Assembly (NCBI GenBank): GCA_003281005.1
Contig: QCDE01000001.1
Coordinates: forward strand, 62,001 to 126,000
Length of the DNA stretch: 64,000 bases
Source: Pelagibacteraceae bacterium AG-349-O05
GTDB lineage: Bacteria > Pseudomonadota > Alphaproteobacteria > Pelagibacterales > Pelagibacteraceae
Direction of reading: 5' to 3'
This document shows, in pieces, positions 1 through 64,000 of this stretch. Made by a program: the position numbers and the translations under genes. The notes beneath the pieces are model-generated. The model was not told the DNA's origin and ran no database searches. It saw only the letters and a program-made list of their open reading frames with translations. Positions within the stretch are counted from its first letter, which is position 1. The number at the start of each line of letters is the position of its first letter.

Positions 1-246
1 AATGCTAAAGTTTTGTTTTTTAACTATTTTATAATTGTCTGAGACAATTTTATCATCAGACGAACAAAAAGCTGATGATTTAATAATTTTTTTAAAAGTT
101 TCATTTCCTTTAAATTTCATATCAATAAACTCTATCATTTGGTTTCTAAGATCTTTTATTGAGGAATTTTCAATTAATTCAAAGTCTAAATGAGATTTAG
201 TACTAAATTCTCTAGCTGCGCCAAATAATTCAACTGATATTTTCAT
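1..246 (-). CDS. moaD: MoaD, molybdopterin synthase sulfur-carrier subunit (3' end cut by window)
   Basis: I translated this minus-strand frame from the sequence. It opens MKISVELFGAARE, the usual start of the ubiquitin-like MoaD fold, and runs 82 codons to the window edge without a stop. MoaD carries the thiocarboxylate sulfur that MoaE transfers to cyclic pyranopterin monophosphate to make molybdopterin. The C-terminal Gly-Gly that would be decisive lies outside the window. The start codon overlaps the moaC stop as TAATG, so the two are probably translationally coupled. Order on the minus strand is moaA, moaC, moaD. A generic ThiS/MoaD-family protein is the only real alternative. Confidence 0.82.
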   Translation of the reverse strand, partial: MKISVELFGAAREFSTKSHLDFELIENSSIKDLRNQMIEFIDMKFKGNETFKKIIKSSAFCSSDDKIVSDNYKIVKKQNFSI

Positions 247-791
247 TAAAAAATATTTTTTAAAAAATCTGGGAGACCATCAGGGTTTTTCCATAATCCA
301 CTTTTTCCACCTTCTTTAATTAATAATTTTACGTTATCAATTTTAAGATGTGGATTTACTATTTTGCTTAAATCATAAATTGTGATTAAGGCAGAGTTAA
401 CACCCATTATAGCTTCCATTTCTACACCTGTTTTTGCTACTGCAGAAACTACGCAAAACACTTCTAATGAACTGTCTAATTCATTCATAATTACTTTAGT
501 AGCCGTATGGTCAATTGGAAGTGGGTGACATAGAGGAATAAGTTCACTTGTTTTTTTTACACCCAACACAGCTGATACCTCAGCTAAAGTAATAGGATCT
601 CCTTTAGGCATCTTCTTATTTTTAATTAGATCAAAAACCTCTTTTCCAACATAAATTTTACCTGACGCAAGTGCTCTTCTGAAAGTTTCTTTTTTTGAAG
701 AAACATCAACCATATTGAAAGAGTTTTTTTGAAATATTTCTTTCGCCCAATCTTTAAGCTCTTCTTGATTTATAATTTTTAATTTTGACAT
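246..791 (-). CDS. moaC: MoaC, cyclic pyranopterin monophosphate synthase
   Basis: MoaC converts the 3',8-cyclo-GTP made by MoaA into cyclic pyranopterin monophosphate, step 1b of molybdenum-cofactor synthesis in the cytoplasm. Family motifs are present in order: MVDVSSK (residues 27-33), LIPLCHPLPI (84-93), GVEMEA (122-127), TIYDLSK with the conserved Asp (about 140), and KEGGKSG (159-165). At 181 aa it is slightly longer than the usual ~160, the extra being an N-terminal stretch. Its start overlaps the moaA stop, and its stop overlaps the moaD start, both as TAATG. Molybdoenzymes that use the cofactor are not in this window. Confidence 0.97.
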   Translation of the reverse strand: MSKLKIINQEELKDWAKEIFQKNSFNMVDVSSKKETFRRALASGKIYVGKEVFDLIKNKKMPKGDPITLAEVSAVLGVKKTSELIPLCHPLPIDHTATKVIMNELDSSLEVFCVVSAVAKTGVEMEAIMGVNSALITIYDLSKIVNPHLKIDNVKLLIKEGGKSGLWKNPDGLPDFLKNIF

Positions 792-1783
792 TAGCCACCC
801 GTGGTAGATAAATTTTTAGTTAAACCAGTTTCGCCTAGTTCCAAATGGTGAGATTCTTTTTTAAATTTCATTTGACCCATTATAAGATCTTGTAATTCTT
901 CAATTTGATCATCTTTTTGTAATAAATGTCTTATACTTATTCCAGTATTTCCAAATAGGCATAATCTAAGATCTCCTCTTGATGTAATTCTTAATCTGTT
1001 ACAGCTTCTACAAAAATCTTTAGAGTAGGGCGCTATAATTCCAAATTTCCCTTTGTATTCTGGATTGATATAATTTAGTGACGGCCCTGCATCTTTACCT
1101 AAGGTTTGATAAATCCAATTATTTTTATTTAAGTAATCTTTGAAAATTTTTGAAGATACATGATATTTTTTAAAATAATCTAGGTTATCGCCTGTTTGCA
1201 TTAGTTCTATATATCGAAAATCTACTTTATTCTTCTTTATAAATTCTCCCCAAGACTCAAAATCTTTTTCTGATGCATTTATTCTATTTAAAAGAACTGC
1301 ATTAATCTTAATATTTTCAAAATTTAAATCTTGAAGGATGTTAATTCCTTTTAAAATCTCTGGTAATCGATCATGACCTGTAACATTTTTGAATGTATTT
1401 CTATCTAGACTATCAATGCTAATATTAATGCCGTTTAAGCCACTATCTACTAACATCTTTGCTTTTTCATCTAAACGATAACCGTTTGTGGTAATTACAA
1501 CTTTTTTTATTCCAGCTTCATCTTTTAAGATCTTGATTATATCAAAAAAATCTTTTCTTACCGTTGGTTCACCTCCAGTAAGTCTAATTTTACATACACC
1601 TAATTTTGAAAAAACTTTTGCTAGACGTCTAATTTCCTCTAAGTGAAGAAATTTTCTATTATCGCTTTTATCAATTTGATATCCATTTGGTAAACAATAC
1701 CCACACTTAAAATTACATACATCGGTAATTGAAAGTCTTATATATGGAAAAGTTCTTCCAAAGCTATCTCTTAATATATTCAT
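791..1783 (-). CDS. moaA: MoaA, GTP 3',8-cyclase (radical SAM)
   Basis: MoaA starts molybdenum-cofactor synthesis by radical rearrangement of GTP. The N-terminal radical-SAM cluster motif is C23-x3-C27-x2-C30, followed by the SAM-binding TGGEPT near 69-74. A second 4Fe-4S site that binds GTP is C258-x2-C261-x13-C275, with NRLRIT between. The chain ends in Thr-Gly-Gly, matching the Gly-Gly tail MoaA needs for activity. Length, 330 aa, is typical. The ATG follows a long hairpin (1785-1835) almost directly, and no Shine-Dalgarno sequence is visible. It is first in the moaA-moaC-moaD run. Confidence 0.97.
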   Translation of the reverse strand: MNILRDSFGRTFPYIRLSITDVCNFKCGYCLPNGYQIDKSDNRKFLHLEEIRRLAKVFSKLGVCKIRLTGGEPTVRKDFFDIIKILKDEAGIKKVVITTNGYRLDEKAKMLVDSGLNGINISIDSLDRNTFKNVTGHDRLPEILKGINILQDLNFENIKINAVLLNRINASEKDFESWGEFIKKNKVDFRYIELMQTGDNLDYFKKYHVSSKIFKDYLNKNNWIYQTLGKDAGPSLNYINPEYKGKFGIIAPYSKDFCRSCNRLRITSRGDLRLCLFGNTGISIRHLLQKDDQIEELQDLIMGQMKFKKESHHLELGETGLTKNLSTTGG

Positions 1784-1784
1784 T

Positions 1785-1835
1785 TAAGTTAAAGCTATCA
1801 TAATTAATAAAATTAATCATGATAGAATTAACTTA
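1785..1835. repeat. 24-bp imperfect inverted repeat between the GYD gene and moaA
   Basis: Arms 1785-1808 and 1812-1835 are complementary except at three positions and are separated by the loop AAA. In RNA this is a long AT-rich hairpin. It begins about 11 bases after the GYD-gene stop and ends one base before the moaA start codon on the minus strand. No U-run follows it, so it is not a textbook terminator. It could end the GYD transcript, stabilise its 3' end, or hold the moaA initiation region. Confidence 0.7.
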
Positions 1836-1846
1836 AAAATCTAGCT

Positions 1847-2173
1847 TTAACCTGCTGGTTTATAATTAGCCATAGCCTTTGATGCCATGCCAGCAGCTTT
1901 ACCCATATCCATTTCTTCTAATATGGTAAAATTTGTTATAGCTCCAGAAGCTTCAACTGCTAGCTTAACTGCTGCTGCGCCTTCAAATCCAATACTACCA
2001 CTCACAACTCCTACAAAATCATAAGCTCCTCTTGTGATCATAAAAGATTCCATCTTTCCTCCTACTGCCTCTGATAAAGCAGTAGCTGCTGCAGCTCTGT
2101 CTTGGTCTGGATTACCTATAAATCCTTTAAAAGCTTGAGCTGTATAATTGCCCATTACTATAAATTTAGCCAT
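1847..2173 (-). CDS. GYD-domain protein
   Basis: This is a 108-aa protein of the GYD family, small ferredoxin-fold proteins of unknown biochemical role. Typical features are the opening MAKFIVMGNYT, a central RGAYDFV that gives the family its name, and a C-terminal hydrophobic strand. A longer reading with nine extra residues (start at 2200) is possible. I chose 2173 because a strong AAGGAGGT ribosome site lies just upstream, one of the best in the window and a sign of high translation. No signal peptide. It stands alone between moaA and a divergent PhyH gene, and nothing here ties it to molybdenum cofactor. Confidence 0.85.
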   Translation of the reverse strand: MAKFIVMGNYTAQAFKGFIGNPDQDRAAAATALSEAVGGKMESFMITRGAYDFVGVVSGSIGFEGAAAVKLAVEASGAITNFTILEEMDMGKAAGMASKAMANYKPAG

Positions 2174-2324
2174 AGTTACCTCCTTTTTATAAAGTAACAT
2201 TATAGAAGGAAAATAATTAATGAAAAAATTAAATATTAGTTATGTGGATTTTAAATATAATAATTTCAACTATTACTAGACACTTTAATACATTAAAATA
2301 CTATAAAACTTAACCTTTATTATT

Positions 2325-3161
2325 ATGAACAAATTTCTAACTAAAAATGAAATAGAAAAATTTAAAGAAGATGGCGCAATATTTCTAAAAAACAAATTCG
2401 ATATTAGTTGGATTAATAAACTTAAGACAGGTATAGAAAAAGATATTTCTAATCCTAGTCCTAGATTTAAATCTCACACAACTAAAAAAAATGTTCCAGC
2501 TTATCTAGAGGATTACTGGACTTGGCATTTAATTCCTGAATTTAAAGAATTTGTTTATAAATCACCTTATGCACAGATAGCTGCAGAATTAATGTCTGCA
2601 AAAAAAATTAATTTAGTAATGGATAATTGGTTTTTGAGAGAGGCAGGATCAAAATCTTCAACACCTTTTCATCACGATATCAGTTATTTTGATATGGATG
2701 GAACAATGTGTGTTTTATGGCTTCCACTGCAACCAACAAAAAAAAATGAGGGAGTTGTTTGGGTGAGGGGCTCACATTTATGGAATAAATTTTTTTTGAG
2801 AGTTTTGTTTAAGGATGGACATAAAATTGAAGGTAATGAATGTTTAGTCAATGGAAAAAAATATGAATTACCTCCTGATATTTTAGGAAATAAAGATAAA
2901 TATGAGTTTTTACAATGGGATTGCGAATTAGGGGATGCAGTAGTTTTCGATATGAGAACACTACATGGAAGTTTGAATGAGAGTATTCCTGATAAAACTT
3001 TAAGCCGATATACATTAAGAGTTTCAAAAGAGGATGCAAAAATAAGTTATGATGGAGATTGGACAAGTTTTAATTATAGGAAAGCAATGCAAGAAGCAGG
3101 TTATAAAAACGGAGATCCTGTTGAAGGTAAAATGTTTCCAACTTTGTTTGAAAGAAGTTAA
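2325..3161 (+). CDS. phytanoyl-CoA dioxygenase (PhyH) family Fe(II)/2-oxoglutarate oxygenase
   Basis: A 278-aa PhyH-family protein. The Fe(II) ligands can be placed at H116-x-D118 (within PFHHDIS) and H214 (LHGSLNES), with Arg near 228-232 as the likely 2-oxoglutarate anchor. Such enzymes hydroxylate a small substrate with O2 and 2-oxoglutarate. In marine bacteria they act on varied compounds, including ectoine, phosphonates and carnitine-like molecules, so the substrate cannot be named. It is divergent from the GYD gene across about 150 bp that holds only a weak -35/-10-like pair (TAGACA 2277, TATAAA 2302). It faces convergently the sugar dehydrogenase that ends at 3167. Confidence 0.85.
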   Translation: MNKFLTKNEIEKFKEDGAIFLKNKFDISWINKLKTGIEKDISNPSPRFKSHTTKKNVPAYLEDYWTWHLIPEFKEFVYKSPYAQIAAELMSAKKINLVMDNWFLREAGSKSSTPFHHDISYFDMDGTMCVLWLPLQPTKKNEGVVWVRGSHLWNKFFLRVLFKDGHKIEGNECLVNGKKYELPPDILGNKDKYEFLQWDCELGDAVVFDMRTLHGSLNESIPDKTLSRYTLRVSKEDAKISYDGDWTSFNYRKAMQEAGYKNGDPVEGKMFPTLFERS

Positions 3162-3166
3162 TTTAA

Positions 3167-4180
3167 TTAAAATATAATTTTTTCAAATTTTTTCGATTTC
3201 AAGGATCTTTTTGCACTTTCTGCTAGTATAAGAGATTTTCTACCATCTTCAAAATTAGCTAAAGGTTTAGAATTTTTTTTACAAATTTTTACCAAGTCAT
3301 CCAGTTGAATTTTGTAGGCTTCAGAATATCTTTCAATAAAAAAGTTTTTTAATTGAGTTTTATTGTCAGTTGAATTTTTTGAATACAAAACTGTTTCCAA
3401 GTCTCTTTGATTATCTGAAATGATCATTCCTTTAGACCCAAAAAGCTCAATTCTTTGATCATAACCAAAACTACAATGCCTAGAATTAGTAATAATACAC
3501 TGTACTCCTTTTTTAGTTTTCATTATTACAGTAGCTAAATCTAAATCATTTATTTTTTTTAGTTTTCTATCCAAGAAACGTTGTCCAGTAGCAAATATGG
3601 ATTCAAATTCATCATATCCGGCATAAAATCTTGCTAAATCAAAATCATGAATCATCATATCCTTAAATATACCTCCAGATGTCTTTAAATAGTTTATTGG
3701 TGGTGGCTCTGGGTCTCTGCTAGTAATAATTATTTTTTCTAATTTACCAATTTTACCTTTTAGTAAATTGCGATTTAAAGAATTATGCGCTGGGTCGTAC
3801 CTTCTATTAAATCCGATTTGAATTTTTGGTTTATATTTAGAAATTCTTTTTTTACACTTGTTAATTTTATTTAAATCAAGGTCTAAAGGTTTTTCACAAA
3901 ATACAACTTTTCTATTTACAACCGCTTCTTCAATAAATTTTAAGTGTGTATTTGTGCTTGATGCAATAAATATACATTTGATATTTTTATCTTTAAATGC
4001 AATTTTTGGATTTTGAATACCAATAGAGTTATATTTTTTTGAAAGTCTTTTAGTTAATTTTTGATCTTTATCAAAAATATATTTCAGATTAAAATCTTTA
4101 TGATTTATCAGGTTATTGGCGTGCATTTGACCAATTCTTCCAAGTCCAAATAGTGCAATATTAATTATATTTTTACCCAT
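3167..4180 (-). CDS. iolG: Gfo/Idh/MocA dehydrogenase, inositol 2-dehydrogenase-like (IolG)
   Basis: NAD-dependent polyol/sugar dehydrogenase of 337 aa. The Rossmann motif GLGRIG is at 12-17, the family E96-K97-P98 follows, and the catalytic block has GGIF with D174 and H178-D179. The GGIF-D-M-IHDFD-AR pattern is that of inositol 2-dehydrogenases, which oxidise myo-inositol to 2-keto-myo-inositol. The first 16 bases overlap the end of the upstream dehydrogenase gene (stop at 4165), so the two form one operon. The divergent neighbour is an IolE-like dehydratase, which fits an inositol or inositol-like route. A related polyol substrate is possible. Confidence 0.85.
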   Translation of the reverse strand: MGKNIINIALFGLGRIGQMHANNLINHKDFNLKYIFDKDQKLTKRLSKKYNSIGIQNPKIAFKDKNIKCIFIASSTNTHLKFIEEAVVNRKVVFCEKPLDLDLNKINKCKKRISKYKPKIQIGFNRRYDPAHNSLNRNLLKGKIGKLEKIIITSRDPEPPPINYLKTSGGIFKDMMIHDFDLARFYAGYDEFESIFATGQRFLDRKLKKINDLDLATVIMKTKKGVQCIITNSRHCSFGYDQRIELFGSKGMIISDNQRDLETVLYSKNSTDNKTQLKNFFIERYSEAYKIQLDDLVKICKKNSKPLANFEDGRKSLILAESAKRSLKSKKFEKIIF

Positions 4181-5310
4181 CTTTTTCTTCTTGAGGAAAT
4201 TTTACACGCACTAATAAATTTTGCTGTTTCTAAACCCTCATCTTCATTTGGATAAAAGTATCTTTTTTTTGTTTTGTTTTTCATAGAGTCCGCAAACTCT
4301 TTATAAATATTTGCAAACGCATCAAGGTATCCCTCTGGATGACCAAATTTTATTCTAGAGAATTGCTTTGAAAATTCTGAATTATGAAATCCTCTTTCTA
4401 ATAATTTTACAGCACCTTTTTCTGGATTTAATTTAAGGTAATTTGGATCATTTTGAACCCACTCTAAACTACCTTTAGAACCAAATACTCTAATTCTTAA
4501 ACCATAAACACCACCTTTGGCCATTACACTTGTCCAAAACATTCCTTTTGCGCCATTGTTAAAATTGATCATAACCTGTGCATTATCATCCATTTTAATT
4601 TTTTTTGATATTTGCTTTATATCTGCAAAAACTGTTTGTCCTTTCAAACCCGAAATATAAGAGGCTAGATGGTAGGCATGAGTTCCAATTTCATTTAATA
4701 CAGCGGATGTTCCAACTATTTTATTATCAATTTTCCATTTAAGTTTTCTTTTTGCATTTTTTGAATTAATTTTTGTTCCACCAGACCAATCTTGAATATA
4801 TTCAACATTAACATATTCAACTTTACCAATTTTCCCCTTTTCAACTAATTTTTTTGCTTCTCTCACCATTGGATAAGCGGAATAATTATGAGTTAGTGCA
4901 TATTTTATTTTTTTATTTTTTTTAATTGATTTGAAAAGTTTTTTTGCTTGATCTAAATTTCCTGCAAAAGGTTTATCAGAAATTATATTTATATTTTTTG
5001 AAATAAATTTTTCAGCAATAATTTGATGACTTGATGGTGGTGTCATTATAGCAACTACATTAATTCCATCTTTTCTCTTAGCTTCTTTCTCAGCCATATC
5101 TTTATAATTTGAGTAACATCTATCAGCTGAAATCCCTATACTCTTTCCAAACTTAGTAGAAATTTTTACATTTCTTGAAAAAACTCCTGCTACTATTTCA
5201 TATTGATCATCAAATCTAGATGAGATTCTATGAACATGGCCAATCCATGATCCAGGACCACCCCCAACAATTCCTAAACTTAATTTTTTAGTTTTATTTG
5301 ATTTAAACAT
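4165..5310 (-). CDS. Gfo/Idh/MocA family oxidoreductase
   Basis: A 381-aa NAD(P)-dependent dehydrogenase with Rossmann motif GIVGGGPGSWIG near the N-terminus, a DKP version of the usual EKP motif, and LNEIGTHAYH where the family has its catalytic His. A longer frame begins at 5388, but it would run into the oppositely oriented IolE-like gene. The Met at 5310 puts the Rossmann strand near the N-terminus and leaves a 28-bp divergent gap. It is first in a two-gene operon with the IolG-like enzyme. Its partner suggests an inositol or inosose isomer as substrate, but this is context only. Confidence 0.88.
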   Translation of the reverse strand: MFKSNKTKKLSLGIVGGGPGSWIGHVHRISSRFDDQYEIVAGVFSRNVKISTKFGKSIGISADRCYSNYKDMAEKEAKRKDGINVVAIMTPPSSHQIIAEKFISKNINIISDKPFAGNLDQAKKLFKSIKKNKKIKYALTHNYSAYPMVREAKKLVEKGKIGKVEYVNVEYIQDWSGGTKINSKNAKRKLKWKIDNKIVGTSAVLNEIGTHAYHLASYISGLKGQTVFADIKQISKKIKMDDNAQVMINFNNGAKGMFWTSVMAKGGVYGLRIRVFGSKGSLEWVQNDPNYLKLNPEKGAVKLLERGFHNSEFSKQFSRIKFGHPEGYLDAFANIYKEFADSMKNKTKKRYFYPNEDEGLETAKFISACKISSRRKRWVKI

Positions 5311-5338
5311 TGAATATATCTTAGCAAAAAAAATATTT

Positions 5339-6241
5339 ATGTCAGTAAAATTAGGAATAGCACCAATAGCATGGAGTAATGATGACATGCCAGAACTTGG
5401 GGGTGATACACCTTTGGAACAATGTTTGTTAGAAGCAAGTCAGGCAGGATTTATAGGTATAGAGTCTGGTGGAAAGTTTCCAAAGAAATCAGAGGAATTA
5501 ATTCCAAAATTAAATGAGTTTAAACTAAATCTATGTTCTGGTTGGTATGGAGCAAATTTAAGAAAAAATACATTAGAGGAAGAAAAAAAAGTTATACAAG
5601 ATCAGCTAAAATTATTTAAAGATTGTAAAGCACCTTGCATAGTTTTTGCTGAAGTTGCAGGGTCAATTCAAGGAGATCCAGATAAAAAACTTTCGACTAG
5701 ACCAAAAATGGATACAGGGGAATCTAAACATTATTATAAAAAAATTTCTGAAATGGGTAAATATTTACAAGATGAAGGTATGCCACTTGCTTATCATCAC
5801 CACATGGGGACAGTTATAGAAACTGAGGAAGATACTATAAGATTGCTTGAGAACACCGATGATAGTGTAAAACTTACTTTAGACACTGGTCACATGCTCT
5901 TTGCTCAAGGCAACTCTCTTAAAATATTAAAAAATTTTAGTGATAGAGTTATCCATATTCATTGTAAAGATATTAGAAAAAATGTTTTAGATAAATCATT
6001 AAAAGAAGATTTAAGTTTTAGAGGTGCATTTTTAGAAGGTGCCTTTACAGTACCTGGAGATGGCTGTATTGATTACAAACCTTTATTTGATGAGTTAAAA
6101 GAAAAAAATTATTCAGGCTGGTTGGTAGTTGAAGCAGAGCAAGATCCAGCAAAAGCAAATCCTTTTGAATATGCAAAGATTGGTTATAAATATTTAACTG
6201 AGACCTTAAATAAAAGTAATATTCAGATTTATAAAAATTAA
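5339..6241 (+). CDS. iolE: inosose dehydratase (IolE)-like TIM-barrel enzyme
   Basis: A 300-aa xylose-isomerase-like TIM-barrel protein. The N-terminal IAPIAWSNDDMPELGG is the signature region of inosose dehydratase, which removes water from 2-keto-myo-inositol to give 3D-trihydroxycyclohexane-1,2-dione, the substrate of IolD. Metal-site segments are visible as YHHHMGT, LDTGH and VVEAEQDP. It diverges from the two Gfo/Idh dehydrogenases with only 28 bp between the start codons, so the promoters must overlap coding sequence. IolD is about 10 kb away at 16611, so the pathway is dispersed rather than in one operon. Confidence 0.9.
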   Translation: MSVKLGIAPIAWSNDDMPELGGDTPLEQCLLEASQAGFIGIESGGKFPKKSEELIPKLNEFKLNLCSGWYGANLRKNTLEEEKKVIQDQLKLFKDCKAPCIVFAEVAGSIQGDPDKKLSTRPKMDTGESKHYYKKISEMGKYLQDEGMPLAYHHHMGTVIETEEDTIRLLENTDDSVKLTLDTGHMLFAQGNSLKILKNFSDRVIHIHCKDIRKNVLDKSLKEDLSFRGAFLEGAFTVPGDGCIDYKPLFDELKEKNYSGWLVVEAEQDPAKANPFEYAKIGYKYLTETLNKSNIQIYKN

Positions 6242-6280
6242 CAATTTGTTAATAAAAGTAAGTTTGTTATTTCTAAATGT

Positions 6281-7246
6281 TTATAATTTTACAATTTTAG
6301 TTTTTTCTAATTTTTCTTCAAAAAAATCAATAATGTTTTGAATTGTTTCTTTTCCCATTCTTGTCATACACTCATCAGTAAAAGCTGCTGTATGTGGACT
6401 TAAGTATACTTTTTTATTTTTAAGAAGTGGATTATTTTCATCAGGTGGTTCTTTTTTAAAAACATCAATACCAGCACCAAAAATTAAATTTTCATTTAGT
6501 GCCTTATCAAGATCTTCTTCATGAATAATTCCACCTCTTGCTGCATTAATAATAATACAAGTTTTTTTCATTGTTTTTAATAAATCATAATTAATTAAAT
6601 TTTCGGTTTTATCAGTCAAAGGCATATGTAGCGAAATAACATCCATTGTTTTTACTGCTTCGGCTAGATCTTCTACTTTTTTTCCACCTAATTCTTCAAT
6701 TTTATCTTTGTCTACAAATGGATCATAAACAAACACATTCATTTCGAAACCTAAACATCTTTTGATTAAAGCTTTTCCTATTCTTCCAAAACCCATTATC
6801 AAAAAATTTTTTTTCCAAACCTCAAGTGTTTTTGGTAATTTATTTCTGTCTTTAAAGTTTCCATCTCTTACTGTTTTGTCAAATAAGTCTTTTCTTTTGG
6901 CAATATTTAACAAAACGAACATTACATGTTCTGCAACTGTAACAGCATTTGCGTTAGCTGTTATTACTATTTTTATATCTTTTTCTTTAGCTTTTTTTAA
7001 ATCGATATTGTCGTAACCAACACCATGTCTTGAAATAATTTTTAAATTTTTTGCTTCTTCAAAGGTTTCACCAGGAAGCTTTGCAATTCTTATTGATGCA
7101 CCGTCGCAATCTTTTAATTTTGATTTTAAATTTTCTACTGAAGTGTCATCAGTTACTTCAACATCAAAGTTAGGGTGGTTATTAATTAATTCCATACCTT
7201 TTTCATGGACTTTTTGAATAATTAATATCTTTTTTTTATTACTCAT
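6281..7246 (-). CDS. D-isomer-specific 2-hydroxyacid dehydrogenase
   Basis: A 321-aa NAD-dependent enzyme of the phosphoglycerate/glyoxylate/hydroxypyruvate reductase superfamily. RHGVGYDNID precedes the nucleotide-binding MGFGRIGK. The catalytic triad is Arg in NAARGG, Glu in FKKEPP and His in SPHTAA. No C-terminal ACT domain is present, so it is probably not the serine-pathway SerA. It diverges from a TRAP transporter for a carboxylate ligand, so a 2-hydroxy or 2-keto sugar acid is a reasonable substrate guess. A close paralogue with the same architecture is at 57299-58261. Confidence 0.9.
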   Translation of the reverse strand: MSNKKKILIIQKVHEKGMELINNHPNFDVEVTDDTSVENLKSKLKDCDGASIRIAKLPGETFEEAKNLKIISRHGVGYDNIDLKKAKEKDIKIVITANANAVTVAEHVMFVLLNIAKRKDLFDKTVRDGNFKDRNKLPKTLEVWKKNFLIMGFGRIGKALIKRCLGFEMNVFVYDPFVDKDKIEELGGKKVEDLAEAVKTMDVISLHMPLTDKTENLINYDLLKTMKKTCIIINAARGGIIHEEDLDKALNENLIFGAGIDVFKKEPPDENNPLLKNKKVYLSPHTAAFTDECMTRMGKETIQNIIDFFEEKLEKTKIVKL

Positions 7247-7357
7247 AATTATATATCAATTTTTTAGAGAGCATTTTTAATACGAGAATTATTCTATAAA
7301 GTAAATTAGTTTTTTTATTAAAGTTGTATTTATTAAATAATTAAAATAAATTTAGCT

Positions 7358-7954
7358 GTGAATTTGATAATTAATATTCTTCTATTTGTTTTTAATTTCC
7401 TTGAGAAAATAAATACTTTTTTTTTAAGAATTGGAAGACAGTTTGCATGGATAGCAATACTTTTGATGGTGATTGTTATCTTAGTACAAGTATTTTTTAG
7501 GTATGTACTAAATAATGCACTGCCATGGCCCGATGAGGTTGCTAGATTTTTGATGTTATGGATGACAGGATTAATCGCGCCTTCTGCCTATAGATGGGGT
7601 GGATTTGTATCTATTGATTTATTAGAGAGATTTTTGCCAAAACTTATTTCAACTTTTTTAACTTTGTTTTTGTTAATTGTATCTCTATTAGTCTTAATAA
7701 TAGGTTTAGAATTAGGTTTTAAACATATTAATGCAGGATGGATATTTAATTCTTCTTCGATAAAAATTCCTTTTCATTTAATTGGTGGAAAAACAGAACC
7801 AATAAAATTAGCCTGGATGTATATGTCATTACCTGTTGGTATTATTTTTTTAATATCTGTGAACATAGAATTAATTTTAAGAAATATTCTTACTAATTTT
7901 ACAAAATTAGACTTACCTGAAGACTATGATAAACAAAAATTGGAGACACAATAA
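7358..7954 (+). CDS. dctQ: TRAP transporter small permease (DctQ-type)
   Basis: A 198-aa membrane protein with about four hydrophobic segments and the DctQ-type stretch NNALPWPDEVARFLMLW between the second and third. It is the small membrane subunit of a TRAP importer, which uses a sodium gradient and a periplasmic binding protein. The start is a GTG at 7358, the only reasonable start ahead of the first hydrophobic segment. The stop overlaps the dctM start as TAATG. The intergenic region of 111 bp upstream separates it from the divergent 2-hydroxyacid dehydrogenase. Confidence 0.92.
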   Translation: MNLIINILLFVFNFLEKINTFFLRIGRQFAWIAILLMVIVILVQVFFRYVLNNALPWPDEVARFLMLWMTGLIAPSAYRWGGFVSIDLLERFLPKLISTFLTLFLLIVSLLVLIIGLELGFKHINAGWIFNSSSIKIPFHLIGGKTEPIKLAWMYMSLPVGIIFLISVNIELILRNILTNFTKLDLPEDYDKQKLETQ

Positions 7955-9243
7955 TGTTAGTTTGGTTTCTCCCTTTGTTTTTAATATTTTTGTTAATTGG
8001 TTTGCCTGTATTTTTTGGATTGTTAGCAGCACCAGGGATTTTGCTCTGGTTAAATGATCAAGCAAGAGATGGAGCTATGCTTTATAGAAATATTTATAAT
8101 GGAATAGATAGCTTCCCGTTGATGGCAATTCCATTTTTTATGTTAGCAGGGGAGTTAATGAACAGAGGAGGAATAACCCATCGACTTGTTGAATTTAGTC
8201 AAGCGATGATGGGTCACTTAAAAGGGGGATTAGCTCATGTCAATGTCCTGACTTCAATGTTGTTTGCTGGTTTATCAGGTTCAGCTGTAGCTGACACATC
8301 GGCAATTGGATCAATGCTTATTCCTGCAATGGAAAAACAAGGATATACAAAAAAATTTGCAGCAGCTATTACTGCGGCTAGTTCTGTAATTGGACCCATA
8401 ATTCCACCCTCAGGGATAATGATTATTTATGCGTATGTAATGGGTGAGAGTGTTGCAGCATTATTTTTAGCAGGAATTGTACCTGGTATTTTAGTAGGAG
8501 TTAGTTTGATGGTCACAATAAAATTTATGGCCAAGAGATATAATTTTCCAGCAGTAACCGAAAAAACAACTTGGAGCCAAAGAGGCAAGGCATCTCTTAA
8601 AGCTTTTTTTCCTTTAATGACACCAGTGATAATTTTAGGAGGTATTCTTGGTGGAATTTTCACCCCAACAGAAGCATCAGCTGTTGCAGCTGCTTATGCA
8701 ATGTTTATCGGTTTATTTGTTTTGAAATCATTAAAATGGAAAGATGTTCCTAAAGTCATGACAAAAGCAGCGATGGTATCTTCAGTAGTTCTTCTTTTAG
8801 TTGGTGCCGCAATGGCTTTTAAAACAGTTGTAAGTTTATCTCATGCTCCTGAGCATCTTGCTGCGTTCGTTTTAGGATTAACTGATAATCCATATGTTTT
8901 GTTATTTCTTATAAATATTTTATTATTTATTGTTGGAATGTTTTTAGATGCAGGTCCAGCTATAATTATTTTAGGACCAATTCTCGGTCCAGTTTTTGTT
9001 GAACTTGGAGTTCATCCTGTGCACTTTGCAATTATAATGTCGGTTAATTTAACAGTTGGTTTAGCAACTCCACCAATGGGTCTTGTCTTATTTGTTGCAT
9101 CTTCTGTGTCTGGGGAAAGAGTAGAAACAATAGCAAAAGCTATATTGCCATTCTTAGCAGTAGAAGCTATAGTTATATTTTTAATAACATATTTTCCGTC
9201 AATTTCGATGACGATTCCTTTGCTTACTGGATTCGCTAAATAA
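7954..9243 (+). CDS. dctM: TRAP transporter large permease (DctM-type)
   Basis: A 429-aa polytopic protein, the transport subunit of the TRAP system. Family features include FPLMAIPFFMLAGELMNRGG, GLSGSAVADTSAIGS and IIPPSGIMI, then a second repeat with TPTEASAVAA and a C-terminal NLTVGLATPPMG. Length is typical. It is coupled to dctQ by TAATG and followed after 90 bp by the binding-protein gene. The 90-bp gap ends in a good ribosome site (GAGAGGG), so dctP may also have its own promoter. Confidence 0.95.
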   Translation: MLVWFLPLFLIFLLIGLPVFFGLLAAPGILLWLNDQARDGAMLYRNIYNGIDSFPLMAIPFFMLAGELMNRGGITHRLVEFSQAMMGHLKGGLAHVNVLTSMLFAGLSGSAVADTSAIGSMLIPAMEKQGYTKKFAAAITAASSVIGPIIPPSGIMIIYAYVMGESVAALFLAGIVPGILVGVSLMVTIKFMAKRYNFPAVTEKTTWSQRGKASLKAFFPLMTPVIILGGILGGIFTPTEASAVAAAYAMFIGLFVLKSLKWKDVPKVMTKAAMVSSVVLLLVGAAMAFKTVVSLSHAPEHLAAFVLGLTDNPYVLLFLINILLFIVGMFLDAGPAIIILGPILGPVFVELGVHPVHFAIIMSVNLTVGLATPPMGLVLFVASSVSGERVETIAKAILPFLAVEAIVIFLITYFPSISMTIPLLTGFAK

Positions 9244-9333
9244 ATTTAATTATTTTTTTACTAGTCGATAGACTCTCTAATTCAATTTAAGTATAGTTTT
9301 CATACATAAATATTTAATGAGAGGGAAATAATT

Positions 9334-10386
9334 ATGAGTAAATTAATTAAATCATTTTTTTCATTATTATTCTTAATTAGTTTTACTGCATCTGTTTCAG
9401 CTGCAGATTACAACTTAAGAATGACAATGAACTCTAATGATCAAGATGAAGATTATGATGGTGCTGTAGTATTTAAAAACTACGTAGAAGCAGCTTCAAA
9501 TGGAAAAATAGCTGTAGAACTATTTGTAGGTACGCAGCTTTGTTCAAAAGGTGCTGAGTGTTTACAAGGTGTATCTGATGGAAGTATAGATATTTACATT
9601 TCTACTTCTGGAGGTGCTGCAGGCGTATTCCCATATGTTCAGGTTTTAGATTTACCTTATCTAATGGCTGATGACAGAATTGCTGAAGATGTAATGCAAG
9701 GTGATTTTGTAAGAACAATGAGAAAAATGGCTCTAAAAGATTCTAATGACTCAATTAGATTGATGACAATTGGAAATACTGGAGGATGGAGAAATTTTGC
9801 TAATACAAAAAGAAGAGTTGCAAATCCATCTGACATGAAAGGTTTAAAAATCAGAACAGTTGTAGCTGATTTACCTCAGGAACTTGTAAGAGCATTAGGT
9901 GCATCTCCAACTCCTATTCCATGGCCGGAATTGTTTACATCATTTCAAACTGGTGTAGTTGAAGGATCTAAAAATGGAATAACTGATATTATGAACATGA
10001 AGTTTCCTGATGCAGGTCTAAAATACGTTACTTTAGATGGTCATGCATACATGGGTGCATTGTGGTGGATGAATAATGCAAAATATCAATCGATGTCAAC
10101 AGATCTTAAAAAAGTTGTGACTGATGGTTTCTATGCTTTGCAACAAGCAACTTTTGCTTCTCCTAAGAGAAAATCAATCAAAGCTTACGAGGACTTTGTA
10201 GCAGGTGGTGGAGATTTATATGTTCCTACGCCTGATCAAAAAGCTAGTTTTAAAAAAGAAGCTAGCCCAGTGTATGATTGGTTTAAAGCTAATGTTAAAG
10301 GTGGAAAAGAAATTTTCAACGCTTTAACTAAAGCAGTAGCTAAAGCAGAGAAAAAAGCATCGAGCGCATACAAAAAAGATTTGTAA
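9334..10386 (+). CDS. dctP: TRAP transporter solute-binding protein (DctP-type)
   Basis: A 350-aa periplasmic receptor with a signal peptide cleaved after about residue 23 (VSAAD). GLKIRTV near 168-174 supplies the Arg that in this family binds the ligand carboxylate, and the PWPELFTSFQTGVVEG block closes the site. The ligand is thus most likely an organic or sugar acid; it cannot be named. It is the last gene of the dctQMP group. An 11-bp hairpin (10399-10430) follows, shared with the convergent SEL1 gene. Confidence 0.94.
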   Translation: MSKLIKSFFSLLFLISFTASVSAADYNLRMTMNSNDQDEDYDGAVVFKNYVEAASNGKIAVELFVGTQLCSKGAECLQGVSDGSIDIYISTSGGAAGVFPYVQVLDLPYLMADDRIAEDVMQGDFVRTMRKMALKDSNDSIRLMTIGNTGGWRNFANTKRRVANPSDMKGLKIRTVVADLPQELVRALGASPTPIPWPELFTSFQTGVVEGSKNGITDIMNMKFPDAGLKYVTLDGHAYMGALWWMNNAKYQSMSTDLKKVVTDGFYALQQATFASPKRKSIKAYEDFVAGGGDLYVPTPDQKASFKKEASPVYDWFKANVKGGKEIFNALTKAVAKAEKKASSAYKKDL

Positions 10387-10398
10387 TTTCAAATTAAT

Positions 10399-10430
10399 AT
10401 AATGGGGCGGATTTAAGTTCGCCTCATTAT
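10399..10430. terminator. hairpin between convergent dctP and SEL1-repeat genes
   Basis: Arms 10399-10409 and 10420-10430 pair over 11 bp with one G-U on the plus-strand RNA and a 10-base loop. There is no T-run after it in the plus direction. The right arm covers the stop codon of the minus-strand gene (10427). It probably ends or protects the dctP transcript; termination itself is not shown. Confidence 0.5.
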
Positions 10431-10897
10431 CTAAAAGGATATATCCAAGATTTATAATCTTTTATGAGAATATGAGCTTTTTCAATTTGTTCAGGAGTCA
10501 TTTTTTTAATTACTTCTTCCTGAGAAATTGCAGCATCAGGATCTCCACCAATAGCAGACAAACCGTACCACATATAAGCTCTAACAAGATCGGGAGCAGG
10601 AAGTCCTCTACCAATTTCGTAATACCACCCAACACCAGATTGAGCGCCAGGATGACCTTTCATAGAAGATCTGAGATACCATTCAAAAGCTCTAACATCA
10701 TCTCTTTCAACACCAAGACCCATAGCATACATAATTCCAATAAGCTCTTCAGCATCAGCATTTCCAGATCTAGCAGCTGGCATAAGTTCTTCCATAGCTT
10801 CTTTAAATTTTCCTTCTTCCATCAAATCTCGAGCATTTTCTATTTCCGCGAAAACTATGGTTGGGAGAAACAAAAGTATAAAAAGATATTTAATCAT
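10427..10897 (-). CDS. secreted SEL1-like (TPR-type) repeat protein
   Basis: A 156-aa protein with a clear signal peptide ending FAE near residue 18. About three SEL1-like helical repeats follow, each with the AxxxIGxMYxxGxGV pattern (for example AEELIGIMYAMGLGV and AQSGVGWYYEIGRGL). SEL1 repeats mediate protein-protein contact, and the partner is unknown. Its start codon lies inside, or directly next to, the start region of the divergent di-haem peroxidase gene, with no free space for a conventional promoter between them. Confidence 0.85.
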   Translation of the reverse strand: MIKYLFILLFLPTIVFAEIENARDLMEEGKFKEAMEELMPAARSGNADAEELIGIMYAMGLGVERDDVRAFEWYLRSSMKGHPGAQSGVGWYYEIGRGLPAPDLVRAYMWYGLSAIGGDPDAAISQEEVIKKMTPEQIEKAHILIKDYKSWIYPFR

Positions 10898-12235
10898 TTA
10901 AAAATAATATTATTTATAATTCCATTTTTAATTTCAGTAAATAAAACTTACGCAGTTGAATTACCAAAACCATTAAAGAGTGAAGATTTCCATGAAGTTG
11001 ATATTAAAAAAGTTAAAATTGGAAGACTTTTATTTCATGATAAAATTTTATCTGCAAATCGAAACATTGCTTGCGCGACTTGCCATAGTCATGATCTAGG
11101 TGGTTCAGATGGACTTTCATTAGGAATTGGTGAGGGAGGTCAAGGCATAGGATTAGAAAGAACTGCAGGTGAGGGCGATGATAAAATTAAAAAACGAATT
11201 CCAAGAAATGCATTAGCTTTATGGAATTTAGGATTTAAAGACATTACTACTTTGTTACATGACGGAAGGGTAACTAAATCGAATATATTTGGTAACGGTT
11301 TTAATACACCTGCTCAAGAAGCTCTTCCTAAAGGGCTTGATAATATAGTTGCAGTTCAAGCTTTATTTCCAATGACAAGACAATTTGAAATGGCTGGAAA
11401 TCCAGGTGAAAATGAAATTATAGGACTTGTTTCAAAAGTTGGTAAAGACAGCATGAGAATAGATAGAGTTTGGCCTGTAATTACTCATAGAATAAGAGGA
11501 ATTCCTGAATATGTTGAAATGTTTAAAAATGCTTTCGATGATGTCGATAATGCTTTAGATATAAATATTACACATATAGTAAATTCAATTGCAGCTTTTG
11601 AAATTCATGAATGGACCTCTTTTGACTCTCCATTTGATGAATATTTAAATGGAGATAAACAAGCTTTAACTTTAAAGCAAATAAATGGGATGAATTTATT
11701 TTATGGAAAAGCTAACTGTAGTTCCTGTCATTCAGGACCTTTGTTGTCAGATCAAAAATTTCATTCAATAGGAATTCCCCAATTTGGTCCTGGAAGAACA
11801 AGGCCTTTTGATCCTTATGCACGTGACGTTGGACGAATGGTTGAAACGGATAACATAAACGATATGTATAAATTTAAAACGCCAGCATTAAGAAACGTTT
11901 CTTTAACAGCTCCCTACGGCCATAATGGTGCTTATCCAACTTTAAAATCAATAATTAAGCATCATTTAAATCCAATAAAAATGAATAAGAATTGGAAACC
12001 TGAATATGCAAATTTACCTAAGGCACCTTGGTTAGAAGAAATTGATTTTGTAACTTTTTCAGACAAAAGGGAACAAGACAGAATTCTATCCAGTATTGAT
12101 ATACAGCCTATACAATTGAATGATAAAGAAATTGATCAACTTGTTTCTTTCCTCGAGTCTTTAACTGGCAGAAGTGGAAATCAGAGACCGCTAGGTAAAC
12201 CAGATATAGTGCCAAGCGGGCTAAGTATTGATTAA
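10886..12235 (+). CDS. di-haem cytochrome c peroxidase / MauG family protein
   Basis: A periplasmic enzyme with two c-type haem sites, CATCH (from about 11071) and CSSCH (from about 11716), plus the family's C-terminal PALRNVSLTAPYGHNGAYPT. Members reduce hydrogen peroxide or carry out MauG-type oxidations. Codons from 10886 encode a good signal peptide ending in Ala near 10954 (NKTYA). The reading frame has no ATG, GTG or TTG there. The nearest in-frame Met upstream would add more than 100 residues antisense to the SEL1 gene. An ATA at 10886 is the likeliest non-standard start; a sequence error is the alternative. The start is provisional, the family assignment firm. Confidence 0.85.
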   Translation: MFNHLKIILFIIPFLISVNKTYAVELPKPLKSEDFHEVDIKKVKIGRLLFHDKILSANRNIACATCHSHDLGGSDGLSLGIGEGGQGIGLERTAGEGDDKIKKRIPRNALALWNLGFKDITTLLHDGRVTKSNIFGNGFNTPAQEALPKGLDNIVAVQALFPMTRQFEMAGNPGENEIIGLVSKVGKDSMRIDRVWPVITHRIRGIPEYVEMFKNAFDDVDNALDINITHIVNSIAAFEIHEWTSFDSPFDEYLNGDKQALTLKQINGMNLFYGKANCSSCHSGPLLSDQKFHSIGIPQFGPGRTRPFDPYARDVGRMVETDNINDMYKFKTPALRNVSLTAPYGHNGAYPTLKSIIKHHLNPIKMNKNWKPEYANLPKAPWLEEIDFVTFSDKREQDRILSSIDIQPIQLNDKEIDQLVSFLESLTGRSGNQRPLGKPDIVPSGLSID

Positions 12236-12265
12236 GTTTTTAAATTAAACTGATACAAACAGAAT

Positions 12266-13351
12266 ATGAAAAAAAAAATAAAATATGGAATTATTGGAGC
12301 AGGGACAATGGCTCGAGAACATATTTTAAATATATCATTAATCGACAATGCTGAAGTAGTTGCACTTGCTGATCCTCATCAAGATTCATTAAATCTGTGT
12401 AATGAAATTCTAAAAACAAAAGTTTCTTGTTTTAAAAATTATTTAGAAATGATTGAAAAAAATATTGTTGATGTATACTTAATTTCATCTCCTAACTTTA
12501 CTCATATAGAAATCTTGAAAGATGTAATCAAAACAAAAAAACACATATTAGTAGAAAAACCATTATGCAATAATACTAAAGATTGTTTAGAAATAAAAAA
12601 ACTTACAAAAGATTATCCCTCAGTATTTTGGACTGCGATGGAGTATAGATATATGCCTCCAGTATCAAAGTTTATTAATGAAATTCATAATAACAAAATT
12701 GGTGATTTAAAAACTTTAACTATAAGGGAACATAGATTTCCTTTTTTAAAAAAAGTTAATGATTGGAATCGTTTTAAGGAAAATACTGGAGGTACACTTG
12801 TTGAAAAATGCTGCCATTTCTTTGATTTAATGAGATTGATTATCCAAAGTAAGCCACTCAGTGTATATGCAAGTGGTGGTCAAGACGTTAACCATTTAGA
12901 TGAAGTGTATAATGGCAAAAAACCAGACATAATTGATAATGCCTATGTGATTGTAAATTTTGAAAATGGAGTAAGAAGTTTGCTTGAGCTTTGTATGTTT
13001 GCAGAAAATTCTGACATGCAAGAAGAGCTAGTAGCTACAGGAATTAAAGGAAAAATCGAAACTTCAGTCCCCTCTGATATTTCAGGTAAAACCTCATCAA
13101 ATATAAGAATTGGAATGAGAGATGGTAAAACACACATCGAAAATATTGAAGTAGATAAAAAAATTCTTGAGGCCGGCCACCATCATGGATCTACTTACTA
13201 TGAACACTTAGCTTTTTTGAAAGCTATTGAAAATAATTCAGATCCAGAGGTTTCATTAGAAGATGGTTTAATTGCTGTTGCTGTGGGAGAGGCTGCGGAG
13301 CAATCAATAAAACAAGGTCGATTAATAAATCTAGAGGAAATAATTAGTTAA
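12266..13351 (+). CDS. Gfo/Idh/MocA family oxidoreductase
   Basis: A 361-aa NAD(P)-dependent dehydrogenase. Its N-terminal GIIGAGTMA Rossmann motif is followed by VEKPL and, in the C-terminal domain, GGTLVEKCCHFFDLMR, which carries the His-x3-Asp pair used in catalysis. A HHHGSTYYEH segment occurs near the C-terminus. Sugars, inositols and amino-sugars are all possible substrates. It follows the peroxidase gene by 30 bp, and its last 8 bases overlap the end of the convergent 2-hydroxyacid dehydrogenase gene. Confidence 0.88.
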   Translation: MKKKIKYGIIGAGTMAREHILNISLIDNAEVVALADPHQDSLNLCNEILKTKVSCFKNYLEMIEKNIVDVYLISSPNFTHIEILKDVIKTKKHILVEKPLCNNTKDCLEIKKLTKDYPSVFWTAMEYRYMPPVSKFINEIHNNKIGDLKTLTIREHRFPFLKKVNDWNRFKENTGGTLVEKCCHFFDLMRLIIQSKPLSVYASGGQDVNHLDEVYNGKKPDIIDNAYVIVNFENGVRSLLELCMFAENSDMQEELVATGIKGKIETSVPSDISGKTSSNIRIGMRDGKTHIENIEVDKKILEAGHHHGSTYYEHLAFLKAIENNSDPEVSLEDGLIAVAVGEAAEQSIKQGRLINLEEIIS

Positions 13352-14267
13352 AAAAATCTGTAATTTTTTTAACTATATAGTCACTTACTCTAATGTTCGA
13401 CTCTGTTGTTACGCCAGAAATATGAGGTGTTAATATACAATTCATACCTGGTTTTATTTTGCTATAAAATTCACTCTCTATTGGTTCTTTTTCAAACACG
13501 TCTAGAGCAAAACCAGAAATAATATTTTTATGGTAAGCTTCAATTAAATCACTCTCGTTTATAATACTCCCTCTAGAGGTGTTTATTATAATCGGTTTAT
13601 TTTTCATTTGAGAAAATGACGATTTATTTATCATATATTTGGTTTCATCTGTTAGAGGCAGGTGTATTGAAATGATATCTGATTTTTCATATATTTCATT
13701 TAAACTTGATAATTTAACATCAATTTCTTTATTATTTATTTCCTTAACATAAGGGTCGTAAGCTAAAATCTTTAAACCATTTTTTAAAGAATACTCAGCA
13801 ACTTTTTTTCCAATTGTGCCAAATCCTATTATTCCTAAATACTTTTGGTTTATTTCTATAGATTTAATGGTTGTTCTTGGCCATTCACCCTTGATAGTTC
13901 CGTTATGAAACATTGGAATTTTTTTAATAAGAGACATTGATGAAGAGACAACATATTCAGCAACAGAAACTGCATTCATTCCTGTAGCTGGTTGAACATG
14001 AATATTTTTATTTTTGCAATATTCTGTATCAATATTGTCTAAACCAACACCTAACCTTCCAATAAATTTAAGATTCTCTGCTTTTTTTAATATCTTAGAA
14101 TTTACCTGAGTTTTATTTCTTACAATTAATCCATCATAGTCTTTAATTTTTTTTTCTAGATCATTCTTGTTCCCATATAAATTTTCATCATAAACAATAT
14201 CAAATTTTTTATTTAAATTTTCTAAACTTATTTGATTAATAAATTCTGTGATTAAAATTTTAGGCAT
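13344..14267 (-). CDS. D-isomer-specific 2-hydroxyacid dehydrogenase
   Basis: A 307-aa NAD-dependent dehydrogenase. It shows RLGVGLDNID, the GFGTIGKK dinucleotide loop, and the catalytic Arg (NTSRGS), Glu (FEKEPI) and His (TPHISG). It is the third gene of a minus-strand operon: aldehyde dehydrogenase, HpcH/HpaI aldolase, then this enzyme after a 22-bp gap. A role in reducing or oxidising a product of the aldolase, such as glycolate, glycerate or lactate and their keto forms, would fit. It is clearly diverged from the 6281 and 57299 pair. Confidence 0.88.
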   Translation of the reverse strand: MPKILITEFINQISLENLNKKFDIVYDENLYGNKNDLEKKIKDYDGLIVRNKTQVNSKILKKAENLKFIGRLGVGLDNIDTEYCKNKNIHVQPATGMNAVSVAEYVVSSSMSLIKKIPMFHNGTIKGEWPRTTIKSIEINQKYLGIIGFGTIGKKVAEYSLKNGLKILAYDPYVKEINNKEIDVKLSSLNEIYEKSDIISIHLPLTDETKYMINKSSFSQMKNKPIIINTSRGSIINESDLIEAYHKNIISGFALDVFEKEPIESEFYSKIKPGMNCILTPHISGVTTESNIRVSDYIVKKITDFFN

Positions 14268-14289
14268 TATTTTTTTAATACTAAACTAA

Positions 14290-15081
14290 TTAGTAAGCTT
14301 TAGATTCTTCTTTTTTAGAAGCACCTTTCATTTTTTCTACTACAGATTTTGCTACTGCGCTTAGAGATCTTTGGTCTGATCCAATCGTTACAAAATTGAA
14401 ACCTATATCTATCATTTTTTGTGCGTATTCAGGTGTACCATTGTGAATTCCAGCAAAAATATTATTTTTCTTTGAATGTTCTAAAATTCTTAATATTTCA
14501 GAATAAGCTTTTGTGCTTTTATCTCTATCAAAACCAGGCTCTTCACCTATAGCCAAACTTAAATCAGCTGGCCCAATATATATACCATCAAGGCCAGGAG
14601 TTGACATAATTTCGTCTAGTTTCTCTAAAGACTCTTTAGTTTCTATCATAGCTAATTTAAGTATTTCATTATTAGCGTGTTTCCCATAATCTGAACCACC
14701 ATAAATTAATCCTCTTACTGGACCAAAGCTTCTGTAACCGCTTGGTGTATACATACAAGCCTGAACAAATTTTTCTGCTTCTTCTTTATTACTTACCATT
14801 GGACAGATAATTCCATAACAACCCGCATCAAGAATTTTCATTATTTGACCTGGCTCATTCCAATTTACTCTTGCCAAAGGAGTAACATTTGTTGATGATA
14901 TTGTTTGTAGCATTGGTAGAGCGTTAGTATAATCAACTAGTCCATGCTGCATATCGATAGTAAGTGAGTCCCAACCTTGATGAGCCATCACTTCTGTTGA
15001 AACAGTACTTGGTATTTGAAGCCATCCATTTATAACAGGGCTCCCTGCTTTCATCATTTCTTTTACTTTATTTTTTCTCAC
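14290..15081 (-). CDS. HpcH/HpaI-family class II aldolase (2-keto-3-deoxy-acid aldolase)
   Basis: A 263-aa pyruvate aldolase. The catalytic His is H46 (DMQHG), R71 (PLARVNW) binds the keto acid, and the metal ligands are E147 (MIETKES) and D173 (GPADLS). Enzymes of this family split 2-keto-3-deoxy sugar acids, such as 2-keto-3-deoxy-L-rhamnonate (RhmA) or 2-keto-3-deoxyglucarate (GarL), or 4-hydroxy-2-oxoheptanedioate (HpaI), to pyruvate and an aldehyde. The aldehyde dehydrogenase 2 bp upstream in the same operon would oxidise that aldehyde. No homoprotocatechuate genes are nearby, so a sugar-acid role is preferred. Confidence 0.9.
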   Translation of the reverse strand: MRKNKVKEMMKAGSPVINGWLQIPSTVSTEVMAHQGWDSLTIDMQHGLVDYTNALPMLQTISSTNVTPLARVNWNEPGQIMKILDAGCYGIICPMVSNKEEAEKFVQACMYTPSGYRSFGPVRGLIYGGSDYGKHANNEILKLAMIETKESLEKLDEIMSTPGLDGIYIGPADLSLAIGEEPGFDRDKSTKAYSEILRILEHSKKNNIFAGIHNGTPEYAQKMIDIGFNFVTIGSDQRSLSAVAKSVVEKMKGASKKEESKAY

Positions 15082-15083
15082 GA

Positions 15084-16526
15084 TTATATTTTTAAACCCA
15101 TATGAGTATATTTTACGTTTAAGTAATCTTTAATTGCACCTGATCCACCTTCACGCCCATAACCAGTTTGTTTAATACCTCCAAAAGGAGCTTCAGCAAC
15201 AGCTACCACTCCTGTATTTACTGCAACACATCCAGATTCTAATTTTTCAGAGCCTATGTGAGCCTGGTCCATTGAGTTTGTATATAAATAACTACATAAT
15301 CCTAAATCGTTGTCATTTGCTCTTTCAATAACTTCTTCAAAAGTTTTAAATGTTAATATTGGTACAAGTGGACCAAAGGGTTCTTCTTTCATAATAGTGA
15401 AATTATCTTTTACATTATCAAAAACGGTTGGTTCAAAAAAATATCCTTTATTGAAACCAGAGGGTCTTTTTCCTCCCATTAATACTTTAGCACCCTCAGC
15501 TTTTGTTGTTTCAACTAATTTTTCAACCTCATCTAATCTTTTAGCAGTACTTAACGGACCCAATACTACGTCATCTTCCATTCCATTACCGATTTTTAAT
15601 TTTTTTGCTCGATCCATAAAAGCACCAACAAACTCATCTTTTTTATTTTCTTGAATATAAAATCTATTAGGTGAGATACATACTTGACCGTTATTTCTAA
15701 ATTTTCCAGCAATAGCTATATCTACAACTTTATTAATATCTACATCTTCACATACAATAAATGGAGAGTGTCCACTTAACTCCATGGTAACCCTTTGAAC
15801 TTTATCTGCAGCTTTTTTTAAAATTATTTTTCCAACTCTTGTAGACCCCGTTATTGAGACTTTTTTTACGATATCTGAATCCATTAATTCATTAGAAATT
15901 TCTGCTGGATCTCCCGATAGCATATTAATCACTCCATCTGGAATACCAGCTTCTTTACATATATTGATTAACTCCATCACTGATCCAGGTGTAATTACAT
16001 CAGGTTTACAAATAACAGAACAACCAGCTGCTAATGCTGTTGAAATTTTTCTCGCAGCCAAAAGTGTTGGGAAATTCCAAGGAATTAAAGCTGCAACAAC
16101 ACCGACAGGTTGGTAATATATATGCCCTCTTGTTTCAGAAAATCTAGTTTGAAATGATTGCCCATAAATTCTTTTTGTTTCCTCTGCATTCCATTCAAAA
16201 ATATCTGCAGCGGCAGCTACTTCTCCTGCACCTTCTGTTAACGGCTTCCCCACTTCAAGTGTTAACCATTTTGCTAAAACATCTTTTCTTTCTCTAATTA
16301 ACTCTGCAATTTTTCTTATTATGTATGCTCTTTGCCATGGTGCTGTATTTTTCCAAATTTCTAAACCTTTTTGAGCAGATTTTAATGCTCTTTGCACATC
16401 CACAGAAGAAGCTTTTGATGCTTTTCCAATTACTTCTTCAGTTGCTGGATTTATTACTTCATAAGTTTCTTTCTTTTCGGCTTGTTGCCACTTACCATCA
16501 ATGAATTGTCCAAATTTTTCGTACAT
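15084..16526 (-). CDS. NAD(P)-dependent aldehyde dehydrogenase
   Basis: A 480-aa ALDH-superfamily enzyme, resembling succinate-semialdehyde, lactaldehyde and 2-oxoglutarate-semialdehyde dehydrogenases. N151 (PWNFP), K174 (CKPD), E249 (TMELSG) and the nucleophile C283 (GQVCISP) are all in place. The usual ELGG is altered to ELSG. It heads the minus-strand operon with the aldolase, pointing to oxidation of lactaldehyde, glycolaldehyde or a semialdehyde released by aldol cleavage. It is not the CoA-acylating IolA/MmsA type as far as I can tell. It diverges from iolD across 84 bp. Confidence 0.92.
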   Translation of the reverse strand: MYEKFGQFIDGKWQQAEKKETYEVINPATEEVIGKASKASSVDVQRALKSAQKGLEIWKNTAPWQRAYIIRKIAELIRERKDVLAKWLTLEVGKPLTEGAGEVAAAADIFEWNAEETKRIYGQSFQTRFSETRGHIYYQPVGVVAALIPWNFPTLLAARKISTALAAGCSVICKPDVITPGSVMELINICKEAGIPDGVINMLSGDPAEISNELMDSDIVKKVSITGSTRVGKIILKKAADKVQRVTMELSGHSPFIVCEDVDINKVVDIAIAGKFRNNGQVCISPNRFYIQENKKDEFVGAFMDRAKKLKIGNGMEDDVVLGPLSTAKRLDEVEKLVETTKAEGAKVLMGGKRPSGFNKGYFFEPTVFDNVKDNFTIMKEEPFGPLVPILTFKTFEEVIERANDNDLGLCSYLYTNSMDQAHIGSEKLESGCVAVNTGVVAVAEAPFGGIKQTGYGREGGSGAIKDYLNVKYTHMGLKI

Positions 16527-16572
16527 AGAATTTATTATTAAATTTACTTAAAATTATTTATAATTTAGAAAG

Positions 16573-16586
16573 GTTTATATATAAAC
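16573..16586. promoter_or_regulatory. 14-bp perfect palindrome in the ALDH-iolD divergent spacer
   Basis: GTTTATATATAAAC is a perfect palindrome placed 25 bp before iolD and 47 bp before the aldehyde dehydrogenase start. The position suits an operator serving both directions, but in DNA this AT-rich such a palindrome could arise by chance. Confidence 0.3.
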
Positions 16587-16610
16587 ATTGTAGATAATTA
16601 AAGTTACTTA

Positions 16611-18455
16611 ATGAAAAAAAATACACTTACTTGTGCTCATGCAATAGTAAAATATTTAATAGCTCAAAAAATATTAATTAATGGTAAAAAAAAACCTTTG
16701 TTTCCTGGTGTGTTTGGAATTTTTGGACATGGTAATGTGGCGTGTTTAGGTCAAGCACTAGAAGAAAATCAAAAAGAACTTCCAACATATAGAGGACACC
16801 ATGAACAAAATATGGCTCTTACAGGAATTGGTTATGCAAGAGCAAAAAGAAGACAGCAGATTTTTGTAGCTACATCTTCCGTAGGTCCTGGAGCAACAAA
16901 TATGGTTACAGCTGCAGCAGTTGCTATGAGTAACAGAATACCTATTTTGTTTCTACCTGGAGACACTTATGCAAATAGAATGCCAGATCCAGTATTGCAA
17001 CAAGTTGAGCATTTTAATAACCCTGGTATCACAGCTAATGATGCATTTAAACCAGTTACAAGATATTTTGACCGAATAACTAGACCAGAACAGATTATTC
17101 AATCATTCCCGGCAGCAGTTCAAACAATGTTAGATCCTGCAGATTGTGGACCTGCATGTATCGCTTTAAGTCAAGATATACAAGGTCAAACTTTTGATTA
17201 TCCTGAAGAATTTTTTAAGGAAAGAGTCCACGCGATTAGAAGACCAAGACCAGATGAATTTCAAATCAAAGAGGCAGCAGAAAAGATTAAGTCATCAAAA
17301 AATCCAATTATAATTTCTGGTGGTGGAGTTTTTTACTCAGATGCAATGGAAGAGTTAAGTCAATTTTCAATTAAACATAATATACCAGTCACTCAAACTG
17401 TAATGGGATATTCTACAATGAAAAGAGACCATTCTCATTATGCAGGCCAGATTGGCGGTTTAGGTGGAAAAAATACAAATACATTGGCAAAAGAAACAGA
17501 TTTAGCAATTGCAGTTGGAACTAAACTTGCAGATTTTACAACTGGATCATGGGCAAATTTTGAAAACCAAAATTTTAAACTAGTTTCAATAAATGTATCA
17601 AGATTTGATGCCAACAAACATTTAGCGCAAGCTGTCATTGGAGATGCTAAAGTTTCATTAATAGAGCTTTCAAAAGCATTAGGTAGTTGGAAAGCTGGAG
17701 AAGAATGGAATAAAAAATCTCAAACTGAACTCAAATCTTGGAATGAACATATAGATAAAGAGAGTGCACCGACAAATCAAGAAGTCCCAAGTTATATTCA
17801 GGTAATTGGTGCAATTTACAGAAACTCTGACCCAACAGATATTGCTGTTACTGCAGCAGGAGGTTTGGTTGGTGAAGTTGTTCAAGTTTGGAGACCTAGA
17901 GAATTAAATACTCATGAAACAGAGTGGGGTTTTAGTTGTATGAGTTATGAAATTTCAGGAGCACTTGGAATAAAAATGGCTAATCCTGACAAAGAAGTAA
18001 TTTCTTTTGTAGGCGATGGTTCTTATCTTCTAAATAATACAGATATTTATTCATCAGTTATTACAAAAAACAAATTGATAATTATAGTTTGTGATAATGG
18101 CGGGTTTGCAGTTATCAATCGACTTCAATTATTTAAAGGTGGTAAAGAATATAATAACTTATTAAAGAGCTCTAATACCCCTGGATTAGTTGATGTTGAT
18201 TTTGCTAAACATGCAGAAAGTATGGGAGCTAAATCTGAACATGTTAATTCAATTTCAGATCTTGAAGCTGCATTTAAGAGAGCAAAAGCATCTGATGTAA
18301 CATACGTTATTTCAATAAAAACTCATGCTTATAAGTGGGTTGAGGGTTCTGCTTTTTGGGACAGTCCAACACTTGAAATCCCAAAAACTAAGGAAAATGA
18401 GGAAGCTTTAAAACTTTATAAAGAAGGAAAAGACAAACAAAGACAAGGCGTATAG
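16611..18455 (+). CDS. iolD: IolD, 3D-(3,5/4)-trihydroxycyclohexane-1,2-dione hydrolase (ThDP-dependent)
   Basis: A 614-aa thiamin-diphosphate enzyme that opens the inositol ring to give 5-deoxy-glucuronate. It shows the IolD-type N-terminus (GIFGHGNVACLG, then YRGHHEQNMALTGIGYARA with the cofactor-activating Glu), a central Rossmann-like domain, and the ThDP/Mg motif GDGSYLLNNTD. Length is at the family norm. The next gene is a Gfo/Idh dehydrogenase 6 bp downstream, and then a CUT2 ABC importer. IolB, IolC, IolJ and IolA were not seen in the window, so the fate of the product is open. Confidence 0.93.
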   Translation: MKKNTLTCAHAIVKYLIAQKILINGKKKPLFPGVFGIFGHGNVACLGQALEENQKELPTYRGHHEQNMALTGIGYARAKRRQQIFVATSSVGPGATNMVTAAAVAMSNRIPILFLPGDTYANRMPDPVLQQVEHFNNPGITANDAFKPVTRYFDRITRPEQIIQSFPAAVQTMLDPADCGPACIALSQDIQGQTFDYPEEFFKERVHAIRRPRPDEFQIKEAAEKIKSSKNPIIISGGGVFYSDAMEELSQFSIKHNIPVTQTVMGYSTMKRDHSHYAGQIGGLGGKNTNTLAKETDLAIAVGTKLADFTTGSWANFENQNFKLVSINVSRFDANKHLAQAVIGDAKVSLIELSKALGSWKAGEEWNKKSQTELKSWNEHIDKESAPTNQEVPSYIQVIGAIYRNSDPTDIAVTAAGGLVGEVVQVWRPRELNTHETEWGFSCMSYEISGALGIKMANPDKEVISFVGDGSYLLNNTDIYSSVITKNKLIIIVCDNGGFAVINRLQLFKGGKEYNNLLKSSNTPGLVDVDFAKHAESMGAKSEHVNSISDLEAAFKRAKASDVTYVISIKTHAYKWVEGSAFWDSPTLEIPKTKENEEALKLYKEGKDKQRQGV

Positions 18456-18461
18456 ACCTTT

Positions 18462-19616
18462 ATGAATAAAATTTTTAAGGTTGGTCTTATCGGTTGTGGA
18501 CATATTGCTGAAACATATTTTAGGGGGCAACAATATTTCAATAATTTCAAAATAGTTGCTTGTGCAGATATTGATCAAAAAGCAGCTGATAAATGTGCAA
18601 AATTATACAATATTAAATCTAAAACAGTTGCACAAATTTTAAAAGACAACGAAATAGAAGTTATTTTAAATTTAACAATACCACAATCTCATTATTCAGT
18701 CTCAAAAAAAGTTTTAAATTCAGGTAAACACGTTTATTCAGAAAAACCTTTAGCAACTTATTTTTCAAAAGGTGAAGAACTCGTATCACTGGCAAAAAAA
18801 AACAAACTCTATCTTGGAAATGCTCCTGATACATTTTTAGGTGGGGGAATTCAAAAAGCTAGAGAATTAATTGACTCAGATTTAATTGGAGAGATTAAAC
18901 TAGGTAACGCAATCTTTGCATTTCCAGGAGTAGAGTCTTTTCATCCAAAACCTGAGTCATGGTATAAAAAAGAAGGAGGTCCAGTAATCGATATGGGACC
19001 ATATTTTTTCACAACCTTAGTAAATTTACTTGGACCTGCAAAACAAGTTCAAGGAAGAACATTAACTGCTTTTAAAAACAGAATTTATGGAGTAGGACCT
19101 AAAAAAAATAAATCATTTAAAGTTGAAACACCCACAACATACTTAGCAACTATTCAATTTCACAGTGGTGCTATAATTCAGGTAACACTTTCTTTTGATG
19201 TAATTAATCATCAAAGAAACCACATGGAGCTTTATGGAACAAAAGGATCGATTATTGTTCCGGATCCAAATATGTTTGGAGGTTCTGTATTTATCTCTGT
19301 TACAGAAGGTGGAAAATGGGGTGAACATAAAACAGATAAGATGCATTTAGGAAAAATAAACATAACTTCTTCTAGTGGAAGATCAAATGAAGCTGCTACT
19401 AACGCAAACTATCGGAGTGTTGGTTTATCTGAAATGTTATATTCTATTCAGAAAAACAAAAAACACAGGTGTTCAGGTGATTTATCTTTACATGTATTAG
19501 ATATAATAGAGTCAACCATGAGGGCATCTAACACAGGAATTCCTCAAAAAATAAAAACAAAATGCGATAAACCAAAAAAATTTACTGAAGAAGAAGTAAA
19601 AAAAATTTTAATTTAG
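18462..19616 (+). CDS. Gfo/Idh/MocA family oxidoreductase
   Basis: A 384-aa NAD-dependent dehydrogenase with the N-terminal Rossmann motif GLIGCGHIAE, a SEKPLA block, and GGPVIDMGPYFFTTL in the catalytic domain. The usual catalytic His is not obvious in that segment, where GPY replaces the common HD or HH. It lies 6 bp after iolD and directly abuts the next start codon, so it belongs to the iolD-ABC transporter operon. It may oxidise or isomerise an inositol stereoisomer, or act on another polyol. Confidence 0.86.
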   Translation: MNKIFKVGLIGCGHIAETYFRGQQYFNNFKIVACADIDQKAADKCAKLYNIKSKTVAQILKDNEIEVILNLTIPQSHYSVSKKVLNSGKHVYSEKPLATYFSKGEELVSLAKKNKLYLGNAPDTFLGGGIQKARELIDSDLIGEIKLGNAIFAFPGVESFHPKPESWYKKEGGPVIDMGPYFFTTLVNLLGPAKQVQGRTLTAFKNRIYGVGPKKNKSFKVETPTTYLATIQFHSGAIIQVTLSFDVINHQRNHMELYGTKGSIIVPDPNMFGGSVFISVTEGGKWGEHKTDKMHLGKINITSSSGRSNEAATNANYRSVGLSEMLYSIQKNKKHRCSGDLSLHVLDIIESTMRASNTGIPQKIKTKCDKPKKFTEEEVKKILI

Positions 19617-20639
19617 ATGTCAAAACCAATTGTTATATCTGACCCTTTTCCAAGAACATTAGATCTGATTTTTACAAAAAAAAAATTAATAGAATTAAAA
19701 ACAAAATATAAAGTTTTAGTAACACCTAATAAAAAAAAAAGACAATTTTATGAAAACCATATTGATAAGGCTACTTTCATTATGGGTCAACCAGACTTAG
19801 ATAAAAAAATTTTGTCAAAAGCAAAAAAATTGAAAGCAATAATAAATGTTGAAAGTAATTTTATGAATAATGTTGATTATGCTTATTGTTCTAAAAAAGG
19901 AATTCATGTAATTGCAACTTCTCCAGTATTTTCAAAGCCTGTAGCAGAAATTGCACTTGGAATGACACTTTCTTTGTTAAGAAATATTCATAATGCTCAT
20001 TTTGATTTTGTAAAAGGTAAAGAAAAATATGGACTAGAAAGTAATTTAAAAGCATCACTATTATCGGGAAAAAAAATTGGATTATTAGGATTTGGTGATT
20101 TAGCAAAATCTTTATACCCAATGTTGCTACCGTTTACCAAAGATATAAATGTTTACGACCCTTGGTTATCTAAAAAAAAAATTAAAAGCTTTGGATTTAA
20201 TCCAGTGAGCTTAAATCAAATGTTTAAAACTTGCGAAATTATATATGTATTGGCAGCTGTAACGACTAAAAATAAAAATTTAGTTAACAAAAATTTAATT
20301 AACAAAATGAAAACAAACTCATTATTTATATTGATGAGTCGAGCCGCAGTTGTAAATTTTAAAGATTTAATAAACAGGGTTAAAAAGGGAGATATTTACG
20401 TAGCTACCGATGTATTTCCTGAGGAGCCAGTGAGAAAAAATGACCCAATCAGAAAAATTAAAAATATTTTGTTTTCAGCACATAGAGCTGGAGCATTGAC
20501 TGAAGCCTTTTTTGCTATGGGAGACATAGTTTTAAAGGATATGCATTTAATATCAAAAAATTTAAAACCAAAATTTTGTAAAAGGGCTGAATTGAAGACA
20601 GTAGGATTATTAGCTTCAAAACCAGTTGCAATTAATTGA
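19617..20639 (+). CDS. divergent D-2-hydroxyacid dehydrogenase-family protein
   Basis: A 340-aa member of the D-isomer 2-hydroxyacid dehydrogenase fold. The nucleotide loop reads GLLGFGDLAKSL. The catalytic Arg (MSRAAVV), Glu (FPEEPV) and His (SAHRAG) can be matched, but the surrounding residues differ from the other three copies in the window. Its ATG follows the preceding stop codon with no gap, so it is translated with the Gfo/Idh gene. The substrate is unknown; with IolD and a sugar ABC importer in the same operon, a polyol-derived acid is likely. Confidence 0.8.
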   Translation: MSKPIVISDPFPRTLDLIFTKKKLIELKTKYKVLVTPNKKKRQFYENHIDKATFIMGQPDLDKKILSKAKKLKAIINVESNFMNNVDYAYCSKKGIHVIATSPVFSKPVAEIALGMTLSLLRNIHNAHFDFVKGKEKYGLESNLKASLLSGKKIGLLGFGDLAKSLYPMLLPFTKDINVYDPWLSKKKIKSFGFNPVSLNQMFKTCEIIYVLAAVTTKNKNLVNKNLINKMKTNSLFILMSRAAVVNFKDLINRVKKGDIYVATDVFPEEPVRKNDPIRKIKNILFSAHRAGALTEAFFAMGDIVLKDMHLISKNLKPKFCKRAELKTVGLLASKPVAIN

Positions 20640-20661
20640 TATTTTAATAATTTTATAAATT

Positions 20662-21411
20662 ATGTCGTCAACCAGCAACCTACTATTAGAAGCAAAAGGT
20701 ATAACAAAATATTTTGGAACTATAACAGCATTAGAGAACGTTAACTTAAAAGTTCACGCAGGTGAATGCTTAGGTGTTGTTGGAGATAATGGTGCTGGGA
20801 AATCAACTTTGATGAAAGTATTATCTGGTCTTTATAAACCAAGTGCAGGCTCATTATTCTTTCAAGGCAAAGAAGAAATATTAGAAAGTCCAAGAGACTC
20901 TCAAAATTTAGGTTTAGAAATGGTTTATCAAGATCTTGCGTTAGCTGGAAATTTACCGATAGGTGAAAATATATTTCTTGGAAGAGAGCCAACAAAAAAT
21001 TTAGGATTTTTAAAACTATTAGATTTTAATAAAATTAAAGAGTTAACTAATGCTCATTTAGATAAGTTAAAAATAAATGTAAAAAGTGCCGATCAAAAAG
21101 TAGAGGAACTTTCAGGTGGTCAAAGACAAGCTGTGGCAATCGCAAGATCAACAGCCTTTAATGCTAAGGTAGTAATTATGGATGAACCGACTGCAGCATT
21201 AGCAATAAAAGAAGTAGGTAAAGTTTTAGATCTTATTAATAGTTTAAAAAAAACAGGTGTTGGAGTGATTGTGATAAGTCATAGAATGGACGATATTTTT
21301 ACAGTTTGTGATCGTGTTATGGCTTTATTCCAAGGAACTAATTTTGCAGAAGCAAGTCTATCAAATACCTCTAGAGATGAAGTGATTGGTTGGATTATGG
21401 GAAAAAAATAA
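20662..21411 (+). CDS. sugar ABC transporter ATP-binding protein, single-domain CUT2 type
   Basis: A 249-aa ATPase with Walker A GDNGAGKST, signature LSGGQRQ and Walker B VVIMDEPTA. Most CUT2 sugar importers (RbsA, MglA) use a ~500-aa protein with two fused ATPase domains. This one has a single domain, like FrcA of the Sinorhizobium fructose importer, and presumably works as a homodimer. The permease gene starts 2 bp downstream and the binding-protein gene follows. Ribose, fructose, inositol or similar are candidate cargos. Confidence 0.93.
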   Translation: MSSTSNLLLEAKGITKYFGTITALENVNLKVHAGECLGVVGDNGAGKSTLMKVLSGLYKPSAGSLFFQGKEEILESPRDSQNLGLEMVYQDLALAGNLPIGENIFLGREPTKNLGFLKLLDFNKIKELTNAHLDKLKINVKSADQKVEELSGGQRQAVAIARSTAFNAKVVIMDEPTAALAIKEVGKVLDLINSLKKTGVGVIVISHRMDDIFTVCDRVMALFQGTNFAEASLSNTSRDEVIGWIMGKK

Positions 21412-21413
21412 AT

Positions 21414-22427
21414 ATGGAAGATAGAGATAAAAAAATTGTAAGTCTACATTTGAAACTAATGCCGTATTTAGAAAAATATGGAATTCTTCTTTTATTAGTA
21501 ATTATGATTTTGGTTATGCACATATTGCAGCCAGATGTTTTTTTATCTTGGAGAAATGTAACTAACGTTTTTAAACAAATCTCTTGGCAGTCAATGTTAG
21601 CTTTAGGGGTATTTATGGTAATTGTGACTGCTGGAATAGATCTCTCGGTTGGTTCAATCATGATGTTATCATTAATGATTTTAGCTGTTGTTGCTAAAGC
21701 TGGAGCGCCTTGGTATATTGTGGTTATTACACCTTTGATTGCAGGTTTTTTATGTGGTCTATTTAATGGCCTAGGTATCACCTTACTTCGCATGCCACAT
21801 CCTTTTATAATGACTTTAGGTACACTTTATATTTTTAGAGGAACTGGAAACTTAATCTCTGGTGGAACCCCAATAAGTGGTTTTACCGATGAAGTTAGGT
21901 ACCTTGGTCATGGAAGAATAGATCTTCAATGGCTTGGATTAGAAAAATCACAATACCTTCCTGTAAGTTTAGTATTAATTGCAATTGTATATATAATTTT
22001 TTGGATTTTCTTAAATCATAGCAAAACTGGAAAATGGATTTATGCAATCGGAGGAAACCCAAACGCTGCTAGAGCATCTGGAATAAATGTTAACAAAATT
22101 TTAGTTATAGTTTATTCTTTATGTGGATTTCTATCAGGTATTGGTGCTTTAATTTTAGCAGGCAGAACTGACTCAGGTTATCCCAACGCAGGACTTCAAT
22201 CTGAACTTGATGCGATTGCTGCATGCATAATTGGAGGAGCAAGTTTTTTTGGTGGAAGAGGTACAGTCTTAGGAGTATTTGCAGGTGTAATGATTATGGG
22301 CATTTTAAGAAATGGTCTCAATTTGATGGATGTTAGCTCTTTTTGGCAGCAGGTTTTAATAGGTTCCATAATAGTCCTTGCAGTTTATATAGACGTTCTA
22401 AGAAGAGATTTGGGAACTAGAAAGTAA
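21414..22427 (+). CDS. sugar ABC transporter permease (RbsC/FrcC-like)
   Basis: A 337-aa polytopic inner-membrane protein of the CUT2 permease family. It shows VTAGIDLSVGSIM in the second or third membrane segment and AIAACIIGGASFFGGRGT near the C-terminus, both typical. A frame with eight extra codons starts at 21390 inside the ATPase gene. I prefer the ATG at 21414, two bases after the ATPase stop. About eight to ten membrane segments are visible. It presumably pairs with itself and the preceding ATPase. Confidence 0.94.
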   Translation: MEDRDKKIVSLHLKLMPYLEKYGILLLLVIMILVMHILQPDVFLSWRNVTNVFKQISWQSMLALGVFMVIVTAGIDLSVGSIMMLSLMILAVVAKAGAPWYIVVITPLIAGFLCGLFNGLGITLLRMPHPFIMTLGTLYIFRGTGNLISGGTPISGFTDEVRYLGHGRIDLQWLGLEKSQYLPVSLVLIAIVYIIFWIFLNHSKTGKWIYAIGGNPNAARASGINVNKILVIVYSLCGFLSGIGALILAGRTDSGYPNAGLQSELDAIAACIIGGASFFGGRGTVLGVFAGVMIMGILRNGLNLMDVSSFWQQVLIGSIIVLAVYIDVLRRDLGTRK

Positions 22428-22546
22428 ATTATACCAGTTTACACGCTCTAGTTGCATTCTAAATTGTCATATCTCCTTTATAAACAGTTGAACTCTTCTC
22501 AATTTTTTTATTTAATTTAATTTTTTAAATAACAATAGGGGAAATA

Positions 22547-23479
22547 ATGAAAAACTTAACAAGAAAAATTGTTGTTTTTTTTACAGCAATTTTTTTATCA
22601 ATCAGTTTAGGTTCAGTCTCTTTTGCTGATGGACATGGTAAAAAAATTCTATTCAGTATTAAAGGTCCTGGATCAGGAAATCCTTTTTGGGCATCTGTAA
22701 CAAAAGGTGCTGAAGAAGAAGCTAAAAAGCTTGGAGTTAAATTAATTTTAATTGCACCTCCTCAAGAAGGAGATGTACAGGCACAGATAAACCAAGTAGA
22801 AGACCAACTTGCAAAAGGTGTTGACGCTTTAGCACTCGCACCAGGAGATCCAAATGCATTTGCTCCAATCGTTGATGATGCTATCAAAAGTGGTGTTCCA
22901 GTTGTATTCGTTGATACAAAAGGAATTAACGAAGGAGTAACTTTCATTGGGACAAACAACATGAATGGTGCAGAGTTAGCTGCGAAATTTATTTGTGATA
23001 AAACTCCTAAAGGTTCAGATGTTGCAATTTTAACTGGTATCGAGTCACAATCTACAGCGTTGTTAAGAAGAGATGGTGCAATAAAAGGTTTTAAAAATTG
23101 TGGATTAAACATTGTTGCAACTCAAACTGCTGAGTGGGATACTGCTAAAGGTAGATCTGTAACAGAGTCAATCATCTTAAAAAATCCAAATATTAAAGCT
23201 ATATTTGCTTCAAATGATAATATGGGCTTAGGTGCTATGCAGGCTCTTAAAGATGCGGACATGAATGATGTGGTTGTGGTAGGATTTGATGCTACGCCAG
23301 ATGCAGCTACAAGTATCTTAAAAGGAGAAATGACAGCAACAATTGCTCAGTTTTCTTATAACATGGGTGCATATGGAGTTAAATATGCTCTTGAATTAGC
23401 TAATGGTGGAAGTATTGATCCAAATATCGATACAGGAACGCAATTAGTAACAAAAGAAAACGCTAACGATTTTAAATAA
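22547..23479 (+). CDS. sugar ABC transporter substrate-binding protein (RbsB-like)
   Basis: A 310-aa periplasmic binding protein with a signal peptide ending SFADG near residue 28. The fold is of the ribose/galactose/inositol type, with IKGPGSGNPFWASV, DALALAPGDPNAFAP and FASNDNMGLGA marking the first, hinge and second lobes. A 119-bp gap and a good ribosome site (GGGGAA) precede it, suggesting extra expression independent of the permease. A strong terminator follows. The ligand cannot be read from sequence. FucU and ribokinase downstream favour a reducing sugar, IolD upstream an inositol. Confidence 0.94.
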   Translation: MKNLTRKIVVFFTAIFLSISLGSVSFADGHGKKILFSIKGPGSGNPFWASVTKGAEEEAKKLGVKLILIAPPQEGDVQAQINQVEDQLAKGVDALALAPGDPNAFAPIVDDAIKSGVPVVFVDTKGINEGVTFIGTNNMNGAELAAKFICDKTPKGSDVAILTGIESQSTALLRRDGAIKGFKNCGLNIVATQTAEWDTAKGRSVTESIILKNPNIKAIFASNDNMGLGAMQALKDADMNDVVVVGFDATPDAATSILKGEMTATIAQFSYNMGAYGVKYALELANGGSIDPNIDTGTQLVTKENANDFK

Positions 23480-23498
23480 TCATTAGATAATAAAATAT

Positions 23499-23534
23499 TA
23501 AAAAGGGTGGAATTTAATTCCACCCTTTTTTTTT
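23499..23534 (+). terminator. intrinsic terminator after the CUT2 binding-protein gene
   Basis: AAAAGGGTGGAATT and its complement form a stem around a short central loop, followed by a run of about nine T. It separates the binding-protein gene from the FucU gene, whose start is 18 bp further on. Read-through would be needed, or a separate promoter, to express the mutarotase and kinase. Confidence 0.92.
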
Positions 23535-23552
23535 ATGTAATATAATATTTTA

Positions 23553-24014
23553 ATGTTAATAAATATTAATCCAGTTTTAAGCCCTGAATTATTATTTCAT
23601 CTAAGATCTATGGGTCATGGAGAAAAATTAATTTTAGCTGATGCGAATTTTCCAGCAAATACTACAAATAATAAAGTAATAAGATTGGACGGAGTTGGTA
23701 TAAAAAAAGCAGCCTCCGCCATACTTTCAGTTTTTCCACTTGATAGTTTTATTAATTCAAAGGGAGGATCTCCAGCTTTAAGAATGGAAGTAGACGATAA
23801 ACCTGAGGAGTTAACTGAAACTCATAAAGAATTTATTGAAGTTGTAAAAAAAATATCAGGAGAAAATTGGAATGTAGGATCAATTTCAAGACAAGAGTTT
23901 TATCAAGAGGCAAAGAAAGCTTATTGTATAGTTACCACAACAGACGCAAGACCGTTTGGTTGTTTTATTCTCACCAAAGGAGTCATTTTACCTGACGGAA
24001 ACGTTTGGACTTAA
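23553..24014 (+). CDS. FucU/RbsD-family sugar mutarotase
   Basis: A 153-aa RbsD/FucU-family protein. These catalyse exchange between anomers or ring forms of ribose or fucose so the right form reaches the kinase. The N-terminal LSPELLFHLRSMGHGEKL carries the conserved His, and ADANFP and a Tyr/Arg-rich C-terminal stretch (TTDARPFGCF) are typical. It is followed after 3 bp by ribokinase, so the pair probably serves ribose or a ribose-like sugar brought in by the CUT2 importer. Confidence 0.88.
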   Translation: MLININPVLSPELLFHLRSMGHGEKLILADANFPANTTNNKVIRLDGVGIKKAASAILSVFPLDSFINSKGGSPALRMEVDDKPEELTETHKEFIEVVKKISGENWNVGSISRQEFYQEAKKAYCIVTTTDARPFGCFILTKGVILPDGNVWT

Positions 24015-24017
24015 AAA

Positions 24018-24932
24018 ATGAAAACTATTTCAGTTTTTGGAGTATTTGTTGCAGATCTTTGCTTCATATCTAATGCGATACCTGAAAAAGGACAAACTAT
24101 TCTAGGTTCACAGCACATTGTTGGACCAGGTGGAAAGGGGTCAAACCAAGCAATTGCAGCAGCCAAAGTCAATGGGAACGTAAATTTTATTACAAAAATT
24201 GGCAAAGACAAAAATGGTGAGATGGCTTTAACTTTATATAAAGAATTGGGTATAGACACCGCTTGTATTATTCAAGACCCAAATTATTCAACTGGAGTTG
24301 CAGGAATAATGGTAAATGAAAAAACAGGCGAGAATGCAATAAATATAATACCTGGTGCCGCTGGAACACTTACCAATGATGATATTGACAGAAATTTAAA
24401 TTTTATTGCAAAAGCAGAAATATTTTTAACACAACTAGAAACACCTTATAAAGTTACTAGCTATGCATTAAAAAAAGCTAAAGAAAAGGGACTAGCCACA
24501 ATATTAAATCCAGCTCCTGCATGTGAAATTGATGATGATGATTTTAAATTAATTGATTTTTTTACACCTAATGAAACTGAAGCAGAATTTTATTTAAATA
24601 AAAAAATTGAAACAGAAAAAGATATTAAAAGTGCTTCAGAAAAATTTTTAAAAAAAGGTATTAAAAACATTGTTATAACATTAGGAGAAAAGGGATGTTA
24701 TTTTGCAAACAAAAAAGAAAACTTTTTCATAGAAGCATTTAAACTAAAAAGCCCAGTCCTTGATACCACTGGTGCAGGAGATGCTTTCAATGGTGCATTA
24801 GCTGTAGGGTTATCAAAAGATTTAGATATTAAAGAAGCACTTATTTTTGCAAATCAAGTTGCAGCAATTTCAACTACTAAACAAGGCGCAGCAGCCTCAA
24901 TGCCATCAATGGAAGATTTAAATAATTATTAA
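24018..24932 (+). CDS. rbsK: ribokinase-like PfkB-family sugar kinase
   Basis: A 304-aa PfkB-family kinase. GGKGSNQAIAAAK is the first family signature, TPNETEAE lies in the middle, and DTTGAGDAFNGAL is the second signature with the catalytic Asp. This is closest to ribokinase, which makes ribose 5-phosphate; NPAPA and IIPGAAG are also ribokinase-type. Inositol kinase IolC belongs to the same superfamily but usually has a different N-terminus, so IolC is the less likely alternative. It is coupled to the mutarotase gene and followed 14 bp later by an SDR dehydrogenase. Confidence 0.88.
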   Translation: MKTISVFGVFVADLCFISNAIPEKGQTILGSQHIVGPGGKGSNQAIAAAKVNGNVNFITKIGKDKNGEMALTLYKELGIDTACIIQDPNYSTGVAGIMVNEKTGENAINIIPGAAGTLTNDDIDRNLNFIAKAEIFLTQLETPYKVTSYALKKAKEKGLATILNPAPACEIDDDDFKLIDFFTPNETEAEFYLNKKIETEKDIKSASEKFLKKGIKNIVITLGEKGCYFANKKENFFIEAFKLKSPVLDTTGAGDAFNGALAVGLSKDLDIKEALIFANQVAAISTTKQGAAASMPSMEDLNNY

Positions 24933-24946
24933 TACTATTTTCAAAA

Positions 24947-25708
24947 ATGAAAACTGAATATTTTGATCTTAAAAATAAAAGAGCTTTAGTTTCAGGCGGA
25001 GCTTCGGGTATTGGATCATCAATTGTTGAACATCTTTGTGAGCAAGGAGTTGAAGTATATTTTTTTGATATTAATAAAAATGAGGCAAAAAAAACTATAA
25101 ATAAAATTAAAAAGAAAAAATTTAAAACTCCTTCATTTGTAGAATGTAATATTAAAAATATTAAAAAATATAAATCATCAATTTTAAACATTATTAAAAA
25201 ACAAGGTCCTATTGACATTTTAGTTAATAATGCCTCTAACGACCAAAGACATAGTTTAGAGAAAATAACAGAAAAATATTGGGATGACAGAATGGCCATT
25301 AATTTAAAGCATTATTTGTTTGCTATACAGACGGTTAAAAAAAGCATGGTGAAAAACAAAGGTGGATCAATAATAAATTTAGGTTCTGTTAGTTGGGTTA
25401 GGGGAGCAGTAATGTTTCCAGCTTATAGCACTGCAAAGGCGGGAATTCATGGATTGACTAGATCTTTAGCAAGAGATTTAGGAAAACATAATATAAGAAT
25501 CAACTCAATTGCACCTGGTTCTATTGCCACTGAGAGACAATCAAAGTTATGGCTTACTCCAAAATTCAAAAAAGAAATATTAAAAAATCAGGCTTTAAAA
25601 AAACAACTCATACCTGAGGATGTTTCAAAAATAGTCTTATATTTAGCATCTGATGTTTCTTCAGGTTGTACAAAACAGAATTTTGTTGTAGATGCAGGCT
25701 TAATATAA
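24947..25708 (+). CDS. SDR aldose dehydrogenase-like protein (paralogue of 36970-37731)
   Basis: A 253-aa classical short-chain dehydrogenase. It has the cofactor loop GGASGIG, NNAS, and catalytic Ser (NLGSVSW), Tyr and Lys (YSTAKAG). The C-terminal PGSIATERQ and GCTKQNFVVDAG match sugar 1-dehydrogenases acting on xylose, arabinose or galactose. It is the near twin of the SDR at 36970, with long identical runs such as RMAINLKHY. It ends 4 bp short of the convergent rhamnonate-dehydratase-like gene and may supply the aldonate used there. Confidence 0.86.
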   Translation: MKTEYFDLKNKRALVSGGASGIGSSIVEHLCEQGVEVYFFDINKNEAKKTINKIKKKKFKTPSFVECNIKNIKKYKSSILNIIKKQGPIDILVNNASNDQRHSLEKITEKYWDDRMAINLKHYLFAIQTVKKSMVKNKGGSIINLGSVSWVRGAVMFPAYSTAKAGIHGLTRSLARDLGKHNIRINSIAPGSIATERQSKLWLTPKFKKEILKNQALKKQLIPEDVSKIVLYLASDVSSGCTKQNFVVDAGLI

Positions 25709-25712
25709 AAAT

Positions 25713-26888
25713 TTATTCAATAATATTAAAATCAGATTTATATTTATCTTTAATTGATAAACCTAAACCTGGAATATTATCGTCTAAATTAATATAACCA
25801 TCTTTTGGTGCAGGATCGCCATCAAAGATATAATAAAAAAGTTCATTTCCTATTTCAACATCATGTACTGGAAAAAATTCAGAAATAGGACAATTAAAAT
25901 TAGACATCGTTAAATGATAATTATGCATTTGACCTGCGTGAGGAATAACGGGTACCTGATAAGCTTCGGCTAGTGCATTAATTTTTTGTGCAATAGTAAA
26001 CCCACCAACTCTATTATTGTCATATTGGATATAGCTTACAGCTTTTAAGTCTAACAATTGTTTAAAACCAAATAGATTAAATTCATGCTCACCACCAGAA
26101 ATGGGTATCATGTTCATATTATTTAATTCAGCATATCCGTTGATATCATCTGCAACAACTGGTTCCTCTAGCCATCTTGGATTAAACTTCATAAGTTTAG
26201 GAATTATTCTTTTTGTGTAATCTAAATTCCATCCCATGTAACATTCCATCATGAGATCAGTATTTTCGCCAATTACCTCTCTTACTGCAGCAGCAAGTTC
26301 TATATTTTTTTTTATACCATCAGGCCCATCTTTAGGACCCCAGCCAAACCTCATTTTAAACATTTTGAAACCTTGTTTAACGTAACTTTCAGCCTCTTTT
26401 TGAAGATCTTTTATTGGTTGACTGTAAAGTTTAGACGCATAAACAGGAATTTTTTCTTTAGTTCTCCCACCTAATAATTTGAAAACAGGTTTTTTAGTAA
26501 TTTTTCCCATAATATCCCACAGCGCAATATCGATTGCAGAAATTGCGACCATGCCAACTCCTCTTCGCCCCCATGCATGAGTTCTTCTATACATTTTTTC
26601 CCAAAGATTAGCATAATCAAAAGGATCTTCCCCAATTACCAAAGGTTTCAAATATGTATCAATGATTTTTTTAGTAACTTGTGGCGCTAAAGCTGCATTA
26701 CCAATCCCAATTATTCCGTCATCAGTTTCAATTTCACAAATTAACCATTCATGAAATCTAAAAGATCCCATAGCATCTGATTTTTCAAAAAGAATATCAG
26801 AAGCATTTGTACAAAAATTATTTTGAGGAGGAACAGTTTTACCATTCCACTGATAAACTTTAGTTTTAATATTTTTTATTTTAGTCAT
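25713..26888 (-). CDS. enolase-superfamily sugar-acid dehydratase, L-rhamnonate dehydratase-like
   Basis: A 391-aa enolase-superfamily enzyme. Metal-ligand segments are [15 protein letters not shown] and SGGEHE, and the general acid/base His lies in [10 protein letters not shown]. The [20 protein letters not shown] and HNYHLTM segments are those of L-rhamnonate dehydratase, which turns the aldonate into its 2-keto-3-deoxy form. The start overlaps the pdxA2-like stop as TAATG. An HpcH/HpaI aldolase that could cleave the product is 11 kb away at 14290. Another 6-deoxy or pentonic acid is a possible substrate. Confidence 0.88.
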
Positions 26889-27883
26889 TATTTATTTTTA
26901 TTTTCAGCCATTGTTAATGCAATTTTGAATGAATTCAAAGTAGGTTCTAAATTTGCTTTATTTTGACCAGCTATATCAAAGGCAGTACCATGTGCAGGAG
27001 TGGTTATTGGTATAGGCAAACCTCCTTGAACAGTTACTCCTCTATCAAATCCAAACGCCTTTAGACCTGATTGCAAGGCATCATGATACATTCCAACAAT
27101 ACAATCATGATTTTTATTTTTATAAGCTGTTATAAACGACGTGTCACAAGGTAAAGGACCATCAGCATTTATTCCAAGTTTTTTAGCATCCTCAATTGCT
27201 GGGATAATTTCATCTTTTTCTTCAGTTCCAAATTCAGCATGCGGATTAAGAGCCTGAACTGCAACTCTAGGATTTTTTACTCCATTTAATTTCATAGCTT
27301 CATCAATAAGTTTTATAGGTAGTAGAATTCTATCTCTTTTTATTTGGCTTGGAACATCTTTAATTGGAATATGTGATGTAACTCTTGCTGTCCAAAAGTT
27401 ATCAATAACGTTGAATTCGCAAAAGAAATCTTTCACTTTTAATTTTTCAGCCATCAAATGAAGTTCATCTGAATATTTGTTCCCTCCTAAAACTAAACTT
27501 GTTTTATTAAACGGACCAAAGTTTATTGCGTGAATTTTATTTTCTTTCGCAAGTTCAAGTGCAAGGTTCAATGCAGATAATACACTTTCTCCTGATTCTT
27601 TTGAACATTCTGATAAATTATATTGATAATTTTTGCCTTGAGAAATATCTAAAAAAAACTTATTGTTCTTGTAAAAATTGATTTCTTCGAAACTATCAAC
27701 AAAATTTAATTGAGTTGATTTGCCAGAAATCTTATTTCCGCTTTCTAAAATATTTTTTTCACCAATTACAACTACATTTGCTTTTTTTGTAATATCTTCA
27801 TTTAGTAATTTAGATATTAGTTCTGGGCCGATACCAGAAGGATCACCTAGAAGGACAGCAATAATAATTTTTTTTTGAGACAT
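26888..27883 (-). CDS. pdxA2: PdxA2-type 4-phospho-threonate/erythronate dehydrogenase-like protein
   Basis: A 331-aa PdxA-family NAD-dependent dehydrogenase and decarboxylase. GDPSGIGPE is at the N-terminus, MYHDALQSG and HGTAFDIAG at the C-terminus, and metal-binding His are in place. PdxA itself works in vitamin B6 synthesis, whereas PdxA2 oxidises 4-phospho-D-threonate or -erythronate in sugar-acid breakdown. Placement with a sugar-acid dehydratase and a tricarboxylate-type importer argues for the catabolic role. The DUF1537 kinase that normally makes its phosphorylated substrate was not found in the window. Confidence 0.82.
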
Positions 27884-27952
27884 TTTTTTCTTTACGGTTT
27901 GTATCAGTCTATGTTTATATCTTCATTTATAAATTAACTAAAGAGGGAAATA

Positions 27953-28927
27953 ATGAAAAAAAGCTTTAAACTATTTTTAGCAGCTGCTTTTTTAGTAACT
28001 GAATTTTTTGTTGTAGCTCTTCCATTAATGATCACTTCAGCTAAAGCTGATGGTCATCCGATTCAAGCAATTACTCACGCTGGTTTTGGTGGTGGAACTG
28101 ACGTTACTACTAGAATGATGTTATTAAGAGCAAGAAGAGTTCTTAAGCAGGATATGCAATTAGTAAACAAAAAAGGTGGTGGTGGAGCAGCATCTATGGA
28201 TTATATGATGTCTTTACCAGCTGATGGAAACCATACTTTAACTTGGACAACAGGTCATGCTGTATCTATGGCTTTAGGTAAAACTAAAGTTAAGTTAAGC
28301 GATATGCAACCACTTGCAAGAGGAACTGACGATCCTCAATTATTTGTAGTTAATTGTAAAAACGATATCAAAGATGCTAAAAAATTTATTAGCACACAAA
28401 AATCAAAATCACTAAAATATGGAACTACTCATACTGGTGGTATTGATGATGTTAGTGCAATCGCATTTACAAAAAAAGGTGGATTAAAAGATCCAACTAT
28501 CGTTGCTTACAAAGGTGTTGCACCAATTAAAACTAACCTTATCAAAGGAGATATTGATGTAGGTGTTTTAAACTTGGGTGAAGCATTGACTGAAATTAAT
28601 GAAGGTAAACTTTGTGTTTCTGTTGTATTAGCAAACAATAGAATGGCTAAAATTGGAGACTCTCCAACAGCAAAAGAATTAGGTATACCTGTTTCTTTAT
28701 CTACTGTTAGAGGTTTCGTAACTAAAAAAGGTGCTCCAGCAGATAGAGTAAAACAATTAGAAGCTGGAATGATGAAAGCTATGAGCCACAACTACTATAA
28801 AAATTTCTTAACAGAAATTGGTCTTGATGAGACAAGTGTTGTAGGTGCAGATGAATGGGGTAAGCAAATGGAAGAAATGCTTACTGAGATGACTGCGCAG
28901 CTTAAAGCTTTAGGTTACATTAACTAA
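27953..28927 (+). CDS. tctC: tripartite tricarboxylate transporter binding protein (TctC)
   Basis: A 324-aa periplasmic receptor of the Bug/TctC family. The signal peptide ends SAKADG near residue 34. ITHAGFGGGTDVTTRMM forms the first ligand loop, and GTTHTGGIDDVSA the second. These receptors bind carboxylates such as citrate or sugar acids and feed the TctBA permease. A GAGGGAA ribosome site precedes the start. It diverges from pdxA2 over 69 bp. The stop is followed closely by an intrinsic terminator lying within the first codons of tctB. Confidence 0.9.
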   Translation: MKKSFKLFLAAAFLVTEFFVVALPLMITSAKADGHPIQAITHAGFGGGTDVTTRMMLLRARRVLKQDMQLVNKKGGGGAASMDYMMSLPADGNHTLTWTTGHAVSMALGKTKVKLSDMQPLARGTDDPQLFVVNCKNDIKDAKKFISTQKSKSLKYGTTHTGGIDDVSAIAFTKKGGLKDPTIVAYKGVAPIKTNLIKGDIDVGVLNLGEALTEINEGKLCVSVVLANNRMAKIGDSPTAKELGIPVSLSTVRGFVTKKGAPADRVKQLEAGMMKAMSHNYYKNFLTEIGLDETSVVGADEWGKQMEEMLTEMTAQLKALGYIN

Positions 28928-28950
28928 TCTAGTTAAAAGTACATTTGAAT

Positions 28951-29457
28951 ATGAAAAATGTACAAAAACAAAAAAGGGCAAACAAAAGTTTGCCCTTTTT
29001 TTTTAGAGACGAATTTAGAGTTTCTCTTGCAATTATTTTAGTATCTGTAGCATTATTAATCACAACTTTTACTTTTGATATTGTTCCTCCTATTTTAAAT
29101 AGAGGAATACAGCCAGCAACATTTCCAAAAGCACTCTTGGTTTTAATAATAGTAATGACATTGTTAATCTATTATTTGGCAACTAAAAATCCTTGGAAAG
29201 TTGAAAAAAAATTACCAAGATCATTTTTTCTAACTTTGTCAAGTTTTATTATTTTTGTAGTAGTTTCTAAAACACTTGATTTCTTTTTAGCAATCTCAGC
29301 TTTGTCTATTTTTGTTTCTTATTGTTGGGGAGAAAAAAGATTATTTTATTTATTATTGGTTGGAATTATTTTTCCAATTATTGTCTTTATTTTTTTTGAA
29401 ACAATTTTAGGTTTAAGATTTCCCCCAGGAATAATTACCAACATTTACTACAGCTAG
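28951..29457 (+). CDS. tctB: tripartite tricarboxylate transporter small permease (TctB)
   Basis: A 168-aa small membrane subunit with about four hydrophobic helices. The first helix is preceded by FFFRDEFRVSLA, as is usual for TctB. I take the ATG at 28951; a TTG two codons earlier (28945) is possible. No Met exists further downstream before the first helix. The codons for residues 8-18 therefore coincide with a strong terminator (28971-29004), which should limit how much mRNA reaches tctB and tctA. The stop directly abuts the tctA start codon. Confidence 0.88.
   Translation: MKNVQKQKRANKSLPFFFRDEFRVSLAIILVSVALLITTFTFDIVPPILNRGIQPATFPKALLVLIIVMTLLIYYLATKNPWKVEKKLPRSFFLTLSSFIIFVVVSKTLDFFLAISALSIFVSYCWGEKRLFYLLLVGIIFPIIVFIFFETILGLRFPPGIITNIYYS
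28971..29004 (+). terminator. intrinsic terminator inside the 5' end of tctB
   Basis: Arms 28971-28983 and 28988-29000 pair perfectly over 13 bp (GGGCAAAC core with flanking A/T pairs), with loop AAAA and nine T ending at 29004. By structure this is one of the best terminators in the window. It lies 20 to 55 bases into the tctB reading frame, so transcription past tctC is probably attenuated here. Confidence 0.9.
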
Positions 29458-30939
29458 ATGGATAATTTACTTTTAATGTTAGCACCTCTTTTTAGTTCTA
29501 AACTATTATTAGTTTTATTTTTTGGAACTTTATTTGGTTTAATATTAGGTGTGTTGCCTGGGTTAGGACCAACAACAGGAGGAGCATTGATCTTACCTTT
29601 CACAATGACTCTAGATCCATTATCTGCAATTGTTTTATTAACTTCTATTTATTGTGCAGGAACCTATGGTGGTGCAATAACTGCTGTACTTATTAATACA
29701 CCAGGGACCCCAGCAGCTGCAGCCACTTGTTTAGATGGCTATCCTTTAGCACAAAAAGGCGAAGCTGGAAGAGCTTTAGGTATGGCAACAGTCTCAAGTA
29801 CTGTTGGAGGTATTTTTAGTGTCGTTATATTAGTTTTCTTTGCTCCTATACTAGCGCAACTTGCTTATGAGTTTGGTCAGCCAGAATATTTTGCATTAGC
29901 AATATTTGGTTTAACGATGCTTGCTTCAATAGGTGAAGGTAGTCCAATAAAAAACTTAATCGCAGGTGCATTTGGAATATTGATTTCTACAGTTGGAAAA
30001 GATTTTATGACTTCAATCGACCGTTTTACTTTTGGGATCAATGAGTTAACTGAAGGAATAGGATTTATACCAGTAGTGGTTGGACTTTTCGCGATGAGTG
30101 AAATGTTAACTCAATCGACTTTAATCAATCAAGTGTTTAACAGAATAGCTTTAAAAGCAATTAAGCTTCCTAGCAAAGATGATTATAAGAAAACTTGGAA
30201 AACAATACTACGATCAAGTGGGATTGGATCATTTATTGGAGTTCTTCCTGCAGAAGGTGGAACTGTTGCGTCTTTAATTGGTTATTCTGAAGCAAAGAGA
30301 TTTTCAAAAAATCCAGAAGAATTTGGAAAAGGATCTATTGAAGGCATTGCTGGTGCCGAGGCTGCAAATAACGCAGCAACAGGTGGTGCGATGGTTCCAA
30401 CTTTAGCGCTAGGTATTCCGGGTAGCGCAACAACAGCGGTTATACTTACGGGATTGATTATTCATGGTGTTAGACCTGGACCAGATTTGTTTAGAGAGCA
30501 GCCAGATTTCTTATATGGAATTTTTGGCGCCATGCTAATAGCTAATATCCTTTTTTTTATTTTTGGATTTTTTGGAGCAAAAATATTTGCAAGAATTACT
30601 TTAGTACCTAATAAAATTTTATGGCCAATGATATTTGCAGTTTCAGTATGTGGAACTTATTCTTTAAATCAATCCATAATAGATGTTTGGATAATGTTAT
30701 TTTTTGGAGTGTTAGGTTTCTTTATGAGAAGATACGGCTTTTCAGTAGTACCAGTTATTATTGGATTAATTTTGGGTGAGTTAGTTGAAGGAACTTTAAG
30801 ACAATCTCTAGTTATATTTGATGGTAATTGGCTGATGTTTTTCACAAGACCAATTGCTTTAACATTCTTTATTTTGTCTTTAATTGCTTTGGCTTTTCCT
30901 TTAATAAGATCGAGGAAAATAAAAAAAAATAATGATTAA
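29458..30939 (+). CDS. tctA: tripartite tricarboxylate transporter large permease (TctA)
   Basis: A 493-aa polytopic protein of the TctA family. LGVLPGLGPTTGGA near the N-terminus, NTPGTPAAAATCLDGYPLA and ALGIPGSATTAV are the family blocks. It moves a carboxylate delivered by TctC, driven by an ion gradient. The start codon follows the tctB stop immediately, and the last 8 bases overlap the following SDR gene. That overlap ties uptake to an oxidoreductase and a kinase downstream. Confidence 0.94.
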   Translation: MDNLLLMLAPLFSSKLLLVLFFGTLFGLILGVLPGLGPTTGGALILPFTMTLDPLSAIVLLTSIYCAGTYGGAITAVLINTPGTPAAAATCLDGYPLAQKGEAGRALGMATVSSTVGGIFSVVILVFFAPILAQLAYEFGQPEYFALAIFGLTMLASIGEGSPIKNLIAGAFGILISTVGKDFMTSIDRFTFGINELTEGIGFIPVVVGLFAMSEMLTQSTLINQVFNRIALKAIKLPSKDDYKKTWKTILRSSGIGSFIGVLPAEGGTVASLIGYSEAKRFSKNPEEFGKGSIEGIAGAEAANNAATGGAMVPTLALGIPGSATTAVILTGLIIHGVRPGPDLFREQPDFLYGIFGAMLIANILFFIFGFFGAKIFARITLVPNKILWPMIFAVSVCGTYSLNQSIIDVWIMLFFGVLGFFMRRYGFSVVPVIIGLILGELVEGTLRQSLVIFDGNWLMFFTRPIALTFFILSLIALAFPLIRSRKIKKNND

Positions 30940-31681
30940 GTACGATTTAAATGATCGAGTGGCAGTTGTTACTGGTGGAGCCCAGGGTTTTGGTTTAGCA
31001 ATAACTGAAAGATTTATTGAAGCAGGAGCTAAAGTAATAATTTGGGATATTGATGATAATGCTGCTAAAGAAGCTATTGATAAAGTTAAATCAGAAAACC
31101 TAAGTCATCAGGTAGTAGACGTAACTAATTTTGAAATAGTAAATAAAAATTTAGGAGAAGTAGAGAAAAAATATGGAAAAATAGATATTTTTGTCAATAA
31201 CGCAGGTATTGCAGGTATGAATACTACTGTCGCTGAATATCCATTAGATGAATGGAAAAAAGTAATGAACTTAAATTTAAATTCAGTTTTCTATTGTTGT
31301 AAAGCAGTTGTTCCGTTCATGTTAAAAAATGACTACGGTAGAATAGTAAACATTGCATCTATTGCAGGAAAAGAGGGCAATCCTAATGCGAGTGCATATA
31401 GCACTTCTAAGGCTGGCGTTATCGGTTTAACAAAATCTCTAGGTAAAGAGCTAGCGCAAAAAAATATAGCTGTAAATTGTGTAACTCCAGCAGCAGCTAA
31501 AACAAGAATTTTTGATCAAATGACTGAAGAACATATAAATTATATGTTATCAAAAATTCCAAGAAATAAATTTGCAAAAGTTGAAGAATTAGCTTCATTA
31601 GTAACTTGGTTAGCAAGTGAAGAAAATTCATTTTCGACAGCTGCAGTTTTTGATTTAAGTGGTGGAAGAGCTACATATTAG
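30932..31681 (+). CDS. short-chain dehydrogenase/reductase (FabG-like)
   Basis: A 249-aa classical SDR. The cofactor loop is GGAQGFG, followed by the Asp-containing VIIWDID that favours NAD, NNAG, and the catalytic Ser (NIASIAG) and YSTSKAG. It overlaps tctA by 8 bp and is followed 2 bp later by a ROK-family kinase, so it sits in the carboxylate-uptake operon. A sugar or sugar-acid dehydrogenase role is likelier than fatty-acid FabG in this context. Confidence 0.86.
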   Translation: MIKYDLNDRVAVVTGGAQGFGLAITERFIEAGAKVIIWDIDDNAAKEAIDKVKSENLSHQVVDVTNFEIVNKNLGEVEKKYGKIDIFVNNAGIAGMNTTVAEYPLDEWKKVMNLNLNSVFYCCKAVVPFMLKNDYGRIVNIASIAGKEGNPNASAYSTSKAGVIGLTKSLGKELAQKNIAVNCVTPAAAKTRIFDQMTEEHINYMLSKIPRNKFAKVEELASLVTWLASEENSFSTAAVFDLSGGRATY

Positions 31682-31683
31682 TT

Positions 31684-32586
31684 ATGCAAGTAGGTATTGA
31701 TGTGGGTGCAACAAAAATTGAGAGTGTTGTACTTGAAGAGAATGGGAACGAAAAACATAGATCAAGAATATCGTGTCCAAAGGAGTACACTCAAATTGTA
31801 ACTGCGATAAGAGATATCCATAGAAAATTAGAACAAGAGTTTAAACAAGAACTGCCGATTGGTGTTTGTCATCCTGGAGTTCATTCTCCTCAAACTGGAT
31901 TAGTAAAAAATGCTCCAAATATAACTTGGTTAGAAAAAAAACCATTTCAAAGTGATCTACGTAAAGCTCTTGGAAAAGAAGTGTTTTGTGAAAATGATGC
32001 AAATTGTTTTGCTTTATCTGAAGCAATAGATGGAGCTGGTACACATTATAAAATTGTTTACGGAATTATATTAGGCTCAGGAGTTGGTGGTGGTTTGGTA
32101 ATAGATAAAAAAATTATTACAGGCTCAAATGGAGTAGCAGGGGAATGGGGACATAACCAAATTCCATATTTTGCAGCTAAGAAAGAAAATTTTGACTCAA
32201 GCAATGCTAGAGAAGCAGAAATTGAAAGTTTTTTATCTGGATTAAGTTTAGCAAAAAGATTTAAGAAACTTTATGGAAAAAATTTAAAAACAAATGAAAT
32301 TTTTGAATTAAATAGAAAACATGATTTAGATGCTGAAAGATTTATTGATGATTTTAAAGTAAATTTAGCAATGTCTCTTTCGAGTATTATAAATATTTTA
32401 GATCCTGATGCTTTTATATTTGGAGGAGGAGTTTCAAACGAAATTGATTTTTTGCATGAAATAGATTCATTGGTTAGAAAATTTGTTATTGGAAGAGAGT
32501 ATGAGGGTGTTTTTTTAAAACCCAGATACGGAGACGCTAGTGGAGTTAGAGGCGCTGCTAGATTAGGTAGAAGCGCGACATATTAG
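31684..32586 (+). CDS. ROK-family sugar kinase lacking the zinc-binding cysteines
   Basis: A 300-aa ROK protein. IDVGATKIESVV is the N-terminal phosphate-binding motif, ENDANCFALSEA includes the catalytic Asp, and GIILGSGVGGG and the GEWGHN segment follow. Most ROK sugar kinases then carry a C-x-C-G-x2-G-C zinc site. Here the corresponding stretch (SSNAREAEIESFLSG) contains no Cys. It may phosphorylate fructose, N-acetyl sugars or a keto sugar. It ends the tctCBA-SDR operon, and the 191-bp gap that follows separates it from the CUT1 importer. Confidence 0.87.
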   Translation: MQVGIDVGATKIESVVLEENGNEKHRSRISCPKEYTQIVTAIRDIHRKLEQEFKQELPIGVCHPGVHSPQTGLVKNAPNITWLEKKPFQSDLRKALGKEVFCENDANCFALSEAIDGAGTHYKIVYGIILGSGVGGGLVIDKKIITGSNGVAGEWGHNQIPYFAAKKENFDSSNAREAEIESFLSGLSLAKRFKKLYGKNLKTNEIFELNRKHDLDAERFIDDFKVNLAMSLSSIINILDPDAFIFGGGVSNEIDFLHEIDSLVRKFVIGREYEGVFLKPRYGDASGVRGAARLGRSATY

Positions 32587-32777
32587 AACTTCAACTTCAA
32601 GTAGAAACAAAAAAAATAAATTTTTTTTTTATTTAAAAAAATATTGATAAATAAGGAAAAAAATCCATTACAACTTTTAGTAGTATAATGTTTTTTTAGT
32701 TATCAATTGGGATTTATTCTACTTATAGTTTCGTTTTTAAAAAAATAGTTAACTAAATAAAAAGAGGAAGAGAAGAT

Positions 32778-34034
32778 ATGAAAAAACTAATGATCGCTTT
32801 AATTACATTAGCGTTCACATCTACTTCATCAATTGCAGGACCTAAGATAGAGGTATTGCACTGGTGGACGTCTGGTGGTGAAGCTGCTGCACTTAAAGTT
32901 TTAAAAGATGATTTCGCTGCAAACGGTGGTGAATGGATGGACATGCCTGTAACAGGTGGTGGTGGAGACGCTGCTAACGTTGCATTAAAAGCAAGAATCG
33001 TTGCTGGAGATCCTCCATCTGCATCTCAAATTAAAGGACCTACAATTCAAGAGTATGACCAAGAAGGTGTTGTAGCTCCATACAATATTGATGCAATAGC
33101 TCAATCTGAAGGTTGGGATAAACTTTTAGATCCAATGATTGCTGCTGTACATAAATGTGAAAATAACAGTGGACCTTATTGTGCTGCTCCAGTAAACATT
33201 CACAGAATTGACTGGATGTGGGCAAACAAAGCTGTATTTGATGCAAACGGTATTTCAGTTCCAACTACTTGGGATGAGTTAAATGCTGCTGCTGAAAAAT
33301 TACAAGCTGCTGGAATAATTCCGTTTGCACATGGTGGTCAAGCTTGGCAAGATGCTACAGTATTTGAAGCAGTTGCTATGGGTATTGGAGGAAATAACTA
33401 TTACAAAAATTGTTATGTAGATCTTAAAGAAAGCTGTTTAAGAAGTGAAACTACAGTTAAAGTTTTTGATCAAATGAGAAAACTACAAGGGTTTACTGAT
33501 GAAGGTAGCCCAGGAAGAGACTGGAACGTTGCTACTGGTATGGTTATTGAAGGAAAAGCTGGTTTCCAAATTATGGGTGACTGGGCAAAAGGTGAATTTA
33601 CAGCTGCTGGAAAAGTTCCAGGTGTAGATTACTACTGTTCTCCTACCCCTTCAAATAATGGATACTTATACAATGTAGATAGCTTCATATTCTACAAAAC
33701 TAGCGATCCAGAAAAACAAGAAGGTCAAAAACTATTAGCGAAACTAATGATGGGTAAAAACTTCCAAAAAGTATTTAATCTATACAAAGGTTCAATCCCA
33801 GCTAGACTAGATGTTCCGATGGATGAGTTTGATAAATGCGCAAAAACTTCTAACTCTGATATTAAAACAGCAGGTGCTAGTGGTGGATTAGTTCCAAGTT
33901 TTGCTCATGGTATGGCTCAAGGAAATACTATGAAAGCTGCACTACAAGATATTATTACAGAACACTTCAATTCTGACATGTCTTCAGTAGATGCTGCTAA
34001 TGCTTTAGCTGACTCAGTTTTAGCAAATATGTAG
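32778..34034 (+). CDS. CUT1 ABC transporter sugar-binding protein (glucose/mannose type)
   Basis: A 418-aa periplasmic binding protein of the extracellular solute-binding family 1. The signal peptide ends SSIAG near residue 20. The mature start EVLHWWTSGGEAAALK matches glucose/mannose-binding proteins of the GtsA type. It has several Cys pairs, for instance HKCENNSGPYC, which could form disulfides. The 191-bp upstream region holds a TATAAT-like box at 32684 without a clear -35. A good terminator (34047-34080) separates it from the permeases. It begins the operon for the oxidative sugar pathway. Confidence 0.93.
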   Translation: MKKLMIALITLAFTSTSSIAGPKIEVLHWWTSGGEAAALKVLKDDFAANGGEWMDMPVTGGGGDAANVALKARIVAGDPPSASQIKGPTIQEYDQEGVVAPYNIDAIAQSEGWDKLLDPMIAAVHKCENNSGPYCAAPVNIHRIDWMWANKAVFDANGISVPTTWDELNAAAEKLQAAGIIPFAHGGQAWQDATVFEAVAMGIGGNNYYKNCYVDLKESCLRSETTVKVFDQMRKLQGFTDEGSPGRDWNVATGMVIEGKAGFQIMGDWAKGEFTAAGKVPGVDYYCSPTPSNNGYLYNVDSFIFYKTSDPEKQEGQKLLAKLMMGKNFQKVFNLYKGSIPARLDVPMDEFDKCAKTSNSDIKTAGASGGLVPSFAHGMAQGNTMKAALQDIITEHFNSDMSSVDAANALADSVLANM

Positions 34035-34046
34035 TTCATTAAAATT

Positions 34047-34080
34047 AAAAGGCCACTTTTTATAAAGTGGCCTTTTTTTT
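34047..34080 (+). terminator. intrinsic terminator after the CUT1 binding-protein gene
   Basis: GGCCACTTT (34051-34059) and AAAGTGGCC (34064-34072) form a 9-bp stem with a four-base loop, flanked by A-run and eight T. It sits 13 bases after the binding-protein stop and about 24 bases before the first permease start. Confidence 0.93.
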
Positions 34081-34103
34081 AAATCTAAATAAAAATATTT
34101 ATA

Positions 34104-34979
34104 ATGTTCAAGTGGTTAGAAAAAAATTTGCCTAAAATTGTAATGGCTCCAGCTGTAGGTTTAATTGGTTGGTTTGTTTATGGATTTGTACTTTGGACTT
34201 TATACATATCATTTACTAATTCAAAAATACTTCCTAAATATGAATTATGGGGTTTTGGGCAGTATTCAAAATTATGGGCATCGAGAAAATGGCTTATTTC
34301 AGTAGATAACCTTCTGATATTTACTGCATTGTTTTTAATATTCTGTATTGTGATTGGTATACTTCTTGCCATATTCCTAGACCAAAAAATCAGAGCTGAG
34401 GGTTTACTGAGAACGATTTACCTATACCCAATGGCACTTTCATTTATTGTTACTGGAACTGCTTGGAAATGGATATTAAATCCAACATTAGGAATTCAAA
34501 AATTAGTGGTAGATTGGGGTTTTGAAAACTTTACATTTGATTGGCTGGTTAATAGAGAAATGGCAATTTATACAATAGTAATTGCAGGTGTTTGGCAATC
34601 TGCAGGCTTTGTAATGGCACTATTTTTGGCAGGACTAAGATCTGTTGAGGATGAAATTGTTAAAGCAGCAAAAATTGATGGTGCTAGTTTATTTATGGTC
34701 TATTGGAAAATTTTACTTCCAATGATGAGGCCAGTATTTTTCACTAGTTTTGTGATTCTAGTTCATATTTCCATAAAAAGTTATGATTTAATTGTTGCTT
34801 TAACTCAAGGTGGTCCAGGAATATCAACAACTATGCCAGCATTATACATGACACAAACCGCATTCCATAAGAGTCAAGTTGGATTATCTGCTGCGAGTGC
34901 AATGATGATGTTTATGGCTGTAGCAGCAGTTATAATTCCATATTTGTATTCTGAGTTAAGGAGAGAAAATGCAAGATAG
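34104..34979 (+). CDS. CUT1 ABC sugar transporter permease 1
   Basis: A 291-aa inner-membrane permease with about six helices. The EAA loop that contacts the ATPase is visible as EDEIVKAAKIDGAS followed by LPMMRP. It starts just after the terminator that follows the binding-protein gene, and its last 11 bases overlap the second permease gene. By order and length it corresponds to the MalF/GtsB position. Confidence 0.94.
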   Translation: MFKWLEKNLPKIVMAPAVGLIGWFVYGFVLWTLYISFTNSKILPKYELWGFGQYSKLWASRKWLISVDNLLIFTALFLIFCIVIGILLAIFLDQKIRAEGLLRTIYLYPMALSFIVTGTAWKWILNPTLGIQKLVVDWGFENFTFDWLVNREMAIYTIVIAGVWQSAGFVMALFLAGLRSVEDEIVKAAKIDGASLFMVYWKILLPMMRPVFFTSFVILVHISIKSYDLIVALTQGGPGISTTMPALYMTQTAFHKSQVGLSAASAMMMFMAVAAVIIPYLYSELRRENAR

Positions 34980-35871
34980 TTTACAATCAACCTATAAACA
35001 GCTTGAACAGAAATCTAAATATACAAATATATTTTTGAGATGGTTTTTATATTTTATTTTAATTCTTTTTGCCTCTTATTTTATCTTTCCATTATATGTG
35101 ATGATTGTAACGTCATTAAAGACAATGGAGGAAATTCGTCAAGGAACATTATTAACATGGCCAAGTGCAATAAATTTTGATTCATGGGCTGTAGCGTGGG
35201 GAGGTAGAGGTTATGGAGCCGGAGATACTTTTCTTAAACCTTATTTTTGGAATTCAATAAAAATGGTTGTTCCTGCTGTATTCTTTTCAACTTTTATTGG
35301 AGCTATGGCAGGGTATGTTTTGACAAAATGGAGATTTAGGGGAGATAAGTGGGTTTTTCTTTTTTTATTGTTTGGTTGTTTTATTCCGTACCAAGCAATT
35401 TTGTTACCTATGGCTAGAACCCTTGGAGTATTAGGAATTTCAAATTCTGTAATTGGCCTTGTATTAGTTCATACAGTTTACGGGATTCCTTTTACAACTC
35501 TTTTTTTTAGAAATTTTTATGTTTCTATACCTACAGAGTTAGTCAAAGCAGCCAGGATAGATGGAGCAGGTTTTTTTAAAATATTTTTTAAAATCTTACT
35601 ACCAATATCAGCACCCATTATTGTCGTAACTGTAATATGGCAATTTACTCAGATTTGGAATGATTTTCTATTTGGCTCTACTTTTTCATTTGGAGAGGCA
35701 GCACCAATTCAAGTTGCATTAAATAATATGGTTTTGTCTAGCACGAGCGTTAAAGAGTATAACGTGGATATGGCATCAGCTATTATAGCGGGCATACCAA
35801 CACTTATTGTTTATGTATTAGCGGGAAAATACTTTATAAGAGGATTAACTTCAGGAGCAGTGAAAGGATAA
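34969..35871 (+). CDS. CUT1 ABC sugar transporter permease 2
   Basis: A 300-aa permease with about six helices and the EAA loop TELVKAARIDGAG then LPISAP. It is the MalG/GtsC-type partner of the preceding permease, overlapping it by 11 bp. The ATPase gene follows after 2 bp. The segment TFSFGEAAPIQVALNNMV near the C-terminus is of the glucose/mannose importer kind. Confidence 0.94.
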   Translation: MQDSLQSTYKQLEQKSKYTNIFLRWFLYFILILFASYFIFPLYVMIVTSLKTMEEIRQGTLLTWPSAINFDSWAVAWGGRGYGAGDTFLKPYFWNSIKMVVPAVFFSTFIGAMAGYVLTKWRFRGDKWVFLFLLFGCFIPYQAILLPMARTLGVLGISNSVIGLVLVHTVYGIPFTTLFFRNFYVSIPTELVKAARIDGAGFFKIFFKILLPISAPIIVVTVIWQFTQIWNDFLFGSTFSFGEAAPIQVALNNMVLSSTSVKEYNVDMASAIIAGIPTLIVYVLAGKYFIRGLTSGAVKG

Positions 35872-35873
35872 AA

Positions 35874-36968
35874 ATGAAAACTTTAAGAATTGAGGAGTTA
35901 TCAAAAAATTTTGGAACAACTGAAGTTTTAAGAAAAATTAATTTAGAAATTGATGAGGGAAATTTTCTAGTTCTTTTAGGACCATCTGGATGTGGAAAAT
36001 CGACATTGTTAAATATAATTGCAGGTCTAGAAACAATAAATGAAGGAAATGTTTTCATTGACGATTATAATGTAAGTAAAGTAGAGCCAAAAGACCGTAA
36101 TATTGCTATGGTTTTTCAATCTTACGCTCTATATCCATCAATGAATGTTAGGGAAAATATGATTTTTGGTCTTAAACAGGCAAAAACATCCAAAGAAAAA
36201 ATAGAAGAACAGTTAGAAAAAGTTTCAAAATTTCTACAAGTAAATCAACTTTTAGAGAGAAAACCTTCTCAATTATCTGGAGGTCAAAGACAACGTGTTG
36301 CAATTGGTAGAGCTCTCGTAAGGGAGCCAAGAATATTTTTGTTTGACGAACCTTTATCTAACTTGGATGCAAAGCTAAGGGTTGAAATGAGGAGAGAAAT
36401 AAAAAAACTTCATCAACAGTTAAAAACAACAGTTGTTTATGTGACTCATGATCAAACCGAGGCAATGAGTTTGGGTACTAATATTGCAATTATGAATCAT
36501 GGAGTAATTCAACAAAATGATACTCCAGAAAAAATTTATAATAAGCCAAGCAATACTTTTGTTGCAGACTTTATTGGATCTCCATCAATGAATCTTATTA
36601 AGGGAGTCTTAAAAGAAAATTCAGGAGACTTATTATTTACAGTGAGTGGATCAAATTTAGAAATTCCAATAAAAGATTATGATTTTAAAGATAAATCAAA
36701 TTTAAATAATAAAGAAGTTTTCTTTGGTATTAGACCAGAACATATTTTCTTTAAAAAATTTAATGAAACTGATTTTGAAATTAATTTAAGAGCAGATCTT
36801 AGTGAGTACATAGGTCATGAGCAAATAATGACTTTTGATTATGCAAATCAAGAATTGTTAGCTAAATTTCCTTCTACAAATAAAATAGATCTTGGGAAGG
36901 AGACGAAATTATACTTTGATTTAACACAAGCATCTTTATTTGACGCTCAAACAGAGGAGAGAATATAA
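35874..36968 (+). CDS. CUT1 ABC transporter ATP-binding protein (UgpC/MsmX type)
   Basis: A 364-aa ATPase. Walker A is GPSGCGKST, the Q-loop FQSYALYP, signature LSGGQRQRVAIGRA, Walker B IFLFDEPLSN, and the switch His YVTHDQ. A C-terminal OB-fold (TOBE) regulatory domain of about 120 residues follows, with FFGIRPEH typical of the sugar group. It completes the importer, and the next gene, an SDR, starts one base after its stop. Confidence 0.95.
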   Translation: MKTLRIEELSKNFGTTEVLRKINLEIDEGNFLVLLGPSGCGKSTLLNIIAGLETINEGNVFIDDYNVSKVEPKDRNIAMVFQSYALYPSMNVRENMIFGLKQAKTSKEKIEEQLEKVSKFLQVNQLLERKPSQLSGGQRQRVAIGRALVREPRIFLFDEPLSNLDAKLRVEMRREIKKLHQQLKTTVVYVTHDQTEAMSLGTNIAIMNHGVIQQNDTPEKIYNKPSNTFVADFIGSPSMNLIKGVLKENSGDLLFTVSGSNLEIPIKDYDFKDKSNLNNKEVFFGIRPEHIFFKKFNETDFEINLRADLSEYIGHEQIMTFDYANQELLAKFPSTNKIDLGKETKLYFDLTQASLFDAQTEERI

Positions 36969-36969
36969 T

Positions 36970-37731
36970 ATGAAAGTAAAATATTCAGATTTAAAAAATA
37001 AAAGAATATTTATAACTGGAGGAGGTTCAGGAATTGGGGCATCAATCGTTGAGCATTTTTGTGAGCAAGGAAGTGAAGTTTATTTTGTAGATATTGATCT
37101 AAAAGAAACAAAAAAACTTTTAAACAAGATTAAGAAAAATAAATTTAGAACACCGACATTCATTGAATGTAATTTGTTAGACATCAATAAATTAGAAAAA
37201 ACAATCAAAAATATTATTGCAAAAAAAGGTCCTATACATGCTTTAATTAATAATGCCGCCAATGATGATAGACACACAACAGATCAGGTGGATGAAAAAT
37301 ATTGGGAAAATAGAATGGCAATAAACTTAAAACATTATTTTTTTGCAGCTAAAGCTGTGGTTAAATCTATGAAAAAAATGAAAGCTGGCTCGATTGTAAA
37401 TTTAAGTTCAGTTTCGTGGATGCTAGGTGAAGGTGATAAAGTTGTTTATGAAACTGCAAAATCTGCAGTAGTAGGTCTAACTAGATCTTTTGCACAAGAA
37501 TATGGAAAATATAATATCAGAACCAATTCAGTAGTCCCTGGATCTATTGCTACTGAAAGACAAATAAAACATTGGTTAACACCAAAGTACAAAAAGCTTA
37601 TTTTAGACAGTCAGGCTTTAAAAAGACAATTAAAACCTAATGATGTTGCTCAAATGGTAATGTTTTTAGCATCAGATCAATCATCTGGATGTACAAAACA
37701 AAGCTTTATTGTTGATGGCGGAATAACTTAA
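36970..37731 (+). CDS. SDR aldose 1-dehydrogenase (xylose/arabinose/galactose dehydrogenase-like)
   Basis: A 253-aa classical SDR with GGGSGIG, NNAA, catalytic Ser (NLSSVSW) and YETAKSA. The PGSIATERQ and GCTKQSFIVDGG segments resemble aldose dehydrogenases such as the xylose dehydrogenase of Caulobacter, which make the lactone. A frame starting at 36940 would add ten residues inside the ATPase gene; I use the ATG at 36970, right after that stop. It lies between the importer and the sugar-acid dehydratase and is the likely first enzyme of the pathway. It is a close paralogue of the SDR at 24947. Confidence 0.88.
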   Translation: MKVKYSDLKNKRIFITGGGSGIGASIVEHFCEQGSEVYFVDIDLKETKKLLNKIKKNKFRTPTFIECNLLDINKLEKTIKNIIAKKGPIHALINNAANDDRHTTDQVDEKYWENRMAINLKHYFFAAKAVVKSMKKMKAGSIVNLSSVSWMLGEGDKVVYETAKSAVVGLTRSFAQEYGKYNIRTNSVVPGSIATERQIKHWLTPKYKKLILDSQALKRQLKPNDVAQMVMFLASDQSSGCTKQSFIVDGGIT

Positions 37732-37739
37732 GAATAAAA

Positions 37740-39515
37740 ATGGGAAAAATTAAATTAAGAAGCAAAGAATGGTTTGATAATCCAAAAAATCCTGGATTAA
37801 CAGCCCTATATCTTGAAAGATATTTGAATTATGGACTAAAAAGGGAAGACCTTCAATCAGGAAAACCAATTATTGGTATTGCTCAATCTGGTAGCGATCT
37901 ATCCCCGTGCAATAGGCATTTTCAATCTTTAAGCAAAACTATAAAAGATGGAATCAGAAAAGCAGGAGGAATTCCGATGGAGTTTCCAACTCATCCTATT
38001 CAAGAAACTGGAAAAAGACCTACAGCTGCACTTGATAGAAATCTTTCCTACCTTTCATTGGTAGAAGTTCTCTTTGGATATCCAATTGATGGAGTTATTT
38101 TGACAACTGGATGTGATAAAACAACACCCGCAGCACTTATGGCTGCAGCTACTGTAAATATTCCATCAATCGTTTTGTCTGGTGGGCCAATGTTAGATGG
38201 AAATTATAAAGGAAAAAAAGCTGGATCAGGAACAATTATTTGGGAAGCGAGAAAATTACATGCAAAGGGCGTTATTAATTATGATGAATTTATGGATATG
38301 GCTGCTGCTTCAGCACCTAGCATAGGACATTGTAATACAATGGGAACTGCATCATCAATGAATTCGATTGCTGAGGCATTAGGAATGTCACTTCCTGGTA
38401 GTGCAATAATACCTGCACCATATAAAGAAAGAACAGAAGTATCATATAAAACTGGGGCAAGAATTGTCGAAATGGTATTTGAAAATTTAACTCCATCAAA
38501 AATTATGACAGAGGAAGCATTTGAAAATGCTGTATATGTAGCTAGTGCAATTGGTGCATCAAGTAACTGTCCTCCTCACCTGACAGCGATAGCTAGAAAC
38601 ATGGGTATAGATTTTGGGTTAGAAAAATGGGAAAAACTTGGAAACGACATTCCTTTATTAGCAAATTGTCAGCCAGCTGGTGAACATTTAATGGAAGGTT
38701 TTTATAAAGCTGGAGGAATCCCTGCAGTTATTAAAGAGTTAATAAAAAATAAAAAATTTAATTCTAAAGCTTTAACAGTTACAGGAAAATCAATTGAAGA
38801 AAATTTAAATTTTGAAATAAATACTGATAGAGAAATAATTAAATCTTATAAAAATCCTTTAGTAGAAAATGCAGGTTTTATAATAATGAGAAGTAATTTT
38901 TTTAATTCAGCAGTTATGAAAAAATCTGTAATAAGCTCAGAGTTTAAAAAAAGATATTTATCAAACAAAGATAGTTTAAATGTTTTCGAAGCTAAAGCAG
39001 TTGTTTTTGAAGGTCCTGAAGATTATCACCAAAGAATTAATGATGAAAGTTTAGAAATTGATGAGAACTCAATTTTAATAATAAGAGGATGTGGAACTGT
39101 TGGCTATCCTGGATCAGCAGAAGTTGTAAATATGCAGCCTCCAGACAGACTGTTAAAAAAAGGAATAAATACTTTACCAACTTTAGGGGACGGTAGACAA
39201 AGTGGTACCTCAGAAAACCCATCTATTTTAAACGTTTCTCCAGAATCCGCCGTAGGTGGTGATTTAATTATCCTTAAAACTGGAGATAAAATTAAAATTG
39301 ATCTAAATAAAGGTAGAATTGACTTATTAATTTCTGAAGATGAGTTTAAAAAAAGAAGACAAAATGTTAAATTACCAATTTTGCAAAACCAAACTCCCTG
39401 GCAAGAAATTTCAAGAAAAATGGTCGGTCAACTAGAAACTGGTGGATGCTTAGAAACAGAAACTATATATTTAGATATAATTAACACAAAAGGAATGCCA
39501 AGACATTCTCATTAA
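37740..39515 (+). CDS. IlvD/Edd-family sugar-acid dehydratase (xylonate/arabonate type)
   Basis: A 591-aa iron-sulfur dehydratase. Cluster Cys are C57 (DLSPCN), C125 (TTGCDKTTP) and C198 (GHCNTMG), matching the [2Fe-2S] sugar-acid dehydratases. The length and N-terminus (RSKEWFDNP) resemble D-xylonate and L-arabonate dehydratases rather than branched-chain IlvD or 6-phosphogluconate Edd. It would convert the aldonate into a 2-keto-3-deoxy acid. Neighbours on both sides supply the preceding and following steps. Confidence 0.93.
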   Translation: MGKIKLRSKEWFDNPKNPGLTALYLERYLNYGLKREDLQSGKPIIGIAQSGSDLSPCNRHFQSLSKTIKDGIRKAGGIPMEFPTHPIQETGKRPTAALDRNLSYLSLVEVLFGYPIDGVILTTGCDKTTPAALMAAATVNIPSIVLSGGPMLDGNYKGKKAGSGTIIWEARKLHAKGVINYDEFMDMAAASAPSIGHCNTMGTASSMNSIAEALGMSLPGSAIIPAPYKERTEVSYKTGARIVEMVFENLTPSKIMTEEAFENAVYVASAIGASSNCPPHLTAIARNMGIDFGLEKWEKLGNDIPLLANCQPAGEHLMEGFYKAGGIPAVIKELIKNKKFNSKALTVTGKSIEENLNFEINTDREIIKSYKNPLVENAGFIIMRSNFFNSAVMKKSVISSEFKKRYLSNKDSLNVFEAKAVVFEGPEDYHQRINDESLEIDENSILIIRGCGTVGYPGSAEVVNMQPPDRLLKKGINTLPTLGDGRQSGTSENPSILNVSPESAVGGDLIILKTGDKIKIDLNKGRIDLLISEDEFKKRRQNVKLPILQNQTPWQEISRKMVGQLETGGCLETETIYLDIINTKGMPRHSH

Positions 39516-39521
39516 AGAAAA

Positions 39522-40265
39522 ATGATTAAAAGACTTGAGGGAAAAAAAATTTTGGTAACAGCAGCTGGCCAGGGTATTGGCAAAGCTACTGCGATTGCAT
39601 TTCATAAAGAAGGTGCTCATGTCACTGCAACAGATTTAAATGATAAAACTTTAACTGATTTAAATAAAGAGTATCCTGAGATAAAAGTGCAAAATTTAGA
39701 TTCAACAGATAACAATGCAATTATAGAATTCACTAAAACTTTAGATAAAGTTGATGTTTTGTTTAATGCTGTTGGATTTGTCCATCACGGAACAATATTA
39801 GAATGTGATGAAAAAGATTGGGATTTTTCTTCTAATGTAAATGTCAAGTCGATGTACTTTATGTGTAAAGCTATTTTACCTTTAATGATCAAACAAAATG
39901 GTGGGTGTATTATTAATATATCTTCATGTGCATCTAGTTTTAAAGGTTTTCCAAATAGATTTGTTTACGGAACAACAAAGGGTGCAGTGATTGGTTTAAC
40001 AAAGGCGATTGCAGCAGATTTCGTTAAACAAAATATTAGATGTAATTCAATTGCGCCAGGTACAGTTTATTCACCTTCTTGGCAAGATAGGGTAAATCAA
40101 AGTCCAGATCCTGTTCAAGCAAAAAAAGATTTTATAGCAAGACAACCTATGGGAAGATTAGGAACTGCAGAAGAAATAGCAGCTGTGGCTGTATATTTAG
40201 CTAGCGACGATGCAACATTTACAACAGGAAGTACAATTCATGTTGATGGCGGAATTTCAATATAA
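39522..40265 (+). CDS. SDR 2-keto-3-deoxy sugar-acid dehydrogenase (fuconate-pathway type)
   Basis: A 247-aa SDR with cofactor loop TAAGQGIG and catalytic NISSCAS and YGTTKGA. VHHGTILECDEKDWDFS and the PGTVYSPSWQDRV segment resemble 2-keto-3-deoxy-L-fuconate 4-dehydrogenase and the related DHRS6/BDH2 group. That enzyme oxidises a 2-keto-3-deoxy acid to the 2,4-diketo form. Position between the dehydratase (6 bp) and an FAH hydrolase (20 bp) agrees closely with this. Confidence 0.88.
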   Translation: MIKRLEGKKILVTAAGQGIGKATAIAFHKEGAHVTATDLNDKTLTDLNKEYPEIKVQNLDSTDNNAIIEFTKTLDKVDVLFNAVGFVHHGTILECDEKDWDFSSNVNVKSMYFMCKAILPLMIKQNGGCIINISSCASSFKGFPNRFVYGTTKGAVIGLTKAIAADFVKQNIRCNSIAPGTVYSPSWQDRVNQSPDPVQAKKDFIARQPMGRLGTAEEIAAVAVYLASDDATFTTGSTIHVDGGISI

Positions 40266-40285
40266 TTAACAACAAAAGGATAAAT

Positions 40286-41128
40286 ATGAAGTTATTAAGA
40301 GTAGGACAAAAAGGAAGCGAAAAGCCAGCTGTTTTAGATAAAGATAGTAAAATTAGAGATATTAGTTCTCATGTTAAAGATTTAAATCCTGATCATTTAA
40401 ATTTTGAGACTATTTCTAAATTACAAAGTGCTGATTTATCTTCTTTACCAGAATTATCTGCAAGCGATCGAATAGGATCTTGTATTACTAAGCCAGGTAA
40501 ATTTGTTGCAATTGGATTAAATTATTCTGATCATGCTGCTGAAACTGGAGCTGATGTTCCTTCTGAACCAATAGTTTTTATGAAAGCTACTAGTTGTATA
40601 GTTGGACCTAATGATGACGTTGAAATAGTTTCTGGATCTAAAAAATTAGACTGGGAAGTTGAACTTGGGATTATTATAGGAAAAGAAACTAAACATATTT
40701 CTGAAAGCCAAGCTCAAGATCATATATTAGGTTATTGTTTGGTTAATGATGTAAGTGAAAGAGAATGGCAAATTGAAAAAATGGGTCAATGGGTTAAAGG
40801 AAAATCCCACGACACTTATGGACCAATCGGTCCTTACTTTGTTACTAAAGATGAAATTGCAGACGTTAACAATTTAAAGATGAGTTTAGATGTTAATGGA
40901 AAAAGAATGCAAACAGGTAATACAAGTACAATGATATTTAACGTCGATGTTATTGTCTCTTATTTGAGTAAATATATGTCTCTTCAAGCAGGTGATATTA
41001 TTACAACTGGAACACCCCCAGGAGTTGGCATGGGAATGAAACCTCAGCAGTTCTTAAAAGCTGGTGATACCATGAAATTGACAATTGAAAACTTGGGAGA
41101 ACAAAACTCCAAAGTTGTTTCTATATAA
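40286..41128 (+). CDS. FAH-family hydrolase, 2,4-diketo-3-deoxy-acid hydrolase-like
   Basis: A 280-aa fumarylacetoacetate-hydrolase-family enzyme. The catalytic domain starts at about residue 65 (KFVAIGLNYSDHA), has the metal-binding DWEVELGIIIG, then NDVSERE and TTGTPPGVG. Enzymes of this subgroup split 2,4-diketo-3-deoxy-L-fuconate or -rhamnonate into pyruvate and a hydroxy acid, and some are annotated as ureidoglycolate lyase. No purine or allantoin genes are nearby, whereas the pathway enzymes for the diketo acid are directly upstream, so I favour that role. Confidence 0.9.
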   Translation: MKLLRVGQKGSEKPAVLDKDSKIRDISSHVKDLNPDHLNFETISKLQSADLSSLPELSASDRIGSCITKPGKFVAIGLNYSDHAAETGADVPSEPIVFMKATSCIVGPNDDVEIVSGSKKLDWEVELGIIIGKETKHISESQAQDHILGYCLVNDVSEREWQIEKMGQWVKGKSHDTYGPIGPYFVTKDEIADVNNLKMSLDVNGKRMQTGNTSTMIFNVDVIVSYLSKYMSLQAGDIITTGTPPGVGMGMKPQQFLKAGDTMKLTIENLGEQNSKVVSI

Positions 41129-41198
41129 TTTTAAAATATGTGCTTTAAAATTTAAATAATTATATAATATTTAAAATTTCATCACCAAATAATTTATA

Positions 41199-42110
41199 AT
41201 GCTTAAAATTAAAACACTTAACCCTAAAGTTCTTTGGAAATTAAGATGTACTCTGGGTGAGGGAACATTGTGGGTTAAAGAACATAACTCAATATATTTT
41301 ACAGATATAAAAAAAAGAAAAATTTATTCATTTAACACTTTGACTAAAAAAAAGAATGTTTACAATGTTAATAAAGAAATAGGTTTTCTAGCACATGTAA
41401 AAGGTTATTTTTTTATATTAGGTCTTCAAGGAGAATTAAGAATACAAAATTTAAAATCAAAAAAAATTTTAAAATCAATCAAGATAGAACCAAATTTAAA
41501 ATTAAACAGAATTAACGATGGAAAAACAGATCCTGCTGGAAATCTTTGGTTTGGTACCATGGATAATCTAGAGAGAAAAATTGAAAAAGGCTCTTTATAT
41601 AAATTAGATAAAAATTTAAAGTTAACAAAAGTAGATAAAAATTACAGAATTACAAATGGACCAGCATTTATTGATCAATATAATTTTTATCACACAGATA
41701 GCCCAAAAAAAACAATCTATAAAATTAAAATAAACAAAAATAATAAAATAGTTAGCAAAAAAATATTTAAAAAATTATCTCCCGAAGAGGGATCGCCTGA
41801 TGGAATGACCTTAGATAAAAATAAAAATTTATGGGTAGCTCATTTCCATGGTGCTTGTATTTCTGTTTTTAATCAAAAAGCAAAATTAATTCACAGAATT
41901 TATTTTCCAGCAAAAAATATAACTAATTGTGCATTTGGAGGTAAAAATACAAAAGAACTTTACGTTTCAACAGCAACAAAAGGTATGAGCAAAGCAGATC
42001 TGCGAAAATTTAGATATTCAGGATTCTTTTTTAGTGTAAAAACAAATGCAAGAGGAGTTTTACAAAAAAAATTTATTATAAGTAATGAAGAAAAGAGATC
42101 TTTACTATGA
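41199..42110 (+). CDS. SMP-30/gluconolactonase family lactonase
   Basis: A 303-aa six-bladed beta-propeller protein of the SMP-30/gluconolactonase/LRE family. The metal-site Glu lies in GEGTLW near the N-terminus, with NDGKTDPAGNLWFGTM, ITNGPAF and SPDGMTLDKN supplying further ligands. No signal peptide, so it acts in the cytoplasm, opening the sugar lactone formed by the SDR dehydrogenase. The 70-bp gap upstream is AT-rich. Its last 26 bases overlap the ppc start. Confidence 0.9.
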   Translation: MLKIKTLNPKVLWKLRCTLGEGTLWVKEHNSIYFTDIKKRKIYSFNTLTKKKNVYNVNKEIGFLAHVKGYFFILGLQGELRIQNLKSKKILKSIKIEPNLKLNRINDGKTDPAGNLWFGTMDNLERKIEKGSLYKLDKNLKLTKVDKNYRITNGPAFIDQYNFYHTDSPKKTIYKIKINKNNKIVSKKIFKKLSPEEGSPDGMTLDKNKNLWVAHFHGACISVFNQKAKLIHRIYFPAKNITNCAFGGKNTKELYVSTATKGMSKADLRKFRYSGFFFSVKTNARGVLQKKFIISNEEKRSLL

Positions 42111-44775
42111 GCGAATACCAACAAAGCTTTTAAGAGAAGATATTAGATTATTAGGAACTTTTCTTGGAAGAGTGATTAAAGATCAAGAAGGTTCAACCTT
42201 TTTTAAAATTGTTGAAAAATTTAGATTATTATCAAAAAATACTTTATCAGATAAAAATAAAAGTAAAATTTTTTCAAAAATTTCGAAAGAAGTAAAAAAA
42301 CTTTCTCCTAAAAATACGTTTAAATTAACAAGAGCATTTTCACATATTTTAAATTTAATGAATTTAGCTGAATCATTAGATGCATCTAGAAAGTTAAATG
42401 AATTTGAAAATCCATATTTTAAAAGTAAAAATCAAAATCTTTTCATTGAAGATATAATAGAAAGTTTGTTTAAAAATAAAAAAATTTCAGATAAAAAAAT
42501 TTACGAACAAGCCACAAAACTTGATATAGGCATTGTACTTACCGCTCATCCTACTGAAGTAAAAAGAAGAACTTTAATTCAAAAATATGCCAATTTAATT
42601 GAAATTATGGAGCAAAGACATCTTTATAAAAAATATCCATCTAAGATTATAGAATTAGATAGAAAGCTGTACTCGGAAATTGCAATAATATGGAAAACAG
42701 ATGAACTTAAAAGGACCAAACCATCTCCATTAGATGAAGCGAGGTGGGGTTTAGCTGTTATCGAGGATAGTCTATGGGACACCATTCCTAAAGTTTATAA
42801 AAGACTTAACGACATATTCAGAAAAAATTTAAAGAAAGATTTACCGCGTGATTTTAATCCAATTCAATTTGGATCATGGATGGGTGGAGATAGAGATGGA
42901 AATCCTAATGTAACAGCTGAGGTTACAAAGAAGGTAATTTTATTTTCTAGATGGCAAGCTGCAAAATTATATGAGAAAGAACTAACTAAATTGATACAAG
43001 ATTTATCAATGGAAGAATGCTCTACAAAAATTAAAAGAGCAACAGGAAATAGCTATGAACCTTATAGAGTTTATTTGAGACCGATTAGAGATAAGGTAAG
43101 ACTAACCCATCAATTAATTGAAAATCATTTAAATAACGATGTAGATTTAGATGAAAAAAAATTAATTCGAAATAAAAATGAAATAACTCTTCCATTAAGA
43201 GAAGTAAGAAAATCATTAAAAGCAAACCGAGGAGAATATATTGCAAACGCAGACCTATTAGATTTAATGAGAAGAGTCAGGTGCTTTGGAATTAATTTAG
43301 CAAGATTAGATATAAGACAAGAGGCAGATAGACATGAAAAACTTTTAAATGAAATTTTTAAAAAGAAAAAAAATATAAAATATTATTCTTTAACTGAAAT
43401 AGAAAAAGTAAAATTATTAAATAAATACATAAAAGAAAAAAAATTTTTTGTAGATAAAATAAAAATAAAAAATAAAGAAAATAAAGAAGTTTGGAATACT
43501 TTCAAACAGATAGCGAAAACACCAATTGAGTGCCTAGGTGCATATGTAATATCAATGACATCAAAAGCATCTGACATTTTATCTGTTTATTTTTTACAAA
43601 TGCAGGCACAAAACAAAAATTTATTAAGAGTTGTGCCACTTTTTGAAACTTTGGATGATTTAAAAAATGCTAATGGGGTAATGATAAATTTATTCAAACT
43701 TTCGTGGTATAGAAAAATGATTAATTCAAAGCAGGAAGTAATGATTGGATACTCTGATTCCAGTAAAGATGCAGGAAAATTATCTGCGAGTTGGCATCAA
43801 TATAAACTTCAAGAGGAACTTAGAAATTTAGCTAAAAAATATAAAATAGAACTTGTTTTCTTTCATGGTAGAGGAGGATCTCCAGGAAGAGGAGGTGGAC
43901 CTATTCAGGCTACTTTAAAATCACAACCTTCAGGAACAGTTAATGGCAAAATAAGAATTACTGATCAAGGGGAGGTGATTCAACAAAAGTATGGATACAA
44001 ACCTTTAGCTGAATATAACCTTTGTAGCTATATCGGTTCTGTAATGGATGCTTCTTTAAATCCTCCACCAAGATCAAAAAATAACTGGCGTGAATTAATT
44101 CAAAAAATGTCAGAAATTTCTACATCTTCATATAGAAAATATCTAAATCAAAGTGAGGATTTTATTCGTTACTTCAAAACAGTCACGCCACATAAATCCC
44201 TAGGAAAACTTGCAATTGGATCAAGACCAACCAAAAGAAAGAATGTTGATAATATTCAAAGTTTAAGAGCTATCCCCTGGGTATTTGCTTGGACACAAAT
44301 TAGATTAATGTTACCAGCTTGGCTTGGTACAACTGAAGCATTGAGGTACGGATCAATTAAAAAGTTTAAAAGAACAATGACTGACATGGAAAGAAATTGG
44401 CCATACTTTGTATCAAAGATGGATATTTTAGATATGGTAATTTCCAAGGTGGATCCAGAAATATCAGTTATTTATGAAAATAATTTAGCTGATGCATCAC
44501 TAAAAAGAATCGGTAAAAAATTAAGATTTCAATTTAAGGCACTGGTCAAATTGTACAATAAAATTACTCCTAAAGAAGTGGTAAAAGAGAGGAAAGAGTT
44601 TAGAAAAGCATTATTTATAAGAAACAACTATACAGAGATGTTAAATATACTGCAGGCAAATGTAATGAATAAATCAACAAATAAAAAATATAAAAATTTA
44701 GATAAAAAATTTCTTGAAGATGCTTTAATGACATCGATCGCAGGCATTTCTGCAGCAATGAAAAATACTGGATAA
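42085..44775 (+). CDS. ppc: phosphoenolpyruvate carboxylase
   Basis: An 896-aa PEP carboxylase that makes oxaloacetate from PEP and bicarbonate to refill the TCA cycle. The first catalytic His is H155 (LTAHPTEVKRRT). GYSDSSKDAG and FHGRGGSPGRGGGP (about 590-606) form the active site, and the chain ends in the conserved NTG. The start overlaps the lactonase gene by 26 bp; the only other nearby ATG (42107) is out of frame. This links core carbon metabolism directly to the catabolic block. It marks the right border of the sugar genes. Confidence 0.97.
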   Translation: MKKRDLYYERIPTKLLREDIRLLGTFLGRVIKDQEGSTFFKIVEKFRLLSKNTLSDKNKSKIFSKISKEVKKLSPKNTFKLTRAFSHILNLMNLAESLDASRKLNEFENPYFKSKNQNLFIEDIIESLFKNKKISDKKIYEQATKLDIGIVLTAHPTEVKRRTLIQKYANLIEIMEQRHLYKKYPSKIIELDRKLYSEIAIIWKTDELKRTKPSPLDEARWGLAVIEDSLWDTIPKVYKRLNDIFRKNLKKDLPRDFNPIQFGSWMGGDRDGNPNVTAEVTKKVILFSRWQAAKLYEKELTKLIQDLSMEECSTKIKRATGNSYEPYRVYLRPIRDKVRLTHQLIENHLNNDVDLDEKKLIRNKNEITLPLREVRKSLKANRGEYIANADLLDLMRRVRCFGINLARLDIRQEADRHEKLLNEIFKKKKNIKYYSLTEIEKVKLLNKYIKEKKFFVDKIKIKNKENKEVWNTFKQIAKTPIECLGAYVISMTSKASDILSVYFLQMQAQNKNLLRVVPLFETLDDLKNANGVMINLFKLSWYRKMINSKQEVMIGYSDSSKDAGKLSASWHQYKLQEELRNLAKKYKIELVFFHGRGGSPGRGGGPIQATLKSQPSGTVNGKIRITDQGEVIQQKYGYKPLAEYNLCSYIGSVMDASLNPPPRSKNNWRELIQKMSEISTSSYRKYLNQSEDFIRYFKTVTPHKSLGKLAIGSRPTKRKNVDNIQSLRAIPWVFAWTQIRLMLPAWLGTTEALRYGSIKKFKRTMTDMERNWPYFVSKMDILDMVISKVDPEISVIYENNLADASLKRIGKKLRFQFKALVKLYNKITPKEVVKERKEFRKALFIRNNYTEMLNILQANVMNKSTNKKYKNLDKKFLEDALMTSIAGISAAMKNTG

Positions 44776-45483
44776 ATGTTTGAATACTTAATTGCTTTTG
44801 GAGCAGGACTTATAAGTTTTTTGTCTCCTTGTGTTCTACCTTTGATACCTGGATATATTTCTTATATTTCTGGTCAATCTTTGCAAGAAATTTTAAATCA
44901 AAAAAAAATTAATTTTTTTCCATTAATTTTATTTTGTTTAGGGTTCTCAACTGTATTTGTTATTTTAGGAGCGTCAGCATCATTTCTAGGACAGGCACTA
45001 TTACAAAATTCAGAAGTGTTAAGAATTTCAGCCGGAATAGTTATCATAATTTTTTCTCTTCAATTAATTGGAGTTATCAATATTCCATATTTAAATTTTG
45101 AAAAAAGATTTGATGCAAAAGAATCAAGAAATATTCTTTTTCCATATGTAATTGGTGTTGCATTTGGTTTTGGTTGGACACCATGTATTGGTCCAATTTT
45201 AGGCTCAATTTTAGCTTTAGCATCTATTGAAGAAACTTTAACAAGAGCTGTAATTTTGTTAATTTCTTATTCTTTAGGTCTTGCTATCCCTTTTGTTTTG
45301 TCTGGATACTTAATTCAAAGGTTCTTGTTATTTTCTAAGAATTTTAAGAAAAACATAAATTTAATTTCAAAAATTGGTGGAATAACTCTTTTAGTTACAG
45401 GTATTTTAATTTTAACCAATAAATTGCAAGCAATAGGATTTTATATAATTGAAATCTTTCCATTTATGCAAAAATTCGGATAA
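44776..45483 (+). CDS. ccdA: CcdA, cytochrome c biogenesis thiol-transfer protein
   Basis: A 235-aa membrane protein with six helices. The redox Cys pair is in SPCVLPLIPGY (C19) and GWTPCIGPIL (about C139). CcdA passes electrons from cytoplasmic thioredoxin to periplasmic thiol proteins that prepare apocytochrome c. It starts directly at the ppc stop. A secreted thioredoxin-like protein with a CSSC motif is 3 kb away (48524) and could be a partner. The c-type di-haem peroxidase at 10886 is one possible client of the pathway. Confidence 0.93.
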   Translation: MFEYLIAFGAGLISFLSPCVLPLIPGYISYISGQSLQEILNQKKINFFPLILFCLGFSTVFVILGASASFLGQALLQNSEVLRISAGIVIIIFSLQLIGVINIPYLNFEKRFDAKESRNILFPYVIGVAFGFGWTPCIGPILGSILALASIEETLTRAVILLISYSLGLAIPFVLSGYLIQRFLLFSKNFKKNINLISKIGGITLLVTGILILTNKLQAIGFYIIEIFPFMQKFG

Positions 45484-45492
45484 AAAGTATTA

Positions 45493-46080
45493 ATGAAGAT
45501 TTATCAAATAGACTCCAGTGCTAGAAAAAAAGGTTCTACCTCAAGAGCTTTAGCAAAAAAACTTTTAGATAAAATCAAAAAACCAGAAGATGAAGTAATT
45601 TATAGAGATTTAGATGATGAGATGCTTTTTGTAAGTGGGCTTACAGAATCTGGAATGAATATTGATGAAAAAGATCAAACAGAAGAACACAAAAAAATGT
45701 TTGAACTTTCTGACAAGCTTGTAAAAGAATTGAAAGATAGTGATATCATAATTATTTCAGCACCTATTTATAATTATGGTCCTCCAGCAACACTGAAAGC
45801 TTGGTCTGATTTAGCTGCTCGTATAGGTGAAACCTTTAGATTTAAACCCAATGGTAGAAGAGAGGGGTTATTAAAAAATAAACGCGCTTATTTAGTTATT
45901 ACTTCTGGAGGAACAAAATTAAATAGCTCTGAGGATTTTCTAACTCCTTGGCTAAAATTTATTCTTAACTTTTTTGGAATAAAAAAAATGGACATAATCA
46001 GTGCTGATCAAATGGCACTAGACTATGAGAAATCAATTAAAGAAGCTGAAGCACAAATAGAAAATTTATTTAAAGACTAG
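45493..46080 (+). CDS. azoR: FMN-dependent NADH-azoreductase / flavodoxin-fold quinone reductase (AzoR-like)
   Basis: A 195-aa flavodoxin-fold protein. IDSSARKKGSTSRAL binds the FMN phosphate, and APIYNYGPPATLKAWSD with FRFKPNGRREGLL is characteristic of AzoR (AcpD). These enzymes reduce quinones and azo compounds with NADH and help against quinone stress. Follows ccdA by 9 bp. It is slightly shorter than the usual ~200 aa. Confidence 0.88.
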   Translation: MKIYQIDSSARKKGSTSRALAKKLLDKIKKPEDEVIYRDLDDEMLFVSGLTESGMNIDEKDQTEEHKKMFELSDKLVKELKDSDIIIISAPIYNYGPPATLKAWSDLAARIGETFRFKPNGRREGLLKNKRAYLVITSGGTKLNSSEDFLTPWLKFILNFFGIKKMDIISADQMALDYEKSIKEAEAQIENLFKD

Positions 46081-46158
46081 CTAAAATCGATTTAGAAGAT
46101 CAAATAGTATCAGCATCACCACCATTGTTTTGACATATTTTTTTTGCTAACTTTGGTT

Positions 46159-46668
46159 ATGAAAAAAATAATCATACTTGCTCTATTTAGTTTATTATTT
46201 TTCACGAATTCAAATGCTGCATGTGATGATCCTTTAACAGAAGGTGTTGATTATTCTAATTGTAGATTTTCAGACTCTCAAGATTTGCAAGGAAGTTATC
46301 TTCCAAATTCAAATCTTTCTTTTGCAAGTTTTATTCAAGTGAACTTTGATAAAAGTATTATGATGACTTCTAATCTATCTTTTGGAACTTTTCCAGAATC
46401 TACTTTTGTAAGAGCCAATCTCTATGAATCTGTTTCTATCGGCGCAAATTTTGAAAAAACTAATTTTACTGGAGCTAACTTAACTAGAGTTGATTTTATG
46501 GGAGCAACCTTAATCGAAGCTAATTTTCAAAACTCTAATTTGATGGAAGCTAACTTTACTTCTTCTAACATCATCAATGCCAATTTTGATGGAGCTAATT
46601 TAACTGGAGCAACGTGGACTAATGGTCAAACTTGTGGTCCAGAGTCTATTGGTACCTGTAAACAATAA
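46159..46668 (+). CDS. secreted pentapeptide-repeat protein
   Basis: A 169-aa protein with a signal peptide ending SNAAC near residue 20. About ten A(N/D)LXX- or ANFXX-type pentapeptide repeats then fold into a quadrilateral beta-helix. Cys remain near both ends of the mature chain (ACDDPL, SNCRF, TCGPES, GTCKQ) and may form disulfides. The longer frame from 46144 begins with TTG; I prefer the ATG at 46159, which starts the signal peptide. Function unknown. Confidence 0.85.
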   Translation: MKKIIILALFSLLFFTNSNAACDDPLTEGVDYSNCRFSDSQDLQGSYLPNSNLSFASFIQVNFDKSIMMTSNLSFGTFPESTFVRANLYESVSIGANFEKTNFTGANLTRVDFMGATLIEANFQNSNLMEANFTSSNIINANFDGANLTGATWTNGQTCGPESIGTCKQ

Positions 46669-46671
46669 TTA

Positions 46672-46965
46672 ATGAATACTTCAGTAGATACTGATGATGT
46701 TATTTTTAATTTTTTTAAACAAATTTGTGATGAAAAAGATGATCAAAAATGTGTTGAGCTTGCAAAGGAATGGATAAAAGCAATGGAAACAAACTTGTCT
46801 GAAATGGAGAAAAAACTTAATGGAGCAGACAAATTAAAGCATAAAGAGGATATACAAAGTAATAGAAATCATCTGAATAGCTTAAAGAGTAAAACATCAT
46901 CTGAGTGGAGAGAGTACGCAACTCAATGCATGATTGAAATAATGAATCATAAAAGTCAAAAATAA
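46672..46965 (+). CDS. small hypothetical protein, helical
   Basis: A 97-aa acidic and lysine-rich protein that I do not recognise. It starts 3 bp after the pentapeptide-repeat stop, so the two are probably cotranscribed. Long amphipathic stretches (ETNLSEMEKKL, DIQSNRNHLNSLKSK) suggest a helical hairpin. Three Cys are present (QICDEK, QKCVE, TQCMIE). No signal peptide or membrane segment. Confidence 0.7.
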   Translation: MNTSVDTDDVIFNFFKQICDEKDDQKCVELAKEWIKAMETNLSEMEKKLNGADKLKHKEDIQSNRNHLNSLKSKTSSEWREYATQCMIEIMNHKSQK

Positions 46966-47021
46966 TTTCAGAAATAAAACTTAAACCACTAGCTATATCG
47001 ATTAATATAATGTAAAGATTA

Positions 47022-47090
47022 TTTAAAGGGGTGTCTTAACAGACTGAGATCATACCCTAAGAACCTGTCCGGTAATTCAGAAAGGGATAA
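47022..47090 (+). promoter_or_regulatory. thiamin pyrophosphate (TPP) riboswitch
   Basis: The THI-element consensus is present in order: GGGGTG (47028-47033), CTGAGA (47044-47049), TACCCTAAGAACCTG (47053-47067), CCGGTAATTC (47069-47078) and AAAGGGAT (47081-47088). GGGGT pairs with ACCC as helix P2, a short TCT/AGA forms a minimal P3, and CTG/CAG forms a short distal helix. The element ends only 3 to 4 bases before the thiV start, and its GGGAT tail would be the ribosome site, so ligand binding should block translation. Confidence 0.93.
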
Positions 47091-47091
47091 A

Positions 47092-48531
47092 ATGGATAAA
47101 ACATATTTTTTAACTCAATCAACATCATTAATATTAGTAATCGCAATTAGTTTAATATTTGCTTTTTTAGGAATTCTTCATTCTAAAAAATTTCCAGGAA
47201 TTAATAATTATTTAACTGCAAACAGAAACATTGGTTTATTTTCACTAACCACTAGTCTTGTAGCATCAGCTTTGGGTGCTTGGATTTTATTTGGACCAGT
47301 TGCGGCCGCAACGTGGGGCGGGGTAGGTGCTGTTATTGGTTATGCATTAGGTACAGCTTTTCCAATGATTTTCTTAATTTATTTTGGAAAAAAAATTAGA
47401 AATGAGTTTCCAAAAGGATCTTCTTTAGTTGAGTTTATGAGAAAGAAATTTGGCAAAAGTCTATTTAAGTTAATTTTGTTAATGACAATCTTTTATATGT
47501 TCATTTTTCTTTGTGCAGAAGTAACGGCAGTTGCTGTATTAATTAATTATATATCCGGGACTGAGTTATGGATTACAGCATTAATAGTCTTGGTAGCTAC
47601 CTTAAGCTATACTCTTTATGGTGGATTAAGAGCGTCAATATTTACAGATAATATTCAAATGATTGTAATTGGTGTTTTATTATTTACTCTGATTTCAATT
47701 ATTAGTTCATCTTCAGGAGATAATTTTTCTTTTTCTTTAATTAATGAAAAGAATCCGCAACTATTAAGTTCAAAGTATATCCCAGGATATACTGCTGGAT
47801 TAACTTTCTTTATTGCAGTTGCAGCAACAAATTTATTTCATCAAGGAAATTGGCAAAGAGTATATGCAGCAAAAGATTATCAAACATTAAAAACTGGTTT
47901 AATAATTTCTTTCTATATTATTATTCCAATAGTTTTTTTAATGGGTTTTATTGGAATGGTTTCATTTTCAATGGATCCATCTATTAGACCTGATTTAGGA
48001 TTTTTTAGTTTATTATTAAAAGATCAAACAGAGATTTTATCCTTATTGATCATTATCCTTGGTCTTGCATTAACAATTTCTACTGTTGATACTTTAGTTA
48101 ATGCTATTTCCAGTTTATTTGTAGTTGATGGCAAAGCAACTTTTAACTTAGAAAAAAAAACAGATTACTTTAAAATATCTAAGTATTTTATTTTAACCTT
48201 GTCCGTAATTGCTTTTGGAGTTGCTTCTAAAGGATTTGATATTTTATATTTATTCCTTCTTGCAGATTTATTTTGTTGTGCGTTTGTAGTGACTGTTTTT
48301 TATAGTTTCTATAATAAAGTGGATGAAAAAACTGCTTATGTTTCAATTATAATTGGTCTAGTTGCCGGATTTTTAATGTTTCCATTTCCAGATTTTTCTA
48401 AAAGTTTGTTAGTGGGAGTATTTTTGTCTAAAGACTTGTTTTCACCTTTTATATCTCAATCTTTATTATTTTTATCTTTTTTAACTGCAACATTTTTGCC
48501 TATAATAATTTTAAAAATTAAATTTAGATAG
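47092..48531 (+). CDS. thiV: ThiV, sodium:solute symporter for a thiamin precursor (HMP candidate)
   Basis: A 479-aa SSS-family symporter with about 13 helices; TANRNIGLF and ASALGAWILFGPV near the N-terminus and QGNWQRVYAAKD in the middle are family segments. A TPP riboswitch sits immediately upstream, the arrangement described for ThiV of SAR11, a group that cannot make the thiamin pyrimidine and needs HMP from outside. I infer uptake of HMP or a related pyrimidine. The last 8 bases overlap the end of the convergent thioredoxin-like gene. Confidence 0.92.
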   Translation: MDKTYFLTQSTSLILVIAISLIFAFLGILHSKKFPGINNYLTANRNIGLFSLTTSLVASALGAWILFGPVAAATWGGVGAVIGYALGTAFPMIFLIYFGKKIRNEFPKGSSLVEFMRKKFGKSLFKLILLMTIFYMFIFLCAEVTAVAVLINYISGTELWITALIVLVATLSYTLYGGLRASIFTDNIQMIVIGVLLFTLISIISSSSGDNFSFSLINEKNPQLLSSKYIPGYTAGLTFFIAVAATNLFHQGNWQRVYAAKDYQTLKTGLIISFYIIIPIVFLMGFIGMVSFSMDPSIRPDLGFFSLLLKDQTEILSLLIIILGLALTISTVDTLVNAISSLFVVDGKATFNLEKKTDYFKISKYFILTLSVIAFGVASKGFDILYLFLLADLFCCAFVVTVFYSFYNKVDEKTAYVSIIIGLVAGFLMFPFPDFSKSLLVGVFLSKDLFSPFISQSLLFLSFLTATFLPIIILKIKFR

Positions 48532-48892
48532 AGGATTTTAAAGCATCATAAATAAGTTCTTTGGTAGTTTCACCAATACTTCTATAAACTTCTTTATTAT
48601 CTTTAAAAATTAAAAGTGTAGTTTGATATTGAACATTAAAAAATTGGGCAATTTCTTTATTTGTTACATCAAAAGCAAAGTATTCCATATTATCAAAATC
48701 TTTTTTTGCTTTTTTTAACACTTTCATTTGACCCGCACACGATGAGCAATATTTAATCCAAGAACTTACCACAACAACTTTTCCTTCTGATAGAGCTTTA
48801 TCGAATAACTCTTTGCTATAGGTAGTTTCCTTACCAATTGACTTGGTGCTAAATGCTAATGCAAAACAGATAAATATCAAAAATTTTTTCAT
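48524..48892 (-). CDS. secreted thioredoxin-fold protein with CSSC
   Basis: A 122-aa protein with a signal peptide or N-terminal anchor (about 20 residues) and a thioredoxin-type redox motif C49-S-S-C52, followed by YFAFDVTN and a cis-Pro-less TTLLIFKDNKEV strand. Resembles the C-terminal domain of DsbD and the thioredoxin_7 group. It may receive electrons from CcdA (44776), which lacks a fused DsbD-type domain. The gene is single, divergent from an ABC exporter and convergent with thiV. Confidence 0.8.
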   Translation of the reverse strand: MKKFLIFICFALAFSTKSIGKETTYSKELFDKALSEGKVVVVSSWIKYCSSCAGQMKVLKKAKKDFDNMEYFAFDVTNKEIAQFFNVQYQTTLLIFKDNKEVYRSIGETTKELIYDALKSSI

Positions 48893-48961
48893 ACATAAAC
48901 ATACTTAAACAAATTTTAATTCATTGTAATAACATAAATTGTCTCTATATATCCCTAACTC

Positions 48962-49897
48962 ATGTCAAATGATCAAATAAGTATAAATAATTTATCAAAA
49001 GTATTTGATAATGGTTTTGAGGCATTAAAAAATATAAATCTAAATATCAAAAAAGGTGAAATTTTTGCAATGCTTGGACCAAATGGTGCTGGAAAAACCA
49101 CGCTTATAAGCATTATTTGCGGAATAGTTAGACTTTCCTCAGGCAAGGTAACTGTTGATAACCTTGATATAATTAGAGATTATAGATCCACTAGATCTAA
49201 AATTGGATTAGTTCCACAAGAGTTAACATTAGAACAATTTGAGAGTGTGTTCAATAATGTTTCATATTCAAGAGGTCTTTATGGCAAAAAACCTAATCCA
49301 GAATATATAGAAAGGATTTTAAAAGATTTAAGTTTATGGGATAAAAAAGATTTAAGCCTTAGGCAATTATCTGGTGGAATGAAAAGAAGAGTATTAATTG
49401 CAAAAGCTTTATCTCATGAACCATCTATTTTATTTTTAGACGAACCTACCGCTGGCGTAGATGTTGAGCTTAGAAAAGATATGTGGAAGATAGTTGAAGA
49501 TTTGAGAAAAACTGGTGTAACAATTATTTTAACTACGCATTATATAGAGGAAGCTGAAGCGATTGCTGATCGTGTAGGTGTTATAAATCAAGGTGAAATT
49601 ATTGTAGTAGACGAAACTAAAGAATTATTGAAAAAAATGGGTCATAAAAAACTTACAGTAGACTTACAAGAAGAAATTTTTCAAATACCTAACAGTTTAG
49701 AAAAATATAATCTTGAAATTGGAAAAGATAATCTGTCGATAGATTACACATATAATGTTCAAGTAAAACAAACAGGGATCACAAATTTGCTTCAAGATTT
49801 AAAAGACGCAGGACTAAAATTAAAAGATTTAAAAACAGAACAAAGCACATTAGAAAAAATATTTGTTACTTTAGTTAAGGAAAACAATGAAATTTAA
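48962..49897 (+). CDS. ABC-2 type exporter ATP-binding protein
   Basis: A 311-aa ATPase with Walker [10 protein letters not shown], signature LSGGMKRR, Walker [13 protein letters not shown] and a C-terminal extension of about 80 residues. Together with the next gene (11-bp overlap) it forms an ABC-2 exporter of the NodI/YadG kind. Cargo is not predictable; drug, lipid or polysaccharide export are options. Confidence 0.93.
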
Positions 49898-50654
49898 TTA
49901 CTACGCATTCAAAGCAATTTATCTTCATGAAATGGATAGATTTAGAAGAACATTGATGCAATCTTTGTTATCACCAGTTTTATCAACTTCTTTATACTTT
50001 ATTGTTTTTGGCTCAGTTATAGGTGGTTATGTACAAAAAATTGATGGTATAAGTTATGGATCATACATTGTACCTGGATTATTGATGCTGACTCTTTTAA
50101 CACAGTCAATTAGCAATACTTCATTTGGTATTTTTTTTCCTAAATTTAATGGAACAATTTACGAAATTTTAGCAGCACCAATTTCAACTCTAGAAATAGT
50201 TCTTGCTTTTGTTGGTGCAGGGGCAACCAAAACACTGATAGTTGGTTTAATGATTTTTTTAACATCTACTTTTTTTGTTGAAGTTGAAGTTAAATACCCA
50301 TTGTTGATGATATTTCTTTTAGTATTAGTTTCATTTACTTTTGCTTTATTTGGTTTCTTAATTGGTTTGATGAGTTCAAATTTTGAACAAATGTCAATTA
50401 TTCCATCTTTGGTGATAACACCAATGGTTTTTTTAGGCGGTAGCTTATATTCTTTAGATATGCTTCCAGAGTTTTGGCAAATAGTTACTTATTTTAATCC
50501 AGTTGTTTATTTAATAAATGGATTAAGATTTTCTTTTTACGGGGTATCAGACTTTAATATATGGATAAGCGTAGGTTTAATGATAGCTTTCCTTGTTATT
50601 TGTATAGGCGTAGTTACTAGCCTGCTTAAAAAAGGTTATAATATGAAAGCTTAA
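49887..50654 (+). CDS. ABC-2 type exporter permease
   Basis: A 255-aa ABC-2 permease with six helices, resembling YadH/Nod[20 protein letters not shown] opens the first helix, and [15 protein letters not shown] with [13 protein letters not shown] carries the ABC-2 signature. It is coupled to the ATPase gene by an 11-bp overlap, and a 54-aa membrane peptide gene starts 2 bp after its stop. Confidence 0.92.
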
Positions 50655-50656
50655 TT

Positions 50657-50821
50657 ATGATTAAATATATTCTTCCAGCTATAATTATTTTTTTAATAGT
50701 TTTATTTTGGGAAAAAATTACTGAGTTTGTAGAAAAAAAATTCAATATTAAGCTTAATTATATTGTCGTTAGCTCAATAATTGCTGCTATTGCGGTAATC
50801 CTTTTGCTCTTGAATTATTAG
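50657..50821 (+). CDS. 54-aa predicted membrane protein
   Basis: I translated this short frame directly: it begins MIKYILPAIIIFLIVLFWEK and ends AAIAVILLLLNY. It has two hydrophobic segments (about 5-18 and 38-52) around a charged, helical linker. It fills the gap between the ABC-2 permease stop (50654) and the next start (50827) almost exactly, as expected of a real operon member. I do not recognise a family. It may be a small accessory subunit of the exporter. Confidence 0.6.
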   Translation: MIKYILPAIIIFLIVLFWEKITEFVEKKFNIKLNYIVVSSIIAAIAVILLLLNY

Positions 50822-50826
50822 GATTT

Positions 50827-51096
50827 ATGAACAGTCTTGATGTTTCAAATTTTGAAATAAAGGAAACAGACGGAGTTTTTACTTTTAAAAATGAAAATAC
50901 AACAATTGGCTTTGTTAGATTTAATGAGAAAGGCGAGGTAGAATATATTTTTGTTAATCCAATTTTTAGAAAACAAGGTTTAGCAACTAAATTATTAGAA
51001 TTAGTAAAAGAAAAAACTGGGAAAGAAATAATACTTCAAGAACCAATTAGTCCTTTAGGATCGAAATTATTAAAATCATTAAATAGATGGAAATAA
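50827..51096 (+). CDS. small GNAT-type acetyltransferase-like protein
   Basis: An 89-aa protein related to the short, YjdJ-like GNAT group. VEYIFVNPIFRKQGLATKLLE matches the acetyl-CoA-binding strand and pyrophosphate loop (R-x2-G-x-A). Full GNATs are about 150 aa, so this is a minimal version whose catalytic state is uncertain. Its last 10 bases overlap the start of the TauE-like permease gene. Confidence 0.78.
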   Translation: MNSLDVSNFEIKETDGVFTFKNENTTIGFVRFNEKGEVEYIFVNPIFRKQGLATKLLELVKEKTGKEIILQEPISPLGSKLLKSLNRWK

Positions 51097-51833
51097 ACTT
51101 CTTATTTTTCTTAACTGTTGTTCCTGCCATTATTTTATATGGCATTGCAAAATCAGGTCTAGGTGGCTCGATGACTTTAATTTCTGTACCATTAATGACC
51201 ATAGTGATGCCATTAAACCAAGCTTTAGGAATTATTTTACCAATATTAATATTTTCAGATTTTATTGCTGTTTATAAATATAGAAAAGAATTTGACTTAG
51301 GAACTTTAAAATTAATGGTTCCATTTGCAGCTATTGGAATATTCATTGGATCATTAACTTTTTCATATTTTTCAGAGGAATTACTAAAATTTATTATTGG
51401 AGTTATGGGCTTCTTGTTTGCTGGTCATTATTTTTTTTTTAAAAAAAACAAAGAAAAAAAATCAGAAATAAATTTTTTTAAAGGTGGTGCTTGCTCTGTT
51501 ATAGCGGGATTTACAAGTTTTTGTGTACATGCGGGAGGAACTCCTACTAGTCTTTATTTACTTCCACTTAGAATGAAAAAAGAAATTTATGTAGGCACAA
51601 GAATATTTTTTTTTACTTTTGTAAATTTAATTAAACTTCCATTATATATTATTTTATCTATGACAAACTTTGAGTCTTTTAAACAGTCTGCAACATTGTT
51701 TCCAGTTGCATTACTTGGAATATTAATTGGATATCAATTACTTAAAATTATAGAGGAAAAATTATTTTACAATATTTTATATGCTTTAATTTTTGTTACT
51801 AGTGCAAAGCTTTTGTATGATTACCTGGTATGA
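51087..51833 (+). CDS. TauE/SafE-family permease (sulfite exporter type)
   Basis: A 248-aa membrane protein with about eight hydrophobic helices and the TauE/SafE pattern GIAKSGLGGSMTLISVPLM and a second half repeat FTSFCVHAGGTPTSLYLLP. Members carry sulfite, sulfoacetate or other sulfur organics out of the cell. No sulfur-metabolism neighbour to narrow it down. The start overlaps the GNAT-like gene by 10 bp. Confidence 0.88.
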   Translation: MEINFLFFLTVVPAIILYGIAKSGLGGSMTLISVPLMTIVMPLNQALGIILPILIFSDFIAVYKYRKEFDLGTLKLMVPFAAIGIFIGSLTFSYFSEELLKFIIGVMGFLFAGHYFFFKKNKEKKSEINFFKGGACSVIAGFTSFCVHAGGTPTSLYLLPLRMKKEIYVGTRIFFFTFVNLIKLPLYIILSMTNFESFKQSATLFPVALLGILIGYQLLKIIEEKLFYNILYALIFVTSAKLLYDYLV

Positions 51834-51887
51834 TTTAATAACGCATTAAAATTTTAAAATAAGTGTTAGATAATAATTATTATAAAA

Positions 51888-52442
51888 ATGAAAAAAAAAT
51901 TTAAACCAAGAATTAAAGCAAGATTAAGAAAAAATAGGCAAGCTTTAAGTAAAAATATTGATAATTTTTTTGGATGGGTTAAAGGTGCAAAGCTTGTTGA
52001 ACTTAAAGAATGTAATCCTGAAGAGGATCCTGTTAGACCAGAATTAGATAACAAGTTTAGAACAGGATATGGAAGAAAGATTTTTGGTGTCGAATATCAA
52101 GGAGAAATTCATGCTGTAATGTGTTTTGCTTATACAAATGAAATTCCAAAAAGTGTTGAAGAGTTAGAAAAATTAAGCACAGATGCATTTCTTCAAACAG
52201 CAATGAGAGATCAATCAGGTGGTCAAATAGCAATTGCTTATACTGTTTGGTCCAAAAAAAAGGGTGGAGGAAAATTAATTGTAAAAGAAGTTTTTAAAAA
52301 TATAAAAAAATCTAATCATTTAAATAGATTAGTAACTCTTTCACCACTAACAGAAATGGCAACTAACTTTCATGAAAGAAATGGCGCTAAATTAATCCAA
52401 ATTAATGAAACTACACAAAATTTTGAGTATAAAGTTATGTAA
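51888..52442 (+). CDS. uncharacterised protein, possible GNAT fold
   Basis: A 184-aa basic protein I do not recognise. The N-terminal 35 residues are Lys/Arg-rich. The rest shows a strand-rich core with AVMCFAYTNE, a Gly/Lys-rich loop KKKGGGKLIVKEVF, then LVTLSPLTEMATNFHERNGAKLIQ. The last stretch resembles the FYxKNGF ending of GNAT acetyltransferases. The match is by eye only. It lies 54 bp after the TauE-like gene and 2 bp before the SOUL gene. Confidence 0.7.
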   Translation: MKKKFKPRIKARLRKNRQALSKNIDNFFGWVKGAKLVELKECNPEEDPVRPELDNKFRTGYGRKIFGVEYQGEIHAVMCFAYTNEIPKSVEELEKLSTDAFLQTAMRDQSGGQIAIAYTVWSKKKGGGKLIVKEVFKNIKKSNHLNRLVTLSPLTEMATNFHERNGAKLIQINETTQNFEYKVM

Positions 52443-52444
52443 CA

Positions 52445-53011
52445 ATGAAAATTATTAATCTTTATCTTATAGTATTTTGTACTTTATTTATTTTACCTTA
52501 TTCTACAGTTATGGCTTACGAAGAAGCAAATTATGAAATAGTATCTAAAAATAAAGTTTATGAGATTAGAAAATATTCTGATCGATTAGCAGTAGAAACA
52601 ATAACATCTGGAATAGATAGTAATTTTAGAAAATTATTTAATTACATTTCAGGCAGAAATGATACTCAGGAGAAAATTAAAATGACAACTCCAGTTACCC
52701 AAGTTGAGAAAAATGGAAATATGAGTATGCAGTTTTATTTACCCTCCAAATTTAATGCAGAAAATGTACCAAATCCCAGCAGGGAAGACGTTAAAATTGT
52801 TAATATCGAGGGAGGATACTACGCAGTATTGAGATATTCTGGACGAGCTTCGGATAGAAATTTTCTTAAACATAAAGAAATCTTAGAAAAAGAGTTACAA
52901 AAAAAAAATATATCAATTATAAGCCCACCTATCAGAGCAACCTATGATAGCCCATTTACCCTTCCAATGAATAGAAGAAATGAGGCTATGTTTAAAGTAG
53001 AATTAAATTGA
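52445..53011 (+). CDS. SOUL-family haem-binding-like protein
   Basis: A 188-aa secreted protein of the SOUL/HBP family with a signal peptide ending MAYE near residue 26. YEIVSKNKVYEIRKYSDRL is the family's opening strand, KIKMTTPVTQVE the central conserved motif, and SPPIRATYDSPFTLP the C-terminal one. Such proteins bind haem or tetrapyrroles in eukaryotes; bacterial function is unclear. The stop overlaps the next gene's TTG start. Confidence 0.9.
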   Translation: MKIINLYLIVFCTLFILPYSTVMAYEEANYEIVSKNKVYEIRKYSDRLAVETITSGIDSNFRKLFNYISGRNDTQEKIKMTTPVTQVEKNGNMSMQFYLPSKFNAENVPNPSREDVKIVNIEGGYYAVLRYSGRASDRNFLKHKEILEKELQKKNISIISPPIRATYDSPFTLPMNRRNEAMFKVELN

Positions 53012-53424
53012 AGAATTCAAAATTTAAAGCAATGGTGTTATCTTGTATGGATCCAAGATTTCAACATTTAGTTCATAATCATTTAAAGAAAAAAAAATTA
53101 ACAGGAAAATTTAGTGCATTCACAATTGCAGGTGCAGCGATTGGAGTTACACATAATAAATTCAAAAAATGGCATAAAACTTTTTATGAAAATTTAGGAA
53201 CTTCTGTTCAATTGCATAAAATAGAAAAATTAATTGTCATTAATCATAAAGATTGTGGTGCCGCCAAAATTGCTAATGGCAAAAAAGAATTTAGCCCAGC
53301 AAATGAAAAAAAAATTCATAAAGAGTCTTTCACTAAAATTAAAAAACAAATAAAAAAAAGATTTCAAAAATTGAAAGTAGAATTAAATCTAATTTCTTTG
53401 GATAATAAAGTTACTAAATTCTAA
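53008..53424 (+). CDS. short beta-carbonic-anhydrase-like protein
   Basis: A 138-aa protein with zinc-site residues of the beta-carbonic anhydrase pattern: C13 and D15 (SCMDPRF), H80 and C83 (NHKDCGA). Real beta enzymes are usually 190 aa or more, so this is a short relative whose activity cannot be assumed. The start used is a TTG that overlaps the SOUL stop as TTGA. The ATG at 53032 would remove eight residues but leave only four before C13. PEP carboxylase, which uses bicarbonate, is 8 kb away. Confidence 0.78.
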   Translation: MKNSKFKAMVLSCMDPRFQHLVHNHLKKKKLTGKFSAFTIAGAAIGVTHNKFKKWHKTFYENLGTSVQLHKIEKLIVINHKDCGAAKIANGKKEFSPANEKKIHKESFTKIKKQIKKRFQKLKVELNLISLDNKVTKF

Positions 53425-55959
53425 TTATTGATTTCTTATTAGAGGATAAACCTTAGGATTTAGATATTTTAAGTTTGTTAGCAATATTAAAATTAAAGTA
53501 ACAAAGCCAATTGAAAATCCTAAATAAATTAAAACTTTAAAGTCAAACATCCATACCAGCTCGAAAATATTTTCCATAATAAATTTTGAACCAATCACTG
53601 CAAAGAATATTGCAATTAAAATTACAGATTTAAAAATAATGATGAATTCAATTAATGATGAAAAAATAATTTGTTTTTTTGAAAAACCTAAAATTTTAAA
53701 GACTAAATTTTGATATTCTTTTACTTTTCCTTGAACCATAATTGCACTCGAAATTACGATTAAACCTATAACAATAGTAACCGCTGAAATTAAAGTAACT
53801 GCAATAAATACTTTATTTAAAACAGCTGTAACTTTAGATAAATAATCTGCAATTTTTATCATTGATAAACTTGGCATGATTTCAAGCATTTCAGTTTCAT
53901 CAAATTTATTTGAATTAAATTTTGCAGTAGCTAAATATTCGTGTGGAATTTTTTTTGCAAATTGAGGATTAAATAACATTGCAAAATTGATGCTCAAATC
54001 ACGATAATCTACTTCTCTAAAATTAATGACCTCTCCTTCAATTTCACGTCCATAAACATTTAAAGTGAAAATATCACCTAGCTTAATGTTAAAATCTCTA
54101 GCAACTTTTGCATCTAGAGATATTTGAAGTTGATCTGGGTTTGATAAATCCCACCATTTACCTTCTAAAATTGGATTATCGTCAGGTATATTTTCTACCC
54201 ATGAAGATCTTCGTTCGCTACCAATTACCCAGTAACTATCATTATTTTGTTTAATATAAGTTTTAGGATCCACACCATTAATTTTTACAATTCCAGAGGA
54301 TACCATTGGCACAATTTCAATAGATGCATTAGGATCCATATTCAAAATTCCTTGTTCAAATTTCTCTCTTTCTCCTTTTTGAATGCCTACGAAGAAATAA
54401 TCAGGCGCAATATCAGGAATAGATTTAGCAATTTCTCTTTGAAAATTTGTACCAACTAAAGCTAAGGTTAATAACAAAGTAACCCCTAAGCCAAGAGACA
54501 TAACTGTAATAGGAGTTATACTTTTTGTTTGAGTAATATTTTTTATTGAAACTTTGAAAGAAATTATTGGACTAGATCTGAATTTTTTTAGAAAAAAAAT
54601 GATTAATTTTGAAAGTAAGAAAAATACAATTAAACACACAAAAAAAGCAGCAAAGTAACCCAAACTGTAAGAAGGTTGTTCAGATCCAATCGTGAATAAC
54701 AAAATTAAGATAGATAACAAAACAAAGCTTAGAACAACTGATCTCTTAGAATAAAAAAATTGGAGGTTTTGGAATACGTTTCTAAATAAATTAGATGCTT
54801 TAACTTGATCAATAGAACTAATAGTTGGAATAGAAAAAATTACCAGCACCAATAATCCTACTAAAAATATTTTTAAAAAATTTAGCAATGAAAACACTGG
54901 ATAAACATTCAATCCTAATCCATCAGATAAATATTTATCTGCTATTGGTACAATTAAAAAACTCGATCCATAAGCAACAACAGTGATGATAAATAAAAGT
55001 ATAAATAACTGCAGATAATATAGTGTTTTAATATTGCCTGAATAAAAGCCAACTGCTTTTCGTACAGCTATCGACATGTTGTTTTGATTAATAAAAGAAA
55101 GCAGAGTATTTGCTATTCCAATACCTGCTATTAACATTGCACTGATAGATACAAGGGATAAAAATTGAGAAAAATTATTAATAATTCTTTTTATTCCACT
55201 TGCAGAATTTTCAGGATATCTAAGTTTAACTTTTTGATCGTCTTCAAAGATTTCTTCAATTCGTTGTTCAATTTTTTCTGGCTTATCATTTTCATTAAAC
55301 TTAACTTTGTATTCATAGTTTAAAAAGCTTCCAATTCCGTTAAGTTTTAAAATTTCTAGAGTTTGTTTTCCTGCTAAAGCCCAATCACCAAATGCAACAA
55401 ATCCACTTACATCAGGTACTGATTTAATAATTCCAATTACTTTAAAATTTTGATCTTGAACTTTTACTCTTTCATTTATTTTAATATTTAAGGTTTTAGA
55501 TAAACTTTCATTGATCAGGATAGTGTTAGGTTCTTTTTGAATTCTTTCATAAGCACCAATTGGCTCATACGCAACATTTCCATATAAAGGATATTTTTCA
55601 TCCACAGTTTTAATTCTAGTAAATAATGATTTATTTTTTTCTCTGCCAGTAGTTGAAAGCATAGTACTGAACTCAATCATTTGAGAAACAGTTGCAAATT
55701 CTTTTACTTTGTTAACTAGATCTAAATTTCCTTGATTACGATTGTAATCAATCTCTAAATCTCCACCCAAAAGAGCTTTGGCATTATCATTAAGTTCTTT
55801 TTTAAGACTATCTTCAATTGTGAAAATAGCACTTAAGATAAATAAACTTATAAAGAGTGTAACAATGATACTAGAAATTTTATGATAATTTCTACTTAAG
55901 TCTTTTAAAGCGTATTTAAAAATCAAACTAAATTCCGAAGTATTATTTAATTTTTCCAT
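53425..55959 (-). CDS. ybbP: FtsX-like ABC permease (YbbP type)
   Basis: An 844-aa permease with two FtsX domains, each with a large periplasmic loop, and about ten helices in all. The first domain starts at residue 15 and has LVSISAMLIAGIGIANTLLSF. The second has TPITVMSLGLGVTLLLTLALVG and VVISSAIMVQGK. With the ATPase YbbA it forms a MacB/LolCDE-like exporter, thought to move lipids or lipid-linked molecules. Its first 17 bases overlap the ybbA end. It ends one base after the convergent carbonic-anhydrase-like gene. Confidence 0.9.
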   Translation of the reverse strand: MEKLNNTSEFSLIFKYALKDLSRNYHKISSIIVTLFISLFILSAIFTIEDSLKKELNDNAKALLGGDLEIDYNRNQGNLDLVNKVKEFATVSQMIEFSTMLSTTGREKNKSLFTRIKTVDEKYPLYGNVAYEPIGAYERIQKEPNTILINESLSKTLNIKINERVKVQDQNFKVIGIIKSVPDVSGFVAFGDWALAGKQTLEILKLNGIGSFLNYEYKVKFNENDKPEKIEQRIEEIFEDDQKVKLRYPENSASGIKRIINNFSQFLSLVSISAMLIAGIGIANTLLSFINQNNMSIAVRKAVGFYSGNIKTLYYLQLFILLFIITVVAYGSSFLIVPIADKYLSDGLGLNVYPVFSLLNFLKIFLVGLLVLVIFSIPTISSIDQVKASNLFRNVFQNLQFFYSKRSVVLSFVLLSILILLFTIGSEQPSYSLGYFAAFFVCLIVFFLLSKLIIFFLKKFRSSPIISFKVSIKNITQTKSITPITVMSLGLGVTLLLTLALVGTNFQREIAKSIPDIAPDYFFVGIQKGEREKFEQGILNMDPNASIEIVPMVSSGIVKINGVDPKTYIKQNNDSYWVIGSERRSSWVENIPDDNPILEGKWWDLSNPDQLQISLDAKVARDFNIKLGDIFTLNVYGREIEGEVINFREVDYRDLSINFAMLFNPQFAKKIPHEYLATAKFNSNKFDETEMLEIMPSLSMIKIADYLSKVTAVLNKVFIAVTLISAVTIVIGLIVISSAIMVQGKVKEYQNLVFKILGFSKKQIIFSSLIEFIIIFKSVILIAIFFAVIGSKFIMENIFELVWMFDFKVLIYLGFSIGFVTLILILLTNLKYLNPKVYPLIRNQ

Positions 55960-56608
55960 CTTTAATTTTTATTTTTCTTTTAGCTTTGTCAGCAAGCTTA
56001 GGATCATGAGTTACCATGATTAAAGAAGAACCTTCTTCTTTGACATATTTAAATAAAATATTTGTTATCATTATGGAATTTTCGGTATCTAAGTTTCCTG
56101 TTGGTTCATCTGCTAAGATTAGTTCTGGTTTCATCGCAATTGCTCTAGCGATAGCAACTCTTTGTTGTTCACCACCTGATAATTGACTCGGTAGATTATT
56201 AAAACGATGTTTCAAACCAAATCGATCTAATAAAATTTTTGCTTCTTTCTCTGGATTTTTAAAATTATTAAGTTCAAGCGTTAAAGCAACATTTTCTATA
56301 GCTGTGTAATTAGGAATTAAATAAAATGACTGAAATATTATTCCAATATTTTTCTTTCTTATCTTAGATACCTCATCTTCACTAAGGACTGTTATTTCTT
56401 GATCATTAAAAATTATTTTACCCGAGGTTGGCTTTTCTAGGCCCCCAATTAACATTATCAAACTTGTTTTCCCAGAGCCACTTTCTCCAACTACTGAAAC
56501 AGTTTCTTTTTTCTTAATATTTAAATCAATATTCTTTAAAACACTGATACTATCTTTACCAGTTTGGTATTTGAGATTTATTTTTTTTAATTTAAGAAGA
56601 ACACTCAT
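55943..56608 (-). CDS. ybbA: ABC transporter ATP-binding protein (YbbA/LolD type)
   Basis: A 221-aa ATPase with Walker A GESGSGKTS, signature LSGGEQQR, Walker B LILADEPTGNLD and switch His MVTHDP, typical of the LolD/MacB group. A longer frame (start 56656) would read through the tesA start, so I use the Met at 56608. That ATG and the tesA ATG on the other strand overlap within the four bases CATG at 56606-56609. The ybbA-tesA divergent layout is also seen in Escherichia coli. Confidence 0.92.
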   Translation of the reverse strand: MSVLLKLKKINLKYQTGKDSISVLKNIDLNIKKKETVSVVGESGSGKTSLIMLIGGLEKPTSGKIIFNDQEITVLSEDEVSKIRKKNIGIIFQSFYLIPNYTAIENVALTLELNNFKNPEKEAKILLDRFGLKHRFNNLPSQLSGGEQQRVAIARAIAMKPELILADEPTGNLDTENSIMITNILFKYVKEEGSSLIMVTHDPKLADKAKRKIKIKDGKIK

Positions 56609-57218
56609 GAATAAAACTATATTTATTAAAATTTTGATATTCTTTCTAGTGCACATAAACGCAAGTGCAATAGAAAAGGTAGTTTTATTTGGTGATAGTT
56701 TGATGGCTGGATATGGACTATCTAAAGAAGATCATTTATCTATAGTTTTGGAAAATGATCTCAAGCAAAGTGGTTTAAATATTAAAGTCATTAATGGAAG
56801 TGTCTCTGGAAGCACATCGTCAGGTGGATTAAATAGAGCTGATTGGAGCTTATCAGAACCAGGTATAGATTTAATAATTTTGGGTTTAGGTGCAAATGAC
56901 ATGTTAAGAGGAATTCAGCCAGATGAAACTGAAATAAATTTAGAGAAGATAATTAATATTGCTAAAAATAAAAATATTAAGATTATTTTAGCTGGTATAC
57001 TTGCACCTGAGTCTTATGGAAGTAAATACAAACAAGAATTTGATGCTATTTATCCGAAATTATCAAAAAAATATAATTTACCATTAATTCCTTTTTTGCT
57101 TGAGGGTATAGCTCTTAATCCAACTTTAAACCAAAAAGATGGTATTCACCCAAATAAAAAAGGTATTATTAAAATAAGTCAGACACTAAAAAAAAGTATA
57201 ATGAGTACTTTAAAATAA
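56607..57218 (+). CDS. tesA: TesA, GDSL/SGNH lysophospholipase and acyl-CoA thioesterase
   Basis: A 203-aa secreted SGNH hydrolase. The signal peptide ends INASA near residue 21. The four blocks are Ser in FGDSLMAGYG, Gly in GSVSGST, Asn in GLGANDM, and Asp/His in DGIHPN. TesA hydrolyses acyl chains in the periplasm. An alternative start 36 bases upstream (56571) would lie inside ybbA coding. The start codon is shared with ybbA as CATG, and its ribosome site lies within ybbA's first codons. Confidence 0.93.
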   Translation: MNKTIFIKILIFFLVHINASAIEKVVLFGDSLMAGYGLSKEDHLSIVLENDLKQSGLNIKVINGSVSGSTSSGGLNRADWSLSEPGIDLIILGLGANDMLRGIQPDETEINLEKIINIAKNKNIKIILAGILAPESYGSKYKQEFDAIYPKLSKKYNLPLIPFLLEGIALNPTLNQKDGIHPNKKGIIKISQTLKKSIMSTLK

Positions 57219-57298
57219 TTGTCGTTTAATTACAAAAACATTTATTAATAAATTAGATCTTATAATATCTTTATTGTAAAACTGAGTTAAATTTAAAT

Positions 57299-58261
57299 AT
57301 GTATAAAATTGGTATTATCGACACAATGAATTTAAAAGGCATGAATCTTTTAAAAAATTATAAAAATTTTGAGTGTGAACTTATAACAAATCTTTCTCAT
57401 GAAAATTTATTAGAGGAAATACCTAAATTTGATGGTATTGCAATTAGACGAGGAAGAATTGATAAAGATATCTTGAGTAGGTGCGACAAGCTAAAGGTTA
57501 TAGCTCGCCACGGTGTAGGTTACGATAGTATAGATACTAAAATGCTTAAAGAAAAAAATATTACTTTATTAGTAACACATAACACAACATCAACTTCGCC
57601 AGCAGAACACATAATGTTCACTATATTGAATATTTATAAAGGTATAGGAATGTTTGATGAAATAGTAAGATCAGGAAATTTTCATAAAGCTATACATCTG
57701 GATATAAAAGAAAACTTTGAACTTTTTGCAAAAAAAATTTTAATTGTTGGTTTTGGTAGGATTGGTAAAAAATTAATTAAAAAATGTCTTGGATTTGATA
57801 TGGAAGTTTTAGTTTATGATCCGTACGTAGAGTCATCATTGATCGAACAAATGAATGGTAAAAAAGTTTCAAGTCTCGTTGATGGACTAAAAGAGGCTGA
57901 TATTTTGTCTTTAAGCACACCATTAACAGATGAGACAAGAAACTTGATTACTTTGAAAGAAATGAAAATGATGAAAAAAAACTCAATCATTATAAATTCA
58001 GCGAGAGGTGGAATTGTAAACGAAGTTGATTTAAACTATGCGCTAGATAATAATATAATAGCATTTGCAGGTATAGATGTGTTTGAAAAAGAACCTCCGG
58101 GTATAAATAATCCATTATTAAAAAACAAAAAGGTATTATTAAGTCCGCATGCCGCTACATTTACAAAGGAATGTCTAGAAGATATGTCTTTGGAGACAGG
58201 TCAAAATTTAATAGATTTTTTTGAAAACAAAATTGATAAAAATAAAATTATATCACTATAA
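57299..58261 (+). CDS. D-isomer-specific 2-hydroxyacid dehydrogenase (paralogue of 6281-7246)
   Basis: A 320-aa NAD-dependent dehydrogenase with RHGVGYDSID, GFGRIGKKLIKKCLGF, catalytic Arg (NSARGG), Glu (FEKEPP) and His (SPHAAT). It matches the 6281-7246 enzyme across its length, including the RHGVGYD and NNPLLKNKKV segments, so the two arose by duplication. Unlike that copy, this one stands among housekeeping genes with no transporter beside it. The hairpin just downstream falls in the next gene's coding start. Confidence 0.88.
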   Translation: MYKIGIIDTMNLKGMNLLKNYKNFECELITNLSHENLLEEIPKFDGIAIRRGRIDKDILSRCDKLKVIARHGVGYDSIDTKMLKEKNITLLVTHNTTSTSPAEHIMFTILNIYKGIGMFDEIVRSGNFHKAIHLDIKENFELFAKKILIVGFGRIGKKLIKKCLGFDMEVLVYDPYVESSLIEQMNGKKVSSLVDGLKEADILSLSTPLTDETRNLITLKEMKMMKKNSIIINSARGGIVNEVDLNYALDNNIIAFAGIDVFEKEPPGINNPLLKNKKVLLSPHAATFTKECLEDMSLETGQNLIDFFENKIDKNKIISL

Positions 58262-58805
58262 TAAAAAAATTATCACAACTATTGTGATAATTTTAATATC
58301 CACTTTTTCTTTAGCTACAGATAGAGATCATGAACTCAATATTTTATTTGATGAATTAAAAAAAAATATTCCAAACAGATCCTTTGAGATTGAGCAAAAA
58401 ATTTGGCTAATATGGAGCACACATCCAACAGATGAAAAACTTACTGCAAGATTAGAAGAGGGCTCTCAATTTGTTAGAGATCAAAACTATACAAAAGCAA
58501 AAGATATTTTTACTGAAGTAATTAATCTTGATCAAAGTTGGGCTGAGGCATGGAATAAAAGAGCAACTGTACTTTATATGCTAGGAGAATTTCAAAAATC
58601 TCAAGATGACATAGATCAAGTATTAGCCTTAGAACAAAGACACTTTGGAGCTTTAGCAGGGCAGGGTTTAGTAAATATTCAGCTAAAGAATTATGAAAAA
58701 GCAATAAGAAGTTACGAGCAAGCGCAAGAAATTTACCCTGCTATGAGATCACCAAAAATAATGATTAAGCAAATTGAAGAATTAATGAAACAACAAACTA
58801 TATAA
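58221..58805 (+). CDS. secreted TPR-repeat protein
   Basis: A 194-aa protein with an N-terminal hydrophobic signal segment ending SLATD and two to three TPR motifs after residue 75 (SQFVRDQNYTKAKDIF, AWNKRATVLYMLGEFQKS, GQGLVNIQLKNYEKAI). No ATG begins the frame. TTG at 58221 or at 58233 are the options; both lie within the preceding gene, and neither has a clear ribosome site. The stop overlaps the yedK start as TAATG. A 13-bp hairpin covers its signal-peptide codons. Confidence 0.8.
   Translation: MKTKLIKIKLYHYNKKIITTIVIILISTFSLATDRDHELNILFDELKKNIPNRSFEIEQKIWLIWSTHPTDEKLTARLEEGSQFVRDQNYTKAKDIFTEVINLDQSWAEAWNKRATVLYMLGEFQKSQDDIDQVLALEQRHFGALAGQGLVNIQLKNYEKAIRSYEQAQEIYPAMRSPKIMIKQIEELMKQQTI
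58266..58294 (+). terminator. AT-rich hairpin after the 57299 gene, inside the TPR gene's signal-peptide codons
   Basis: Arms 58266-58278 and 58282-58294 are perfect complements over 13 bp (core TTATCACAA) with loop CTA. The right arm ends in four T, followed by AATAT. It lies five bases after the dehydrogenase stop at 58261. The stem is weak in G/C, so termination would be partial at best. It may instead slow or restrain translation of the TPR gene. Confidence 0.55.
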
Positions 58806-59425
58806 TGTGTGGAAGATACGTAGTAAAAAACCCCGTAACAAAAACAAATAAATTAGTAAAATCTGCAATCCAGGTTGAAGATACTGAAAACTATAACGCT
58901 CATCCATATCAAAAACTGCCTGTAATAAAAAAATATAAAAATGGAAATACTTTAGAAAATCTACAATGGGGTTTAGTTCCTGGATGGGCTAAAGACAAAG
59001 ATTTTAAAGCTTTGATTAATGCAAGACTCGAGACCATTGATGAAAAGGTTTCATTTAAAAAACTGATAAAAAACAATCGATGTGTTGCAGTTGCAGATGG
59101 TTTTTATGAATGGAAAAGGGTAGAGAAAGAAAAAACTCCTCATTATTTTACTCGTGAAGACACAAACACTATTTTTTTTGCTGGTATCTTTGAAAACAAT
59201 CAGTTTTGTTTAATTACAGAGGAAGCAAAAGAAAATATAAATGAAATTCATCACAGACAACCAGTTATTTTAAATCAAGCAGATATTAATCGTTATTTAA
59301 ATTTAGAATTACAAGGTTCTGCATTTTTAAAGGAACGTAAAATTCCTAATTTAATTTTTCATGAAGTGTCAAAAGACGTTAATAAACCAACAAATAATAC
59401 TGCTTCTTTAATTCAAAAAGTTTAA
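58805..59425 (+). CDS. yedK: SRAP-family abasic-site protein (YedK/HMCES)
   Basis: A 206-aa SOS-response-associated peptidase family protein. The catalytic Cys is residue 2 (MCGRYV), exposed when Met is removed; it forms a stable thiazolidine crosslink with abasic sites in single-stranded DNA. NARLET, the Glu in DGFYEWKR and the His in IHHRQPVIL complete the active site. The start overlaps the TPR stop as TAATG. Ends next to the convergent yajQ gene. Confidence 0.95.
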   Translation: MCGRYVVKNPVTKTNKLVKSAIQVEDTENYNAHPYQKLPVIKKYKNGNTLENLQWGLVPGWAKDKDFKALINARLETIDEKVSFKKLIKNNRCVAVADGFYEWKRVEKEKTPHYFTREDTNTIFFAGIFENNQFCLITEEAKENINEIHHRQPVILNQADINRYLNLELQGSAFLKERKIPNLIFHEVSKDVNKPTNNTASLIQKV

Positions 59426-59911
59426 TTAGTCTCTAAGATTAACAAAATCAATGGGAAGACCTATATCAATTCCTTTTATTGCAGCTATAGCTTCTTGAAG
59501 ATCATCTTTCTTTTTACCATCTACTCTTAATTCATCGCCTTGAATTTTAATCTGAATTTTAAGTTTAAGTTTTTTAATGTCAGCAATAACTTTTTTAGCA
59601 TTTTCTTGGCTAATACCTTCTTTTAATTCACTGACTTGTCTAATTGATCCTCCCGAAGCTCCTTCCGAGTTTTTTACCTCTAATACTCTTGGATCTACTT
59701 TTCTTCTAACTAAATGGGTTTGTAATAATTCATTTACTTGCTTTAATTTTAATTCATCAGGTGCATTGGTAGTCACTATTTTATCTTTTCGTTCAATTGA
59801 AATATGAAGTCCTTTAAAATCATAACGGTTACTGATTTCTCTTAAACAATTAGCTAAAGCATTATCAAATTCTTGATAATTTATTTTACTAATTACATCA
59901 AATGAAGGCAT
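59426..59911 (-). CDS. yajQ: YajQ-family nucleotide-binding protein
   Basis: A 161-aa YajQ/DUF520-family protein. MPSFDVISKINYQEFDNA opens the chain, SNRYDFKG follows, and a C-terminal DELRVDGKKKDDLQ is conserved. Two ferredoxin-like domains are expected. Some members bind cyclic di-GMP, others nucleic acid or tRNA. The gene is single, convergent to yedK with one base between the stops. Confidence 0.95.
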   Translation of the reverse strand: MPSFDVISKINYQEFDNALANCLREISNRYDFKGLHISIERKDKIVTTNAPDELKLKQVNELLQTHLVRRKVDPRVLEVKNSEGASGGSIRQVSELKEGISQENAKKVIADIKKLKLKIQIKIQGDELRVDGKKKDDLQEAIAAIKGIDIGLPIDFVNLRD

Positions 59912-60024
59912 TAATATATATTATACAGTATTAATGAAGAAAATTTAAACTAAATTATAAAATTTAGTAATAATAAGGCATTTTAGCTTATTGAGTTAAT
60001 TGTAAATAATAATATATTTAAGTC

Positions 60025-61137
60025 ATGCTCAGTTATATCATTCCATTTTTAATACTTATCTTAGTTGTCGTTTTTATACACGAATATGGACACTACTATT
60101 TTGCAAGAAAATATGGAGTAGGTGTCACAGATTTTTCAATTGGTTTTGGTAAAGAGTTGTTTGGTTGGAATGATAAATCAGGTACAAGATGGAAAATATG
60201 TGCAATTCCTCTAGGTGGATACGTAAAATTTTTTGGAGATAGGAATGTTTATTCACAAGCAGACCATCAAGAAATTTTAGAAAAATATAATGAAGAGGAA
60301 AGGGAAAAATTATTTATTTTAAAACCTTTGTACCAAAGAGTTTTAATTGTTTTTGGTGGTCCCTTAGCTAATTTTTTATTAGCGTTAGTTATATTTTTTT
60401 CAATATATACGTTTATAGGAAAAGACTTTACTCCCGCAGTAATTAATGAAGTTCAAAAAGATAGTCCAGCAATGGTTGGAGGGTTGAAAGCTGAGGATAT
60501 AATTTTAGAAATAGATGGTAATGAAGTTAAAAGTATTATGGAAGTTTCTAAGTTTATCACTATGTCTACTGGTGATTTTATAGACTTTAAAGTTAAGCGT
60601 TCTTATGATGAATTAATATTAAAAGTTAAACCTAATATTGTTGAAGGTGATGATGGGTTGGGAAACAAAATTAATAAAAGAATGGTTGGTATTAAGCTTG
60701 GTGCCTATAATAACAAAGTTAACCATGTTAAATTAGGACCTGCTCAGGCTTTATATCACGCAGGTTATGAAGTTTATTTTGTAAGTGTTTCTTCACTTAA
60801 ATACATCGGTGGAATGATTTTAGGTAAAGCAGATACATCTCAATTGGGAGGTCCAATTAGAATTGCAAAAATTTCAGGACAAGTTGCAACCTTTGGAGTT
60901 TTAGCATTCATTAGTATGATGGCCTATATTTCAATAAGTTTGGGTCTTATTAATCTATTTCCAATACCAATGTTAGATGGAGGACATTTAATGTTTTATG
61001 CATTTGAGAAAGTTTTAGGTCGACCTTTGTCTCAAAAAACTCAAGAAGGTTTTTTTCGAATCGGATTGTTTTTGTTGCTATCATTGATGTTTTTCACCAC
61101 ATTTAATGATCTAAAAGACCTAGGTTTATTTAGATAA
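60025..61137 (+). CDS. rseP: RseP-type site-2 membrane protease
   Basis: A 370-aa zinc protease with four membrane helices. H19-E20-x2-H23 (HEYGH) lies in the first helix, one PDZ domain occupies about 125-205, and NLFPIPMLDGGHL in the third carries the metal-binding Asp. RseP cuts regulated membrane proteins within the bilayer. The short 370-aa form with one PDZ is common in Alphaproteobacteria, while Escherichia coli has two. Single gene with 113 bp upstream; the HU region follows. Confidence 0.94.
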   Translation: MLSYIIPFLILILVVVFIHEYGHYYFARKYGVGVTDFSIGFGKELFGWNDKSGTRWKICAIPLGGYVKFFGDRNVYSQADHQEILEKYNEEEREKLFILKPLYQRVLIVFGGPLANFLLALVIFFSIYTFIGKDFTPAVINEVQKDSPAMVGGLKAEDIILEIDGNEVKSIMEVSKFITMSTGDFIDFKVKRSYDELILKVKPNIVEGDDGLGNKINKRMVGIKLGAYNNKVNHVKLGPAQALYHAGYEVYFVSVSSLKYIGGMILGKADTSQLGGPIRIAKISGQVATFGVLAFISMMAYISISLGLINLFPIPMLDGGHLMFYAFEKVLGRPLSQKTQEGFFRIGLFLLLSLMFFTTFNDLKDLGLFR

Positions 61138-61149
61138 TTCACATTTTAA

Positions 61150-61255
61150 AACGTTTAAAAAATCCAATAAATTCAACGTTTATTTAAGTTTTTACAAGAT
61201 GTTGTGTGTTTTAAAAAAATATACACTAAAAAAAAGCTTGATTTATCAACGTTTA
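61150..61255. repeat. three copies of AACGTTTA upstream of the HU gene
   Basis: AACGTTTA occurs at 61150-61157, 61175-61182 and 61248-61255, all in the same orientation in the 157-bp gap before the HU start. The core AACGTT is palindromic. The copies could be a regulator's binding sites, or HU-autoregulation sites; three in 106 bp is more than I would expect by chance, but AT-rich DNA weakens this. Confidence 0.4.
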
Positions 61256-61268
61256 TGAGAAGTATAAA
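61238..61268 (+). promoter_or_regulatory. possible promoter of the HU gene
   Basis: TTGATT (61238-61243) and TATAAA (61263-61268) are spaced by 19 bases, a little long for the usual 17. They lie 27 bases before the start codon and overlap the third AACGTTTA copy. A CGGAG ribosome site precedes the start. Confidence 0.35.
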
Positions 61269-61294
61269 TATTAACCAACAAAACCGGAGCTAAA

Positions 61295-61570
61295 ATGAAC
61301 AAAAAACAACTAATTGCTAAGCTTTCTGGCTCATTAAACTTGAGCAAAGCAGATGCTGAGCGAACTTTTGATACAATTACCAACACTATTTTAGATGCTC
61401 TAAAAGGTGATGACTCAGTAAAAATTGCGGGATTTGGTACGTACAAAGTTGCTAAGAGAAAAGCAAGAGTTGGAAGAAACCCAAGAACGGGTGAGCAGAT
61501 TCAAATCGCTGCTTCTCAAAAAGTAAAATTCTTACCAGCTAAAGCTTTAAAAGAAGTATTCAACAGATAA
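61295..61570 (+). CDS. hup: HU-family DNA-binding protein
   Basis: A 91-aa histone-like protein. The N-terminal helices are MNKKQLIAKLSGSLNLSK, the beta-arm that enters the DNA minor groove contains GRNPRTGEQI, and the C-terminal helix ends AKALKEVFNR. Bends and compacts DNA and is usually the main nucleoid protein in small genomes. It is preceded by a repeat-rich leader with a candidate promoter and followed by a hairpin at 61581. Confidence 0.97.
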   Translation: MNKKQLIAKLSGSLNLSKADAERTFDTITNTILDALKGDDSVKIAGFGTYKVAKRKARVGRNPRTGEQIQIAASQKVKFLPAKALKEVFNR

Positions 61571-61580
61571 TATTTTTTTT

Positions 61581-61620
61581 TAACAGCCCTAACGTTTTAA
61601 AAACACGTTCAGGGCTGTTA
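61581..61620 (+). terminator. hairpin downstream of the HU gene
   Basis: TAACAGCCCT (61581-61590) pairs with AGGGCTGTTA (61611-61620), with an inner AACG/CGTT extension around a one-base bulge. A T-run precedes the stem rather than following it, so it is an atypical terminator or an mRNA-stabilising structure. Confidence 0.65.
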
Positions 61621-61715
61621 CTATATGCAAAAAATGCATAGCCACTTTTCCTAATCAGCGTTACTTTTAAATATTAATAAAACTATAAGACATCATTTAA
61701 ACAAGTGGAGGTCTT

Positions 61716-63017
61716 ATGACTAAATTTATAAAAAAAATGTCCGCACCAGTTCTCAGTTTGATATTTTTATTAAATATGAGCAGTGCGGGAATGGCAGAGA
61801 CAACAGTTTCTGCTGAAGTTCAAGCTATATTCAATTCACTATTATTTTTAATGTGTGGTTTCATGGTCATGTTTATGGCAGCGGGTTTTGCGATGCTAGA
61901 ATCTGGTATGGTAACTTCAAAAAGTGTTTCTGTGATTTGTGCAAAGAATATTGGTCTTTACTCAATTGCCGGAATTATGTTTTGGTTATTTGGATATAAC
62001 TTAGCGTACGGAATACCAGAAGGTGGATATATAGGAACATTCACACCATGGTCAGATGCAAGTTCAGTTGACACTGGATATGCTGATGGTTCTGATTGGT
62101 ATTTTCAAATGGTTTTTTGTGCAACAACAGTTTCAATTTGTTCAGGAGCTATGGCTGAAAGAGTAAAACTTTGGCCCTTCTTTCTTTTTGCAGCTATCTT
62201 ATCTGGAATTATTTATCCAATCGTTATGGGTTGGCAATGGGGTGGAGGCTGGTTAGCAGAACTAGGCTTCTCTGATTTTGCTGGCTCAACATTAGTTCAC
62301 TCAACAGGTGGTGCAGCAGCTCTAGCTGGTATTATGTTGTTAGGTGCTAGATATGGAAGATTTGATAGTAAAGGTGAAGCGAAAGCTATTAAACCTTTTG
62401 CTGCTTCTTCAATTCCATTAGTAACTATTGGAGTATTTATATTATGGTTAGGTTGGTTTGGATTCAATGGTGGATCTCAGCTAGCGATTGGAACATTTGA
62501 TGATGCAGTTGCTGTATCGAGTATTTTTATAAACACTAATCTTGCTGCCGCTGGTGGAGTAATGGCCGCTGCAATAATTACAAGATTAATGTTCGGTAAA
62601 ACTGATGTTATTCAAATGTTAAACGGAGCAATTGGTGGACTTGTGGCTGTAACAGCTGAACCATTAGCACCTTCGCCTTTAGCAGCTATTTTCATTGGAG
62701 CTGTAGGTGGTTTAATAGTTGTCTTTGGAACAAAATTACTATTTAGTTTCAAACTAGACGATGTGGTAGGTGCAATTCCAGCTCACATGTTTGCTGGAAT
62801 ATGGGGAACATTGGCAGTACCATTAACAAACACTGATGCATCGTTCAGTGCACAATTAATTGGTGTGCTATCAATTAACATTTTTGTATTTGTGGTGTCA
62901 TACATTGTGTTTTCAATTATGAAAGCTACTTTTGGAATTAGACTGAGTAAAGAGGCTGAAGCCAAAGGTACTGACGTAACAGAAACCGGAGTAATAGCAT
63001 ACGCAATACGAGACTAA
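61716..63017 (+). CDS. amt: ammonium transporter
   Basis: A 433-aa Amt-family protein with a signal peptide (ends GMAET near residue 28) and eleven helices. The twin pore histidines fall in STLVHSTGG and IPAHMFAGIW, and CSGAMAERVK is the family loop. Imports ammonium, a key nitrogen source for open-ocean SAR11. A GTGGAGGT ribosome site precedes the start. No GlnK/PII gene is adjacent, unlike many amt loci. A perfect 12-bp stem follows at 63030. Confidence 0.97.
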   Translation: MTKFIKKMSAPVLSLIFLLNMSSAGMAETTVSAEVQAIFNSLLFLMCGFMVMFMAAGFAMLESGMVTSKSVSVICAKNIGLYSIAGIMFWLFGYNLAYGIPEGGYIGTFTPWSDASSVDTGYADGSDWYFQMVFCATTVSICSGAMAERVKLWPFFLFAAILSGIIYPIVMGWQWGGGWLAELGFSDFAGSTLVHSTGGAAALAGIMLLGARYGRFDSKGEAKAIKPFAASSIPLVTIGVFILWLGWFGFNGGSQLAIGTFDDAVAVSSIFINTNLAAAGGVMAAAIITRLMFGKTDVIQMLNGAIGGLVAVTAEPLAPSPLAAIFIGAVGGLIVVFGTKLLFSFKLDDVVGAIPAHMFAGIWGTLAVPLTNTDASFSAQLIGVLSINIFVFVVSYIVFSIMKATFGIRLSKEAEAKGTDVTETGVIAYAIRD

Positions 63018-63029
63018 TTGCATGCAATA

Positions 63030-63076
63030 TAGAGGCTCTTCGATCTCCATGTCGTTATCTCATTGAAGAGCCTCTA
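63030..63076 (+). terminator. 12-bp stem-loop after amt
   Basis: TAGAGGCTCTTC (63030-63041) and GAAGAGCCTCTA (63065-63076) are perfect complements with a 23-base loop. Nothing T-rich follows directly. A perfect palindrome ATTGCATGCAAT (63017-63028) precedes it, overlapping the amt stop. Confidence 0.65.
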
Positions 63077-63120
63077 ATAAAAAGAATTAACTATAATCTC
63101 TCTCTCTATTTAGTTAAATA

Positions 63121-63152
63121 AAGGCCCCTTAGAAATAAGGGGTCTTTTTATT
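63121..63152. terminator. bidirectional intrinsic terminator between amt and bcp
   Basis: AAGGCCCCTTA (63121-63131) pairs with TAAGGGGTCTT (63136-63146) around a four-base loop, with one G-U, followed by a T-rich tail in the plus direction. On the minus strand it sits just past the bcp stop (63148). It therefore ends both amt (as a second hairpin) and bcp transcripts. Confidence 0.85.
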
Positions 63153-63621
63153 TTTTTACGATATCTTGTAGAGTTTTTAAGACTTCTTTTGCATGGTCTT
63201 TAACTTTAACGTTATCCCAAACTTTAAGTATTTTACCTTTTTTATCTATTAAATAAGTCGTTCTAATTATTCCCATAAATTCACGACCCATAAATTTTTT
63301 CTTTCCCCAAACTTTATATTTTTTAAGAACTTCTTTTTCTTCGTCAGCAAGTAAATCAAACTTAATTTTGTATTTTTCTTTAAATTTGTCATGACTTTTT
63401 AAATTGTCTTTTGATATCCCATATATTTCGCAGTCTAATTTTTTAAATTTAGAAAGAAGTTTATTAAAATCATTAGTTTCAATAGTACACCCTGGTGTAT
63501 CGTCTTTTGGATAAAAATATAAAACAAGATATTTTCCACTAGAGTTTTTCAATGAATATTTACCAACTGACGTTGCAGGAATTTCAAAACTTGGTGCTTT
63601 AGAATTTATTTTTAATGTCAT
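63148..63621 (-). CDS. bcp: thioredoxin-dependent peroxiredoxin (Bcp/PrxQ)
   Basis: A 157-aa peroxiredoxin that reduces H2O2 and organic peroxides. The peroxidatic Cys is C45 (DDTPGCTIET). The usual nearby resolving Cys five residues on is absent; the position is Asn. The only other Cys is C64 (KKLDCEIYG), which could serve as a resolving residue or be inert. The start overlaps the upstream gene's stop as ATGA. A terminator follows at 63121. Confidence 0.94.
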   Translation of the reverse strand: MTLKINSKAPSFEIPATSVGKYSLKNSSGKYLVLYFYPKDDTPGCTIETNDFNKLLSKFKKLDCEIYGISKDNLKSHDKFKEKYKIKFDLLADEEKEVLKKYKVWGKKKFMGREFMGIIRTTYLIDKKGKILKVWDNVKVKDHAKEVLKTLQDIVKK

Positions 63622-63998
63622 ATTTTATTTTCTTTCCATAATTTTTCATAATCTATCAAAGGGGATAAACCATAAATTGAATTTATATTAGTAAAATGAA
63701 CTGCCAAAGCAGGCATTGGACTGATACATAATTCCTTTTTATATATATCATGAAATGGTTTTTCAAAAGGGTAATGTTCAAACTCACATGCACTAATAAA
63801 TTTTTTTAAATGTTTATTAATTATTTTTTTGCTAGTTAAAAAAGTACATAAAGACTCCTCGATAGATCTCCAGTGACAGTTATTACCTAGAATTATTTTA
63901 GAATCTTCTAATTTATTATAAAGATATGGATAGTCAGCAGGACACATAATTAATTCTTTGCCTATTTGTGAAGAAATCCTTTCATAAGAAAGGATCAT
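63618..63998 (-). CDS. uncharacterised protein, start at or beyond the window edge
   Basis: This frame is open from the window edge to a stop at 63618 and has a Met at 63998. The true start may lie further upstream, so treat it as possibly partial. I do not recognise a family. It is Cys-containing (MCPAD, NNCHWRS, SLCTF, SACEFE, ELCISP) and His-rich (EHYPFEKPFHD), which might bind metal. It overlaps bcp by 4 bp, so the two are cotranscribed. Confidence 0.6.
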   Translation of the reverse strand: MILSYERISSQIGKELIMCPADYPYLYNKLEDSKIILGNNCHWRSIEESLCTFLTSKKIINKHLKKFISACEFEHYPFEKPFHDIYKKELCISPMPALAVHFTNINSIYGLSPLIDYEKLWKENKI

Positions 63999-64000
63999 TT

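Follow-up and report, generated by a model that had tools for sequence, protein, structure and literature searches.

A terminator-like hairpin, conserved as RNA, inside the tctB reading frame of a SAR11 transporter operon

SAR11 bacteria rank with the most abundant cells on Earth, and they are thought to live by binding proteins that stand in large excess over their permeases. How a single operon in one of these nearly gapless genomes might set the ratio of the two is a question made testable by a hairpin in the first codons of tctB, a permease gene of a tripartite tricarboxylate-type transporter. We analysed this locus in a 64,000-nucleotide stretch of DNA (hereafter the window) from a SAR11-type genome, whose relatives (80 kept of 132) are Pelagibacteraceae or Pelagibacterales records at 77-98% identity. 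The transporter genes and the RNA elements at issue are as follows:

27953..28927, + strand: tctC, binding protein of the transporter (Pfam PF03401, E 9.1e-19)
28951..29457, + strand: tctB, small permease subunit (Pfam PF07331, residues 25-158, E 7.9e-12)
29458..30939, + strand: tctA, large permease subunit (Pfam PF01970, E 5.2e-160)
28939..28963, + strand: SL1, stem GTACATTT/AAATGTAC (28939-28946 and 28956-28963) with the tctB ATG (28951-28953) in a 9-nt loop, from folds and relatives
28970..29001, + strand: SL2, hairpin of 14 pairs with loop AAAA in tctB codons 7-17, from sequence, fold, null models and covariation
28996..29004, + strand: T9 tract, of which the leading six T are paired to the A tract in the SL2 5' arm, from sequence

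The genes that flank the operon (24947-27883 and 30932-32586) are of PdxA-like, enolase-superfamily, short-chain dehydrogenase and ROK-family type, which suggests a sugar-acid catabolic cluster.

Inspection of SL2 shows that its arms, AAAAAAGGGCAAAC (28970-28983) and GTTTGCCCTTTTTT (28988-29001), enclose the loop AAAA (28984-28987) and pair without mismatch, as eight core pairs (GGGCAAAC/GTTTGCCC) extended by six A-U pairs. The stem begins 42 nt, and the core 48 nt, past the tctC stop codon. With its stable G+C-containing stem, a loop of only four bases and the T9 tract, SL2 has the anatomy of an intrinsic terminator, and by lying downstream of tctC, ahead of tctA and of most of tctB, it also has the position of an internal one. 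The original prediction had described a 13-bp stem with AAAA loop and nine T over codons 8-18; the loop and the T run are as described, while the perfect stem comprises 14 pairs and, together with the T run, spans codons 7-18 as counted from the ATG at 28951. A scan of the window with Rfam 15 returned no match at the gathering threshold, and in 27900-29500 there were 40 matches with E no higher than 10, each below its gathering score; SL2 was accordingly rejected as a member of a known Rfam family.

A hairpin so close to an annotated start might be an untranslated leader to a tctB that begins later. Examination of the frame argues otherwise: no ATG, GTG or TTG occurs between SL2 and the first membrane helix of tctB, which bears out the earlier claim that the hairpin lies within the coding sequence, and an in-frame TTG at 28990 sits within the SL2 3' arm itself. 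Because the frame is open and offers no later start codon, we take SL2 to be translated, in a part of the gene that precedes the Pfam domain (residue 25 onwards). In the window's own tctB lineage, here lineage A, length changes within SL2 are moreover of three bases (L026-L029 and L042-L044; L numbers denote loci), whereas single-base differences occur in the spacer between the tctC stop and the ATG, which measures 11-26 nt in 47 of 48 loci. The missing start codon and the three-base changes together led us to reject a later tctB start. The spacer of L012 is 30 nt, taken from an alternative start: this locus (= L228) has one extra base 5' of the stem, and its frame can open only at an ATG within the SL1 3' arm. 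In the distant L047-L049 the core is shifted by one base away from the ATG, which changes the frame in which it is read. The frames of L012 and of L047-L049 remain open, and these departures make the frame argument slightly weaker and the case that the stem is kept, and not the peptide, stronger. In L046, tctB is frameshifted (two overlapping partial matches with stops) and the hairpin is intact; the frameshift reflects either decay or an assembly error.

Folding of the RNA from 28920 to 29060 gave -35.8 kcal/mol (z -5.5), a value that none of 200 shuffles equalled. Against synonymous recoding, the first 66 nt of tctB reach z -6.8, the extreme among 58 window genes (the next stands at -2.8), and scanning the operon in the same manner placed the first tctB window (z -6.4) below all others of tctB (14 in all), of tctC (28, lowest -4.8) and of tctA (43, lowest -2.2). 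The stem also draws on codons that are rare here, CCC (4.2% of Pro) and AGG (7.5% of Arg). The lowest tctC value belongs to the 3' end of that gene (28844-28909), itself unusually structured, and a stretch like it folds likewise in relatives.

To follow the element across the family, we examined tctB in the 60 of 297 genomes that carry it (68 rows), covering 66 loci, that is, all rows except one 99-base fragment of G158, with two rows representing one broken gene. Duplicate rows (L035-L037, L106, L109, L117-L119, L123, L131) were left out. Lineage A comprises 48 loci with 35 distinct 66-nt starts; the frameshifted L046 was excluded from its statistics, and L012 was folded from its alternative start. 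All 35 starts are much more stable than their synonymous recodings (z -3.5 to -8.5), 34 of them with 0 of 1000 recodings as stable and L044 with 2 of 1000, and among the close relatives (n = 80, partly overlapping the first set) the core stem is perfect in 79, L222 having a G-U pair. Relatives lacking the stem, which the original prediction had named as the observation that would count against it, were thus not encountered within lineage A.

Over 40 distinct lineage-A rows, 96.4% of SL2 stem cells pair. Both sides have changed in 22 cells, spread over 5 of the 14 pairs, compared with at most 6 cells in controls in which the partner was slid, and this cell count was reached by none of 500 shuffles. 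The number of two-sided pairs was equalled by 8 of 500 shuffles and that of further pair types by 495 of 500; since the further pair types, and less so the two-sided pairs, lie within the shuffles, not every measure supports covariation. These controls ignore relatedness, so that counts from related sequences are non-independent events. The two-sided changes alter the amino acids of both arms (for example, KRANKSLPFFF versus KGTNKSLSLFF), and L222, L244 and L251 hold possible G-U intermediates. Stem pairs thus covary while residues change, the distinction on which the original prediction had proposed to check conservation. Chance or peptide-driven pairing is ruled out by the synonymous null and by covariation: SL2 is a selected RNA element, maintained by selection beyond the protein code.

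Similar hairpins occur after other binding-protein genes of the window:

34047..34076, + strand: comparable hairpin between an ABC binding-protein gene and an apparent permease gene at 34104 (putative, from sequence)
23500..23530, + strand: comparable hairpin that follows a sugar-binding-protein gene (22547-23479) and precedes a non-permease gene
10399..10430, + strand: comparable hairpin after the TRAP binding-protein gene dctP (9334-10386), at the operon end

A hairpin of -15 kcal/mol or below within 110 nt of the stop codon follows 6 of the 58 window genes, namely dctP, the sugar-binding gene, tctC, the ABC binding-protein gene, amtB and a gene that, from its sequence, we take to be HU-like. 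All four recognised binding-protein genes of the window (Pfam was run on 15 ORFs and the remaining ORFs were judged by their N-termini) are therefore in this set, although of the four hairpins only those after tctC and the ABC binding-protein gene precede apparent permease genes. In the whole genome, a compact hairpin, with compactness judged by eye, begins 0-24 nt after the stop in 9 of 11 matches to four binding-protein families; the 11 include the window's own two as well as L177, which scores below its family cut-off, and the two that have no compact hairpin after the stop are L170 and L173. The likeness of SL2 to the hairpins after other binding-protein genes makes it part of a SAR11 habit, from which it is set apart by a tctB start that lies upstream of the hairpin. 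In three other binding-protein operons of the genome (L169, L171, L174) the following gene has its ATG immediately next to the hairpin or the T tract. Downstream of amtB lie two strong hairpins, at about 63030-63076 and 63120-63147.

Taken together, the reading we prefer, with a probability of roughly 0.55, is that SL2 serves as a partial intrinsic terminator and as the exonuclease-resistant 3' end of the binding-protein mRNA, overlapped by the tctB frame; we infer termination, its efficiency and the resulting stoichiometry. Most transcripts would end at about 28996-29004 to give a stable tctC mRNA, and a minority would continue into tctBA, leaving binding protein in excess. It is the place of SL2 that is unusual: tctB begins upstream and ribosomes read directly across the hairpin, which in this way dictates the N-terminal tail of TctB. 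In Ruminiclostridium cellulolyticum, stem-loops after binding-protein genes terminate a fraction of the transcripts and keep binding protein more abundant than permease (PMC9045158); the shared anatomy and place suggest the same action for SL2, which by this analogy probably helps the cell to produce more binding protein than membrane permease. That two of the four window hairpins are without a following permease gene slightly lowers the odds of the terminator reading and of the non-stop design considered below.

A serious, if clearly less probable, competitor is that the whole operon is transcribed and its RNA afterwards cleaved or decayed from the 3' side, with SL2 blocking the exonuclease so that tctC mRNA outlives tctBA. 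The strong stem in all lineage-A loci agrees with such a barrier, and terminal stem-loops are discussed as protective beside termination by Wu et al. (PMC9045158). Lineage B agrees with it as well. In these 12 loci, whose TctB is 23.5-29.2% identical to that of the window, in-coding hairpins of unrelated sequence stand at about codons 5-20; the first 66 nt fold at -19.5 to -27.4 kcal/mol (z -1.7 to -4.1), the nulls being weaker (0 to 40 of 1000 recodings as stable), and the stem is kept without a long T run, the T runs being only 3-5, which indicates that a terminator is not common to all lineages. In lineage A, however, the T run is 8-9 in 36 of the 40 rows (4-6 in L033, L047, L048 and L049), a feature needless for a pure barrier. 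Termination, protection and translation control are compatible with one another, and in lineage B the short T runs speak for a barrier or brake.

The possibility that the structures act on translation, by lying over and after the start so that tctB is little translated, or translated only by ribosomes arriving from tctC, brings SL1 into consideration. SL1 places the ATG in its loop, and an ATG-enclosing stem of 7-9 pairs is present in 36 of 40 distinct lineage-A rows, tallied row by row because MAFFT misaligned the SL1 5' arm in the lineage-A alignment; the weaker rows are L045 (5 pairs), L047 (6), and L048 and L049 (4 each), with L045 and L047 departing from the usual SL1 sequence. Both arms recur in 80 of 80 close relatives. 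Start-enclosing stems of at least 7 pairs were found in two other genes of the 58 in the window, composed of A-U pairs only, and 8 pairs were attained by 7 of 5000 shuffles; as the controls give similar stems, SL1 is suggestive, not proven, as a functional element. The ATG of the gene at 23553-24014, after the sugar-binding-protein hairpin, lies in a loop closed by an 8-pair stem of A-U pairs only.

A structure over the start also occurs in lineage D, 48 loci that include a second tctB of the window's genome (L127). Here one arm of an 11-pair stem contains the GTG start and codons 10-13 hold the other arm, and all 39 distinct sequences fall at z -3.7 to -7.1 (38 with 0 of 300 recodings as stable, L110 with 2 of 300). 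Across 41 rows, pairing is kept in 95.3% of cells, and changes on both sides affect 18 cells, compared with at most 8 in slid controls; the two-sided changes fall in only 2 pairs, a number reached by 459 of 500 shuffles, and for further pair types 500 of 500 shuffles score as high. Rare Leu codons occur in the 3' arm of this stem. The ATG of L097 and L098 is likewise folded into a long stem (z -6.8 and -4.8). These starts favour control of translation, but the ATG of lineage A is unpaired, and 19 nt separate its first base from the start of SL2, which we take to lie at about the edge of the initiating ribosome's footprint; such control would also leave the T run without a role, and in lineage C (L050-L054, L101, L108, L144) the hairpin lies between the genes and the tctB start is unstructured. 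As a full account we consider it unlikely. No strong element was found at tctB in L137, L145, L147 and L150.

We also considered whether structured tctB starts are a general alphaproteobacterial rule, and found no support for it: 30 loci from outside SAR11, their starts guessed, show no trend (tctB mean z -0.40, 4 below -2; tctA-like starts 0.13, 1 below -2), with L076 (z -3.1), L085 (-3.7) and L086 (-2.9) among the low scorers. In three non-SAR11 loci from A+T-rich alphaproteobacteria (L086, L089 and L092), a long predicted stem includes the tctB ATG (ATGAGCATAAC/GTTATGCTC, a variant in L089), with z only -2.9, -1.3 and -1.8.

The original prediction had cast SL2 as a translation-coupled attenuator, in which ribosomes starting tctB melt the hairpin and polymerase passes, so that permease output tracks translation. 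Its structural part survives, in that a terminator-like, in-coding hairpin lies between tctC and the permease genes and is kept in relatives; melting by translation found no support. The hairpin does stand in frame soon after the start, and with 23 nt between the tctC stop and the ATG, ribosomes ending tctC could restart. SL1 and SL2, however, fold independently and side by side, with no competing antiterminator pairing in the predicted structure, though a protein or the ribosome might supply one. In E. coli, moreover, a ribosome at a stop codon suppresses a terminator within about 27-30 nt and farther terminators are fully active (PMC4824070), which by analogy would put SL2 out of reach of ribosomes stopping at tctC; and translation reduced the efficiency of the terminator tR2 by only about 10% when it stood 30 bp downstream of an AUG (W48; Li et al. 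2015, PMC4824070). If SAR11 behaves like E. coli, SL2 would be a constant partial terminator, not a switch, and we regard the attenuator as improbable. Weakest of all is the notion that SL2 has no RNA function, being a repeat from a Lys- and Phe-rich peptide ahead of the Pfam domain (Lys codons are A-rich and Phe codons T-rich) or a leader before a misplaced start, which the synonymous null, the covariation, the want of an ATG, GTG or TTG after SL2 and the contrast between three-base changes in the hairpin and single-base changes in the spacer leave with almost no credence.

Under our preferred reading, of SL2 as a partial terminator, writing the terminator into the permease gene would mean that every terminated mRNA ends in an open tctB frame without a stop codon. 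The cost of such messages is indicated by the E. coli study, which attributes an approximate halving of upstream gene expression to terminated mRNA without a stop codon (PMC4824070). We tentatively suggest a protected non-stop design, an idea with distinctly lower odds than partial termination itself, in which structure at the start would keep ribosomes off the abundant short mRNA and tctB would be translated mainly on full-length transcripts. The start would be covered by the SL1 loop (ATG, lineage A) or by the hairpin stem itself (GTG, lineage D), so that tctB lineages would reach start shielding with unrelated sequences. The same genome encodes a tmRNA. SL2 poses a sharp puzzle: it would be a conserved natural source of non-stop mRNA, and its stem sets the sequence of a protein tail. 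As an RNA element hidden in a reading frame, it escapes both annotation and searches of intergenic regions. The search of Meyer et al. 2009 (PMC2704228) aimed at long intergenic regions, which places in-coding elements outside its scope; the Candidatus Pelagibacter ubique RNA motifs that it reports come from the same clade as SL2, and one of them is often followed by a U tract (PMC2704228).

Among known systems, leader-peptide attenuators such as trp and pyrBI (PMC4824070) resemble SL2 in having a terminator in or beside a translated frame, but at tct we found neither a leader peptide of its own nor a pause signal nor an antiterminator, and the frame is that of a structural gene. The E. coli tR2 reporter (PMC4824070) likewise places an intrinsic terminator within 100 bp of the beginning of a coding region and gives rise to non-stop mRNA; that reporter was engineered, whereas SL2 is natural, clade-wide and accompanied by a second stem at the start codon. 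Closest are the internal terminators of Ruminiclostridium ABC importers (Wu et al. 2022, PMC9045158), where a stem-loop separates the binding-protein gene from the permease genes within a single operon and combines an A-U stem extension with a U tract and no antiterminator. Those stem-loops are intergenic, belong to ABC operons and had their termination measured (PMC9045158); SL2 lies in frame in the next gene of a SAR11 tct operon, where we infer termination. The intergenic location that marks the class is absent from SL2, at codons 7-18 of tctB, and this in-coding place leads us to file it as a variant of the internal terminators and not as a plain member. In the literature searched, which covered few subscription papers, we found no report of an in-coding element at a binding-protein/permease boundary. 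On our best reading, SL2 belongs to a known kind of device, a partial terminator after a binding-protein gene, which in this operon the permease reading frame runs across.
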